IMG/VR virus record: IMGVR_UViG_3300028844_002915
Span: 1 to 41,444 of that record
From: a virus
Reading direction: 5' to 3' (one strand)
DNA length: 41,444 nucleotides
Below are positions 1 to 41,444 of the stretch, piece after piece. The position numbers and the translations under genes were made by a program. Position 1 is the first letter of the stretch. Every line of letters begins with the position of its first letter. The notes beneath the pieces are model-generated. The model saw only the letters and a program-made list of their open reading frames with translations, was not told where the DNA came from and made no database searches.

Positions 1-1
1 C

Positions 2-556
2 ATTTTTTCTATAGATAATCATAAGGATTATTGGAAGCCTTTACTGTTAGAATCTATTGAGAAGATGAAAGAGAACAATAACATTCAGTTGAATACTGAG
101 GGATATTATTATGATTTTAACATAAAAACCGCTCCTAGAACATATGGTAAACTTATGGATCATATAGTTCTTGATCCTATAAGCGAACTTGAACAAATGT
201 TTGGCAACTATTGTAGATCAAAAAATATCAATAGGGAGAAGGGTGACAAAGACAACGTATATTGGTTTCAACAATACCTACAAGGTTCAGGCTTTGGTTG
301 GCATGGACATAATGCTCATTGGGCAATGGTATATTATGTTGAGCTACCTGAAATGACAGAAGCCACAGAGTTTTTACATTTTGGTCAGTTTGATGTGAAA
401 GAAGGTGATATGATATTCTTTCCCACATTTTTAAATCATAGATCGCCAGAAATTAAAAGCAATCGAAGAAAAACTATAATATCAAGTAACTTTGATTTTG
501 CTGTTAATAGGGAGATGATTGAGGATTATGGTGTCGAACATTTTAGGAATAGATGA
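2..556 (+). CDS. Putative 2OG-Fe(II) oxygenase (5' partial)
   Basis: The reading frame is open to the left window edge, so the true start lies upstream and only the C-terminal part is seen. The visible protein has a histidine cluster (WHGHNAHW) followed by a beta-strand ending in ELP. About 45 residues later come GDMIFFPTFLNHRSPEIKSN and a conserved Arg region. This is the double-stranded beta-helix layout of phage 2OG-Fe(II) oxygenases, where the first His cluster and the distal NHR His bind iron and the Arg binds 2-oxoglutarate. The canonical HxD is replaced by HxH/HxxH spacing, so the metal site is inferred. The substrate is unknown; hydroxylation of a sugar or protein is possible. It overlaps the next gene by 29 bases and heads the glycan island. 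Confidence 0.6.
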   Translation: MFSIDNHKDYWKPLLLESIEKMKENNNIQLNTEGYYYDFNIKTAPRTYGKLMDHIVLDPISELEQMFGNYCRSKNINREKGDKDNVYWFQQYLQGSGFGWHGHNAHWAMVYYVELPEMTEATEFLHFGQFDVKEGDMIFFPTFLNHRSPEIKSNRRKTIISSNFDFAVNREMIEDYGVEHFRNR

Positions 557-1133
557 TCATTATTTACACTGTCCTAGAGATAGTTGGGGTGGTACTGATC
601 TCAATAATAAAGATATGGTTGACGCTTGGCTTGAGATACAGAAAATAGTGAACCCTAAACGTGTTATAGAAATTGGAATGTTTGCAGGACATGGATCTCT
701 TTTAATGATGAATGTATTTAAAAACTTAGTGTCTTTAGAAAGCTATGATCCTAGTGATGTCTCTGCGAGAAATGCGAGACAAATACGAAAGTTCTATCCA
801 CAACACACATTTTATAAAGAACCCATTTGGGATAAAGAATATCGTCACAAAGATATTGATTTAATATTTGTTGATGGTATGCATGATGGTGAAGCACCGT
901 TTCGTGATTTTACTTCGTGTATGAAGATAAAACCAAGATATATTCTTGCAGATAATATTGAGAGAGTAGATGTTCGTAGAGCAACTAAAGTAAAAAATAA
1001 AATGTGGGGTAAAATATACGAGCCTAAGTATTGGTTCTACACTAACACAAAATACAGTACTCTTATGAAAGAAGATATAACATCTCCCGGTATTATGGGA
1101 TTATTTAAAATGGAAGGCAACTATGACAATTGA
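528..1133 (+). CDS. Class I SAM-dependent methyltransferase
   Basis: The protein has about 201 residues. A Rossmann motif I (RVIEIGMFAGHGSLLM) is followed by an acidic SAM-binding strand (LVSLESYDPSD) and a motif with DLIFVDGMHDGEAPFRDF. This is the pattern of small O-methyltransferases of the Methyltransf_24/CmcI type. The acceptor is not known, but a sugar hydroxyl is likely from the neighbours. I chose ATG 528 because GAGG precedes it; an in-frame TTG lies at 519. The gene overlaps both neighbours, which suggests translational coupling in a long operon. Confidence 0.65.
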   Translation: MVSNILGIDDHYLHCPRDSWGGTDLNNKDMVDAWLEIQKIVNPKRVIEIGMFAGHGSLLMMNVFKNLVSLESYDPSDVSARNARQIRKFYPQHTFYKEPIWDKEYRHKDIDLIFVDGMHDGEAPFRDFTSCMKIKPRYILADNIERVDVRRATKVKNKMWGKIYEPKYWFYTNTKYSTLMKEDITSPGIMGLFKMEGNYDN

Positions 1134-1359
1134 AACGATTTTGAATCTTAGATATCAATGGGAATCAATGGTATCGTTTAGAAGGGCTTATGATTTACCA
1201 AGCTACGATGGTAATATACATAACTTAAAAGACTTTATTAAAAACGGGCATAAGTCTAATAGATTTAGAAAAAACTTTGATGAAGCCATGCGATTAGCGA
1301 GAGAGATTGTTGAGTATTATGAGCGACCTGTGGCATCATTGGATAAACAATTGGCGTGA
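1123..1359 (+). CDS. Small protein of unknown function
   Basis: A 78-residue protein rich in basic and aromatic residues (for example RYQWESM, NRFRKNFDEAMRLAREIVEYYERP), predicted mostly helical. I recognise no family. It overlaps the methyltransferase end by 11 bases and the next glycosyltransferase by about 40 bases, so it is probably a genuine coupled gene of the operon. It could be an accessory subunit of one of the neighbouring enzymes, but nothing in the sequence shows this. Confidence 0.5.
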   Translation: MTIETILNLRYQWESMVSFRRAYDLPSYDGNIHNLKDFIKNGHKSNRFRKNFDEAMRLAREIVEYYERPVASLDKQLA

Positions 1360-2140
1360 TAATCACGGTAAAGATACTATTAGATGGAAAACTACTGTAG
1401 GTATTGGTGACAGTATGTATGGTCTTAACATTGCTTATATGAGAGCATTTGTTAATCAAAAACCAACAAAGTTTCAACTACATTTTTATCATCCAAAAGA
1501 CTATGTTCATCACTATGAAGATCCTGAAGCAGTTGTAGCTAGAGTCGAATATATTCGAGACAGGTATATGTGGAAAGATATAGTTGATGTTGAATACGTT
1601 TATGATAGCACTGATACGGCATTATACAAGCAGTTTTATCAAGGTATTACGAGATATAAGAGATCTGAGATGTATCGATATTGGGCATTAGACCCCACAA
1701 TATCTACTCCATCACAAAATAAAAAAATAGTTTTGTGGAGACCAACCAATAATATGACCCAACAAGTTGATAACGATAAACACATACTTTTAGATTGGGA
1801 GTGGCAAAGGCTTATCGACAGGTTAGAAGACTTTGGTTATAGCGTGACAGAGATTGATTATAGAACTCCTATAAGAGAAGCGTTATACCATATAAGAACT
1901 TGTGAGTGTTGTTTGTCGTATGAGGGAATGTGGCATTATATCAGTAAGAATCTTTTTAAACCTCATATAGTGATAGGCACTTCTTCTATTTCTAAGTGGC
2001 ATACTCCTGCTGCAGTGGTAACAGATAAAGGGTTCTATATAGATAGAGATCTTAAAAAGATTGACTATATGATAGAAAGTGCAACTGAAAAAGCAGACAA
2101 CTTTAAAGAAATATTCTTTAGATTTGTGAATGGATGGTAA
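1319..2140 (+). CDS. GT9/heptosyltransferase-like glycosyltransferase
   Basis: About 273 residues from ATG 1319; an in-frame TTG lies at 1307. The N-terminal part has a loop of GT-B type (TTVGIGDSMYGLNIAYMRAF). The C-terminal part begins with a strand IVLWRPTNNM and ends with SYEGMWHYISK and a loop before WHTPAAVV. This is the shape of ADP-heptose transferases (GT9), where the C-terminal half binds the sugar nucleotide. A clear paralogue sits at 24578-25297 (shared VDYRxP, LxYEG and SxISKW/SNWQ blocks). It probably transfers a sugar to a surface glycan. The family assignment rests on fold-like motifs only. Confidence 0.5.
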   Translation: MSDLWHHWINNWRDNHGKDTIRWKTTVGIGDSMYGLNIAYMRAFVNQKPTKFQLHFYHPKDYVHHYEDPEAVVARVEYIRDRYMWKDIVDVEYVYDSTDTALYKQFYQGITRYKRSEMYRYWALDPTISTPSQNKKIVLWRPTNNMTQQVDNDKHILLDWEWQRLIDRLEDFGYSVTEIDYRTPIREALYHIRTCECCLSYEGMWHYISKNLFKPHIVIGTSSISKWHTPAAVVTDKGFYIDRDLKKIDYMIESATEKADNFKEIFFRFVNGW

Positions 2141-2141
2141 A

Positions 2142-3033
2142 ATGCAAATAGACAGAGCAGTTATCGAAATACAAGGTGGATGTAACTACACCTGTCAGAT
2201 GTGTCCACAGACTAATCCTGATGGTACTACAGGTGCACGTGGTAAAAACTGGATGAAGAAGATGCCATTGGCAGAGTTCGAAAGATATGTTGCAGAGTGT
2301 GCAGAAGCAGGACTGAATGTTGTAAATCTTGATGGATCTGGCGAGGCTACAATCTCTATGGATCTACCAAAGTATATTGAGGTGGTTAAGAAGTATGGCG
2401 CACAAGCTGTAATCTTTTCTAATGGATACCGTATGAATGGTAACTTCATGAAAGAATGCGTTGATGCAGGATTAGATTTCTTTAGGTTTAGTATTGTAGG
2501 GTACAACTATGATAAATACAAGGAGTGGATGAACAGTGATAACTTCTATAGGGTAATATCTAACCTTCACGAAATGAAACGTTACGTTGTTCGTTCTAAA
2601 TCGAAATGTGTTGTTGCAACATATCACCTAATACTTGATAATGATAACATTGATCATGAAGTTGAAGAGTATAAGAAAATCGTGAAGTCTGCTAATGTTC
2701 AGACAGAGATTTGGAAGATGCATAATTGGAGTGGTGTGTATGATCCTGAGTATGATAGAAGTGGTGAAAAGAAAACTTGTGGTATGCTGTCAAGTACTAG
2801 GAAGAGATGATGAGGCAGTACTAGGACATGGTTCACTCAACACGCTTGAAGAGATTTGGTATGGAGATGAATATAATACGCTTAGAAAGCAACATGAAAC
2901 AGGAGACTATCCTGACTTTTGCAAGAGTTGTGACTTCTTGATTGACGATCCTGAAGTTTTAGTGTATACTAATCATGGACGTGAAAACTATAAAATGTAT
3001 GGAACAAAGTTTAACTTGGATGATTACAGATGA
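2142..3033 (+). pseudogene. Radical SAM/SPASM enzyme, frameshifted
   Basis: The first frame (2142-2810) has the radical SAM cluster CNYTCQMC (CxxxCxxC) and a GSGEATISMDLPKYIE segment, then runs off after KKTCG. The C-terminal half continues in the +1 frame from about 2785 with CCQVLGRDDEAV, SLNTLEEIWYGDEY and a terminal FCKSCDF, which are SPASM-type auxiliary-cluster parts. The join CG/CCQ is also shorter than usual in the family, so about 15-20 residues may be missing with the shift. Enzymes of this kind modify peptides or sugars using SAM and Fe-S clusters. It is either a true pseudogene or an assembly or sequencing deletion. An in-frame ATG at 2130 overlaps the upstream gene; I prefer 2142. 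Confidence 0.7.
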
Positions 3034-3569
3034 TAGAAGATCCTCTATACCTACCTAAAGACACTAGAGTGTTCATTATGTGTGATGCTAATAGTGATCC
3101 ACAAATGATAAACCTTTCACATATAAAGAAAAGGTTAGAGATATTTGGGTATAGCTTTACCATACAATATGTAAATGATCTCCCAATGGTTCTTCGTAAA
3201 ATGTCTCCTGAGGATATCCAGAAGGACATGGGATTTTATCTTGATGTTCCTGCTAGTGATATAGGCACTACTCAACTTTATAAGTGGTATTCTTATTTGT
3301 CCATATTAAGAAAAGCTAGGATTTTAAAGAAACACTTTATGATTCTTTTTGCTGATGTTAGTAACTTTAAAGATGATATTGAGATACATTATAAAGACGA
3401 GCCTGTTAGATATATACATGATGGACATAAACTTATTATGAATCATCATACAGCAAATAAAATACTTAGACGTTTTAATACTAATTTTAGTTACATATAC
3501 AATAATAATAATATCCTTAATTATGACTTTCATCAACTGATTAGAATGCATGACCAACCAGAACTATAA
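3030..3569 (+). CDS. Unknown protein, possibly divergent glycosyltransferase
   Basis: A 179-residue protein overlapping the end of the radical SAM gene by 4 bases (ATGA) and the next gene by 20 bases. The order LYKWYSYLSILRKA... then MILFADVSNF, then HDGHKLIMNHHTANKILRRF resembles the middle of the GT25-like neighbours, where the corresponding block reads IxEHDA. If so, the EHD motif has been replaced by ADVS and activity would be doubtful. This is inference from layout. I would otherwise call it hypothetical. Confidence 0.4.
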   Translation: MIEDPLYLPKDTRVFIMCDANSDPQMINLSHIKKRLEIFGYSFTIQYVNDLPMVLRKMSPEDIQKDMGFYLDVPASDIGTTQLYKWYSYLSILRKARILKKHFMILFADVSNFKDDIEIHYKDEPVRYIHDGHKLIMNHHTANKILRRFNTNFSYIYNNNNILNYDFHQLIRMHDQPEL

Positions 3570-4197
3570 AGTCGTTATGATCCAGATTAAAGATCATCCT
3601 GTTTCCCAAATGTATATGAGAACAGTAATGCCTAGTTGGAATACACATGGCATCAAAGTTATACTACACGATGCAACAACACCTAAAGACTTGGTATATA
3701 GAAATACTTTAAATTTTGGTAGAAAAAGACGTGGCAGAACTAAGTCTTTCACGGCTACTGAAAAATCTGTATGGTATAGCCATTTCGATCTTTGGTGTCA
3801 ATGTATCAAAAAAGGTCCATTAGTGATTATTGAACATGATTCTATGCTATCAAAACCTCTTCCAAACTTTGATAAGCAAGGCTATAAAATACTATCTTAT
3901 ATGAAAAACCCTGATGGTGTTACTGTTATGTCTCCTGGTTCAGGTTATTATATCACCCCACCTATAGCAGAGAGATTGGTTGCAAGAGCGGTTTGCCAGC
4001 CAGTAGACAGAAATAGTGATGGTCACTTGATGAGTGTTCTGAACTATGAAAGACAAGAAAAAATGAAAGACTTTTTCTATATAGAGCAGATCATTATAGA
4101 TGGTCTAAATACAATAGATCACAAGTCGCCGTACAGAACCTTTATAGGACAAGATTATGAAAACATTGATATACCAAGTATACACAGGCAAGCGTAA
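3550..4197 (+). CDS. GT25-like glycosyltransferase
   Basis: 215 residues. It begins with a strand VVMIQIKDHPVSQMYM, as in GT25 (LPS biosynthesis) enzymes. TATEKSVWYSHFDLW (the family 'T..E.a.w.SH..lW' block) and VIIEHDSMLSKPLP follow; the EHD motif is the metal and nucleotide-sugar site. A GSGYYITPPIAERLVA segment follows. The lone minus-strand gene at 22511-23173 is its closest relative in the window. It likely adds a hexose to a lipopolysaccharide or other surface glycan; donor and acceptor are unknown. It overlaps the next gene by 41 bases. Confidence 0.65.
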   Translation: MTNQNYKVVMIQIKDHPVSQMYMRTVMPSWNTHGIKVILHDATTPKDLVYRNTLNFGRKRRGRTKSFTATEKSVWYSHFDLWCQCIKKGPLVIIEHDSMLSKPLPNFDKQGYKILSYMKNPDGVTVMSPGSGYYITPPIAERLVARAVCQPVDRNSDGHLMSVLNYERQEKMKDFFYIEQIIIDGLNTIDHKSPYRTFIGQDYENIDIPSIHRQA

Positions 4198-4957
4198 AAA
4201 ACTTTACGACTTTTGTACTGCATCAGTTAAAGCATACGCAGAAAGAATAGGTGCTGACTATATTGTGCAGCGGCATCCTATTCTTATGATCAAGCCTGAC
4301 ATATTTCAAACAAATAGATCGAACGAATCCTATGGTAAGTATGGTGGGTTTCTTCCTATCTACGAAAAAGAAAATGCTTTTGCATATTTCAAATCATATG
4401 ATAAGATTGCTTTGATTGATGGGGATATTTACATTCGTGAAGATGCTCCTAATGTCTTTGATGAGATTGATGATACCTATGACTTTGCAGGTGTAGTCGA
4501 AAGAGAAATGCCATTAAATCAAAAGTATATTCAAAAGATAACTAACTATTCTCGTATGCAGTATGGCACTATTAAAAACGTAGATTGGAAATGGAACAAG
4601 CATGGTGCTGAGTTCTTTAACATGGGTATGATGCTCATGAATAAATCTATGGGTAAATACTTAAATGGAGAAACCCCTGCGCAGTTTTTAAGAAGACCAA
4701 GGTTCAAGCCATTTATTGATGGTCTTGGTGCATGGAAATGGTCCACAGATCAAACTCTTCTTAACACTTGGATTAAGGAAGAGAAGATGCGATTAAAACG
4801 TCTAGATTGGAAGTGGAATGGTTTGTATAATGCAGTTCCTAATGAAAAACTTCATGAGGCACACTTCATTCACTTCTTTCATAAGACAGTCTTACCTATG
4901 GAAGGTGAGAATATTGAAGAGCTTGCCAAGCTAGTAAACATAAAGGATATGCGATGA
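4157..4957 (+). CDS. GT8-like glycosyltransferase
   Basis: 266 residues with N-terminal MKTLIYQVYTGKRKKLYDFC, a typical GT-A opening, and AERIGADYIVQRHP. A DxD motif in YDKIALIDGDIYIRED is expected to bind a divalent metal and the nucleotide sugar. FFNMGMMLMNKS and a late STDQTLLNTW then form the aspartate-containing acceptor region, and IHFFH follows near the end. It is a paralogue of 5580-6383 and more distantly of 11099-11710. It overlaps its neighbours on both sides (41 and 4 bases). Confidence 0.65.
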   Translation: MKTLIYQVYTGKRKKLYDFCTASVKAYAERIGADYIVQRHPILMIKPDIFQTNRSNESYGKYGGFLPIYEKENAFAYFKSYDKIALIDGDIYIREDAPNVFDEIDDTYDFAGVVEREMPLNQKYIQKITNYSRMQYGTIKNVDWKWNKHGAEFFNMGMMLMNKSMGKYLNGETPAQFLRRPRFKPFIDGLGAWKWSTDQTLLNTWIKEEKMRLKRLDWKWNGLYNAVPNEKLHEAHFIHFFHKTVLPMEGENIEELAKLVNIKDMR

Positions 4958-5583
4958 GATTTCTAGAAATAGCAGGTTCTAAGCAGCGGGGTTTGAATTG
5001 GGATGCTGTGCGTGATGTAAAGATGCCCGGAGTTATGGTATACGATATGCGTGACCTTCCCATGAAGGGCGTAAAGGATAAGACGTATAACGGTGTTTAC
5101 AACGAACATTTTATTGAACACTTGACCAAAGAAGAAGGTATCAACTTTCTAAAAGAAATGCTTCGTGTAATGAAACCCTTTGGTACTATCAGAACCATTT
5201 GGCCTCCAATGGAGTTTGTAGAGTGGTTACGGCAAGAAGAAGATCTTGATAATCATCCATGGGTGCAGCACTATTATAACTTCTATGTTGTAAAGCATAA
5301 GTTTGCGCCTAAAGGTACAGAGTTTATGCGTATGCAAGATCAATGCGCTGAAGGTATTATGTGGCAAGGCGGTGAACATAAACATATTTGGGGTAAGCAG
5401 GAACTTATTGACACTATGAAAGAAATAGGATATATTAATGTAAGAGAAAAAAAATATCAAGAAAGTGGGTTACCTGCATTTAAAAACATTGATACAGCAG
5501 GTGATATTAGAGCATTTCATTCTGCAGTCATAGAAGCACAATCTCCTGCAGAACAGAAAAGACAAATGGAACTAGACTTGTGA
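4954..5583 (+). CDS. SAM-dependent methyltransferase
   Basis: 209 residues. The N-terminus RFLEIAGSKQRG lacks a classical GxGxG. The centre is a clear methyltransferase type 11 block: VYNEHFIEHLTKEEGINFLKEMLRVMKPFGTIRTIWPP. This block of acidic strand, EH..EHL and 'LRVLKPGG'-like turn is diagnostic. Such proteins methylate sugars in O-antigen clusters. ATG overlaps the previous stop by 4 bases, and the next gene starts GTGA over this stop. Confidence 0.65.
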   Translation: MRFLEIAGSKQRGLNWDAVRDVKMPGVMVYDMRDLPMKGVKDKTYNGVYNEHFIEHLTKEEGINFLKEMLRVMKPFGTIRTIWPPMEFVEWLRQEEDLDNHPWVQHYYNFYVVKHKFAPKGTEFMRMQDQCAEGIMWQGGEHKHIWGKQELIDTMKEIGYINVREKKYQESGLPAFKNIDTAGDIRAFHSAVIEAQSPAEQKRQMELDL

Positions 5584-6383
5584 AGAACTTAATATATCAG
5601 TATTGGTTAGGAATTCCTGGTCCTGCAGTAGAGCATGGTGTACACAATATGGAGCAATACGCCAAAAGGATTGGCGCTGAATATCAGTTCAGACGCAATC
5701 CAACTTGGGCAAATCAATATACAGATATACCTCAGTACTATAATGCTTTTGAAGTTATTTGGAATCCAGTGTTTGAAGAATATGATAATATATTGTTTGC
5801 TGACACAGATATATTTGCAGTTCAAGACTTATCTGAGAGTATATTTGATCAAGACGTTGCTGACATTGGGGTATGCAGGGAAGAGCACAAGGAGATATCT
5901 AGAGCAAAGGGTGAAGGTTTATACACTAGCAAGCATGACAAACTATGGAATAGTTATCTTAAAAATAGATATAAAGTAGATATGCCGCTAAATGATAACG
6001 GAGATATGAAAATCTTCAACTCAGGTGTTGTTGTGTATACACGTGAAGGAAGAGAAAAGGCACGTAAAAGATTTGTGAAGTTTAGAGAATATATAGATCT
6101 TATGGCAGCGTCATCATTAGCTAGATTTTATCGACTTGATCAGAACTATCTTCATGCCAATATGATTATAGCAGACATGAACATTACTGAAATGTATAAC
6201 GGATGGAATACTCAAATCCATTATACAGGAGATGCAAAACAAAACCCTAGACCTGTATTTGATGGTAGGGATGATAGAGTCGCAAAACTATGTCATGTAC
6301 AACTTACAAATGCAGATAATCAAGATGGTGATTGGCATCATACGATTGTTAACAAACCTAAAAGTGAATGGGAGCTTAAGTGA
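5580..6383 (+). CDS. GT8-like glycosyltransferase
   Basis: 267 residues from a GTG start that overlaps the previous TGA (GTGA). The opening KNLIYQYWLGIPGPAVEHGV and AKRIGAEYQFRRNP mirror the gene at 4157. The DxD motif is in NILFADTDIFAVQDL. KIFNSGVVVYTREGREKAR and a later RLDQNYLHANMI complete the GT-A pattern. Two related enzymes with a methyltransferase between them suggest sequential addition and capping of a short glycan. Donor specificity is not visible. Confidence 0.65.
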   Translation: MKNLIYQYWLGIPGPAVEHGVHNMEQYAKRIGAEYQFRRNPTWANQYTDIPQYYNAFEVIWNPVFEEYDNILFADTDIFAVQDLSESIFDQDVADIGVCREEHKEISRAKGEGLYTSKHDKLWNSYLKNRYKVDMPLNDNGDMKIFNSGVVVYTREGREKARKRFVKFREYIDLMAASSLARFYRLDQNYLHANMIIADMNITEMYNGWNTQIHYTGDAKQNPRPVFDGRDDRVAKLCHVQLTNADNQDGDWHHTIVNKPKSEWELK

Positions 6384-7060
6384 TGTTTGATGCATACATT
6401 ATAACGACTATCAATACATTTGAAAGTGATAAAGTCAAAGCACTCACTAAAAGGTGTGTTGAAACATGTCGAGCAAATAATATAAACCCTATACTATTTG
6501 ATGCTATCACACCATATACACTAGAGAAATATTATGGTGGTTGGCCTGTAAGAGAAGATTATAGAGAAAGACTTCTTGGTAACTACAGAAAGAAAGCAGG
6601 TAAAGAACCTACCAGAGATATAGAAAACCGAATGATTGTTATGCAGCAATGTATGACAATGAGTCATTATGAGGTTCGTAAAAAGATTATTGAAAAAGGT
6701 TCTACGGCTATAGTGTTAGAACATGATGCCATAGTTGGAAGACCTTTAGATTTAAATCAACCTTATACTTCCAGAGTTGTCAATCTTTGTGTAAGAGAAC
6801 AAGCAACGCATGGCTATACATGCAATCCTGAATATGCCTTGAAATATAATGAAATATATGATAAGGTGGGATTTGCAGGTCATGATAATATGAATAGATA
6901 TATTAATCTGTATGAACAGATAAAGATTACGCCATATAGAAACGGTAATGCTGTTGTTGGTGGTAACGCCTTACATGAAAGTCAATGGGATACACATCGT
7001 GGCGCTTTAAAGACTGAGTTGACATATATTCCTACAACTACTTCAGGGGTTTTTGATTGA
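6383..7060 (+). CDS. GT25-like glycosyltransferase
   Basis: About 225 residues. A strand AYIITTINTFESDKVKALTKRCVETC leads to ILFDAITPY, as in GT25 enzymes (new residue 'DAI/DA'). The central MTMSHYEVRKKIIEKGSTAIVLEHDAIVGRPLDL contains the EHDA site. ATG 6383 overlaps the previous TGA by one base; a GTG at 6380 is the alternative start. The gene ends at 7060, where the epimerase ATG begins. Confidence 0.6.
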   Translation: MFDAYIITTINTFESDKVKALTKRCVETCRANNINPILFDAITPYTLEKYYGGWPVREDYRERLLGNYRKKAGKEPTRDIENRMIVMQQCMTMSHYEVRKKIIEKGSTAIVLEHDAIVGRPLDLNQPYTSRVVNLCVREQATHGYTCNPEYALKYNEIYDKVGFAGHDNMNRYINLYEQIKITPYRNGNAVVGGNALHESQWDTHRGALKTELTYIPTTTSGVFD

Positions 7061-7917
7061 TGAGAATTTTAGTTACAGGAGCAACAGGATATGTTGGTGC
7101 TCATTTTGTAAAGGTTGCTGCAGAGGCAGGTCATACCATTGTTGCGACAGACTATAATCTTGAACAGAATGATTTAAAAAAATACTGTGCGAAGATTGTA
7201 GAGTGGGATATTCGTAAACCCATATCAAATAAAATAGTGGGTGTAGATAAGATTGTTCATATTGCAGCACGAACTAAAGTTCCAAACTCTGTAAAAGATC
7301 CTTATGATTATTACTTGACAAATGTAGTTGGAACTAAGAACGTGATTGATGCAGCGCCATGTAATCATTTTGTATACTGTTCTACAGGAAGTGCGTTTAA
7401 TCCTGCTAGTAATCCTTACGCAGGATCTAAGCATGCAGGTGAACTTGTAGCAAAACAGTTTAACGATAAGTGTAGCCTAGTTAGGTTTTACAATGTTAGC
7501 GGAAATGATGGAATGCAAAAGTATGATGATGAGTATAGTCATCTAATACGTAGGGCAGCAGCAGTTGTGAATGGTAAGTTTGATAAACTGTATATCCATG
7601 GAACCGATTTTGACACTAGAGATGGCACATGCATAAGAAACTACACTCATGTTAAAGACATAGTAGACTCTCTCCTGAGGATTACTGAGAATGATCCAAC
7701 TAATGAGATTGACTGTCTAGGATCTCCTGAGGGATACTCTGTAAAAGAGGTTATAGATACTATGGCTAATGTATCTAGAGCGAACTTTGAAGTAGTTGAA
7801 GGTCCAAGAAGAGATGGTGATATTGCAGTGTCAACTGTTCCGATAAAATCCAAATACTTTGAACAAAAAAAATCACTTGAAGATATGTGTATTGACGCTA
7901 TAAAATACGAGGTATAA
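7060..7917 (+). CDS. NAD-dependent epimerase/dehydratase (GalE-like)
   Basis: About 285 residues. An N-terminal Rossmann motif RILVTGATGYVGAHFVK (GxxGxxG) binds NAD(P). VDKIVHIAARTKVPNSVKDPYDYYLTNVVGTKNVIDA, the catalytic YCSTGSAF Ser-Thr region, NPYAGSKHAGE (YxxxK) and GTCIRNYTHVKDIVDSLL follow. The last segment is the 'RDYIHV.D' block of UDP-glucose 4-epimerases. It most likely interconverts nucleotide sugars for the surrounding glycosyltransferases. Length is close to, though slightly below, the roughly 310-340 residues usual for the family. Start ATG 7060 overlaps the previous stop. Confidence 0.85.
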   Translation: MRILVTGATGYVGAHFVKVAAEAGHTIVATDYNLEQNDLKKYCAKIVEWDIRKPISNKIVGVDKIVHIAARTKVPNSVKDPYDYYLTNVVGTKNVIDAAPCNHFVYCSTGSAFNPASNPYAGSKHAGELVAKQFNDKCSLVRFYNVSGNDGMQKYDDEYSHLIRRAAAVVNGKFDKLYIHGTDFDTRDGTCIRNYTHVKDIVDSLLRITENDPTNEIDCLGSPEGYSVKEVIDTMANVSRANFEVVEGPRRDGDIAVSTVPIKSKYFEQKKSLEDMCIDAIKYEV

Positions 7918-7918
7918 A

Positions 7919-8359
7919 ATGGATAAAAAAATACTATACACAGGTGGAACATTCGACCTATTTCATGCAGGACATGTCAACTTTTTAAGAATGTGTAAGA
8001 ACTTAGCAGATGAAGTAGTTGTGTCACTTAACACAGATGAGTTTATTCAATCATACAAAGGGTTCACACCATTTCACAGCTTTGAACAGCGGAAACAGAT
8101 TTTACTTTCTTGTGTTCATATCGATAGGGTAGTGTCTAATATAGGTAATAGTGATAGTACCGAATCTATAGAAAAAGTTCAACCTCACATCATTGCTATT
8201 GGAACTGATTGGGCCAAAAAAGATTACTATACTCAAATGGGCTTTACTCAACAATGGCTTGATCTGCGAAACATCACATTGGTATACTTACCTTACACAG
8301 CGGATGTAAGCTCAACAATCATTAAAGAAAAAATTGCAAAAGCGTACCTTCCTCAATGA
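7919..8359 (+). CDS. Cytidylyltransferase (TagD/GCT-like)
   Basis: 146 residues with the nucleotidyltransferase signature: GGTFDLFHAGHVNFLR (HxGH at residues 16-19) near the N-terminus, and SSTIIKEKI near the C-terminus (S[ST]TxI[KR]-type ATP/CTP-binding block). FEQRKQILLSC is the usual helix. Proteins of this size make CDP-glycerol, CDP-ethanolamine or similar activated alcohols. Together with the epimerase, it indicates that the phage makes its own activated precursors. It is spaced one base from the epimerase and overlaps the next gene by 4 bases. Confidence 0.8.
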   Translation: MDKKILYTGGTFDLFHAGHVNFLRMCKNLADEVVVSLNTDEFIQSYKGFTPFHSFEQRKQILLSCVHIDRVVSNIGNSDSTESIEKVQPHIIAIGTDWAKKDYYTQMGFTQQWLDLRNITLVYLPYTADVSSTIIKEKIAKAYLPQ

Positions 8360-9030
8360 ATATAGCAGTATTATATTCAGGTCAATATAGGGATCATCAC
8401 AATGCACCAAAGATTAGGGAAAGAAATCTAAAACTATTTAATCAACTTGGTTACAATATCGATTACTATTTCTCCACATGGAACGATAAAGAGACATTTG
8501 AACCGTCTACAATATATTTTGATGAACCAGTAGTTGAATACGAAACAGTTCATGAAGTTATAGTTGATGAAAAAATTAAAAACCCTAAATGGAAAAGTAT
8601 AAAAGAAAGCAAGAAAAATGACAATGTTTATAAAAACGGAACTAAACAAATCATAGGACACGGATTAATCCTTGACACAATTGATCAGAGCAAGTATGAT
8701 TTAATTATGCGTATGAGATGGGATATAGAGGTTGGTAACATTCCAGTTGAAACTATGAAAGAGTACATAAAAGAAAGTTATGATTCTCAATGTGCTGTTG
8801 GTTTGGGTAATTTTTGGCCTAGAAGAGATTTTGATGGAAAAACTCAAATACAGTTTTTATTGGACCTTTTAATAATTCATCCTTCAAACTTTTTCAATAC
8901 ACAAATGATCTACGACTTAAATGCTCAAAAGAAGTTAAGATTTGCTGAGTTTGGTTGGTATCAGATAATGAGTAAAAATGATAACCACAAATCCTACGTA
9001 GATAAAAATATTATAAAGAGAAAAAAATGA
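8356..9030 (+). CDS. Putative glycosyltransferase-like protein
   Basis: 224 residues. It starts NIAVLYSGQYRD, a hydrophobic strand and 'SGQ/R' turn common in capsule and LPS enzymes. The middle is KYDLIMRMRWDIEVGNIP, matching the 'YD.iiR.R.D' block seen in a family of surface-glycan proteins of bacteria and large phages. I infer a sugar-transfer role from this block and the surroundings; no catalytic residues can be named with confidence. ATGA overlaps with both neighbours suggest coupling. Confidence 0.45.
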   Translation: MNIAVLYSGQYRDHHNAPKIRERNLKLFNQLGYNIDYYFSTWNDKETFEPSTIYFDEPVVEYETVHEVIVDEKIKNPKWKSIKESKKNDNVYKNGTKQIIGHGLILDTIDQSKYDLIMRMRWDIEVGNIPVETMKEYIKESYDSQCAVGLGNFWPRRDFDGKTQIQFLLDLLIIHPSNFFNTQMIYDLNAQKKLRFAEFGWYQIMSKNDNHKSYVDKNIIKRKK

Positions 9031-9602
9031 TTAATTCAGAACTAGGACATGTAACTTCATTAGAAGAATTTAATAGTGAAATTATTCGACAACAAGAAGA
9101 AGCACATGGCGAACACTACTGTGACATTCATGATGCTATTAAAAAGTATATGCCAGAATGTAGATCTTACATGGAACTTGGTACACATCAGGGCGGTACT
9201 GCTTCCACCGCTTTACTGTGCAAGCCAGAGAGTGTTCAACTAGTTGATATTGATACTAGTAGATATCAGAAGTTCTTGAAACCACTAGCCGAAGAGTATG
9301 CTGAGAAATATGATATCGATTTGACTGTTCTAGAAGTAAGTTCTCTTAGTATGAAGTCAACTACCAAAACAGATATGTTAATGATTGACTCTTTACACCA
9401 TCCTAATCATATGATACAAGAGTTACGTTTACACCATTCTAATACGTATAAATATATCATAGCACACGATACAAGTATCTTGCATGGGAAAAAAGACAGC
9501 AGACTATATGATTGTATGCAAAACTTTTGTCTAGATTATCCTTGGCAAATCGTTGAGAGAAACGAGAAAAATGTGGGATACACAGTTTTAAAAAGAAAGT
9601 AG
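9027..9602 (+). CDS. Class I SAM-dependent methyltransferase
   Basis: 191 residues. Motif I is SYMELGTHQGGTASTALLCKP. It is followed by VQLVDIDTSRYQ (acidic strand), TDMLMIDSLHHPNHMIQEL (motif IV-like) and YIIAHDTSILHG. This is the Methyltransf_24/cephalosporin-hydroxylase (CmcI) type, also common in glycan clusters. It is the third methyltransferase of the island. Four bases separate its stop from the next ATG. Confidence 0.65.
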   Translation: MINSELGHVTSLEEFNSEIIRQQEEAHGEHYCDIHDAIKKYMPECRSYMELGTHQGGTASTALLCKPESVQLVDIDTSRYQKFLKPLAEEYAEKYDIDLTVLEVSSLSMKSTTKTDMLMIDSLHHPNHMIQELRLHHSNTYKYIIAHDTSILHGKKDSRLYDCMQNFCLDYPWQIVERNEKNVGYTVLKRK

Positions 9603-9606
9603 AGAT

Positions 9607-10449
9607 ATGTCTATAGGAGATTCATTAGATAGCGTTATATCAAAAACAAAGGCTTCAACCTTTGTGATGTCGGCTAAAGGAAAACTTCCTGCTTTTATTA
9701 TATCTGATATTAACAACTCTGCGTCTACAGCAGCTACTAGAAAAGTTGTGAAATCTATTGAAGATACTGGTAGTAGGTTCATACCCTTTATTTTACCTGC
9801 CACAACTCCCTCAAATTTAGACGAGCATTTAAAAGATTTTAACAAGACAAAAATGGATTGGACGTACCCGTTAGCGGGGGAAAAAAGAATAGACATTAAA
9901 TCAGGTTTACATTTGACAGGGTATGCTGCTAAAGATATCAATAAGGTTATTTCATGTATGGTTTCTCACATGAGATGTTGGTTGGTTTGTGCATCTCAGA
10001 GATTCCCTATAGTAGTTTTAGAACACGATGCTTTGTTTGTAAGAAAGCTTGATCTTTATGGTAATAGTAATACTACCCACGAGAAGCTAAATAAGCACGG
10101 TATCATTGGTCTTAACAATCCAAGGGGTGCTACTAGAAAATCTGCAAAGTATTACGAATCTGTTATTAACATACAAAATAATATTAATAGTGCAAAAGAT
10201 TTTAATGGTTATACGGTTAGTGATTCACCTTGGGTTGATGATGACAAATATACTCCACAAGGTATTGCAGGAAACTCTGCATATGTCATTAGTCCTAGCA
10301 TGGCATTAAAACTTCTGAAAAAAGTTGACGAAATAGGTCTTTGGCCCAATGATGCTTTAATGTGTAAGCAGTTTTTTCCAAATCAACTAAAACAAATATA
10401 CCCATTCGTTACAGAACTTCAGGGTATACAATCAACAACTACAGGATAA
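9607..10449 (+). CDS. GT25-like glycosyltransferase (long form)
   Basis: 280 residues, longer than its paralogues because of an N-terminal segment before the usual start. The diagnostic block is SCMVSHMRCWLVCASQRFPIVVLEHDALFVRKLD (SH..cW and EHDA). GNSAYVISPSMALKLLKKV and a final acceptor region follow. The family adds hexoses to LPS-type glycans. AGAG lies just before ATG. Two bases separate it from the next paralogue, suggesting an old tandem duplication. Confidence 0.65.
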   Translation: MSIGDSLDSVISKTKASTFVMSAKGKLPAFIISDINNSASTAATRKVVKSIEDTGSRFIPFILPATTPSNLDEHLKDFNKTKMDWTYPLAGEKRIDIKSGLHLTGYAAKDINKVISCMVSHMRCWLVCASQRFPIVVLEHDALFVRKLDLYGNSNTTHEKLNKHGIIGLNNPRGATRKSAKYYESVINIQNNINSAKDFNGYTVSDSPWVDDDKYTPQGIAGNSAYVISPSMALKLLKKVDEIGLWPNDALMCKQFFPNQLKQIYPFVTELQGIQSTTTG

Positions 10450-10451
10450 CT

Positions 10452-11099
10452 ATGAAAAACTTTGTTATTACTATTCGTGAAAATGATAAATCTTTAGAAG
10501 CAGCTTCTAAATGTATAGCTTCAGCCGCAAGGTTTGATCTTGAGGTTGATTACTATGATGCGTTTGTACCATTTGAAGCTAAAGACTTTATGAAAGAACA
10601 AAAGATAAACGACACTCTCTTTAATGGAGACAAGTATTCTAAAGAAGACAATGCACGTGCCGCTTTTTGTTCTCACTTTTCTATATGGCAGTTTGCTGCA
10701 GAAAATAATGAAGAGGTAACAATCTTTGAGCATGATGCTATAGTGATGGACTCAATACCTGAGATTTCTTTTGATGGTTGTATATCTTTTGGAAGACCTT
10801 CATATGGTAAGTTTATGCAACCTTCCATGCTTGGAAAACAACCTCTGATATCTAAGCCATATTTCCCTGGCGCACATGCATACAGGGTAAACCCAAAAGG
10901 CGCTAAAGTATTAGTTGAAGAAGCAAGACTACAGGCTAGACCTACTGATTTGTTTTTAAACAACACTGTGTTTCCTTTCTTAGAAGAATACTATCCTTGG
11001 CCTGTGGAAGTTAGAGAAACTTTTAGTACAATCCAAAAAACGGAAGGCTGTTTAGCCAAACATATGTACAACAAGGATTATGTCTTAGAGGATATATAA
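10452..11099 (+). CDS. GT25-like glycosyltransferase
   Basis: 215 residues. It opens NFVITIRENDKSLEAASKCIASA and continues LEVDYYDAFVP, AAFCSHFSIWQFA and VTIFEHDAIVMDSIP, the full GT25 order with the EHDA site. HAYRVNPKGAKVLVEEA is the equivalent of the substrate loop seen in the neighbours. It overlaps the following gene by one base (TAATG). It probably acts on the same glycan as the preceding gene. Confidence 0.65.
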   Translation: MKNFVITIRENDKSLEAASKCIASAARFDLEVDYYDAFVPFEAKDFMKEQKINDTLFNGDKYSKEDNARAAFCSHFSIWQFAAENNEEVTIFEHDAIVMDSIPEISFDGCISFGRPSYGKFMQPSMLGKQPLISKPYFPGAHAYRVNPKGAKVLVEEARLQARPTDLFLNNTVFPFLEEYYPWPVEVRETFSTIQKTEGCLAKHMYNKDYVLEDI

Positions 11100-11710
11100 T
11101 GAAAAATCTTTTTATTACTGGCTATGATAGTAACACAGTATGGATGTTAGATTGGTTTCTGAAAAACTTTAACGAAAACTCAGATACTCCTATACTAACT
11201 TACGACTTTGATGATTTTTCTGCGCCAGTTCAAAACGCTAAAAACTGGTTCAAGAAACCATTTGCTATGCTAGATGCAGTATCAAAGGTTGACAAAGTTT
11301 GTTGGCTTGATATTGACATGCATATAAAACAAAACATAGATGGCATCTTTAATCATGTAGAACCTAATAAACTTGCAATGGTAGAGGATGTTCCATGGTC
11401 TAGAAGACGTGGAGAGAAATGGCATAACTCAGGTGTGGTTGCCTTTCAGGGTAAACCTCAGATCTTACAGGATTGGGCATCAGAGATTGCACTAAATCCA
11501 ATTGTCGGTGATCAAGAAGTTCTGCATAGTATGCTAACAAGCCCTTTAAAAAGAATGATACATATAACTGACCTTCCAAGAGAGTACAACACTTTACGGA
11601 TAGATTTTATAGATGGTACTAATCCAAATAATCCAAAGATAGTGCATTGGACAGGTGCCAAAGGAAAAGAAGAAATCAGAAAGATAATGGTTAGTGAGAC
11701 GATTAAATGA
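11099..11710 (+). CDS. GT8-like glycosyltransferase (short)
   Basis: 203 residues. NLFITGYDSNTVWMLDWFLKNF is a GT-A start, and VDKVCWLDIDMHIKQNIDGIF holds a DxD motif. KWHNSGVVAFQGKPQILQDW and VGDQEVLHSML form the acceptor side. It is shorter than the 266-residue paralogues at 4157 and 5580 but keeps all main blocks. It starts at the stop of the previous gene and overlaps the next by 4 bases. Confidence 0.6.
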   Translation: MKNLFITGYDSNTVWMLDWFLKNFNENSDTPILTYDFDDFSAPVQNAKNWFKKPFAMLDAVSKVDKVCWLDIDMHIKQNIDGIFNHVEPNKLAMVEDVPWSRRRGEKWHNSGVVAFQGKPQILQDWASEIALNPIVGDQEVLHSMLTSPLKRMIHITDLPREYNTLRIDFIDGTNPNNPKIVHWTGAKGKEEIRKIMVSETIK

Positions 11711-12339
11711 GTAGAGTTGCACACGTAATAGGTAATGGTGATCAAGCACAGTTATATAAACCTGCGAAGGGTATTAAGATAGCTTGCAATCAACCCCCAA
11801 TGGCGATTGAAAATCTTTATGCTTCTTGTATCGTAGACTTTAAAATGTCGGCTGCACTCACAGAAGGAAGCGTAGATATTCCTGGGGATTGGGTGCTAGG
11901 GTATAGACCTAAGATCTGGTATGAACAAAATAAAGGCAACTTTAAGATGCGTTTTGGTCATAAGATCAAGGAGTTCTATACAGTTCTACCACCATACACA
12001 AAACTATTTCCAAACGAAAATGAAGGTAATATGTACACGAACTTTAACTGTGGACATTTGGCAGTACACTATACTGCAAACAGATTGAAGCCTGACGTTC
12101 TTCACATGTACGGATTTGATTCCATATTTGATATGAACATGAGAAGTTACACAGATTTTGTTTTGAACTCAGACAGAGGTGCCACTAATAATGTAAGACT
12201 AGCAGACAGGTGGAGACCTATTTGGAATGGGATTTTTGGTGAGTTCAAGAACACTCAGTTTGTCCTTCATCACATTCATAATCAATCTAAAATCCAACTG
12301 CCTGATAACGTTGAGGTTTATGTTCCACAAAAAGCTTGA
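11707..12339 (+). CDS. Unknown protein, possible DUF115/sialyltransferase-like
   Basis: 210 residues. The N-terminus RVAHVIGNGDQAQLYKP resembles the 'GNGPS' nucleotide-binding turn of DUF115/MptE-like and related sugar-transferase folds. ACNQPPMAIENLYASCIVDFKM and DVLHMYGFDSIFDMNMRSY continue that pattern (a named site is followed by a 'YGFD' strand). I infer a transferase acting on a glycan, but the family is uncertain. This is the last gene of the island. Its TGA stop lies inside the -35 box of the next promoter. Confidence 0.45.
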   Translation: MSRVAHVIGNGDQAQLYKPAKGIKIACNQPPMAIENLYASCIVDFKMSAALTEGSVDIPGDWVLGYRPKIWYEQNKGNFKMRFGHKIKEFYTVLPPYTKLFPNENEGNMYTNFNCGHLAVHYTANRLKPDVLHMYGFDSIFDMNMRSYTDFVLNSDRGATNNVRLADRWRPIWNGIFGEFKNTQFVLHHIHNQSKIQLPDNVEVYVPQKA

Positions 12340-12364
12340 CAACAATGTCACCATAGTGTAATCT
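12336..12364 (+). promoter_or_regulatory. Sigma70-type early promoter (A)
   Basis: TTGACA at 12336-12341, a 17-base spacer and TAATCT at 12359-12364. The leader GTATATGTAACAACAAGAG is shared with the promoter at 21058. It serves the zinc-peptidase gene at 12391. The TGA of the preceding gene is part of the -35 box. Confidence 0.75.
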
Positions 12365-12390
12365 GTATATGTAACAACAAGAGATTCGCT

Positions 12391-12759
12391 ATGATCGTTG
12401 AGTTTGAAAGTAAGTTTGCCAGAAAGAAAGAAGACCTCATCTGTGATGTCATTGCTTTCGGAGCAGAAAAACTTTTCCCTTCTGAAGATGCTGTTTATAT
12501 AAATATTCAAGCCATTAACAAAGAAGGACTTTGCGGCGATTGCATGTTCGAAGACGATGATGAGTTTACTATTCGTCTTAACAAATCACTTTCCATAACA
12601 GATCTAATAACTACAGTTCTACATGAGCTTGTTCACGTGAGTCAATATCTCAAGTGTTTAATCATGGATACTGAGAGTGCCTATGAAGATCGTTGGCAGG
12701 AGATTGAAGCCCATGCAATGGAGAAGGAACTGTTAGAGGAATATATGGTTGGACATTAA
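12391..12759 (+). CDS. HExxH zinc metallopeptidase-like protein
   Basis: 122 residues. The sequence TTVLHELVHVSQYL contains HExxH at residues 78-82. A downstream glutamate block DRWQEIEAHAMEKELLEEY can supply the third zinc ligand, as in gluzincin-type minimal proteases. The N-terminal part (FESKFARKKEDLICDVIAFGAEKLFP) is probably a regulatory or substrate-binding helix. Small phage HExxH proteins of this kind are cytoplasmic; targets are unknown. It follows its own early promoter and starts the early block. A poor SD (AAGAG) lies 8 bases upstream of ATG. Confidence 0.65.
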   Translation: MIVEFESKFARKKEDLICDVIAFGAEKLFPSEDAVYINIQAINKEGLCGDCMFEDDDEFTIRLNKSLSITDLITTVLHELVHVSQYLKCLIMDTESAYEDRWQEIEAHAMEKELLEEYMVGH

Positions 12760-13045
12760 TGGAATAGAAAAGGCATGTATGGAAATATGTGACGATAATA
12801 CTAATATGTCAATACCATGGTATCTCATGGCGGCATATGCGTATTATGAAGAAGACAATCCCATAATCAGTGATGGTATGTTTGACAGACTTGCCAAGAA
12901 GATTTTAAAAGATTGGGATAATATCACGCACATGCATAAGGAACATCTAAGCATAGATATGTTAGAGGCAGGTACATTCATAGGGGAATACCCAACACGA
13001 ATAAAAGGAGCATTGCAAAGTGTCAGACAATCATACAAAGAATGA
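12749..13045 (+). CDS. Small conserved phage protein, ligase-N-terminus-like helix pair
   Basis: 98 residues from TTG 12749, which has AGAGGA 8 bases upstream. An ATG at 12779 with AAAAGG is the alternative and would remove 10 residues. The segment PWYLMAAYAYYEEDNPIIS followed by DGMFDRLAKKIL resembles the Ia region of NAD-dependent DNA ligase (Yy..D.P.isD..yD.L), which binds NMN. No adenylation domain follows, so it is not a ligase. Small proteins with this motif recur in T4-like phages with unknown role. Confidence 0.55.
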   Translation: MDINGIEKACMEICDDNTNMSIPWYLMAAYAYYEEDNPIISDGMFDRLAKKILKDWDNITHMHKEHLSIDMLEAGTFIGEYPTRIKGALQSVRQSYKE

Positions 13046-13196
13046 TGGTCCGATTGATGATATTACAACTGAAACTTTAGAGGGATGGATTAGACGTGAC
13101 AGTAGTAGAAGTGGCGAGACGGATCTTAGACAACGATTGGAAGGGAGTGGCGGGAGTGGATATCTCAACTCTTGGACTCGCTTTGAGCATGGTTGA
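13020..13196 (+). CDS. Small hydrophilic protein, GTG start
   Basis: A 58-residue frame beginning GTG TCA GAC with GGAG (13007-13010) 9 bases upstream. It overlaps the previous gene by 26 bases and ends TGA at 13196. The product is polar and Gly/Ser rich (ETLEGWIRRDSSRSGETDLR, then GSGGSG). I recognise no family. The well-placed ribosome-binding site and tight packing support translation. Confidence 0.4.
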   Translation: MSDNHTKNDGPIDDITTETLEGWIRRDSSRSGETDLRQRLEGSGGSGYLNSWTRFEHG

Positions 13197-13208
13197 GGCA
13201 GTCAAGAA

Positions 13209-13349
13209 ATGACTCTTAATGAACTGCGAAAAGCTTTGAATGATCTTGGTATTGAGTTTCTGATAAAGCGAGAAAATACTCACTCAGAAGATTGCAGAGG
13301 AAATCTAGTAACTGTGAGATTTTTAGTAGAAGACGAGAAAGAGGGTTAA
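13209..13349 (+). CDS. Small protein of unknown function
   Basis: A 46-residue frame, ATG 13209 to TAA 13349: MTLNELRKALNDLGIEFLIK, then charged residues to EDEKEG. The first half predicts a helix and a strand, a common small-phage-protein shape. Its last codons run into the terminator stem at 13338, so translation and termination overlap. Function unknown. Confidence 0.4.
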   Translation: MTLNELRKALNDLGIEFLIKRENTHSEDCRGNLVTVRFLVEDEKEG

Positions 13350-13366
13350 CAGCCCTCTTTTTTTTA
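13338..13366 (+). terminator. Rho-independent terminator
   Basis: Stem AAAGAGGG (13338-13345), loop TTAACAG, then CCCTCTTT (13353-13360) followed directly by a T run. It closes the transcript from promoter 12336 and insulates the next promoter cassette at 13380. Confidence 0.85.
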
Positions 13367-13379
13367 TTTAATTTAGTAC

Positions 13380-13408
13380 TTGACATTAAGTTAAATAAAT
13401 GCTACATT
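13380..13408 (+). promoter_or_regulatory. Early promoter cassette (B)
   Basis: TTGACA 13380-13385, spacer TTAAGTTAAATAAATGC, TACATT 13403-13408. GATTCTGTAATAAGGAG follows and already holds the SD. It is almost identical to the cassette at 15673 and closely related to those at 13941, 14557 and 15027. Confidence 0.85.
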
Positions 13409-13433
13409 GATTCTGTAATAAGGAGACATGATG

Positions 13434-13643
13434 ATGTATGAAGTTGGAATGGGTGTTATTCGTGAGTATGTCAATATCGGCGCAGACAACTATACTGCCA
13501 TGGGAGAAATCTCAAGCATTCACGAAGATGCGGATGGTGAGACTCTTGTTACTGTCTTGTACGATGACGGTGCGGTAAAAGTCTACACTGAGAACGCAAT
13601 GAACAATAAACGCATGATTGTAACTGAAGAGGTGATTTGGTAA
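13434..13643 (+). CDS. Small acidic beta-rich protein, unknown
   Basis: 69 residues if translation starts at ATG 13434, 8 bases after GGAG. ATG 13428 and 13431 are in frame but closer to the SD. The sequence alternates strands (GVIREYVNIGADNYTAMGEI, then ETLVTVLYDDGAVKVYTENA), like a small SH3- or OB-like barrel. I recognise no family. It is first in cassette B and ends on the start of the next gene. Confidence 0.5.
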   Translation: MYEVGMGVIREYVNIGADNYTAMGEISSIHEDADGETLVTVLYDDGAVKVYTENAMNNKRMIVTEEVIW

Positions 13644-13828
13644 TGTTTGATAAGTTTTTTACAGATATGAAAATCTTTATAGGGTTGAAAGAAAACACCA
13701 ATGAAGATGGTTCTATTAACTGGAACTTCATTGACTCGGATATGTACATGAAATGGTCTGTGTTGCTTGATGGTGAAACTTACACTGAATGGTTTGACAA
13801 AGCTGCAGACATTATTGAAGGAGTTTAA
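13643..13828 (+). CDS. Small protein of unknown function
   Basis: 61 residues from ATG 13643, one base overlap with the preceding stop. An in-frame TTG at 13637 is ignored. It contains FDKFFTDMKIFIGLKENTNE and SVLLDGETYTEWFDKAADII; amphipathic helices are likely. Second gene of cassette B. No recognised family. Confidence 0.45.
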   Translation: MFDKFFTDMKIFIGLKENTNEDGSINWNFIDSDMYMKWSVLLDGETYTEWFDKAADIIEGV

Positions 13829-13829
13829 A

Positions 13830-13937
13830 ATGTCAAAATATAATAAAGAAGCTGTTGAAGAGCAAATCCGCAAGGAAGGTATCAAAGGTAAAGAAGCAAA
13901 ATTGATCCATGCTTTGTTAAAGGGTCGTGGAAAATAA
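13830..13937 (+). CDS. Tiny conserved-type phage protein (HALLKGR motif)
   Basis: A 35-residue basic protein: SKYNKEAVEEQIRKEG, then KGKEAKLIHALLKGRGK. AAGGAG lies 7 bases upstream. Short proteins ending in IHALLKGR recur in T4-like phages from memory, which supports this frame although it is short. Role unknown. It is the last gene before cassette C. Confidence 0.6.
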   Translation: MSKYNKEAVEEQIRKEGIKGKEAKLIHALLKGRGK

Positions 13938-13940
13938 CAC

Positions 13941-13969
13941 TTGACATCAAGTTAAATAAATGCTATAGT
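13941..13969 (+). promoter_or_regulatory. Early promoter cassette (C)
   Basis: TTGACA 13941-13946, spacer TCAAGTTAAATAAATGC, TATAGT 13964-13969, then GATTCTGTAATAAGGAG. It is the same as cassette D at 14557 through the -10 box and beyond. Confidence 0.85.
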
Positions 13970-13994
13970 GATTCTGTAATAAGGAGAAATGATT

Positions 13995-14336
13995 ATGCTA
14001 CTTCAAGTTCAAAACCTACTAAACGATATCAATGCTGACTATGTTGGCTTCAAAGAGCGTTGTGGTTCTAAAGATACTGTTACTGGTCAGAAGATGATCA
14101 AAGAGTTTGCTGAAGGTCTTGGTTATAAAATCGGTAAGAAGTATATCAAGATCACCAAAGAAAACGATGGTTGCGTTTGGGGTTTCGTTGTCAACACTGA
14201 CGATGACAAGAAGTTTCGTAAAGGTGACATCTTGAAAGCTGCAGGTTGGAATGCTCCTGCACGTAACAAGGCACGTGGTAATGTTGTTGATGGTGACTAC
14301 AACATTCAATGGACTGGTCCTAACTATTTACGTTAA
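13995..14336 (+). CDS. Unknown basic phage protein
   Basis: 113 residues from ATG 13995, 8 bases after GGAG; ATG 13989 is only 2 bases from it. The N-terminal helix has LLQVQNLLNDINADYVGFKERCG. A strand-rich part (KKYIKITKENDGCVWGFVVN) and a Gly/Asn-rich end (GWNAPARNKARGNVVDGDY) follow. It looks like a compact nucleic-acid-associated or inhibitor-like early protein, but no family is recognised. Codon use is more GC-rich than in the glycan island. Confidence 0.55.
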   Translation: MLLQVQNLLNDINADYVGFKERCGSKDTVTGQKMIKEFAEGLGYKIGKKYIKITKENDGCVWGFVVNTDDDKKFRKGDILKAAGWNAPARNKARGNVVDGDYNIQWTGPNYLR

Positions 14337-14346
14337 AGGAGTCAAT

Positions 14347-14550
14347 ATGCTTGCCTATTGTGATTATATCGCTGATGAGATCAGCCATAAGTTCTGGTCT
14401 CAACAATCCGAAAACATTGTCACCAAAGTTGGCAATGTCAAATATGATCTTCATCCTGATCAGGGGTGGATGATGAGCACGAAGAAAACTATTGATATGA
14501 CTGACGAGAACGGTAAGATGTACCGTGTAACCGTAGAAGAGATTTGTTAA
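14347..14550 (+). CDS. Small protein of unknown function
   Basis: 67 residues from ATG 14347, preceded by AAAGGAG. The upstream part of the long frame overlaps the previous gene and has no start with an SD. It contains AYCDYIADEISHKFWSQQSE, then two short strands (VGNVKYDLHPDQGWMMST; MYRVTVEEIC). Second gene of cassette C. Function unknown. Confidence 0.5.
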   Translation: MLAYCDYIADEISHKFWSQQSENIVTKVGNVKYDLHPDQGWMMSTKKTIDMTDENGKMYRVTVEEIC

Positions 14551-14556
14551 AAAGAC

Positions 14557-14585
14557 TTGACATCAAGTTAAATAAATGCTATAGT
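14557..14585 (+). promoter_or_regulatory. Early promoter cassette (D)
   Basis: TTGACA 14557-14562, the same 17-base spacer as cassette C, TATAGT 14580-14585 and GATTCTGTAATAGAGAG. It drives the gene at 14617. Confidence 0.85.
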
Positions 14586-14616
14586 GATTCTGTAATAGAG
14601 AGAAAGTGAGAATATA

Positions 14617-15030
14617 ATGGCCTATATGTCCCAAGCTAAGAAAAAAGAACTTGCCCCTGCTATCAAAAATGTTTTGAAGAAGTACGGTGTTAAAGGCTCT
14701 ATCGGTGTTGATAACCATTCCTCATTAGTTGTTAACATTCGGGAAGGATCTATTGATTTCATTGGCATGGCAAATGCCCAAAACAAAGAAATATCTGAGC
14801 GGCGGGGTATGCCTTACTATCCTAATGAAGGATACATTCAAGTAAACCATAATTACCCTGAGAACTATGGTGAGGCAGCGCCTTTTATCGAAGAACTTTC
14901 AAACGCTATGCATGGTACAGATTGGTATGACAACAGCGACATTATGACCGACTATTTTGATGTTGCATGGTATGTTGATATCAATATTGGAAAGTGGAAT
15001 AAACCCTATAAACTAGTAGAAAGTGCTTGA
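14617..15030 (+). CDS. LPD29-like small domain protein, unknown role
   Basis: 137 residues. An N-terminal helix (KKKELAPAIKNVLKKYGV) is followed by strands KGSIGVDNHSSLVVNIREGSIDFI. This matches the shape of the small domain found fused to large polyvalent mobile-element proteins (an 'LKKYGVKGTLSVR..S.L.VNI..G'-type block). The C-terminus has DYFDVAWYVDINIGKWNKPY. It stands alone in cassette D. Its stop TGA at 15028-15030 is inside the next -35 box. The domain call is from memory of the motif. Confidence 0.5.
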   Translation: MAYMSQAKKKELAPAIKNVLKKYGVKGSIGVDNHSSLVVNIREGSIDFIGMANAQNKEISERRGMPYYPNEGYIQVNHNYPENYGEAAPFIEELSNAMHGTDWYDNSDIMTDYFDVAWYVDINIGKWNKPYKLVESA

Positions 15031-15055
15031 CATCAAGTCAAGAATATGCTACTGT
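15027..15055 (+). promoter_or_regulatory. Early promoter cassette (E)
   Basis: TTGACA 15027-15032, spacer TCAAGTCAAGAATATGC, TACTGT 15050-15055 and GATTCTGTAAGAAAGAG. It is the most diverged member of the cassette family. It drives the HAD gene at 15085. Confidence 0.8.
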
Positions 15056-15084
15056 GATTCTGTAAGAAAGAGAAAAGAAAATAA

Positions 15085-15669
15085 ATGATTCACGTATTAA
15101 GTAATAAAACAATCCTGACTGACTGTGACGGTGTGCTCCTTGATTGGGAGTACGCCTTTGACGCTTGGATGAAGCGGCATGGTTATGAAGTTGTTCAAGA
15201 GAACGAATACAAGATGCATATTAAGTATGGTCTTGAAAAAGCTGAAGCTAAGAAGCTTGTTCGGATGTTCAACGAAAGTGCTGCCATTCGGAAGCTTGGA
15301 CCCCTTCGGGATGCTATCAAGTATGTGAAGAAACTTCATGAGGAACATGGCTTTACTTTTCATGCTATCACTAGCTTGAGTAACGATCAGTATGCCCAAC
15401 ACTTACGGACCAAAAACCTTCGGGAGTTGTTTGGTAACACTGTCTTTGAGAAGTATGTCTACCTTGACACTGGTGCTGACAAAGATGATGCTCTTGCGCC
15501 TTATGCAGGTAGTGGTTGTGTTTGGGTTGAAGACAAGCCTGAGAACGTTGACCTTGGTATCACCTTGGGTTTGGAAGGGATCTTGATTGATCACCACCAC
15601 AACGCAGGATATGATGGTGCTGCTACTGTTGTTCAAGGTTGGAAAGAAATATACGAAATGTTAACTTAA
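15085..15669 (+). CDS. HAD-family phosphatase
   Basis: 194 residues. Near the N-terminus TILTDCDGVLLDWEYAF has the DxDG nucleophile pair. HAITSLSNDQYAQHLRTKNL supplies the motif II Thr/Ser, and GCVWVEDKPENVDLGITLGL the motif IV acidic pair (ED). This is the layout of small 5'-nucleotidase or phosphatase enzymes of the HAD superfamily. It may act on nucleotides or end groups of nucleic acids. It uses CGG codons often, unlike the island genes. It stands alone in cassette E. Confidence 0.8.
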   Translation: MIHVLSNKTILTDCDGVLLDWEYAFDAWMKRHGYEVVQENEYKMHIKYGLEKAEAKKLVRMFNESAAIRKLGPLRDAIKYVKKLHEEHGFTFHAITSLSNDQYAQHLRTKNLRELFGNTVFEKYVYLDTGADKDDALAPYAGSGCVWVEDKPENVDLGITLGLEGILIDHHHNAGYDGAATVVQGWKEIYEMLT

Positions 15670-15672
15670 GGG

Positions 15673-15701
15673 TTGACATTAAGTTAAATAAATGCTACAT
15701 T
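15673..15701 (+). promoter_or_regulatory. Early promoter cassette (F)
   Basis: TTGACA 15673-15678, spacer TTAAGTTAAATAAATGC and TACATT 15696-15701, identical to cassette B through GATTCTGTAATAA. It drives genes from 15730 on. Confidence 0.85.
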
Positions 15702-15729
15702 GATTCTGTAATAAAGAGAAAGATACATA

Positions 15730-15960
15730 ATGATACAATCGACTCAGAACGGATTTGAAATAGCTGAAGAAGAAATGAATCGTGTCTACGCTGAGACTGC
15801 TCAAGGTGAGCAATCTATTGCAGTTCAGCGTGACATGAAAGCATGGGCTGTTAAAAAAGGTATTTGGCTATCGGAACACTATAAAAATATTATTGTCCTT
15901 CACGCTATTGACCGTGGTTGGCTTCAAGAATATGATAATGGAATGGAGATTGTATACTAA
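15730..15960 (+). CDS. Unknown small protein
   Basis: 76 residues: QNGFEIAEEEMNRVYAETAQ, then ERGEQS-type charged helix and KGIWLSEHYKNIIVLHAIDR. Predicted mostly helical. First gene of cassette F, with a weak SD (AAAGAGAAAG). It overlaps the next ATG by one base. No family recognised. Confidence 0.5.
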   Translation: MIQSTQNGFEIAEEEMNRVYAETAQGEQSIAVQRDMKAWAVKKGIWLSEHYKNIIVLHAIDRGWLQEYDNGMEIVY

Positions 15961-16331
15961 TGCTTGACAGTACTTTTGAAAATCAGATGAGTTATTTTGA
16001 TGGTGTTCGTTCTAAAGAAGGACTAAATACAGTATGGTCCATCTATGAAGTCGAAGATGCCTATGCTAACTCGCCCATCAATGTGAAGGGTAAAGAACTC
16101 GTATATGAAAGCATTCGTTATGATGCCACTTCAGAAGATCTTTTAAAAGATATTACAGAAGGAACTAATCGGTCTAGTATCATGTACAAAACAGAGATTC
16201 AAGGTAATACTTGGATGGATATGTGGAAAGCTGCTGAGTGGGTTATTGCTATGTCAGGTACACATCATCGTTACATTGAAGACTTCACAATGAACTCAGA
16301 TGGAACCATTGAGTTAACAACAGGTTCTTAA
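15960..16331 (+). CDS. Unknown protein
   Basis: 123 residues: FENQMSYFDGVRSKEGLNTV, GKELVYESIRYDATSEDLL, TWMDMWKAAEWVIAMSGTHH. The mix of aromatic strands and a helix suggests a small globular early protein. It shares cassette F and is probably co-translated with the previous gene. Function unknown. Confidence 0.5.
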   Translation: MLDSTFENQMSYFDGVRSKEGLNTVWSIYEVEDAYANSPINVKGKELVYESIRYDATSEDLLKDITEGTNRSSIMYKTEIQGNTWMDMWKAAEWVIAMSGTHHRYIEDFTMNSDGTIELTTGS

Positions 16332-16341
16332 GGAGAACACA

Positions 16342-16785
16342 ATGAAATATTCATTAGCACTAGTGGCTGCTTTGGCCTCTAGTACTGCCATGGCAGGAAA
16401 CGTAACAAAGGTCAAAGTTTTTGACCACACAGAAATTGTGACACAATCTGTTCCTGTGACAGAGACACGATGTCAAGAAGTACAGGTTCCAATCTATCAG
16501 CAAAGCCAAGGAGCTTCTGGTGGTGACGTATTACTTGGCGCAATCTTAGGTGGTCTTATTGGTGGTACTGCATCTGGTAAAGATAGTGGTGCTGCGATTG
16601 GTGCTCTAGGTGGTGCTATTGTAGCCAATGAAAGTGCAAAGGGTGCTAAGGTTACAGGGTACAAGACTGAACGTCATTGTGGTGATATGACAGTATATCA
16701 GAACACTAATGTTGAAGTGTATAGCCACTCTACCATTCGCTTCTATATAGATGGTAAACGGTATGTGGTTCCATTTAAAAAATAA
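16342..16785 (+). CDS. Exported glycine-zipper protein
   Basis: 147 residues. A signal peptide (KYSLALVAALASSTAMAG) should be cleaved after AMA. A long Gly/Ala-rich segment (residues about 60-95: LLGAILGGLIGGTASGK and AAIGALGGAIVAN) forms the double glycine zipper of the 17-kDa surface antigen family. A flanking Cys pair (TRCQEV, ERHCGD) may form a disulfide. It probably goes to the periplasm or outer membrane. In marine phages it may alter the host envelope or serve lysis or superinfection control. AAGGAG lies before ATG. Confidence 0.75.
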   Translation: MKYSLALVAALASSTAMAGNVTKVKVFDHTEIVTQSVPVTETRCQEVQVPIYQQSQGASGGDVLLGAILGGLIGGTASGKDSGAAIGALGGAIVANESAKGAKVTGYKTERHCGDMTVYQNTNVEVYSHSTIRFYIDGKRYVVPFKK

Positions 16786-16796
16786 AGGATAATATA

Positions 16797-16997
16797 ATGA
16801 AAGAACAACTAGTAAAAGCTGCACGTATGCATGCTGAAGGTGAGTTAGAACGTGCCAAAACTAACATTATGGTTTATATGAATCAGAGTGTGGGTATTGG
16901 TGAACACTCAGATATTGTAGAAGCTATTCAAGAAGAACTTGATAAGATGGCGGCTGCAACTGATCGTATTGAAATGCTACAGCAACATTTCTCATGA
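16797..16997 (+). CDS. Small conserved T4-like helical protein
   Basis: 66 residues of charged helix: KEQLVKAARMHAEGELERAK, NQSVGIGEHSDIVEAIQEEL, DRIEMLQQHF. The 'G[IV]GEHSDI.EAI..EL' motif is one I recall in many T4-like marine phages as a conserved protein of unknown role. AAGGAT lies before ATG. It overlaps the start of the Fe-S carrier gene by 4 bases. Confidence 0.6.
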   Translation: MKEQLVKAARMHAEGELERAKTNIMVYMNQSVGIGEHSDIVEAIQEELDKMAAATDRIEMLQQHFS

Positions 16998-17278
16998 ATA
17001 TAAGTATAACCGATACAGCTAAATCTTATCTAAAAGAAGTTGGTGATCCTAATGTTTCACTAACGGTAAAGGGTGGGGGTTGTGCAGGGTTTCAGTATGA
17101 GTGGGGAACTACAGATAAAGACCCCACCATAGAAAATCTGTGGCTTGATCCTATGGCAGAGATGTTTGTGTTTGGTTGTACTATTGATTATGTAAAAGAA
17201 CTAGGTGGTTCTTATTTGAAAGTTGTGAATCCTAATGCAACCGCAAGCTGCGGTTGCGGTGAAAGTTTTGGAGTTTAA
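16994..17278 (+). CDS. A-type Fe-S cluster carrier (IscA/HesB/ErpA family)
   Basis: 94 residues with the HesB-type pattern: SLTVKGGGCAGFQYEW, a middle DPMAEMFVFGCTIDYVKELG, and the C-terminal SCGCGESFGV. The three cysteines (GGGCAG and SCGCG) are the cluster ligands of A-type carriers that pass Fe-S clusters to enzymes. An auxiliary metabolic gene of this kind occurs in marine myoviruses. Here it could supply clusters to host or phage enzymes, such as the radical SAM protein. Family length is normal. Confidence 0.9.
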   Translation: MNISITDTAKSYLKEVGDPNVSLTVKGGGCAGFQYEWGTTDKDPTIENLWLDPMAEMFVFGCTIDYVKELGGSYLKVVNPNATASCGCGESFGV

Positions 17279-17288
17279 GGGGGGTATT

Positions 17289-17477
17289 ATGCCTATATTA
17301 ATATTACTGTTGTTTGCAACAGAAAACGAAGAGTTCTTTAGCGTCTCTCATGAAAATGCTAAGAATGGGTACACTTGGGAAGTTATTGAAGAAGGTTGTC
17401 GTGAACCTCTTCCCAATACCATATATCTTGAAAATGGTGATGGCGAAGTTTGCTTTACGCAACAACCACCATCCTGA
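17289..17477 (+). CDS. Small protein with hydrophobic N-terminus
   Basis: 62 residues from ATG 17289. PILILLLFATENEEFFSVS is a short hydrophobic start that could be a signal or anchor. A polar body with two cysteines (EEGCREPL and GEVCFTQQP) follows. An in-frame start at 17235 would overlap the Fe-S gene. No good SD (GGGGGG). Function unknown. Confidence 0.4.
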   Translation: MPILILLLFATENEEFFSVSHENAKNGYTWEVIEEGCREPLPNTIYLENGDGEVCFTQQPPS

Positions 17478-17487
17478 TTGTTATTTG

Positions 17488-17564
17488 GTTTCTTAGCTCA
17501 ACTGGATAGAGCAACTGCCTTCTAAGCAGTAGGTTATAGGTTCGAGTCCTATAGAGACCGCCAA
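17488..17564 (+). tRNA. trnR: tRNA-Arg (UCU)
   Basis: A 77-base cloverleaf with encoded CCA. The acceptor GGTTTCT pairs with AGAGACC. The D arm is AGCTCAACTGGATAGAGC. The anticodon stem ACTGC/GCAGT holds loop CTTCTAA with anticodon TCT, and the T arm is CTATAGGTTCGAGTCCTATAG. AGA is a frequent codon in these AT-rich genes, so the tRNA probably supports phage codon use. Confidence 0.95.
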
Positions 17565-17625
17565 AATAAGTTTGTCCATCAGTGCGATGACGTTAAACTC
17601 TAGCCATTATAAAAAGGAGAAAAAT

Positions 17626-18618
17626 ATGAACTTTATAAACAACATGAGCAATAGTCAATTTATTTCTGGATTAAGCGAAGACGATACACTTATGAGTGTA
17701 GAAGATCTAACTAACAATTTAGAACAATCAGGAAAAATAAAGTTTGATAAAGGTTCAATAGGAGTTGGGGGTACATATCAAAAACTTCCTGTTGGATTAT
17801 TATATAGTGAACGTAAATATCAAAGATTTATTAGTAAAAGTACTATTCAAAAAGCTAGGAGAGTTAATCTAGGATTGCTACAACCTCTTGTTGTCTGGAA
17901 ACGCCCTAATGGTACACATGTTATAGTAGATGGTCAACACAAAGCTATTATGTCTGTCTTAGGTGAAGGTCTTGAGTTTGAAGTTCCTTGTATTCTATAT
18001 GAACATCCTGTTGATAGGGATCATATGAGGTGTATTGAAGTCGAGGCTCAAATGTTTGAAGACTTGAATATGAGCAGAAAAAATGCTAGTGGCTTAGATA
18101 AGTATAGAGCAGGTATTGCATACGGTGATGAAGAATCTATAAAGTTTGAAGAGTCTCTAATAGGCGTTGGCGTTTATGCAGAAAACTTAGGTGATACAGA
18201 GTATGGCATTGAAGTTCGTGGGTGGGTGAAACTGCGTTCAGCATACACAAAGTATAATTTAAGATACACAAAAAATGCTGTAGATTTCTTAAAGCCGATT
18301 TACACAAATGAATGGGATAAATCTTATGTTGACGGATCTTTAGTTTTTGCACTGACTGCTATAAACTTCTTAATGGATAAACATCTTGGTGCTAGAAAAG
18401 CAAAAGGTTTAAAAGAGTTTATGAGAAACTATTTCCATAAAACAACTGCCAATAAGTGGACTGCTAACAGTGCAGGTAACACTGACTATATTATTATTGC
18501 TAGAAGAATTGTGGACAAGTATAACACACTAGTAGAAAGTGAGGTTATTGATGGCGCAGTTATTGGTTCAAAGACTTTAGATGATGCGGGTTTATCTGCT
18601 ATAGATAAACTGAAATAA
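17626..18618 (+). CDS. ParB/sulfiredoxin-like nuclease-domain protein
   Basis: About 330 residues from ATG 17626 (AAAAAGGAG upstream); an in-frame start at 17572 has no SD. The centre reads KLPVGLLYSERKYQRFISKS, PLVVWKRPNGTHVIVDGQHK (VDGQH at residues 101-105) and FEVPCILYEHP. This is a ParB N-terminal (DUF6551-like) domain. The family binds CTP or ATP or cuts DNA, depending on member. The rest is helical. It follows the tRNA and precedes a structured intergenic region. Its role in the phage is unknown; DNA segregation or host-DNA attack are possibilities. Confidence 0.7.
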   Translation: MNFINNMSNSQFISGLSEDDTLMSVEDLTNNLEQSGKIKFDKGSIGVGGTYQKLPVGLLYSERKYQRFISKSTIQKARRVNLGLLQPLVVWKRPNGTHVIVDGQHKAIMSVLGEGLEFEVPCILYEHPVDRDHMRCIEVEAQMFEDLNMSRKNASGLDKYRAGIAYGDEESIKFEESLIGVGVYAENLGDTEYGIEVRGWVKLRSAYTKYNLRYTKNAVDFLKPIYTNEWDKSYVDGSLVFALTAINFLMDKHLGARKAKGLKEFMRNYFHKTTANKWTANSAGNTDYIIIARRIVDKYNTLVESEVIDGAVIGSKTLDDAGLSAIDKLK

Positions 18619-18619
18619 G

Positions 18620-18800
18620 TTTTCCTCTCTTGACGGAGAGAGGATGTGGTGACTGAATAAGAGGTGGACGTGCCTCTAAGGTATACGAGAAGAGGGTAGC
18701 CCCCTGTCTTAGCAGATGCATCGTAGTTCGAAAGCTAGTTGACAGGAGCGTCCAATGCGAGTAGATGTAGGTATTCCCAAATCCTGCCCACACCTATATA
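18620..18800 (+). ncRNA. Candidate structured RNA with pseudoknot
   Basis: The 200 bases between two genes hold no coding frame but dense pairing. Stem 1 is TCCTCTCT/AGAGAGGA (18623-18630/18637-18644). Stem 2 is AGAGG/CCTCT (18660-18664/18673-18677), with loop TGGACGTG. Its loop TGGACG (18665-18670) can pair with CGTCCA (18749-18754). Stem 3 is CCTGTC+TTAGC (18703-18713) with GCTAG and GACAGG (18734-18738 and 18741-18746). Outer TGTGG/CCACA (18645-18649/18788-18792) and TAGGT/ACCTA (18768-18772/18792-18796) may close it; they share base 18792. No T run ends it. It could be a ncRNA or a 5' leader of the gene at 18819. The fold is read by eye. Confidence 0.5.
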
Positions 18801-18818
18801 CTTAAAAGGAGATATTTT

Positions 18819-19121
18819 ATGGACCCTGCAAGTATTTTTGCCGCAATATCATTTTGGCTTTTGAGCACTAAGGTAGAGCAACAAGAGAAACAGATTCATG
18901 AACTTGAAGTTCAGATAGTAATGCAAGAACAATCTTTCATCGATCTTGCCGGCGCACACTCAGCCTTTGCAGCAAGATCTGAGACAGTAGATCAGCAGCA
19001 TGATAGAAAAATTGACTACGTGAATCAAAGAGTTGATAACATATTAGATTATATTGTTGATAACCCATCAGCAGCAAGTGACATGATAGAGGAAAATGAT
19101 AATGAAAATTTACAGGATTGA
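18819..19121 (+). CDS. Small membrane-anchored coiled-coil protein
   Basis: 100 residues. Residues 3-16 (PASIFAAISFWLLS) form a hydrophobic anchor, followed by a coiled coil (VEQQEKQIHELEVQIVMQEQ) and a second helix with a TVDQQHDRKIDYVNQRVDNI repeat. The C-terminus is acidic. This is a spanin- or holin-accessory-like shape, but no lipobox or partner is present, so function is unknown. Strong SD AAAAGGAG lies upstream, right after the structured region. Confidence 0.5.
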   Translation: MDPASIFAAISFWLLSTKVEQQEKQIHELEVQIVMQEQSFIDLAGAHSAFAARSETVDQQHDRKIDYVNQRVDNILDYIVDNPSAASDMIEENDNENLQD

Positions 19122-19662
19122 ACCGACTTATAAAAAGTCAGTTGTTGAATATGATACCTTCCGTAAGAAGATGGAAGGAGATACCCCAGATATGTGGATC
19201 AGAAAAGAAATCGGTTGGCGATGGGGAGAGTTTGACGTATTTGTTCCTGAGACTGAAGAAGAAGTTATTGAATGGGCAAACGATCAAGTTGGTGATGCAG
19301 AATACTATAAGTCTTTAGCAGAAGTCTTAGATGAATATGGTGAAGAAGATCTAGAGGGTATGATAGGACACGCTATGCCTGATACTAGTGAAGCTTGTAC
19401 GTTTCATGAGTTGTCAGACTATCAATATGAAATGAACTCGACATGGGATGGTTGTTGGGAAGATTGGGAGATCTTTGTAGGTGGAGATGATCTTTCAGAA
19501 GAAGAGCAAGAAGAGTTGCTTGAAGAAGTTCAAGACAAATATTCTGAAGACTATGAAGATGGCGTAGCAGAACTTGGCTTTGAGCATATGGATAACTATA
19601 CTGATATTCATTGTGCTATAACTGCAGTGGAAGTTGACGAAGATCGAAATCCAATAGAATAA
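19102..19662 (+). CDS. Strongly acidic protein of unknown function
   Basis: 186 residues, very rich in Glu and Asp (for example DDLSEEEQEELLEEVQDKY and EDYEDGVAEL), with many Trp (GWRWGEFDVF, WDGCWEDWEIF). Start ATG 19102 has GAGGAA 8 bases upstream; ATG 19096 is closer. The strong negative charge suggests a DNA-mimic or a protein that binds a basic partner, such as an anti-restriction or anti-polymerase factor. This is inference from composition only. It overlaps the previous gene by 20 bases. Confidence 0.5.
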   Translation: MKIYRIEPTYKKSVVEYDTFRKKMEGDTPDMWIRKEIGWRWGEFDVFVPETEEEVIEWANDQVGDAEYYKSLAEVLDEYGEEDLEGMIGHAMPDTSEACTFHELSDYQYEMNSTWDGCWEDWEIFVGGDDLSEEEQEELLEEVQDKYSEDYEDGVAELGFEHMDNYTDIHCAITAVEVDEDRNPIE

Positions 19663-19666
19663 ATGT

Positions 19667-19674
19667 TATAAATA
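19667..19674 (+). promoter_or_regulatory. T4-type late promoter
   Basis: Exact octamer TATAAATA 30 bases before the kinase gene start. It needs gp55/gp33/gp45-type factors in T4; gene 33 is at 25986. Confidence 0.7.
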
Positions 19675-19703
19675 AAGGAAATAGATTTTTATAAGGTAAC
19701 TAC

Positions 19704-20657
19704 ATGCAAAACTTTTCTTCATTTCTAGACGAACTCATTTATGGGGAAACTGTTTCTGATCCTATTCGTGAAGAATACATCGAAGAACAGTTTGATGAAC
19801 TTATGGAAGCCCTCATCACCTTTGGCGGTAAGGCATATCCTAAGTTTGGTAACGTTGTTATCATGGCAGGTGGTGCAGGATCAGGTAAAGGTTTCGTCAA
19901 AGATAAACTAGTTGGTATTGAAGGATTTACCTTTGATGTTGATGCGCTAAAGACACTGGCGGCTGCAACTCCTGCTATTCAAAAACGTGTGAAGAAAGAA
20001 CTTGGCTTTGATCTTGAAAACCTTGCTGCCAATCTAAAAGATCCTGAAAATGTCGGTAAGCTTCATATGATTATTGGAGACTACTTGAAACTTGATAACA
20101 AACGTCTGAAGGCTTTGTACACATCTATCATGTCTGCAGACCCTGAGAGAAAACCAAATATTATATTTGATGTGACTTTAAAAGACTTGCAGAAGTTGGA
20201 GAAGCTTACACGTCAAGTATCATCTATTGGATACGCAAAAGAGAACATCCACATCGTTTGGGTTGTGAATGATATTGAAGTTTCCAAGGCACAGAATCTT
20301 AAAAGAACCCGTACAGTTCCAACTGAAATCCTTGTGAACACTCACAGAGGTGCCTCACAGACCATGGGCGATATCGTGAACATGGGTACAGATTTACGTA
20401 AGTATATGGATGGCGATATTGTATTCGCATTCAACAAAGTTGACGTAGATAGCACTGTTTTAGATAATCAACCTGAACGTGCTGGTAAAAAGATTGGTAT
20501 GAAGGGCGACACAAAGGGTGGCATGTTCATCAAGGATGCAAACTACTTCTACGCAAAACGTAAAGGTAAACCGCCAATCCCTGTTGCAAAGCTAGAAAAA
20601 TCTCTTCGCATGAAGATCAAATCATATGTGCCAAAGGGAGTGTCTTGGGATGCTTAG
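19704..20657 (+). CDS. Zeta-toxin-like P-loop kinase with CTS-like N-terminus
   Basis: 317 residues. A Walker A motif GGAGSGKG is at residues 56-63, then VDALKTLAAATP and a Walker B-type stretch IIFDVTLKDLQKLEK. The C-terminal part holds RTRTVPTEILVNTHRGASQT, with Arg residues that fit the lid. This is the zeta-toxin/AAA-33 kinase fold, whose members phosphorylate UDP-GlcNAc or other small acceptors. The N-terminus MQNFSSFLDEL follows the pattern M-x-x-[FY]-x-x-F-[IL]-x-E of the T4 capsid targeting peptide. It sits behind a late promoter and overlaps the next gene by 8 bases. Confidence 0.7.
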   Translation: MQNFSSFLDELIYGETVSDPIREEYIEEQFDELMEALITFGGKAYPKFGNVVIMAGGAGSGKGFVKDKLVGIEGFTFDVDALKTLAAATPAIQKRVKKELGFDLENLAANLKDPENVGKLHMIIGDYLKLDNKRLKALYTSIMSADPERKPNIIFDVTLKDLQKLEKLTRQVSSIGYAKENIHIVWVVNDIEVSKAQNLKRTRTVPTEILVNTHRGASQTMGDIVNMGTDLRKYMDGDIVFAFNKVDVDSTVLDNQPERAGKKIGMKGDTKGGMFIKDANYFYAKRKGKPPIPVAKLEKSLRMKIKSYVPKGVSWDA

Positions 20658-21048
20658 TTTTAAACAACATCTGCAGGAAGCACAGTGTGACCTTGTAGGT
20701 ATGAAGCAGATTAAACAGTTTGAGAAGATTGTTGATCAACTCTTTAAGAAGTTTAATATTGATTTTAACTTCACACGTCACTTCGCAGATCGCATGAGTG
20801 ATGAACGTAACACCCCATGCATTACCATGAAAGAGCTTGCTGAGTTTATTAAGAAGATCTATGCAAAGCAGGGTAAGTCTCTGAAGGGTGTCGCAGGGGC
20901 AGAAGCAGTCGTGAAAGATATTCAGAAAGATCTGAACATTCCTGTTGCAGTTACCTATGATCAGCGTAACGATGAGTTTGACGTTGTGATGAAAACAATC
21001 ATGCGTAAGAAAAACTTCAAAACGCCAAATAAAGTTATTACCTACTAA
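20650..21048 (+). CDS. Small toxin-like protein with CTS-like N-terminus
   Basis: 132 residues from ATG 20650 (AAGGGAG 9 bases upstream). The start MLSFKQHLQEA resembles the T4 capsid-targeting peptide (MKTYQEFIAEA), including LxE followed by Ala, where the T4-type protease cuts. The body has FTRHFADRMSDERN, a helical MKELAEFIKKIY, and FDVVMKTIMRKKNF. The H..R..R layout resembles DUF4258/RelE-fold RNase toxins. Conserved T4-like marine proteins share the 'FTRHF.DRM' and 'TIMRKK.F' blocks from memory. Function is inferred only. Confidence 0.55.
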   Translation: MLSFKQHLQEAQCDLVGMKQIKQFEKIVDQLFKKFNIDFNFTRHFADRMSDERNTPCITMKELAEFIKKIYAKQGKSLKGVAGAEAVVKDIQKDLNIPVAVTYDQRNDEFDVVMKTIMRKKNFKTPNKVITY

Positions 21049-21057
21049 ACTTTTCTC

Positions 21058-21086
21058 TTGACATTAAGATAAACTTCTGTTACATT
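21058..21086 (+). promoter_or_regulatory. Early promoter (G)
   Basis: TTGACA 21058-21063, spacer TTAAGATAAACTTCTGT, TACATT 21081-21086. The leader GTATATGTAACAAGAGAG equals that of promoter A. It serves the two small genes at 21114 and 21257. Confidence 0.85.
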
Positions 21087-21113
21087 GTATATGTAACAAG
21101 AGAGAGATTCGTA

Positions 21114-21257
21114 ATGATTGAAATGCTTGAGAACTATATCGCCGCTTGTCGCCAAAACATCGAAACTTATCTAGCAATGGATGAGCCTGACATGGCTGCT
21201 GTAGCTGCTGCTGAAGGTATGATACGTGACTTTCAAAAAGTATTGGAGACTCTGTAA
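21114..21257 (+). CDS. Small helical protein
   Basis: A 47-residue frame: IEMLENYIAACRQNIETYLA, DEPDMAAVAAAEGMIRDFQK. It looks like two helices. ATG 21114 lies right behind promoter G (leader AAGAGAGAGATTCGTA). Its TAA overlaps the next ATG by one base. No family recognised. Confidence 0.5.
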   Translation: MIEMLENYIAACRQNIETYLAMDEPDMAAVAAAEGMIRDFQKVLETL

Positions 21258-21436
21258 TGGTTGGTGAAGGTATTACGTTTGACAATGGTGTTAAGTGGGC
21301 TGACTATATACTAGAGAACACGGATGGACCTGAGGGCATGGTGGAAACATGGCGTGAAGAGTGTATCCGACTTAGAGCAACGTATGGTATGCTCATGGCA
21401 CTCAAAGAACGGTATGATAGTCTATGCGAAGAGTAG
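21257..21436 (+). CDS. Small protein of unknown function
   Basis: A 59-residue frame: VGEGITFDNGVKWADYILEN, EGMVETWREECIRLRATYGM, then a charged tail. Mixed helix. It is translationally coupled (TAATG) to the previous gene and overlaps the SDR gene by 13 bases. Function unknown. Confidence 0.45.
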   Translation: MVGEGITFDNGVKWADYILENTDGPEGMVETWREECIRLRATYGMLMALKERYDSLCEE

Positions 21437-21909
21437 CAATAACAGGACATACACGTGGATTAGGAGCCGCTCTTTTTGAGCGGTTTTCTGTATCAGACAT
21501 GGTTGTTGGACTAAGCAGATCGAATGGATTTGATATAAGAAAGATTGATAATATTATCGAAAGAATTGCTGAGTGTGATGTATTCATTAACAATGCATAT
21601 GATAGATATTCTCAAGTAGATCTTCTCTATGCAGTGTATGACATGTGGAAAGACAAAGATAAAAAGATTATCAACATTGGTAGTTTATCCTCTATAGGTG
21701 TTAGAGATTATTTACAACCATATGCTATCCATAAGAAAGCATTGCATGAGGCCCATATGCAAATCGCACATCAACAGAATAAATGTAAATCCTATATCTT
21801 TAATATTGGATACATAACTGACAATCAAACTGATGTAGCTGACTTAATATATAATACTGTAAATAATAAAATGTATATAGGTGAAGTAAAGGTAATGCCT
21901 GATGGATGA
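21424..21909 (+). CDS. Short-chain dehydrogenase/reductase-like protein (short)
   Basis: 161 residues. The N-terminal RVAITGHTRGLGAALFERF is the TGxxxGxG NAD(P) motif. DVFINNAYDRYSQVDLLYAV (the NNA block), IINIGSLSSIGV (catalytic Ser region) and YAIHKKALHEAHMQ (YxxxK) follow. It is shorter than a full SDR (about 240), because the C-terminal substrate loop is missing. It overlaps the next gene by 8 bases. It may make or modify a sugar precursor. Confidence 0.65.
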   Translation: MRRVAITGHTRGLGAALFERFSVSDMVVGLSRSNGFDIRKIDNIIERIAECDVFINNAYDRYSQVDLLYAVYDMWKDKDKKIINIGSLSSIGVRDYLQPYAIHKKALHEAHMQIAHQQNKCKSYIFNIGYITDNQTDVADLIYNTVNNKMYIGEVKVMPDG

Positions 21910-22504
21910 AAAAGTTTTAGGGCGACTTGCAAACGCCAGCTTTCATATGTTTGATATAAAAGGTTTCGAAAATAAAAGTATTTCAGAGTTTGTCGAAAGT
22001 TTTAGACCAAATCAAATCAAATGCAAGAAATGGTTGGTTGAAGAAATAGCAAACATCAATATGAATTGGAAGAAGGTTCTCGTTTTAGGTAGTTGGAATG
22101 GATGTCTTCTATATGAACTAATGAACACATACTGTAGTGTTGATTATTGGGATTTCTTAGATATTAACCAATCATGCCATCATCATAGAGACCTTTATTT
22201 TGAAGTTAATAGTATGACTAAAAACTATGGTAATATTGTGATGAATGCTGAAGATTTTTCAGATCATGAGTCATATGATCTAATCATTAACACCAGTTGT
22301 GAACACATGAAGGATATCCCTGCAGTATATGGACCTACCTATGCTCTACAATCCAACGACTATACAAACATTATAGAACATATAAACTGTGTGAATAGCG
22401 CCAAAGAGTTAGCAAATAAAAATAACTTAAACCACAGACTTTTTACTGACTCTCAGAAAATGCCTAACTATACAAGATTTATGACAATAGGATATTACAG
22501 ATGA
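21902..22504 (+). CDS. SAM-dependent methyltransferase-like protein
   Basis: 200 residues. Motif I is KKVLVLGSWNGCLLYELM, then VDYWDFLDINQ (acidic strand) and a motif IV-like block SYDLIINTSCEHMKDIP. It resembles phage methyltransferases of the glycan type. It is the fourth methyltransferase in the window and forms a small second sugar cluster with the SDR and the minus-strand GT25. The acceptor is unknown. Confidence 0.6.
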   Translation: MDEKVLGRLANASFHMFDIKGFENKSISEFVESFRPNQIKCKKWLVEEIANINMNWKKVLVLGSWNGCLLYELMNTYCSVDYWDFLDINQSCHHHRDLYFEVNSMTKNYGNIVMNAEDFSDHESYDLIINTSCEHMKDIPAVYGPTYALQSNDYTNIIEHINCVNSAKELANKNNLNHRLFTDSQKMPNYTRFMTIGYYR

Positions 22505-22510
22505 CAGTTT

Positions 22511-23173
22511 CTAGATATTATTAAGGTCAACTAATCTAAACAAATCTTTATCTTTTTTTAATCTATCTACTGTTGTTCCTGATGGATGTTGCACAGTGGT
22601 TCCAATATTTGGATCTATTAGCGAATGAACAGGAGCATGTTTACCCATATACCTAGCGTGTGGGATACCATATCTACTTTGTTCTTGTCTGTGAAAGTAT
22701 CCTAACAATCCATCAACTAATGTCATTGGACCTGACACAGGATGTCTTGCAACGTGATTTAATATTCTTTTCGCAAAATGAGGATGAAACATAACTGCTT
22801 CCATGGCATGTTGACCAAAAAACTGAACTTGCAGATCAGGATTAAAGTTGATAGCAGAAGGTTTTTGTAACCATGCATCATGTTCTAATATCAATATAGG
22901 AACATTCTCAACAGCACATTTTTTCCATAGATTGTATTGACTATAGAAACAAGCCTTTTCAGTATCAGTTAGTTCTCTATCGTTACCTCTTTTTCCGAAT
23001 GTCAAACCAGATTGTGCTGATAAAGTCTCAGGAGTAATAGCGTCATAATATCTAAGATTAAATCCTTCCCAAGAAGCACTAGCTTTCTGGGCATAACGCT
23101 CTGAAACTGGATTGTTAGGAATTCTAATCATTATCGTTTTAAACATATTAATATCCATTTTAGGAGTTGACAT
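22511..23173 (-). CDS. GT25-like glycosyltransferase, lone minus-strand gene
   Basis: 220 residues, or 211 if it starts at the ATG at 23146 (MFKTIMIRIP). It has IMIRIPNNPVSERYAQKASA, TDTEKACFYSQYNLWKKC and PILILEHDAWLQKP, as in the GT25 gene at 3550. Its strand is opposite to all neighbours. A TATAAATA octamer (23181-23188, minus) lies just upstream, so it may be expressed late. The start codon overlaps the TTGACA of a plus-strand promoter candidate. A transferred moron-like gene is likely. Confidence 0.65.
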   Translation of the reverse strand: MSTPKMDINMFKTIMIRIPNNPVSERYAQKASASWEGFNLRYYDAITPETLSAQSGLTFGKRGNDRELTDTEKACFYSQYNLWKKCAVENVPILILEHDAWLQKPSAINFNPDLQVQFFGQHAMEAVMFHPHFAKRILNHVARHPVSGPMTLVDGLLGYFHRQEQSRYGIPHARYMGKHAPVHSLIDPNIGTTVQHPSGTTVDRLKKDKDLFRLVDLNNI

Positions 23174-23195
23174 TTACCTCTATTTATATTAAAAA
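23167..23195 (+). promoter_or_regulatory. Probable early promoter (weak -10)
   Basis: TTGACA at 23167-23172 is followed after 17 bases by TAAAAA, a poor -10. The leader ends ATTCGTAATG like promoters A and G. It would serve the gene at 23225. Confidence 0.4.
23181..23188 (-). promoter_or_regulatory. T4-type late promoter
   Basis: TATAAATA on the minus strand (TATTTATA on plus), 8 bases before the ATG at 23173. With T4 spacing, RNA would begin within a few bases of that ATG. The internal starts at 23158 or 23146 would then fit better. Confidence 0.45.
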
Positions 23196-23224
23196 GGTAG
23201 TGTAGATAGAAGGAATGATTCGTA

Positions 23225-23572
23225 ATGCAATACACAGTTTATCAAATCCGTTACACAGATGCAGACGTTGATGCTATCAATGCAGGTGTCTTTAACCCAA
23301 AGCGTGAGATGAAATCAGATATGTCCATGGACTTTTCAGGTAAGAAGACAGCAAGTCTTGCAGAGAAAGCTTTGTACGAAGGTCTTTATACTGCAGTCTC
23401 TCACATCGAAGCGGAAGATCTGAACCAAGTGTTTGAGATTGGTAACATTGGTCCTGAGTCTCAGATCACTCGTTTGGGTCGTATGGCTTCTGTGTCTGTT
23501 GGTGACCTTATCGAAGACGAAGATGGTAACCGTCACGTTGTAGCAAACTTTGGATTTAAAGAGGTAGCATAA
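23225..23572 (+). CDS. Small unknown phage protein
   Basis: 115 residues: YTVYQIRYTDADVDAINAGV, then EKALYEGLYTAVSHIEAEDL, IGNIGPESQITRLGRMASVS and NRHVVANFGFKEVA. It is a compact alpha/beta protein, encoded with fairly GC-rich codons that suggest high expression. It stops one base before the next ATG. No family recognised. ATG 23225 follows the short leader of the promoter at 23167. Confidence 0.55.
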   Translation: MQYTVYQIRYTDADVDAINAGVFNPKREMKSDMSMDFSGKKTASLAEKALYEGLYTAVSHIEAEDLNQVFEIGNIGPESQITRLGRMASVSVGDLIEDEDGNRHVVANFGFKEVA

Positions 23573-23799
23573 TGGAAAACTATGATCTAGATGTAATCAA
23601 AAAAGAAACTTTACCACGTCACGGTTCTCCTCAGGATCGTGGCAGTGCTGATGCCTATTATCAGCGTCCATATGATCCTCACTACTATGTTGGCGCAACA
23701 TATTCTAGTGAACGTGTTGAGAAAGATAACATGACTATTGGTGAGATTGCTGCTTACGACTATGGTTATGAAAATGAAGAAAATCGAAAGGAGTGGTAG
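23572..23799 (+). CDS. Small Tyr/Asp-rich protein
   Basis: 75 residues, rich in Tyr and Asp (KNYDLDVIKKETLPRHGSPQ, YYQRPYDPHYYVGATYSSER). It is likely disordered or binding-type, and unknown. It is coupled to the previous gene (TAATG). Confidence 0.45.
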   Translation: MENYDLDVIKKETLPRHGSPQDRGSADAYYQRPYDPHYYVGATYSSERVEKDNMTIGEIAAYDYGYENEENRKEW

Positions 23800-23805
23800 T
23801 TAATA

Positions 23806-24216
23806 ATGATAACCCATAATACCCATGGCTTCGAAAAAGAAGAAAATGAGCATGATGTTGTTGATAAAGTTTATAATGATATCAAACCACGTGTGGAGCA
23901 AAGTGAGTGGGTGGTAAAACTAAAGAACCAAGCAGGAGAAGAGTGGAAGTCTAGATGTACTGAACACTATGCTTGGAAGGCTGCAGAATATATTCAAGAA
24001 TTGGAGAAAATGATTATGTCAGAATATCAAGTCCAACATATGGACAGACGATTGCAGTATGTTGAAGGAAAGATACAAGATTGGGAAAAGGTTATTGATA
24101 TCCTCATGGCTGATCCTAGCTTCATGCATGCTTTGGGTGTAAAGGAACTACAGAAGAATCAGAACAAAAATCCTGATACTTCATATAAAGTGAAAGATCC
24201 TTATCGTGATTTATAG
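23806..24216 (+). CDS. Unknown helical protein
   Basis: 136 residues, mostly helical: DVVDKVYNDIKPRVEQSEWV, EYQVQHMDRRLQYVEGKIQD, and a C-terminus NQNKNPDTSYKVKD. The central coil could dimerise. It overlaps the next GTG-start gene by 11 bases. No family recognised. Confidence 0.45.
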   Translation: MITHNTHGFEKEENEHDVVDKVYNDIKPRVEQSEWVVKLKNQAGEEWKSRCTEHYAWKAAEYIQELEKMIMSEYQVQHMDRRLQYVEGKIQDWEKVIDILMADPSFMHALGVKELQKNQNKNPDTSYKVKDPYRDL

Positions 24217-24394
24217 GAATGATCGATATGAAGACAAGCACTATAGCGTTGTCAATAATGGTATGGGGTTTTGGACCCTACGTGAGTTTGTTAGCAAATG
24301 TAAAAAAACAGAGTTGACATTGGATACAGAAGAGGTTATACTCTTCAAGAATCGATTAGAGGATAATGGTTGGTATGAGCACATTCGTAGCTGA
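24206..24394 (+). CDS. Small protein, GTG start
   Basis: 62 residues from GTG 24206 within the previous gene end: YRNDRYEDKHYSVVNNGMGF, TLREFVSKCKKTELTLDTEE, ILFKNRLEDNGWYEHI. No clear SD. A different frame (ATG 24219, 32 residues, hydrophobic) overlaps, but this frame reads more like a protein. Function unknown. Confidence 0.4.
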   Translation: MIYRNDRYEDKHYSVVNNGMGFWTLREFVSKCKKTELTLDTEEVILFKNRLEDNGWYEHIRS

Positions 24395-24587
24395 ACTGAA
24401 AAAGCAACATGAAGATTTTATGCGGAAGCAAAAGAAGCAAGCTGGTATAAAACGTAATCAAAATAAAAAAGAAGATAAGGATCTAGATCTGTATAACATC
24501 TTCTATTCTGATGCGCCTAAATATGCTAAAGAGTATTACGGCGAAGTCTATCATCAAACCACAAAGTGGGATAACGAGTGGGATTAA
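24375..24587 (+). CDS. Small basic protein
   Basis: 70 residues from ATG 24375 (another ATG at 24366). Its Lys/Gln-rich N-terminal half (FVAELKKQHEDFMRKQKKQA) is helical and may bind nucleic acid. The C-terminus YSDAPKYAKEYYGEVYHQTT is aromatic. It overlaps the previous and next genes. Function unknown. Confidence 0.45.
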   Translation: MSTFVAELKKQHEDFMRKQKKQAGIKRNQNKKEDKDLDLYNIFYSDAPKYAKEYYGEVYHQTTKWDNEWD

Positions 24588-25297
24588 TAAAAGATATAAA
24601 GCTTCAAAAGAGTGATGATGGATATGAAATCATCACTCAAAACTCTTATGGCTATGGTGATATTATAAGAACCATGGCATACGCAAAATCTATTAAGTAT
24701 CTCATAGGATCAAACGTCTCTATCCGATATGTGATAGAACCTAGTGTCGATGCTTTGATGTATAAAGATATATTGCACAATGTATTACAGCACTATATCA
24801 CAACCTGTATACCATATACAGTCGAGATATGTAGACTTGAAAAATACGCTCACAGATATGTAAACTTTTTACGTAAAGAACATGCCAAGATTGTTAGCGA
24901 GAAAATAGGTCATCCTAAACTTATTCCTGTACATCAATCTTTCAATCTAGAGTATCTTTGTGTGTGGACACCATGGAATAATCTTGCGCCTGTGGCCTAT
25001 GATAAAATGCCTATAAATAAAGATACTTTTAACAGTTTCATAAAAGAGCTTGACATTCCTGTAAAAATGGTTGATTATAGGATGCCAGTAGACTATGTGT
25101 TTGAAACGATTCGTCATAGCACGTTGTGTTTAGGATACGAAGGTCTTGGTCAACAGATAGCATATCACTATCATAAGAAGTTAGTGACACTATCCAACTG
25201 GCAACAAGTTTCACGTAATACAGGTGGACCTAAATCGCTTGTAACTAATGACTTAGAAAAGGTAAGGAAATATGTCATCACTAATCAACAATCCTGA
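24578..25297 (+). CDS. GT9-like glycosyltransferase
   Basis: 239 residues from GTG 24578. NSYGYGDIIRTMAYAKSIKY is a GT-B N-terminal loop. The C-terminal part has YEGLGQQIAYHYHKKLVTLS and KMVDYRMPVDYVFETIRHST, matching the paralogue at 1319. It probably transfers a heptose- or hexose-type sugar to LPS. Here it lies outside the main island, between small early genes, which suggests independent gain. The SD is weak. Confidence 0.5.
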   Translation: MGLIKDIKLQKSDDGYEIITQNSYGYGDIIRTMAYAKSIKYLIGSNVSIRYVIEPSVDALMYKDILHNVLQHYITTCIPYTVEICRLEKYAHRYVNFLRKEHAKIVSEKIGHPKLIPVHQSFNLEYLCVWTPWNNLAPVAYDKMPINKDTFNSFIKELDIPVKMVDYRMPVDYVFETIRHSTLCLGYEGLGQQIAYHYHKKLVTLSNWQQVSRNTGGPKSLVTNDLEKVRKYVITNQQS

Positions 25298-25484
25298 GAT
25301 TATGCTGTGGGTTATTTTAGCACTATCTTCTATATGCACATTCATGATTGGCTATTTGTGGTCAAACAAAAAACAGGAAGAGATTGTTGAGAATGCTATT
25401 GTATACTTATGTGATCAAGGATTCATAAAACATAGAACTGATGAAAATGGCGACACAGAAATATTACGTCTTGATGAGGATTGA
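25272..25484 (+). CDS. Single-pass membrane protein
   Basis: 70 residues. Residues 8-30 (PEIMLWVILALSSICTFMIG) form one transmembrane helix. The C-terminal polar part (VENAIVYLCDQGFIKHRTDE) likely lies in the cytoplasm. It overlaps the previous gene by 26 bases, and its stop TGA lies in the TTGACA box of promoter I. A DUF/VrlC-like role in membrane modification or lysis is possible but unsupported. Confidence 0.5.
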   Translation: MSSLINNPEIMLWVILALSSICTFMIGYLWSNKKQEEIVENAIVYLCDQGFIKHRTDENGDTEILRLDED

Positions 25485-25509
25485 CACTACCTAATATTTC
25501 TGATATTAT
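25481..25509 (+). promoter_or_regulatory. Sigma70-type promoter (I)
   Basis: TTGACA 25481-25486, 17-base spacer, TATTAT 25504-25509. It serves the gene at 25529, and the TGA of the preceding gene lies in the -35 box. Confidence 0.8.
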
Positions 25510-25528
25510 ATTATTATGGAGATTTGAT

Positions 25529-26056
25529 ATGCCAAGAAAAAAACGACAGCTTTCAGAAGAGCAACGTCAAGAGTTGCGTGAACGTTTAGCTAAGGCAAGG
25601 GAAGCAAAAGCACCATCTAAGCAACTGTCTATAGATGCGTCTATTCGAAACCTGCCTGACACAGATCCATTTGCTCCACCACGTGTGCGAGGTTGGATTA
25701 ATAATACTAAACTTAAAATGCAGTCCATGAGAAAATGGAAAAACTCAAAGGATGCAAAAGAGAGAGCAGCATACACACTTGAAGAGGTTTACTTAGCTAA
25801 CCTACAAAACTATCTGAGAACTGGAATATATTCTGATAGTAGATGGGGATCTGAGAGACAACATGCTGTAGGGTATAAGTGTGTGGCAATGGCATATTAT
25901 CCTGATGGAACTCCTAAAAGAACAGTCGGGGTATGGTATCCTGACATAGGCGGCAAATACACACAAGAATTGGCAGACGAGGATAATGCAGGAAGAAACA
26001 TTTCTAACAAAAACGAAGTTCACAATGCTAGTAGAAAAAACAGTAAAAAATCATAG
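25529..26056 (+). CDS. Conserved T4-like protein next to gene 33 (unknown)
   Basis: 175 residues from ATG 25529 with GGAGA upstream; the frame is open back to a TTG in the promoter. The N-terminal half is basic and helical (EEQRQELRERLAKAREAKAP). RVRGWINNTKLKMQSMRKWK, YLANLQNYLRTGIYSDSRWG and YYPDGTPKRTVGVWYPDIGG follow. The position upstream of genes 33 and 32 is the one where related phages carry an unnamed conserved protein. It might bind nucleic acid or polymerase. It overlaps gene 33 by 71 bases. Confidence 0.55.
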   Translation: MPRKKRQLSEEQRQELRERLAKAREAKAPSKQLSIDASIRNLPDTDPFAPPRVRGWINNTKLKMQSMRKWKNSKDAKERAAYTLEEVYLANLQNYLRTGIYSDSRWGSERQHAVGYKCVAMAYYPDGTPKRTVGVWYPDIGGKYTQELADEDNAGRNISNKNEVHNASRKNSKKS

Positions 26057-26216
26057 GTCATCTTACATGGATGCTGTTATTCATATTTGCAGTGATATAG
26101 AAGTAGATCTAGAAGATGTACGTAAGTTCATCTCACCGACAATAAAGGATAAACTTGAGGCTGAAGCAATGGGCTTGAACTATTTACCAAGACAAAATAT
26201 GTTGCCTGTAGACTAA
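25986..26216 (+). CDS. gp33: gp33-like late transcription co-activator
   Basis: 76 residues. It has SSYMDAVIHICSDIEVDLED, then VRKFISPTIKDKLEAEAMGL and NYLPRQNMLPV. This matches the gp33 core helix region of marine T4-like phages as I recall it. T4 gp33 bridges RNA polymerase and the sliding clamp gp45 at TATAAATA promoters. A second possible start is ATG 26025; ATG 25986 has GAGG nearby. It is part of the 33-(59)-32 gene order. Shorter than T4 gp33 (about 112), as is usual in relatives. Confidence 0.65.
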   Translation: MQEETFLTKTKFTMLVEKTVKNHRSSYMDAVIHICSDIEVDLEDVRKFISPTIKDKLEAEAMGLNYLPRQNMLPVD

Positions 26217-26764
26217 TGGATAAGCTTTATATAAAAAGAAAAGATTTAAACATAGAATCTTTATACGATATGAGAGACGATAAATCTTCTTTTGGTCTCG
26301 CCGGAGTTTATAGAGATAATAAATCGAAAATAGATAAATCTGTTAGGTCAACTAAATATAAAAATAATATTAACCCAGAGCATTATCCAGAAATAACCAA
26401 ATCTTTAACAGACATGATTTCAATTTGGGATAGTACTTTAAATCCTGCTGATTTTTATGTTAAAGAGTTTAACTATTTGAAGTACGGAGAAGGTGATCAC
26501 TTTGTAAGGCATCATGACCATATAAATATAAATGGAGAACGTGATCTTAATGGTAGAGTGTTTTCCACTTCAACCATCATTAGTAAGTCTGATGATTTAA
26601 GAGGTGGAGATTTTATCATATGGGATCAGTACAACGCAGAGCATAATATAAGTTTAGATGTCGGAGAAACAATATTCTTTACATCTTTTAGAGATCATCA
26701 GGTGAACAAAGTTCTACAGGGCAACAGAGAAGTTTTAGTTGCATGGATATATAAAAGAACTTGA
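26216..26764 (+). CDS. 2OG-Fe(II) oxygenase (prolyl 4-hydroxylase-like)
   Basis: 182 residues. NYLKYGEGDHFVRHHDHI contains an HxD metal pair (HHD), and STSTIISKSDDLRGGDFIIW is the beta-helix core. The distal motif is ETIFFTSFRDHQVNKVLQGN, with the third His and an Arg or Lys for 2-oxoglutarate. This is the P4Hc/PiuC-type layout. The gene lies between gene 33 and gene 32, where T4 has gene 59. The target is unknown; a phage or host protein is more likely than a sugar here. It ends inside promoter J. Confidence 0.7.
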   Translation: MDKLYIKRKDLNIESLYDMRDDKSSFGLAGVYRDNKSKIDKSVRSTKYKNNINPEHYPEITKSLTDMISIWDSTLNPADFYVKEFNYLKYGEGDHFVRHHDHININGERDLNGRVFSTSTIISKSDDLRGGDFIIWDQYNAEHNISLDVGETIFFTSFRDHQVNKVLQGNREVLVAWIYKRT

Positions 26765-26789
26765 CATTATATAAATACTTCTATATAAT
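26761..26789 (+). promoter_or_regulatory. Strong sigma70-type promoter (J) before gene 32
   Basis: Perfect TTGACA 26761-26766, 17-base spacer, TATAAT 26784-26789. It serves gene 32. The octamer TATAAATA lies inside the spacer. Confidence 0.85.
26770..26777 (+). promoter_or_regulatory. Possible late promoter nested in promoter J
   Basis: TATAAATA within the spacer of promoter J, 72 bases before the gene 32 ATG. The T4 gene 32 also has overlapping early, middle and late control. Confidence 0.4.
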
Positions 26790-26848
26790 GAGAATCGTGG
26801 ATAACAAGAAATACAATAATACATATTAAGATACGGAGAAATACAAAT

Positions 26849-27766
26849 ATGTCATTCGCAGAACTAAAGAACCGCCGCACCGATTTGTCAGCACTAGTAC
26901 AGGCTGCATCAGGCGGTGAACAGAAAACGGAAAATCGTAATGATGAACGTTTCTGGCAACCCACTAGAGATAAAGCAGGTAACGGCTATGCTGTTATTCG
27001 TTTCTTACCGGGAGCGGCTGATGCGCCTACTCCATGGGTACGCTATTGGGATCACTTCTTCAAAGGGCCAACAGGTCAGTGGTATGTAGAGAAGTCTCTT
27101 ACTTCTATCAGTATGCCTGATCCATTGGCAGAAGCAAACTCACGTTTGTGGAACGAAGATGGCTCTGATGAAGCCAAAACAACAGTACGTGAGCGTAAGC
27201 GTAATCTACGTTATGTTGCAAACGTTCAGATTATTTCTGATCCATCAAACCCTGAGAACGAAGGACAGGTCAAGCTGTATCGTTTTGGTAAGAAGATCTT
27301 TGATAAAATCATGGATACTATGCAACCACAGTTTCCTGATGAAGCACCTATCAATCCATTTGATATGTGGAAGGGTGCAGACTTTACGGTAAAGATCCGT
27401 AAGGTTGAAGGCTACATCAACTATGATGCTTCTTCATTCAAGTCACCGTCTGCTATGGCAGGTAGTGATGATGATCTAGAGGTTATCTATAACAAGCAAC
27501 ATGATATGTCAGAATGGACAGATCCAAAGAACTACAAATCCTATGATGAGCTAAAGGCTCGTTTAGCGATTGTGTTAGGAGAATCAACTCCTGCTACACG
27601 TAAACAAGTAGAAGCTTTGGATAACAACATTCCATGGGATGAGCCTACAACAAAAGCAGCACCTGTTGCTGCATCTACTCCTGCGCCTGTAGCGGCTACT
27701 GCAGAGTCCTCAATGGAAGAGGATGATACAATGCAGTACTTTGCTAAACTTGCTGCAGAAGGCTAA
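26849..27766 (+). CDS. gp32: gp32 single-stranded DNA-binding protein
   Basis: 305 residues. N-terminal SFAELKNRRTDLSALVQAAS is the cooperativity domain (T4 LAST-like KR.. region). The core OB-fold has YAVIRFLPGAADAPTPWVRY, HFFKGPTGQWYVEKSLTSIS, RERKRNLRYVANVQIISDP and VKLYRFGKKIFDKIMDTM. The C-terminus is acidic (EEDDTMQYF), for protein partners in replication and recombination. No Cys is present, so the T4 zinc site is absent, as in other marine T4-likes. ATG follows CGGAG. Strong promoter upstream, terminator downstream. Confidence 0.93.
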   Translation: MSFAELKNRRTDLSALVQAASGGEQKTENRNDERFWQPTRDKAGNGYAVIRFLPGAADAPTPWVRYWDHFFKGPTGQWYVEKSLTSISMPDPLAEANSRLWNEDGSDEAKTTVRERKRNLRYVANVQIISDPSNPENEGQVKLYRFGKKIFDKIMDTMQPQFPDEAPINPFDMWKGADFTVKIRKVEGYINYDASSFKSPSAMAGSDDDLEVIYNKQHDMSEWTDPKNYKSYDELKARLAIVLGESTPATRKQVEALDNNIPWDEPTTKAAPVAASTPAPVAATAESSMEEDDTMQYFAKLAAEG

Positions 27767-27773
27767 AGGCAAC

Positions 27774-27828
27774 GCTGTAGGGTAATCACACCCGCCTGTA
27801 TGCAGAGTAAGACTCGATACGAAACAGC
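27774..27828 (+). other. Candidate three-way-junction RNA element after gene 32
   Basis: GCTGT (27774-27778) pairs with ACAGC (27824-27828). Inside are hairpin GGGT/ACCC (27780-27783/27790-27793, loop AATCAC) and hairpin GTAT/ATAC (27798-27801/27817-27820) with GAGT/ACTC (27805-27808/27812-27815, loop AAG). The 3' UTR before the terminator could fold this way. It ends in GAAAC like a hammerhead ribozyme, but the CUGANGA core is absent. The pairing is read by eye. Confidence 0.4.
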
Positions 27829-27846
27829 AACACAGAAGACCAAGTT

Positions 27847-27876
27847 AAGGATGATCAGAAATGGTCATCCTTTTTT
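27847..27876 (+). terminator. Rho-independent terminator of gene 32
   Basis: Stem AAGGATGATC (27847-27856), loop AGAAAT, GGTCATCCTT (27863-27872), then T run to 27876. It stops gene 32 transcription just at the 3' end of the convergent minus-strand tape-measure gene. It is weak in the minus direction because no T run lies on that side. Confidence 0.85.
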
Positions 27877-29677
27877 AATAAAAACCATACGAATCTATCA
27901 TTTGTTTCTTTAGTGTCCTTTTATCTATGGCACTCATTCCATATGAACCATCAGCACCTGCATGTGGATTCCTATTAGAAACTGAAGTGGTATCACCAGA
28001 GTTTGTAGAGGCATCAACGTTGTTTATAATAACCATTTGTCCGTTCTTTGCCAACTCTGCAGACGATCCTAATGTACCACCTCTTAGGGTATTCAAGGCA
28101 TTTATCGCAGAGGCCAAAGAGTCAGCCGCACCAAAGCCTTCTTTACCAAATTTCTCAGCTTCTAGTTTAGTTAAAATACCATCAGCATTAGTATCGGCTT
28201 CTAATATTTGTTTTATCAAACCCTTTTGTCTTGCTAGATTGGCGGCATCTTCTTTAGTCGAATCTGTTCCTAATCCCAAACTATCCTTCAACCAATCAGG
28301 TAGCATGGCTGTAATAGACGTAGTTAAGTCGGATGCTATTTGACTAATATTCGGTAAAAACCCTGTAAGAAAATTCCAGAAGTCTGTTACCCAACCAGTG
28401 ATTGTTTCTCTTAGGTTAAACTTAGGGGCATCACCCTCTTTCCACCCAAACGCTTCAAGGGCAAAATCAACAACGGTATTGATAGGGAACCATAAAATGT
28501 CTAGTATACCCTTTCCTGCACCTAGCAATCCTTCCCAAAGTTCACCTAAAGCTGCTGTTGGATCTGAGAATAGAAGTTTAACCCACTCTATGGCACCTTC
28601 AACAACACCAAAGATTCCACTGGTTATCTTTTTTATAGTCTCTTCGAAACTAAAGCTCTCTAGTTGCTTCACGATCCAACCGGCCATACCTTGACCTTCT
28701 TTCACCTTACCATCAGCATCAGTTTCCACCCCAAAGAGCTTTTTGATTACCCATGAGATACCTTGCTTTAGCAAATCGAATGGAGCACCAATCAATGAAC
28801 CTAAGAAACCACCAACACCATCTCCTAGTTTTGCTATGAACCCATCTGCATCAGACTCTTGATATGCTTTTACACCATCAAATAAACTTATAACAAATCC
28901 AACAGGCCAAAGAATCTTTGAGAATAATGCACCAAACTTTCCACCAAATTGTGCCAAGGTTTTTAAGAAAGCCCCTGCCTTACTAGTAGCAAACTTGGCT
29001 ACACCTTCTGAAACAGCAACAAGTGGTCTTAAGAGTCTACCGACTTGAAATGTTGCCCTGCCAATAATGTTCTTTTTAAATAAACTATCATCACCTTTAA
29101 CTGCTAACAACTTACCATCTGCACCAAGACCAAATACATTAAGTGCTCTTATTCTAAGAGCATTCATTCTCATTCTAATTTGTTCAGTTATAGGAGGTGC
29201 TTTGTAAAAACCGCTACGTCCTTCTCCCCTTATAAGCAATCCTTCTGCAGTAAGTCCAAACAAACCAAGTGTAGCATTTCGTAATCTTATCATACCGTTT
29301 GATATTGTCAGTGGTACTTTTACCATACCATTTATCTTCTTAATGGCGTTAAGTTCCCATCCTCTCAAACCACTCAATGCAGCAGCAGTCGCTGCAATAC
29401 CTGCTGTGAGAGGCAATAGCATCCCTGCTATACCACCCAAACTACCTAAACCCAACCCCTTACTAGCAGATTTAGTAGAAGGAGATGCCGCTCTAGCTTC
29501 TCCTTTAGCCTTTGCAGCTTCTCTACGATCCTCTTCCTGATCTTTCATTTGTCTTTTTAAGAACTTGAAATGATCTTCCATGGTCTTGTTAAGTTTGTCT
29601 ACAGCATCAGTCGTTTCGTCTTGAGATCTGTTGTTCTCAACTAATGCTTTAACAAGTTTGTCAAAATTATCTGCCAT
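27875..29677 (-). CDS. Tape-measure / baseplate hub protein (gp29-like)
   Basis: 600 residues, close to T4 gp29 (590). The N-terminal coiled coil (KLNKTMEDHFKFLKRQMKDQ) is followed by a Gly/Ala-rich hydrophobic region and several long hydrophobic helices, for example ILWPVGFVISLFDGVKAY and IGAPFDLLKQGISWVIKKLF. This is the tape-measure composition. A canonical EF-hand loop, DTNADGILTKLE (residues 495-506), lies near the C-terminus. The protein would set tail length and act as hub or injection factor. It starts at 29677, and the frame upstream is the short ORF at 29667-29864. Confidence 0.75.
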   Translation of the reverse strand: MADNFDKLVKALVENNRSQDETTDAVDKLNKTMEDHFKFLKRQMKDQEEDRREAAKAKGEARAASPSTKSASKGLGLGSLGGIAGMLLPLTAGIAATAAALSGLRGWELNAIKKINGMVKVPLTISNGMIRLRNATLGLFGLTAEGLLIRGEGRSGFYKAPPITEQIRMRMNALRIRALNVFGLGADGKLLAVKGDDSLFKKNIIGRATFQVGRLLRPLVAVSEGVAKFATSKAGAFLKTLAQFGGKFGALFSKILWPVGFVISLFDGVKAYQESDADGFIAKLGDGVGGFLGSLIGAPFDLLKQGISWVIKKLFGVETDADGKVKEGQGMAGWIVKQLESFSFEETIKKITSGIFGVVEGAIEWVKLLFSDPTAALGELWEGLLGAGKGILDILWFPINTVVDFALEAFGWKEGDAPKFNLRETITGWVTDFWNFLTGFLPNISQIASDLTTSITAMLPDWLKDSLGLGTDSTKEDAANLARQKGLIKQILEADTNADGILTKLEAEKFGKEGFGAADSLASAINALNTLRGGTLGSSAELAKNGQMVIINNVDASTNSGDTTSVSNRNPHAGADGSYGMSAIDKRTLKKQMIDSYGFY

Positions 29678-29864
29678 TGCTCATCTTCTGCCTTTCAGCT
29701 TCTCTTCTTTGTTCTTCTATTTGATCGATCAACATAGCTAAGTAGATTTCTCTTTCCCAAGGCATCATATTTTCAACATCATCTAAAGAGTAGTTATGAT
29801 TCTGTATCAACTGAAAATTAACTTGATAGTAGTTCACCAAGTTATCATGGGAAAGAGATACTAA
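29667..29864 (-). CDS. Tail-chaperone extension ORF, likely -1 frameshift from gene 26
   Basis: An open frame of 65 codons on the minus strand, which ends TAA (29667-29669), 11 bases into the tape-measure gene. There is no ATG before MMPWEREIYLAMLIDQIEE; TTG 29840 and GTG 29837 are possible weak starts without SD. The frame begins exactly one base behind the frame of gene 26 at its stop, which is set in eight T residues. A -1 slip would fuse LVSLSHDNLVNYYQVNFQLI onto gp26. It precedes the tape-measure gene, as the lambda T part of G-T does. Confidence 0.6.
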   Translation of the reverse strand, partial: LVSLSHDNLVNYYQVNFQLIQNHNYSLDDVENMMPWEREIYLAMLIDQIEEQRREAERQKMSNGR

Positions 29865-30568
29865 AAAAAATCATTCATACCTTTCAAAACCAACTCATTT
29901 TTCTTTTGACACCCAACACATTCATATGACGCATCATAGGTCACTTGTGGCATGGTCTCAATAAACTTCCTAATCATATCAAACTGTTCAGAACTCAAAG
30001 ACTCTATAAACTCCATCTGAGAACTATAACTTTCATCCTTAAATGGCATATTTTCATCTTCAGTCATAACAGATTCAATACATTTTAAAATCATAGCAAA
30101 TGTTTGTTCTGTATTAGACTTCACATCAAGACTAGCCAAATCCATAATACTAAGGTATGTCGGATACTGCATCCTAATACTAATATCGTTGTTTAACTTT
30201 ATAACATAATCAACATCAGGCATATCCAAAGTTATATCATCAAGAATAATCTTTACTTCATTTTCTGCTTCACAATGTTCACACTTAGGTTTGAGTTCTA
30301 TATTTTCTCCTACCGACTTAGATCTGATTTTGACGAACATATATTCAACATCAAAACTAGTCAGTGCTTTTTTGCTTATTGGTTCTTCGACACAAGCTTC
30401 AATAGTATCTGCAATAGCATTGAAGACCTGTGTTTGATCCTCACTCTCCATTGCTAACATCAAGACCTTCTCTTCTTTTACGAGATATGGTCTAAATCTA
30501 ACTGCCTGTTGTGACGAAGGTATAACAAGTTCATATTTTGGTTTATCATTTAGTTTAGGTAGTGCCAT
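29861..30568 (-). CDS. gp26: gp26-like baseplate hub / tail assembly chaperone
   Basis: 235 residues. The T4-like gp26 layout is seen: KYELVIPSSQQAVRFRPYLV, EEKVLMLAMESEDQTQVFNA, TSFDVEYMFVKIRSKSVGEN. Two CxxC pairs (CEHC and CVGC) form a zinc ribbon across the protein. DMIRKFIETMPQVTYDASYE precedes the end. The hub subunit gp26 of T4 works in hub assembly. Here its C-terminal frame runs to a poly-T stop, as in frameshifting tail chaperones. It lies directly before the tape-measure gene. Confidence 0.8.
   Translation of the reverse strand: MALPKLNDKPKYELVIPSSQQAVRFRPYLVKEEKVLMLAMESEDQTQVFNAIADTIEACVEEPISKKALTSFDVEYMFVKIRSKSVGENIELKPKCEHCEAENEVKIILDDITLDMPDVDYVIKLNNDISIRMQYPTYLSIMDLASLDVKSNTEQTFAMILKCIESVMTEDENMPFKDESYSSQMEFIESLSSEQFDMIRKFIETMPQVTYDASYECVGCQKKNELVLKGMNDFF
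29863..29870 (-). promoter_or_regulatory. Slippery TTTTTTTT at gene 26 stop
   Basis: Gene 26 ends ...GAT TTT TTT TAG on the minus strand. The eight T residues form a TTTTTTT heptamer of the X XXY YYZ type. Slipping one base back reads TTA GTA TCT into the downstream frame. Confidence 0.6.
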
Positions 30569-30580
30569 TCATTTCATCCT

Positions 30581-31300
30581 TTAATTAAATACTCTTCCTA
30601 TTGCTGTTCCTATTTGAGTTGTCAAAAACTTTTCTATATTACTTGTAGCTTCAACTTCATTTGGAATCCATTTTGTATATGACATCTGCACATTCAACTC
30701 CACGACACCATCAACATCATTGTTCAACTGAATGTCGTTCATGGTGGTAGGGAATGCATCAAACAACGTACACGAATATATTACATCATCACCTGTTACA
30801 AAGTCCAAGTCGAACTGACCTTGTGCGAGATCAATAGGACCAAACTTAGGTAATCTATTCTGTATTTCTGATGGTAGTTTAGGAATGCCAAGAGGTGTGG
30901 AGTAGACAGGAAGACCAATACCTTTCTTCAACTGTTCAATCACAATCTGCTTCCCATACCCTTCTTTGCCCCTGAGATATCCTGCTGTCTGACCATCCTG
31001 ATCTACAGCAAGACTTTGCCAAGTATCAAAGTACTTTCGGATACCATAATCATTTAGAACTTGAAAAGTCATGGAAATGTCTGTAACGGCATACCCATAA
31101 GGAACCTTTTGCATTTGCATACCAATCCTGCGTTCATTCGTCAGAACCTGCTTACCGGGCAATATAACGTCCTTACAGAGCAAGTTTACTTCTTCGGAGG
31201 TAGCACCAGGGATTGTTGGTAGCTTAACCCTGAATACATTCGGACTTGCTATACCATCTTTTCTAGACACTAAGCTTTTTAATTGATCGACACTAGCCAT
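30581..31300 (-). CDS. gp19/gp54-type tail-tube-fold protein
   Basis: 239 residues. RVKLPTIPGATSEEVNLLCK, then VLTNERRIGMQMQKVPYGYA, DISMTFQVLNDYGIRKYFDT and SYTKWIPNEVEATS near the C-terminus. This is the T4 tail tube fold (PF06841), shared by gp19, gp48 and gp54. The length (239) and position among baseplate genes favour the tail-tube initiator gp54 rather than the tube gp19. It overlaps the next gene by one base. Expression is probably from the late promoter upstream of 31884. Confidence 0.65.
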   Translation of the reverse strand: MASVDQLKSLVSRKDGIASPNVFRVKLPTIPGATSEEVNLLCKDVILPGKQVLTNERRIGMQMQKVPYGYAVTDISMTFQVLNDYGIRKYFDTWQSLAVDQDGQTAGYLRGKEGYGKQIVIEQLKKGIGLPVYSTPLGIPKLPSEIQNRLPKFGPIDLAQGQFDLDFVTGDDVIYSCTLFDAFPTTMNDIQLNNDVDGVVELNVQMSYTKWIPNEVEATSNIEKFLTTQIGTAIGRVFN

Positions 31301-31884
31301 TAAATCATCCTCTTAGAGTCTCTGTACACTTGCGTACCTGTTCCCTTCTGCCAAGAAGCAGTGGGTAAGAACGTTGCGATTTCCCATTCAGGTGCAGGTA
31401 TCCTAGCAAACCGACTTCTAACATGAGTTGTCAAGTAATGCTTTACACAAGGTTTAAAGTATTTGTATTTTGCAGCAGACTTTAGCATATCATAGGTTAC
31501 GTCAAAGCGTGTGCTTTCATTGAACTTGTCGTTAGTTGTCACATCCATCAGAGCATCCAAGAACTTTGCTCTAAGTGCCATTGGTAGGTAATGTAAGTTC
31601 AAACCAAGGAACCCACCTTTGGCAGGACCAATCACAATAGTCAAAGGGAATGCATCATAGTAGGGTAACGTGTCTTTATGCTTTGGGTCATAGAAAAACA
31701 TCTGCATTGATCCAACTAGTTGCCTGTTGACTAACTTTAATGAATCATCTTTCATTACATCACTACGGTTCATTTTACGAATACCGCTTAGACGTTTACG
31801 GAACCAAGCCCTAGACTCTTTTGTTCTAGGGGTGATACCTGCACGAAACGCTTCTATTTCTAAGTTCTTAAATAAATCTGCCAT
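31300..31884 (-). CDS. Conserved T4-like virion-type protein, unknown
   Basis: 194 residues. AWFRKRLSGIRKMNRSDVMK, then MFFYDPKHKDTLPYYDAFPL, KGGFLGLNLHYLPMALRAKF and a C-terminal RSRFARIPAPEWEIATFLPT. This YDPK..DTLPYYD/LHYLP type is one I recall as a conserved structural-region protein in marine T4-like phages, but no function is established. It lies next to gene 4 and the tail-tube-like gene. A late octamer precedes its ATG. I do not name a T4 gene for it. Confidence 0.55.
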   Translation of the reverse strand: MADLFKNLEIEAFRAGITPRTKESRAWFRKRLSGIRKMNRSDVMKDDSLKLVNRQLVGSMQMFFYDPKHKDTLPYYDAFPLTIVIGPAKGGFLGLNLHYLPMALRAKFLDALMDVTTNDKFNESTRFDVTYDMLKSAAKYKYFKPCVKHYLTTHVRSRFARIPAPEWEIATFLPTASWQKGTGTQVYRDSKRMI

Positions 31885-31889
31885 AGTGT

Positions 31890-31897
31890 TATTTATA
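31890..31897 (-). promoter_or_regulatory. T4-type late promoter
   Basis: TATAAATA on the minus strand (TATTTATA on plus), 5 bases before the ATG at 31884. It may drive 31884 down to the tape measure. Confidence 0.6.
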
Positions 31898-31910
31898 TCT
31901 ATTTTAGGGG

Positions 31911-31938
31911 TTGACGAATCATTAAAAATGTATATAAT
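31911..31938 (+). promoter_or_regulatory. Plus-strand promoter antisense to gene 4
   Basis: TTGACG 31911-31916, 16-base spacer, TATAAT 31933-31938. It points into the antisense of gene 4 and could read on to gene 48 at 32509. It is close to the back-to-back late octamer at 31890. Confidence 0.45.
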
Positions 31939-31969
31939 TAAAGAGAGGTCTTTGAGGTGGGTGAGTATA

Positions 31970-32461
31970 CTATTTCTTTTTAGGTTTACGTAGTGGCTTC
32001 AAGGGCTTTATGGTTTTCTTTGGTTTAGGTAAAATACCCATGGCACTGAGTTCATTCTCAGTCCATATTTGAAATCCCCAACCACGATCTGCAGCATAGT
32101 TTTGTGCAGCAGCCCACTTGTTCATATTCTTTACATAGGTCATTCCTTCACTAATATATCTTTTGGACTTTCTACCATTGAACTTAGGTGGTGCAGTTTC
32201 TTTATTAGGTTTTATTTCAACTAGAACTGTCTTACCAGTTTTATAAGTAATCTTAAGATCCATGAAGTATCTATGGTACTTTTTATCAACCTCATAGAAG
32301 TAAGGTATCACAACTTCTTCACTAGACCATGCAACAATATCCTTTGCATCATCACACCATTTGAACGCATTTCTTTCCCAAAGAGATCTAAAGACTACCT
32401 TATCAGCATCTCCCTTGTACTTAGAACGGTTTTTAACATTATACTTGCCAGAATATGCCAT
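31970..32461 (-). CDS. gp4: gp4 head-completion protein
   Basis: 163 residues. The T4 gp4 (gp50) signature AYSGKYNVKNRSKYKGDADK, then FRSLWERNAFKWCDDAKDIV and SEEVVIPYFYEVDKKYHRYF is plain. MDLKITYKTGKTVLVEIKPN gives the D...ExK motif of a TnsA-like nuclease fold. In T4 it completes the DNA-filled head before tail joining. It starts at 32461, 47 bases from the divergent gene 48. No perfect late octamer is seen on its own side. The C-terminal end is basic (KPKKTIKPLKPLRKPKKK). Confidence 0.9.
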   Translation of the reverse strand: MAYSGKYNVKNRSKYKGDADKVVFRSLWERNAFKWCDDAKDIVAWSSEEVVIPYFYEVDKKYHRYFMDLKITYKTGKTVLVEIKPNKETAPPKFNGRKSKRYISEGMTYVKNMNKWAAAQNYAADRGWGFQIWTENELSAMGILPKPKKTIKPLKPLRKPKKK

Positions 32462-32469
32462 AGATACCT

Positions 32470-32477
32470 TATAAATA
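32470..32477 (+). promoter_or_regulatory. T4-type late promoter before gene 48
   Basis: TATAAATA at 32470-32477, 32 bases upstream of the gene 48 ATG at 32509 (followed by AGGTAGGCAAC). It starts the plus-strand baseplate operon. Confidence 0.75.
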
Positions 32478-32508
32478 ATAGAAACTTTTTTATATTTAGG
32501 TAGGCAAC

Positions 32509-33501
32509 ATGGTCCTTAGAACTTCCGTAAATGGAGTAAATCAAATCAAAAAGAACTTTAAGTTTCCTCTAGAAGATGACGGTTACAAAGGTCGGATAAC
32601 TTTTGAGGCTATTCAAGAGAACTATAAGACATTGCCTGAAACTGTATTTAGTGGATTGGTTGAAGCGGCTTCTCAAACAACTAATAGAGAACGTGCAACA
32701 CAGCCTGAAACAGGATTCAAAGGACAACAAAAAACAGTCAGAGGAAATATACCTGCACGTGTTGGTAGTGGGCGTAAGGCTACAATGTATTTACCTTCAA
32801 CCTTACAGTTTCAGGATAACATTGAATACACTAATGTTGATCTAGGTATTATAGGTTCTGCAGCAGCAAAAGCTTTGGGAGATCCAAATGCTAGTGGTAA
32901 AACGATCCTTAATGCGATAAAAAATAATATCACACCAGACTTTGCTTCAATACAAGAGGCTTTCAATGTAGGACTTAAGAGTGAGGGCGCACAGGTTGCG
33001 GCACTTCGTTTATCTAGTAAACTTAGTCCTGAAGTTCAAGGTGCTATTGAAACCACAACAGGTATTGCGTTGAACCCTAATAGAAGATCTACTCTCAGAG
33101 GCATTGGTGTTAGGCAGTTTAGATTTACATTTAAAATGATTCCAACTTCTCAAGTAGAGGCAGAGGAAGTCAAACAGATAGTTCAGTTCTTTAGAGAAGA
33201 AATGTATCCTGATACTTCTGATGAGGGATTGAATGCGGCACTGAGATTTCCTAGTAAGTTCAACATAAAAATGTTCTATGACAACAAAAGAGTTGCAACT
33301 AAGATATTACCATCTTTCTTGGCTAACGTTGATGTTGTGTATAATGCGACAGGCATGGCTTTTCACAAGGATGGTAACTTCCAAGAAACAGACATCTCAC
33401 TATCGTTTGTAGAAGAAAGAGCATTGACTAAGAGAGATATTATAAGTGAGGTTACTGCAATAGATAATCCAGACTATGTAATATCAGCAGGGGCAGGATA
33501 A
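32509..33501 (+). CDS. gp48: gp48 baseplate tail-tube cap
   Basis: 330 residues (T4 gp48 364). The N-terminal NGVNQIKKNFKFPLEDDGYK and GRITFEAIQENYKTLPETVF is typical. The C-terminal VRQFRFTFKMIPTSQVEAEE, QFFREEMYPDTSDEGLNAAL and FPSKFNIKMFYDNKR is the tail-tube fold. It caps the baseplate hub so that the tail tube can start. It is separated by one base from gene 53. SD AGGTAGG before ATG. Confidence 0.85.
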   Translation: MVLRTSVNGVNQIKKNFKFPLEDDGYKGRITFEAIQENYKTLPETVFSGLVEAASQTTNRERATQPETGFKGQQKTVRGNIPARVGSGRKATMYLPSTLQFQDNIEYTNVDLGIIGSAAAKALGDPNASGKTILNAIKNNITPDFASIQEAFNVGLKSEGAQVAALRLSSKLSPEVQGAIETTTGIALNPNRRSTLRGIGVRQFRFTFKMIPTSQVEAEEVKQIVQFFREEMYPDTSDEGLNAALRFPSKFNIKMFYDNKRVATKILPSFLANVDVVYNATGMAFHKDGNFQETDISLSFVEERALTKRDIISEVTAIDNPDYVISAGAG

Positions 33502-33502
33502 T

Positions 33503-34561
33503 ATGTCATTTTTTAGAAACTTTCCCACAGTGGCTTATAACTTTGGTAATGAGACATTTGATACTACGTTCCACAACCTTACGACTTATATTGATCTCAT
33601 CGATCAAATAGCTGATGATGCGTCCTTCTATGAAAAGTATTATATTCAAGATGGTCAAAGACCTGATGTTCTTTCATATGAGTTATATGGAACCTCTGAC
33701 TTTTATTGGACGTTTTTCTTATTGAACTCTGATCTTCGTAAGCAAGGCTGGCCCATGAGTAGTCTAGAGGTTTATGATGCTGCAAAGCTTTTTTATCCTA
33801 ATAGAGTAATTAATACCACGGCACGAATGCATGGAGAGTTTTATATCGGTGACACTATTGCTGATAGATCTGATCTTGATGAGTTTGGAACAGCATTTAA
33901 GGCTAAAATATTAGAGAAGAACTATGATCTTGGTCAACTTACAGTTAAACCTATTGTTGATGTTAAGTCAATAACACTGACTAATGGGGGCAGTGGTTAC
34001 ACGTCTCCACCCACAGTAACCATATCGGGTGGCGGTGGTAAGGGTGCAACTGCGCAAGCAATTATGACCTATCTTGATGGAGATACTATACTTACTTCTC
34101 AAACAATACAATCAATAGCTGTATTGACAGGTGGTGAAGAGTTTACTAGTGCTCCAACAATAACCATATCAGAACCAAATATTGCAAATGGAACACAGGC
34201 AACAGCAACTGCACAAATATCTTCTTTCACGCTACCTAATAGTACCACTATTTTCACGCAACCGAATCAGCCCAATGTATTGTTGTGGGATGATGATCTA
34301 GTCAGAAGTCTTATTACTTCTAATAGTACTTTGCAATATAATGCTGCTGCATATTATACTGACACTGATCAAAATATCGTTGATTTAAATATTAACGTTA
34401 GTGGTGGTGTTAATAACGAAGTTGGACAACTTAATAAAATACCTGTCACATATCTAGATAGGCTGATAGACACAAACAATGAACTACGAAACATTAATAT
34501 ATTTACGCCAAGTGTTGCAGCACAGGTAAGCAGTGAATTTCAAAAACTATTGAGAAGTTAA
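33503..34561 (+). CDS. gp53: gp53 baseplate wedge with inserted repeats
   Basis: 352 residues, against 196 in T4. The first 120 residues are gp53-like: FFRNFPTVAYNFGNETFDTT, RPDVLSYELYGTSDFYWTFF and NSDLRKQGWPMSSLEVYDAA. An inserted region (about residues 150-250) has two related beta repeats, LTNGGSGYTSPPTVTISGGG and LTGGEEFTSAPTITISEP. The final part returns to a wedge-like end (YLDRLIDTNNELRNINIFTP). It joins wedges in the baseplate. The insert may be exposed on the surface. Confidence 0.8.
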   Translation: MSFFRNFPTVAYNFGNETFDTTFHNLTTYIDLIDQIADDASFYEKYYIQDGQRPDVLSYELYGTSDFYWTFFLLNSDLRKQGWPMSSLEVYDAAKLFYPNRVINTTARMHGEFYIGDTIADRSDLDEFGTAFKAKILEKNYDLGQLTVKPIVDVKSITLTNGGSGYTSPPTVTISGGGGKGATAQAIMTYLDGDTILTSQTIQSIAVLTGGEEFTSAPTITISEPNIANGTQATATAQISSFTLPNSTTIFTQPNQPNVLLWDDDLVRSLITSNSTLQYNAAAYYTDTDQNIVDLNINVSGGVNNEVGQLNKIPVTYLDRLIDTNNELRNINIFTPSVAAQVSSEFQKLLRS

Positions 34562-35914
34562 ATGGCAACTCCACTAGTATCAGCAGAACAGCTTAAGATT
34601 ATTAGCATTCGATTGGAAGCAGATCGCTACAATCAACCCCTATTCCTTGCAGGGAATGGTAGGTCTGGCGTTGTTGTTGAGGTTAATATATATGAAGATT
34701 TGTCTAAAGGATTCCTAACAGGTGGTATAGTCATTCAAGATGATCTAGACATTTATAGGGTGGCTGACCTTGTAGGTACTGAAAGGATTGTTGTTGAGTT
34801 TGAGACTCCTGATAGATCATCAGGGATAATAACAAAAACTTTTATAATCGAAGAAATCACTGATAATATAAAGACTAACGATCAATCATCTTTTCTATCA
34901 ATGGCTTTAATAGAAGATATAAAGTTTTACAATGATCTTATTAGGTTTAGCAAGGCATATACTGGAACTGGTGAAGAAATCATATCTGCTATTGCGAAAG
35001 ACAAGCTTGGTAGAGAGGTTGTTATAGAAAGCAAAGTTCCTTCTTTTCAACAAGCATTTAGATACATTGTGCCTTTTCAAGATCCTTTGAGCGCCATTAA
35101 TACTGTCTTAAGTAAAATGACTACAGAGAGCGGATTACCATTCTTTTTCTATTCCTCTGTTATCGACAATAAGTTTTATCTTACCGACTTACAAACAATA
35201 ATACAAGAAGAATCTTTCAATAAGGATAGACCTTTTGTGTATGATCAGTTCAATACTGTTCAAAGTGATATTGAATCACAGGCTGTGAATATAACTAATT
35301 TGGATTTGGGATTATTAGAAAACACTTTAGAGATCGCACTAGATGGTGGTATGGGATCTCAATATAACTCTGTCAATGCTACTACTGGTTCTCCATTTAA
35401 GTTTCATATAGACATGGGAGATTGGTTTGCTAGACTAGCAGAAGCTGAACTGTTTCCAAAAGAACAAAACTTTATTGCCTTTGATAAAAAGTTTATTGCA
35501 GATCCATTACAGTTTGACAATAAATCTATTACTGATTATAATGCTAAAATAGTAACCAGAGTTACTTCACAGCCATATAATGATACTAATGGTTTCAGTC
35601 AAGAAGCATATCCTGCAGCAGAAATATATACTATGATAAGAAAAAGTGTTATTAGCCATTTGATGAAAAATATATATTCGATAAACATGCCAGGATTACT
35701 GTTCGGTTTCAGTATAAAAACTTGTGTTGGGCATCAAGTTAGTATGAACGTAAAAAGAAATAATACTGATATTAAGACAAACACCACAATCGATGAAAAG
35801 AGGTCTGGGGATTTTGTAATACTATCCAAACGTCATTGCTTCGATGTTGTTGGGGAAAGACATACAGTAGCCTTAAACTTAAGTAAACTTGCAAGTCGGA
35901 GTATTCAAGAATGA
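34562..35914 (+). CDS. gp27: gp27-like baseplate hub protein
   Basis: 450 residues (T4 gp27 391). The sequence VSAEQLKIISIRLEADRYNQ, NIYEDLSKGFLTGGIVIQDD, DRSSGIITKTFIIEEITDNI and FLSMALIEDIKFYNDLIRFS matches the hub ring of T4 gp27. Later FVYDQFNTVQSDIESQAVNI and GHQVSMNVKRNNTDIKT complete it. It forms the trimeric ring that holds gp5. Contiguous with gene 53 (stop at 34561) and overlapping the next gene by 4 bases. Confidence 0.8.
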   Translation: MATPLVSAEQLKIISIRLEADRYNQPLFLAGNGRSGVVVEVNIYEDLSKGFLTGGIVIQDDLDIYRVADLVGTERIVVEFETPDRSSGIITKTFIIEEITDNIKTNDQSSFLSMALIEDIKFYNDLIRFSKAYTGTGEEIISAIAKDKLGREVVIESKVPSFQQAFRYIVPFQDPLSAINTVLSKMTTESGLPFFFYSSVIDNKFYLTDLQTIIQEESFNKDRPFVYDQFNTVQSDIESQAVNITNLDLGLLENTLEIALDGGMGSQYNSVNATTGSPFKFHIDMGDWFARLAEAELFPKEQNFIAFDKKFIADPLQFDNKSITDYNAKIVTRVTSQPYNDTNGFSQEAYPAAEIYTMIRKSVISHLMKNIYSINMPGLLFGFSIKTCVGHQVSMNVKRNNTDIKTNTTIDEKRSGDFVILSKRHCFDVVGERHTVALNLSKLASRSIQE

Positions 35915-36840
35915 ACGAATATTATGGTGACAATATCCGATGGTTTGTAGGTAGGATTATCAGTGGTCAAGATCCTGATGAGGCTGGCAGATTTCAAGTT
36001 AGAATATATGGCATTCACTCTGAAGAAGTTGAAAACAAATACTTACCTTGGGCAGAAACGATGTTGCCGACTACAGAAGGTGGTGTATCTGGCGTAGGTA
36101 AAATACCTCAACTAAAGAATAGCGCATTAGTATTCGGTTTCTTTTTAGATGGAGTGACTTCTCAAAATCCTATCATACTTGGATCTATGAGTCATATCGA
36201 ACAACCATCTTCACCACAGGTTAGAGCGGCTGCTGAAGGTGGAAGAGTTGATCTTCTAAACACAAAGAACATTGGTAAAGAAGGAGTTATTGTTACTGAA
36301 CAGCAAAAGCAAATATACAGGAACGGAAATGCAGAGGTTGCAGAGTTAAGGGTTCTTGTTATGGACTTTTTAGTTAGTAATGGTCTACCAATAAAAGCTG
36401 CTGCAGGAGTGTGCGGAAACTTAGAGGTTGAAAGTAATTTTGATCCGAATGCTAAACTTCAAAACGAAATAGAAGATTCGAGAGGTATAGCTCAGTGGAA
36501 CTCTAAATGGGGAAGGTGGCAAAGTGTAGAAGCATATGCTTCAGAACTAAACGAAGATCCGTATGATTTATTCTTACAGTTAAAGTTCCTCATATTTGAT
36601 ATGAAAACAAATCGCACACATAGGTGTTGGGATCATTTAAGTAACCCTGCCAATATAGCTAACTTTGATGGCCCAAAAAATGATTTGAACTCTACCTACC
36701 ATTTCTTTCATAGATATGAAAGGGCTGCTGAAGAAGGCTATCCTAGAAGACCTTTGGCAGCAAGAGAAGCATATGATGGATACCAAGCTTCTTTAAGGGC
36801 ATCTGCAGAAAACAACTTAATATCGTCAGGAGCGGGTTAA
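35911..36840 (+). CDS. gp5: gp5-like hub with phage tail lysozyme domain
   Basis: 309 residues. N-terminal WFVGRIISGQDPDEAGRFQV, RIYGIHSEE and LPWAETMLPTTEGGVSGVGK form the gp5 OB-fold. Residues about 145-290 hold the Phage_lysozyme2-type block LVSNGLPIKAAAGVCGNLEV, ESNFDPNAKL and SRGIAQWNSKWGRWQSVEAY. Glu172 or Glu174 (NLEVES) is the likely catalytic residue. It digests peptidoglycan at tail injection. The C-terminal needle helix of T4 gp5 is missing here and appears in the protein at 38338. Confidence 0.8.
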   Translation: MNEYYGDNIRWFVGRIISGQDPDEAGRFQVRIYGIHSEEVENKYLPWAETMLPTTEGGVSGVGKIPQLKNSALVFGFFLDGVTSQNPIILGSMSHIEQPSSPQVRAAAEGGRVDLLNTKNIGKEGVIVTEQQKQIYRNGNAEVAELRVLVMDFLVSNGLPIKAAAGVCGNLEVESNFDPNAKLQNEIEDSRGIAQWNSKWGRWQSVEAYASELNEDPYDLFLQLKFLIFDMKTNRTHRCWDHLSNPANIANFDGPKNDLNSTYHFFHRYERAAEEGYPRRPLAAREAYDGYQASLRASAENNLISSGAG

Positions 36841-38336
36841 TGTCATTACCAAAGGAGAAGTTGCAAGACGGTATCAATGCTATAGAAAGATTATTAGATC
36901 TAGAATCCTCTAGTGAAAATACTAATATATTGAATGAAGTTTTTGACACAGCATTTAGCTTTAAATATAAACCTGATAACTCTACATCAGGGGGATTTAA
37001 AAGTGTCACTAGCTCTGATAGAGACATAATATCAGGTGTTAATGGATCTGTTCCCAATCAGATAAAAAAGAAAGTTGGTGTAGTGCAGTTAGATGCTAGT
37101 GCCAAGAAAGATGAACTAATAAAAAAAGTTGGATCTGATGCTACAGATCTGTCCACCATTACAGGAGATAGTAGACTTTCGGCAAATGGATTTTTAGATG
37201 TTGCTATCTCTGCGCCATTCCCTGAGGCTTTGGCAGAGGTTGTTAAGTCAACAACTACAGCAAGTTCAAATGAGATAACAAATATTGTTGGAGATAATGT
37301 TGCGACAGAACTTGCAAGAGATAACATACTTGATAACGTACTAGGAGACGTTTTAAACACATCTAAAGGATTATCATCATTGGCTTCTGGCACAGTTCTA
37401 AGTCAAGTATCGTCTTTAAGCAAACTAGTAAATAATTCTTTTTCTGGATTTTCAGGATTGGTTGAGAACTTAGTCGAGAAAACTTTTCAATCAACAGAAA
37501 ATCTCTTGGGATCTGTTGCTAAAAAAGGAAACGTTTTATATGCCATTCCATCTGATGACATGAAGGATATTGTAGAGATTAGACAAAAAGGTAATATAGA
37601 TAAATCTGTTTCTATATTAAAAAAATACTCTGATAGATCAGATGCAGATTTGCGAGAAGTTATACTTAAAATAGATAACAGAGCGTCTAAGGCATTAGAA
37701 CCAACTGCAGTTAGCGTAGACATACCCACAAAAAGAACTGATAACTATATCAATGTTTGGAGAGAAAATACAACAAACATTAATACAAAAATATTCGATC
37801 CTGTTGAAGACATATCAGAAGTTGAAACGGAAGTAGCAAATCTAAAAAGAGATGTTACTCAAATGGTTTGGGAAGCATGGAATGTATTTGCTTCTGACGG
37901 GAAGGGTACTGTTGAAGGCTATCACCAAGTATTTGTTAACGATTATAATCAAGGATTAGAGCCTCATTTTTTCATAGATCAAGCAGGTATTTTGTATAGA
38001 GGTAGACCGTTAGAGATAAAGGGTACAGGAATATATTATGGTGAACTACCTGATCATTCTGAAAGAACCATATTGATTGCTCTTGAAGAACTTGAATGGA
38101 AGGTAAACTCAACACAAATAAAAACTGTAAAGAAGGTTATGGAAGCTATTTACAATGTAAAACCTGGTATACAGACATTGGCATTATATGACATTCTAAG
38201 TACAACAGAATCTCCATGGTGGGATGTGCAAAATACTGCAAAGATTTGGTTTGGAAAAGAAAATGTAAAAGACTATGATCCAAGAAAGTCTCCACCTTTA
38301 ACACAAAAACAAATAATAGATGGTTTAGGAAACTAG
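36840..38336 (+). CDS. Hub/wedge protein with degenerate amidase-type domain
   Basis: 498 residues. The first 330 are Ser/Val-rich, helical or unknown (e.g. SLASGTVLSQVSSLSKLVNN). Residues about 340-450 read VWEAWNVFASDGKGTVEGYH, EPHFFIDQAGILYRGRPLEI and ERTILIALEELEW. This is the strand order of N-acetylmuramoyl-L-alanine amidase (Amidase_2/PGRP). The first zinc His (normally after the first strand, as in vHH) is missing (WEAW), and the final zinc region is not clear. So the domain is probably non-catalytic and binds cell wall. It follows the lysozyme gene. Confidence 0.6.
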   Translation: MSLPKEKLQDGINAIERLLDLESSSENTNILNEVFDTAFSFKYKPDNSTSGGFKSVTSSDRDIISGVNGSVPNQIKKKVGVVQLDASAKKDELIKKVGSDATDLSTITGDSRLSANGFLDVAISAPFPEALAEVVKSTTTASSNEITNIVGDNVATELARDNILDNVLGDVLNTSKGLSSLASGTVLSQVSSLSKLVNNSFSGFSGLVENLVEKTFQSTENLLGSVAKKGNVLYAIPSDDMKDIVEIRQKGNIDKSVSILKKYSDRSDADLREVILKIDNRASKALEPTAVSVDIPTKRTDNYINVWRENTTNINTKIFDPVEDISEVETEVANLKRDVTQMVWEAWNVFASDGKGTVEGYHQVFVNDYNQGLEPHFFIDQAGILYRGRPLEIKGTGIYYGELPDHSERTILIALEELEWKVNSTQIKTVKKVMEAIYNVKPGIQTLALYDILSTTESPWWDVQNTAKIWFGKENVKDYDPRKSPPLTQKQIIDGLGN

Positions 38337-38337
38337 T

Positions 38338-40782
38338 ATGGCTATTGAATATCCAAATAATCTATCATCACTTCCTCAAGAATCCATTGATCGTAGAGCG
38401 TCTGATAAGGTTTCAAATCTTCCTGAAGATCCTACAGGCAAGTATCCTGAGACAGGATATTTCTTTTCAAGTAATATTGCAAAAGAAGCAAGAGGCGTTG
38501 CTAGAAACGATCTAGAATTTTTTGCGCAATACGATGGAATGAAAATAGCCTCAGGTGATAAGATATCATCAGACTATGGCAAAAATCAAGTGTCTAGATC
38601 TGAGAAGGGTCATGTATGGGAAGTTGATGATACTGATGGTAATGAACGCATCCTTATAAAGCACTTTGAGGGTAGCGGTATAGAACTATCTCCTGATGGT
38701 AGTATTATCATTAGCACGAAGAATAAAAAAGTAGAAGTCATAGGTGGTACAAATGATGTTATCGTTGAAGGTGATGCACAACTGGTATATAAAGGCAACC
38801 TAAACATAAAGGTTGTAGGAGAGTTTAACGTTGATTGCTTAGATTATAATGTTACTGTAAATGGTAACAAGGTAGAGACCATAAAGGGATCAGAAGAAAA
38901 GAATGTTGGTAACGGATCACAGACTTCTGTTACAGGTCCAATAACAACCTATTCAACTGGTCTAGTCACAGATGTGTTTTTGGGTGGGCATCAACACAAC
39001 GTCAAGGGTAATCTTGATTATAATGTGAATGGTAATGTTGGATTATTCTCTAGTGCTGAAATGAACATCACCTCACAGGACTATATTAATATCGCTTCAG
39101 ACAACGTGACTGCTTCAGCACAAAATATGACTGTACAAGGTGGTAGTGGAGTCATAGGTGGCACTGCTGTTGACTTTGTAGGTAATGGCGCTGTGTTTGA
39201 TAAAGGTGTCACTGCCCCGACATTCCATGGAGATCTAGATGGAACTGCGACTACTTCAACAGTAACTCAGTCTCAAAACTATGGGGAAGCTTCCCAAGGA
39301 ACTGCAGGTAGTATTACTAATACTGCGACTCCTACTATCACTACGCCTACTTCGACAAATGTTCTTACATACTTGCTTAAGGCAGCAGGTGGTATTCGTA
39401 AGGTGATCATTGACAAGGGTGACTACTTAAAGAACTTTATCGACAAGTCAAAAGATTATGGTGGTATTTCTACAGGAGATATGACTACTGCTAAGGCTAG
39501 ATCAAAGCTACGAGATGCTGCTAACTTAGGCAACACTCAGTTTATGGGCCAACTACTTAAAGAAAATCTTATTTGTTCTGAATATAATAATCCAACTCCT
39601 AAACGGATTGGTAGAACAGTAAAGCAAGAGTCTACTCCTATCTTAGGTAATAAGCCTGTAAGTATTTACTCACCTAGACTTGCTGCAACATATATACCCA
39701 AAAACAATGTAGTAAGTATTGTTCCTGAAGATAAGTACAATCCTCTGAAGCAAGATGATATTACTATAAAAACTAAGTTGTCTGACAACATTACCATAGC
39801 AAAGTTTTTGGGATCAGAGGATGCGACAAACCTTAAGTTCATTAAGTCTTTGTCTGTGAAAAGAGAGCTTGCTAGAAACCTATACCTGCACAGTCTTATT
39901 TTAAAAAAGGTGCAAGCTAATACCGATAGGTTTAAAGGTATAAATCTAGTTGTATCAGAGGGTATCTACAAACCTGGTCCATCTGAAGTAATAACACCAA
40001 AAAGTATAAACGATTTAAAAGCTAAAGGCAAGGCTGTTGTATACAAAGTGGTGGATCAAAGCGGTGCAGAAAACAACTTAGATTTGTTTGATATTGCAGA
40101 GTATGTAAAGGATGTGAGTTTCTTTGATGAAATGATTTTGTCATATGATACTTTAGAGTGTAAAAACGATCAGCCTGTTTTAAAGGCAAGACTTATTTTA
40201 ATAATGCCTGATCTTGATAACAACTGGACAGGAAGATTTGATAGAAAAGTTTCTACCGAATATAATAGACAGTTGTTATCTGAAGGTGAGCTAATAGAAT
40301 GCTTGTTAGAAGATACTGAAACATTAGAAGCACGTGCGATAGAAAAGTCTGCTATTCCACCAAGTGATGGTGTTGTAACTCACTCTAGAGGACCAGACCG
40401 AATAAATTGGCCTAATCAAAATATAGTTGATGCGATTGCGGCTGCTGTTCGTGAACTTGGACAAGAATATACTGCACAGATAACTTCAAATGGCGGTAGA
40501 GCCAAAAGGGATACTGGAACTCAAAATCATCCAAAAGGAGAGGCTGCAGATCACTTCTTATTGTTGGCAGGAAAGAGAGTCAATCCATCACAAAACTTTT
40601 CCTTGTATCAACGTTATATTCGTATTCTTGTGCGCAATGCAAAAGCAAAAGGAATACGCCCTGGTATTGGTGGTTATCCTTCGTTTATTCATTATGATGA
40701 GAGTACATGGAGACAGGGTGGTGCAGGATCTGCAGGAACTTGGAATGCAGGTTTTGATGTTTCCTTCGCAAAATCATTATAA
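38338..40782 (+). CDS. gp5-type needle with C-terminal M15-like peptidase
   Basis: 814 residues. After a gp5-like N-terminus (EDPTGKYPETGYFFSSN), residues about 110-330 form beta-helix strands (GSIIISTKNKKVEVIGGTND, VIVEGDAQLVYKGNLNIKVV). This is like the T4 gp5 needle. The C-terminal domain has TAQITSNGGRAKRDTGTQNH, HPKGEAADH (H731..D738) and FIHYDES (H785, D787). This is the HxxGxAxD and HxD set of M15 D-Ala-D-Ala peptidases/endolysins. It would cut peptide cross-links as the tail enters. The late octamer of gene 25 lies at its 3' end. Confidence 0.75.
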   Translation: MAIEYPNNLSSLPQESIDRRASDKVSNLPEDPTGKYPETGYFFSSNIAKEARGVARNDLEFFAQYDGMKIASGDKISSDYGKNQVSRSEKGHVWEVDDTDGNERILIKHFEGSGIELSPDGSIIISTKNKKVEVIGGTNDVIVEGDAQLVYKGNLNIKVVGEFNVDCLDYNVTVNGNKVETIKGSEEKNVGNGSQTSVTGPITTYSTGLVTDVFLGGHQHNVKGNLDYNVNGNVGLFSSAEMNITSQDYINIASDNVTASAQNMTVQGGSGVIGGTAVDFVGNGAVFDKGVTAPTFHGDLDGTATTSTVTQSQNYGEASQGTAGSITNTATPTITTPTSTNVLTYLLKAAGGIRKVIIDKGDYLKNFIDKSKDYGGISTGDMTTAKARSKLRDAANLGNTQFMGQLLKENLICSEYNNPTPKRIGRTVKQESTPILGNKPVSIYSPRLAATYIPKNNVVSIVPEDKYNPLKQDDITIKTKLSDNITIAKFLGSEDATNLKFIKSLSVKRELARNLYLHSLILKKVQANTDRFKGINLVVSEGIYKPGPSEVITPKSINDLKAKGKAVVYKVVDQSGAENNLDLFDIAEYVKDVSFFDEMILSYDTLECKNDQPVLKARLILIMPDLDNNWTGRFDRKVSTEYNRQLLSEGELIECLLEDTETLEARAIEKSAIPPSDGVVTHSRGPDRINWPNQNIVDAIAAAVRELGQEYTAQITSNGGRAKRDTGTQNHPKGEAADHFLLLAGKRVNPSQNFSLYQRYIRILVRNAKAKGIRPGIGGYPSFIHYDESTWRQGGAGSAGTWNAGFDVSFAKSL

Positions 40783-40785
40783 ATA
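40778..40785 (+). promoter_or_regulatory. T4-type late promoter before gene 25
   Basis: TATAAATA 40778-40785, at the 3' end of the previous gene, 23 bases before the gene 25 ATG (40808). It serves genes 25 and 6. Confidence 0.75.
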
Positions 40786-40807
40786 ACAGTAAAATAGAGA
40801 AGACCTA

Positions 40808-41253
40808 ATGGCAACCAATAGAGTATTAGCAAAAGAAGATGGTAATCTTAGTCAATCTACTTTAATCGGTGGTAGACGTAAGGAATACAGAGATATAGAT
40901 CTGTCTTTCACTGCTAAACCAAATGGAGAAATATTTGTTAAAAAAGAAGCGGCTGCTGTAAAGCAAGCTGTAAAAAATCTTATTTTGACAGACTATTTTG
41001 AAAAGCCTTTTGAGCCTTTCTATGGTGGTAATATAAGAGCACTTTTATTTGAACTTCTGATGATGACGTTGAAGAAGAAACACGTGAAAATATAATAAGA
41101 GCTATCAATGCTTATGAACCAAGAGCGATTGTAAGAGAAGTGTCGGTAAGCTATCAAGAGGAAAGAAACTCTATAAGTATCTACATAGAGTTTCAGATTA
41201 TAAACACAGAAGAAGTTGTAACATTCACAACTTCACTATCAAGGTTAAGATAA
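40808..41253 (+). pseudogene. gp25: gp25 baseplate wedge, frameshifted in this sequence
   Basis: The frame from ATG 40808 reads gp25 (GGRRKEYRDIDLSFTAKPNG, AVKQAVKNLILTDYFEKPFE, GNIRALLFEL) but then runs to a stop at 41095. The homologous rest, SDDDVEEETRENIIRAINAY, EPRAIVREVSV and IYIEFQIINTEEVVTFTTSL, is in the -1 frame from about 41056 to TAA 41253. Adding one T after CTT (41054-41056) restores the protein. No slippery heptamer is there, and a TGA lies in the -1 frame just upstream. A sequencing or assembly error or real mutation is likely. gp25 is an essential wedge in T4. Confidence 0.8.
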
Positions 41254-41444
41254 ATGGCAACAACGATTAAATCATCAGCCTTAGACTTTAATAATATCAA
41301 GAGTAATCTAAAAGATTATCTTGCTAATAAAGACGAATTCAAAGACTATAACTTTGAGGCATCAGGATTGTCAAATATTCTTGATGTGTTGGCATATAAC
41401 ACGCACTTAAATGCTTTGATTGCAAACTTTGCTTTAAACGAGTC
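41254..41444 (+). CDS. gp6: gp6 baseplate wedge (3' partial)
   Basis: ATG follows the gp25 stop immediately. The frame reads TTIKSSALDFNNIKSNLKDY, DEFKDYNFEASGLSNILDVL and AYNTHLNALIANFALNES to the window edge. This is the N-terminus of T4 gp6: 'LDF..IK.nLk' and 'F.DYnFEaSglS..lDiLaYNTH..a'. It is the main wedge protein that forms the baseplate ring. Only 63 codons are seen. Confidence 0.85.
   Translation, partial: MATTIKSSALDFNNIKSNLKDYLANKDEFKDYNFEASGLSNILDVLAYNTHLNALIANFALNE

Follow-up and report, generated by a model that had tools for sequence, protein, structure and literature searches.

A gp51 domain in the −1 frame of gene 26: a probable programmed frameshift in a T4-like tail module

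In a 41,444-nucleotide stretch of viral DNA (IMG/VR record IMGVR_UViG_3300028844_002915, hereafter ‘the window’), a minus-strand gene of the T4 gene 26 type ends in a run of thymines, and a second frame with no ATG near its start opens at the same place. How would such a frame be translated, if it is translated at all? An earlier note on this DNA proposed that ribosomes slip back one base on the run and thereby extend the protein, as in the G and GT tail assembly chaperones of lambda-type phages. Here, we combine family and structure searches in the window with a survey of related loci, and find that gene 26 and the domain that follows it very probably constitute one G/GT-type tail assembly chaperone gene that would be expressed with −1 programmed frameshifting. 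The −1 relation of the two parts, the conserved slippery heptamer and the identification of the second frame as a gp51 domain all support the earlier proposal (Table 1).

Table 1. Features at the junction of gene 26 and the gp51 domain, in window coordinates.
Feature	Coordinates	Strand	Evidence or remarks
Tail tube protein gene, directly upstream of gene 26	30581..31300	-	phrog_45 E 3e-32
Gene 26, encoding the short tail assembly chaperone (235 aa, C-terminal NDFF)	29861..30568	-	PF12322 E 5e-59; phrog_150 E 1e-63; AlphaFold mean pLDDT 88
SD-like AAAGG, 9 nt 5′ of the heptamer; perhaps a weak stimulator	29880..29884	-	Sequence; SD-like motifs 8-11 nt upstream in most relatives
Slippery heptamer T_TTT_TTT	29864..29870	-	Inside T8 29870-29863; stop TAG 29863-29861 directly after; 175 of 176 dereplicated relatives keep T_TTT_TTN
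−1 frame extension, 65 codons, gp51 C-terminal domain	29670..29864	-	First codon TTA re-reads base 29864; phrog_634 E 2e-25; phrog_150 positions 231-276 E 7e-9
Stop TAA closing the −1 frame, within the next gene	29667..29669	-	Sequence
600-aa gene, adjacent on the downstream side; presumed to encode the tape measure protein	27875..29677	-	Position and length only

Gene 26 and the frame beyond its stop

Gene 26 belongs to the T4 gp26/gp51 protein family by its matches to PF12322 and phrog_150. Its 3′ end reads GA-TTTTTTTT-AG, with AAT GAT TTT TTT TAG as the final codons, in agreement with the GAT TTT TTT TAG ending given by the earlier note, which had also correctly derived the outcome of a −1 slip (TTA GTA TCT, then an open frame of 65 codons in all) and the junction peptide NDFFLVSLSHDN. 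The +1 frame at the same place is closed after 5 codons. The product of the −1 frame (LVSLSHDN...SNGR) is a member of phrog_634, the T4 gp51 family annotated as ‘baseplate hub assembly catalyst’, and it also matches part of phrog_150, the 282-position profile of the gene 26 family itself. As had been noted, the frame runs just into the next gene: the 600-aa gene begins at 29677, and the −1 frame closes 11 nt within it. A structure search with the model of the extension returned nothing significant, and sequence matches to HIV gp41 entries of the PDB (best E 0.017) were discarded, as they look like chance matches between coiled coils.

The surroundings are those of a tail module. The gene directly upstream encodes the tail tube protein, and the 600-aa gene downstream is presumed, from its position and size, to encode the tape measure protein; it has no convincing family match, and BLASTP against its counterparts in Cr30 and KVP40 gave no match. 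A chaperone fold of gp26 is hinted at by a Foldseek match of its predicted model to 2ob9_A, the tail assembly chaperone of HK97 (probability 0.96, target TM 0.55, E 0.28). In several relatives (L076:2391-3705, L093:1702-3147 and L094:2381-3693), the gene right after the gp51 frame, again presumed to encode the tape measure protein, carries a peptidase or endolysin annotation; the window's 600-aa gene has no such match. Elsewhere in the window, a gp53-like baseplate wedge protein (33503-34561, plus strand) matches tail fibre and wedge repeat regions of other phage proteins over residues ~154-284, which suggests an added domain.

We corroborate that the −1 frame has neither an ATG nor an SD near its start. 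In the window, no ATG precedes the conserved YY motif in this frame, and the earliest possible starts are a TTG at 29840 and a GTG at 29837, which follow a pyrimidine-rich leader and have no SD (anti-SD energy +0.6 kcal/mol; of five neighbouring starts, four lie at −4.0 to −5.8 and the fifth, that of gp2, at +0.4). In 23 of the 47 loci of the window's class, defined below, the frame lacks any ATG, GTG or TTG ahead of the YY; close relatives (L005 and L024, for example) are among them, as are relatives at 66-75% identity. Parsimony changes over the extension nevertheless fall by codon position as 19/9/40, and the first 8 codons, most of which lie upstream of the candidate start at 29840, show 4.9/1.9/9.4 changes in the window's class. 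Conservation is of the coding type from the first codon, that is, in a frame that would be translated from the slip onward.

These observations, together with the fusion of the same domain to gp26 in T4 gp51 and in the phrog_150 profile, argue against a small gp51 that initiates by itself at the TTG or GTG, or by termination-reinitiation near the gene 26 stop. We regard such initiation as very unlikely, even if small gp51 genes of relatives are listed separately in databases and KVP40, Cr30, Ps15, phiM12 and Atu_ph04 have TAATG or TGATG overlaps, as the heptamer is kept even in loci with such stop-start overlaps. At L089, L084, L085, L083 and L088, the overlap supplies a −1-frame ATG immediately behind the heptamer, and in phages of this kind reinitiation could add free gp51.

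The extension could also be imagined as an unexpressed, decaying remnant of gene 51, given that it has no start codon and that its product in this phage is only predicted, but the strong in-frame purifying selection across the family makes this extremely unlikely. Nor does the 55,128-base record, which is possibly incomplete, hold a second copy of 26 or 51, which speaks against a remnant and also sets the window apart from the two-gene arrangement of T4. The earlier view that the short product is typical of a conserved protein, and its frame probably expressed, thus gains support from its identification as a gp51 domain under such selection.

Conservation of the junction among relatives

Contig scans and phage records yielded 337 sequences, gathered by similarity to gene 26 and not by motif; KVP40 and Cr30, used as single queries, gave only 2 loci each. 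The stop of gene 26 is readable in 324 of these, and the gp51 domain is detectable in 319; in the remaining 5 the contig ends 30-63 nt past the stop. Wherever the two parts occur as separate frames, the gp51 domain lies in the −1 frame (318/318), with the two overlapping frames joined near the end of the first, as in G/GT; the 319th is T4, where they are fused. After dereplication, 176 loci remained, of which 173 were placed on a tree.

T_TTT_TTN occurs in X_XXY_YYZ register, 0-2 codons before the stop, in 175 of the 176 dereplicated loci. Six of its bases are fixed and the last varies (C in 131, T in 37, G in 6 and A in 1), with TTC making up 25% of Phe codons elsewhere. The codon before the two Phe codons is GAT, AGT, AAT, TCT or GCT (D, S, N or A), always with the same last T. 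On the tree, this codon has 31, 33 and 0 changes at its three positions, the first Phe codon, which is the P-site codon, 0, 0 and 0, and the second 0, 0 and 12. The zero third-base changes of the first two codons compare with a mean of 49.5 over the 222 third positions of gene 26, where the next lowest value is 10 and one other position also reads 0, unless it is the site itself counted at the edge. The window's class taken by itself is less decisive than the whole family, with 4, 5, 0; 0, 0, 0; and 0, 0, 6 changes against a third-base mean of 14.3, and with other third positions that reach 0, 1 and 2. Six fixed bases and a free Z are the pattern predicted for a ribosomal −1 site, which this site would be by its sequence.

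The earlier note had named the homologues that would speak against frameshifting, those with a separate ATG and SD and no slippery run, or with an interrupted poly-T, and had asked whether the poly-T and the −1 relation are conserved; the counts above answer in favour of both. The single exception to the heptamer is a distant relative, Serratia phage Kevin (L090:3220-3262), which reads CAG GTT TTC ATC TAA and keeps the −1 relation. Kevin belongs to the Ackermannviridae and would use a different slippery site or another mechanism.

A T8 run by itself is not rare, with four 8-base runs in the 41 kb (the others being T8 at 13358-13365 and A8 at 5447-5454 and 7865-7872); the place of this one, the −1 relation and the heptamer are more than chance, and recur in essentially every relative. 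The run could in principle act on RNA polymerase instead of the ribosome: one U added on T8 would give a U9 mRNA whose translation yields the same frame and the same residues, and the window and its nearest relatives do have T8. Across the family, only T6N is fixed and most relatives have T6C, which, with the window at T8, falls short of the conserved homopolymer of ~9 or more expected of such slippage. Even among the 49 loci with the stop at or beside the heptamer, 16 have T6C, T6G or T6A, runs too short for the polymerase to slip on efficiently, and the fixed bases track the X_XXY_YYZ codon frame, for which polymerase slippage has no need. Transcriptional slippage is therefore an unlikely source of the fusion.

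For programmed −1 frameshifting, the preferred explanation, we infer slippage in vivo, its rate and the roles of the products in assembly as follows. Most ribosomes would terminate at the TAG, yielding only the short form, gp26. A smaller share would pause over U_UUU_UUU, where the stop codon is the next to be read; on these, the two Phe-tRNAs would move back by one base and pair with UUU again, and translation would continue through 65 codons to give a fusion of gp26 and gp51. If the roles are as in lambda G/GT, gp26 would coat the tape measure protein, and tail tube subunits would be recruited by the added domain.

Two designs of the slippery site

The relatives differ in what surrounds the heptamer. 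In the cyanophage type (122 dereplicated loci), TTTTTTC is followed by one sense codon and then the stop, and a hairpin begins ~5-6 nt downstream of the heptamer (z −2.95; 84% below −1.5), with no hairpin in folding windows that start at least 15 nt further on. A consensus fold of the mixed cyanophage sites gave nothing, apparently as two subgroups use different stem registers; splitting the sites into subgroups makes visible, in one of them (31 loci), an 11-bp stem with 92% of cells paired and compensatory changes (U-A, G-C and A-U at one pair). Loci L096-L173 and similar ones of the cyanophage type have a strong hairpin after TTTTTTC, and a second subgroup, L180-L257, has a different stem register. 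Upstream, GAGG stands 10 nt from the heptamer in 72 of 175 loci, and at the GAGG codon GAG outnumbers GAA by 64:11, against a background of 28% GAG. This bias and the hybridisation energy separate from expectation, unlike the length of the SD run, which does not differ from synonymous shuffles (4.13 vs 4.01).

In the window type (47 loci), the stop directly follows the heptamer. There is no significant hairpin in this class (z about −0.5) and no consensus fold, and the hairpin predicted in the window itself is not conserved. The anti-SD energy of the class is −5.8, compared to −4.9 in the synonymous expectation and −1.0 gene-wide, an SD-like signal weaker than that of the cyanophage type. Cyanophage-type relatives thus resemble E. 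coli dnaX in all three parts of its signal, with an SD-like motif ~10 nt upstream, the heptamer and a hairpin ~5-6 nt downstream, whereas the window's class has the heptamer, only the weak SD-like AAAGG and no conserved hairpin. This want of a strong stimulator counts against the frameshifting explanation, as does Kevin, where the −1 relation persists without the heptamer. A tentative reading is that one chaperone family drives the same −1 shift in two ways, by an SD-like motif and a hairpin in the cyanophage type and, in the window type, by the adjacent stop codon, which would supply the pause.

T4, lambda and the annotation of gp51

The earlier note had also held that T4 is not known to use this arrangement, and T4 indeed keeps gp26 and gp51 as separate genes with no slippery site. 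The phrog_150 match of T4 gp26 (208 aa) reaches no further than position 235, whereas that of T4 gp51 (249 aa) spans the full length, and residues 147-246 of gp51 also match phrog_634; judged by these matches, the two are therefore evidently paralogues, a short and a long form. T4 gp51 thus resembles a single-ORF version of gp26 plus the extension, joined at the same point as in the window, but the two T4 genes are separate and divergently transcribed, whereas the window has one gene and a −1 shift. Because its short and long forms are separate paralogous genes, T4 does without the frameshift, and its gene 26 reads GAG TTC TTT GAG at the place of the heptamer. The same arrangement is found in Shewanella phage Thanatos-2 and Aeromonas phage avDM5. 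In a protein tree of 26 and 51, T4-type 26s group together and 51s group together, which leaves the duplication undated.

The likeness to lambda lies in organization: a short chaperone and a minor, −1 extended form, encoded between the tail tube and presumed tape measure genes, so that lambda V-G-T-H corresponds to tail tube, gp26, extension and 600-aa gene in the window. They differ in sequence, as family searches found no similarity to lambda-type chaperones, and in the site, which is GGGAAAG in lambda and poly-T in the window. The roles of the lambda G/GT products have been reviewed (PMC5009743), and the same 2016 review describes G/GT frameshifting as widely conserved ‘except T4’. Our survey confines this exception to a subset, T4 and close kin with separate short and long genes; the other phages of the T4 superfamily that we examined (cyanophages, KVP40-like, alphaproteobacterial and the window's marine lineage) keep the −1 arrangement.

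Vladimirov, Gautam and Davidson are said to have identified the T4-like chaperone genes (Virology 2022;566:9-15). A frameshifted T4-like chaperone is not new in kind, as a similar signal was previously reported for T4-like phages: the paper on Pseudomonas phage Adele (PMC12846349), whose motif is GTTTTT rather than the T_TTT_TTN found here, credits the poly-T −1 signals of T4-like chaperone genes to Vladimirov et al. 2022, and the PRFect paper (PMC10885494) relates, from Vladimirov et al., that some T4-like phages carry short and fused long genes instead. What may be new is how broadly the loci were surveyed, and the two site designs.

In public databases, the small ‘gp51’ genes have probably been modelled wrongly and ought to be joined to gene 26. 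Deposited gp51 calls at L076:2283-2387, L094:2289-2381 and L086:2768-2890 begin at a downstream start and miss the conserved N-terminal part, probably an artefact of ignoring the frameshift. No gp51 gene is called in S-CAM4 (L095), VmeM-32 (L092) or Atu_ph04 (L088).

The natural variants of the site are a set for testing the requirements of slippery sites. If the two site designs do drive the same shift in different ways, they would make, with the two-gene version of T4, three solutions to one protein-ratio problem.
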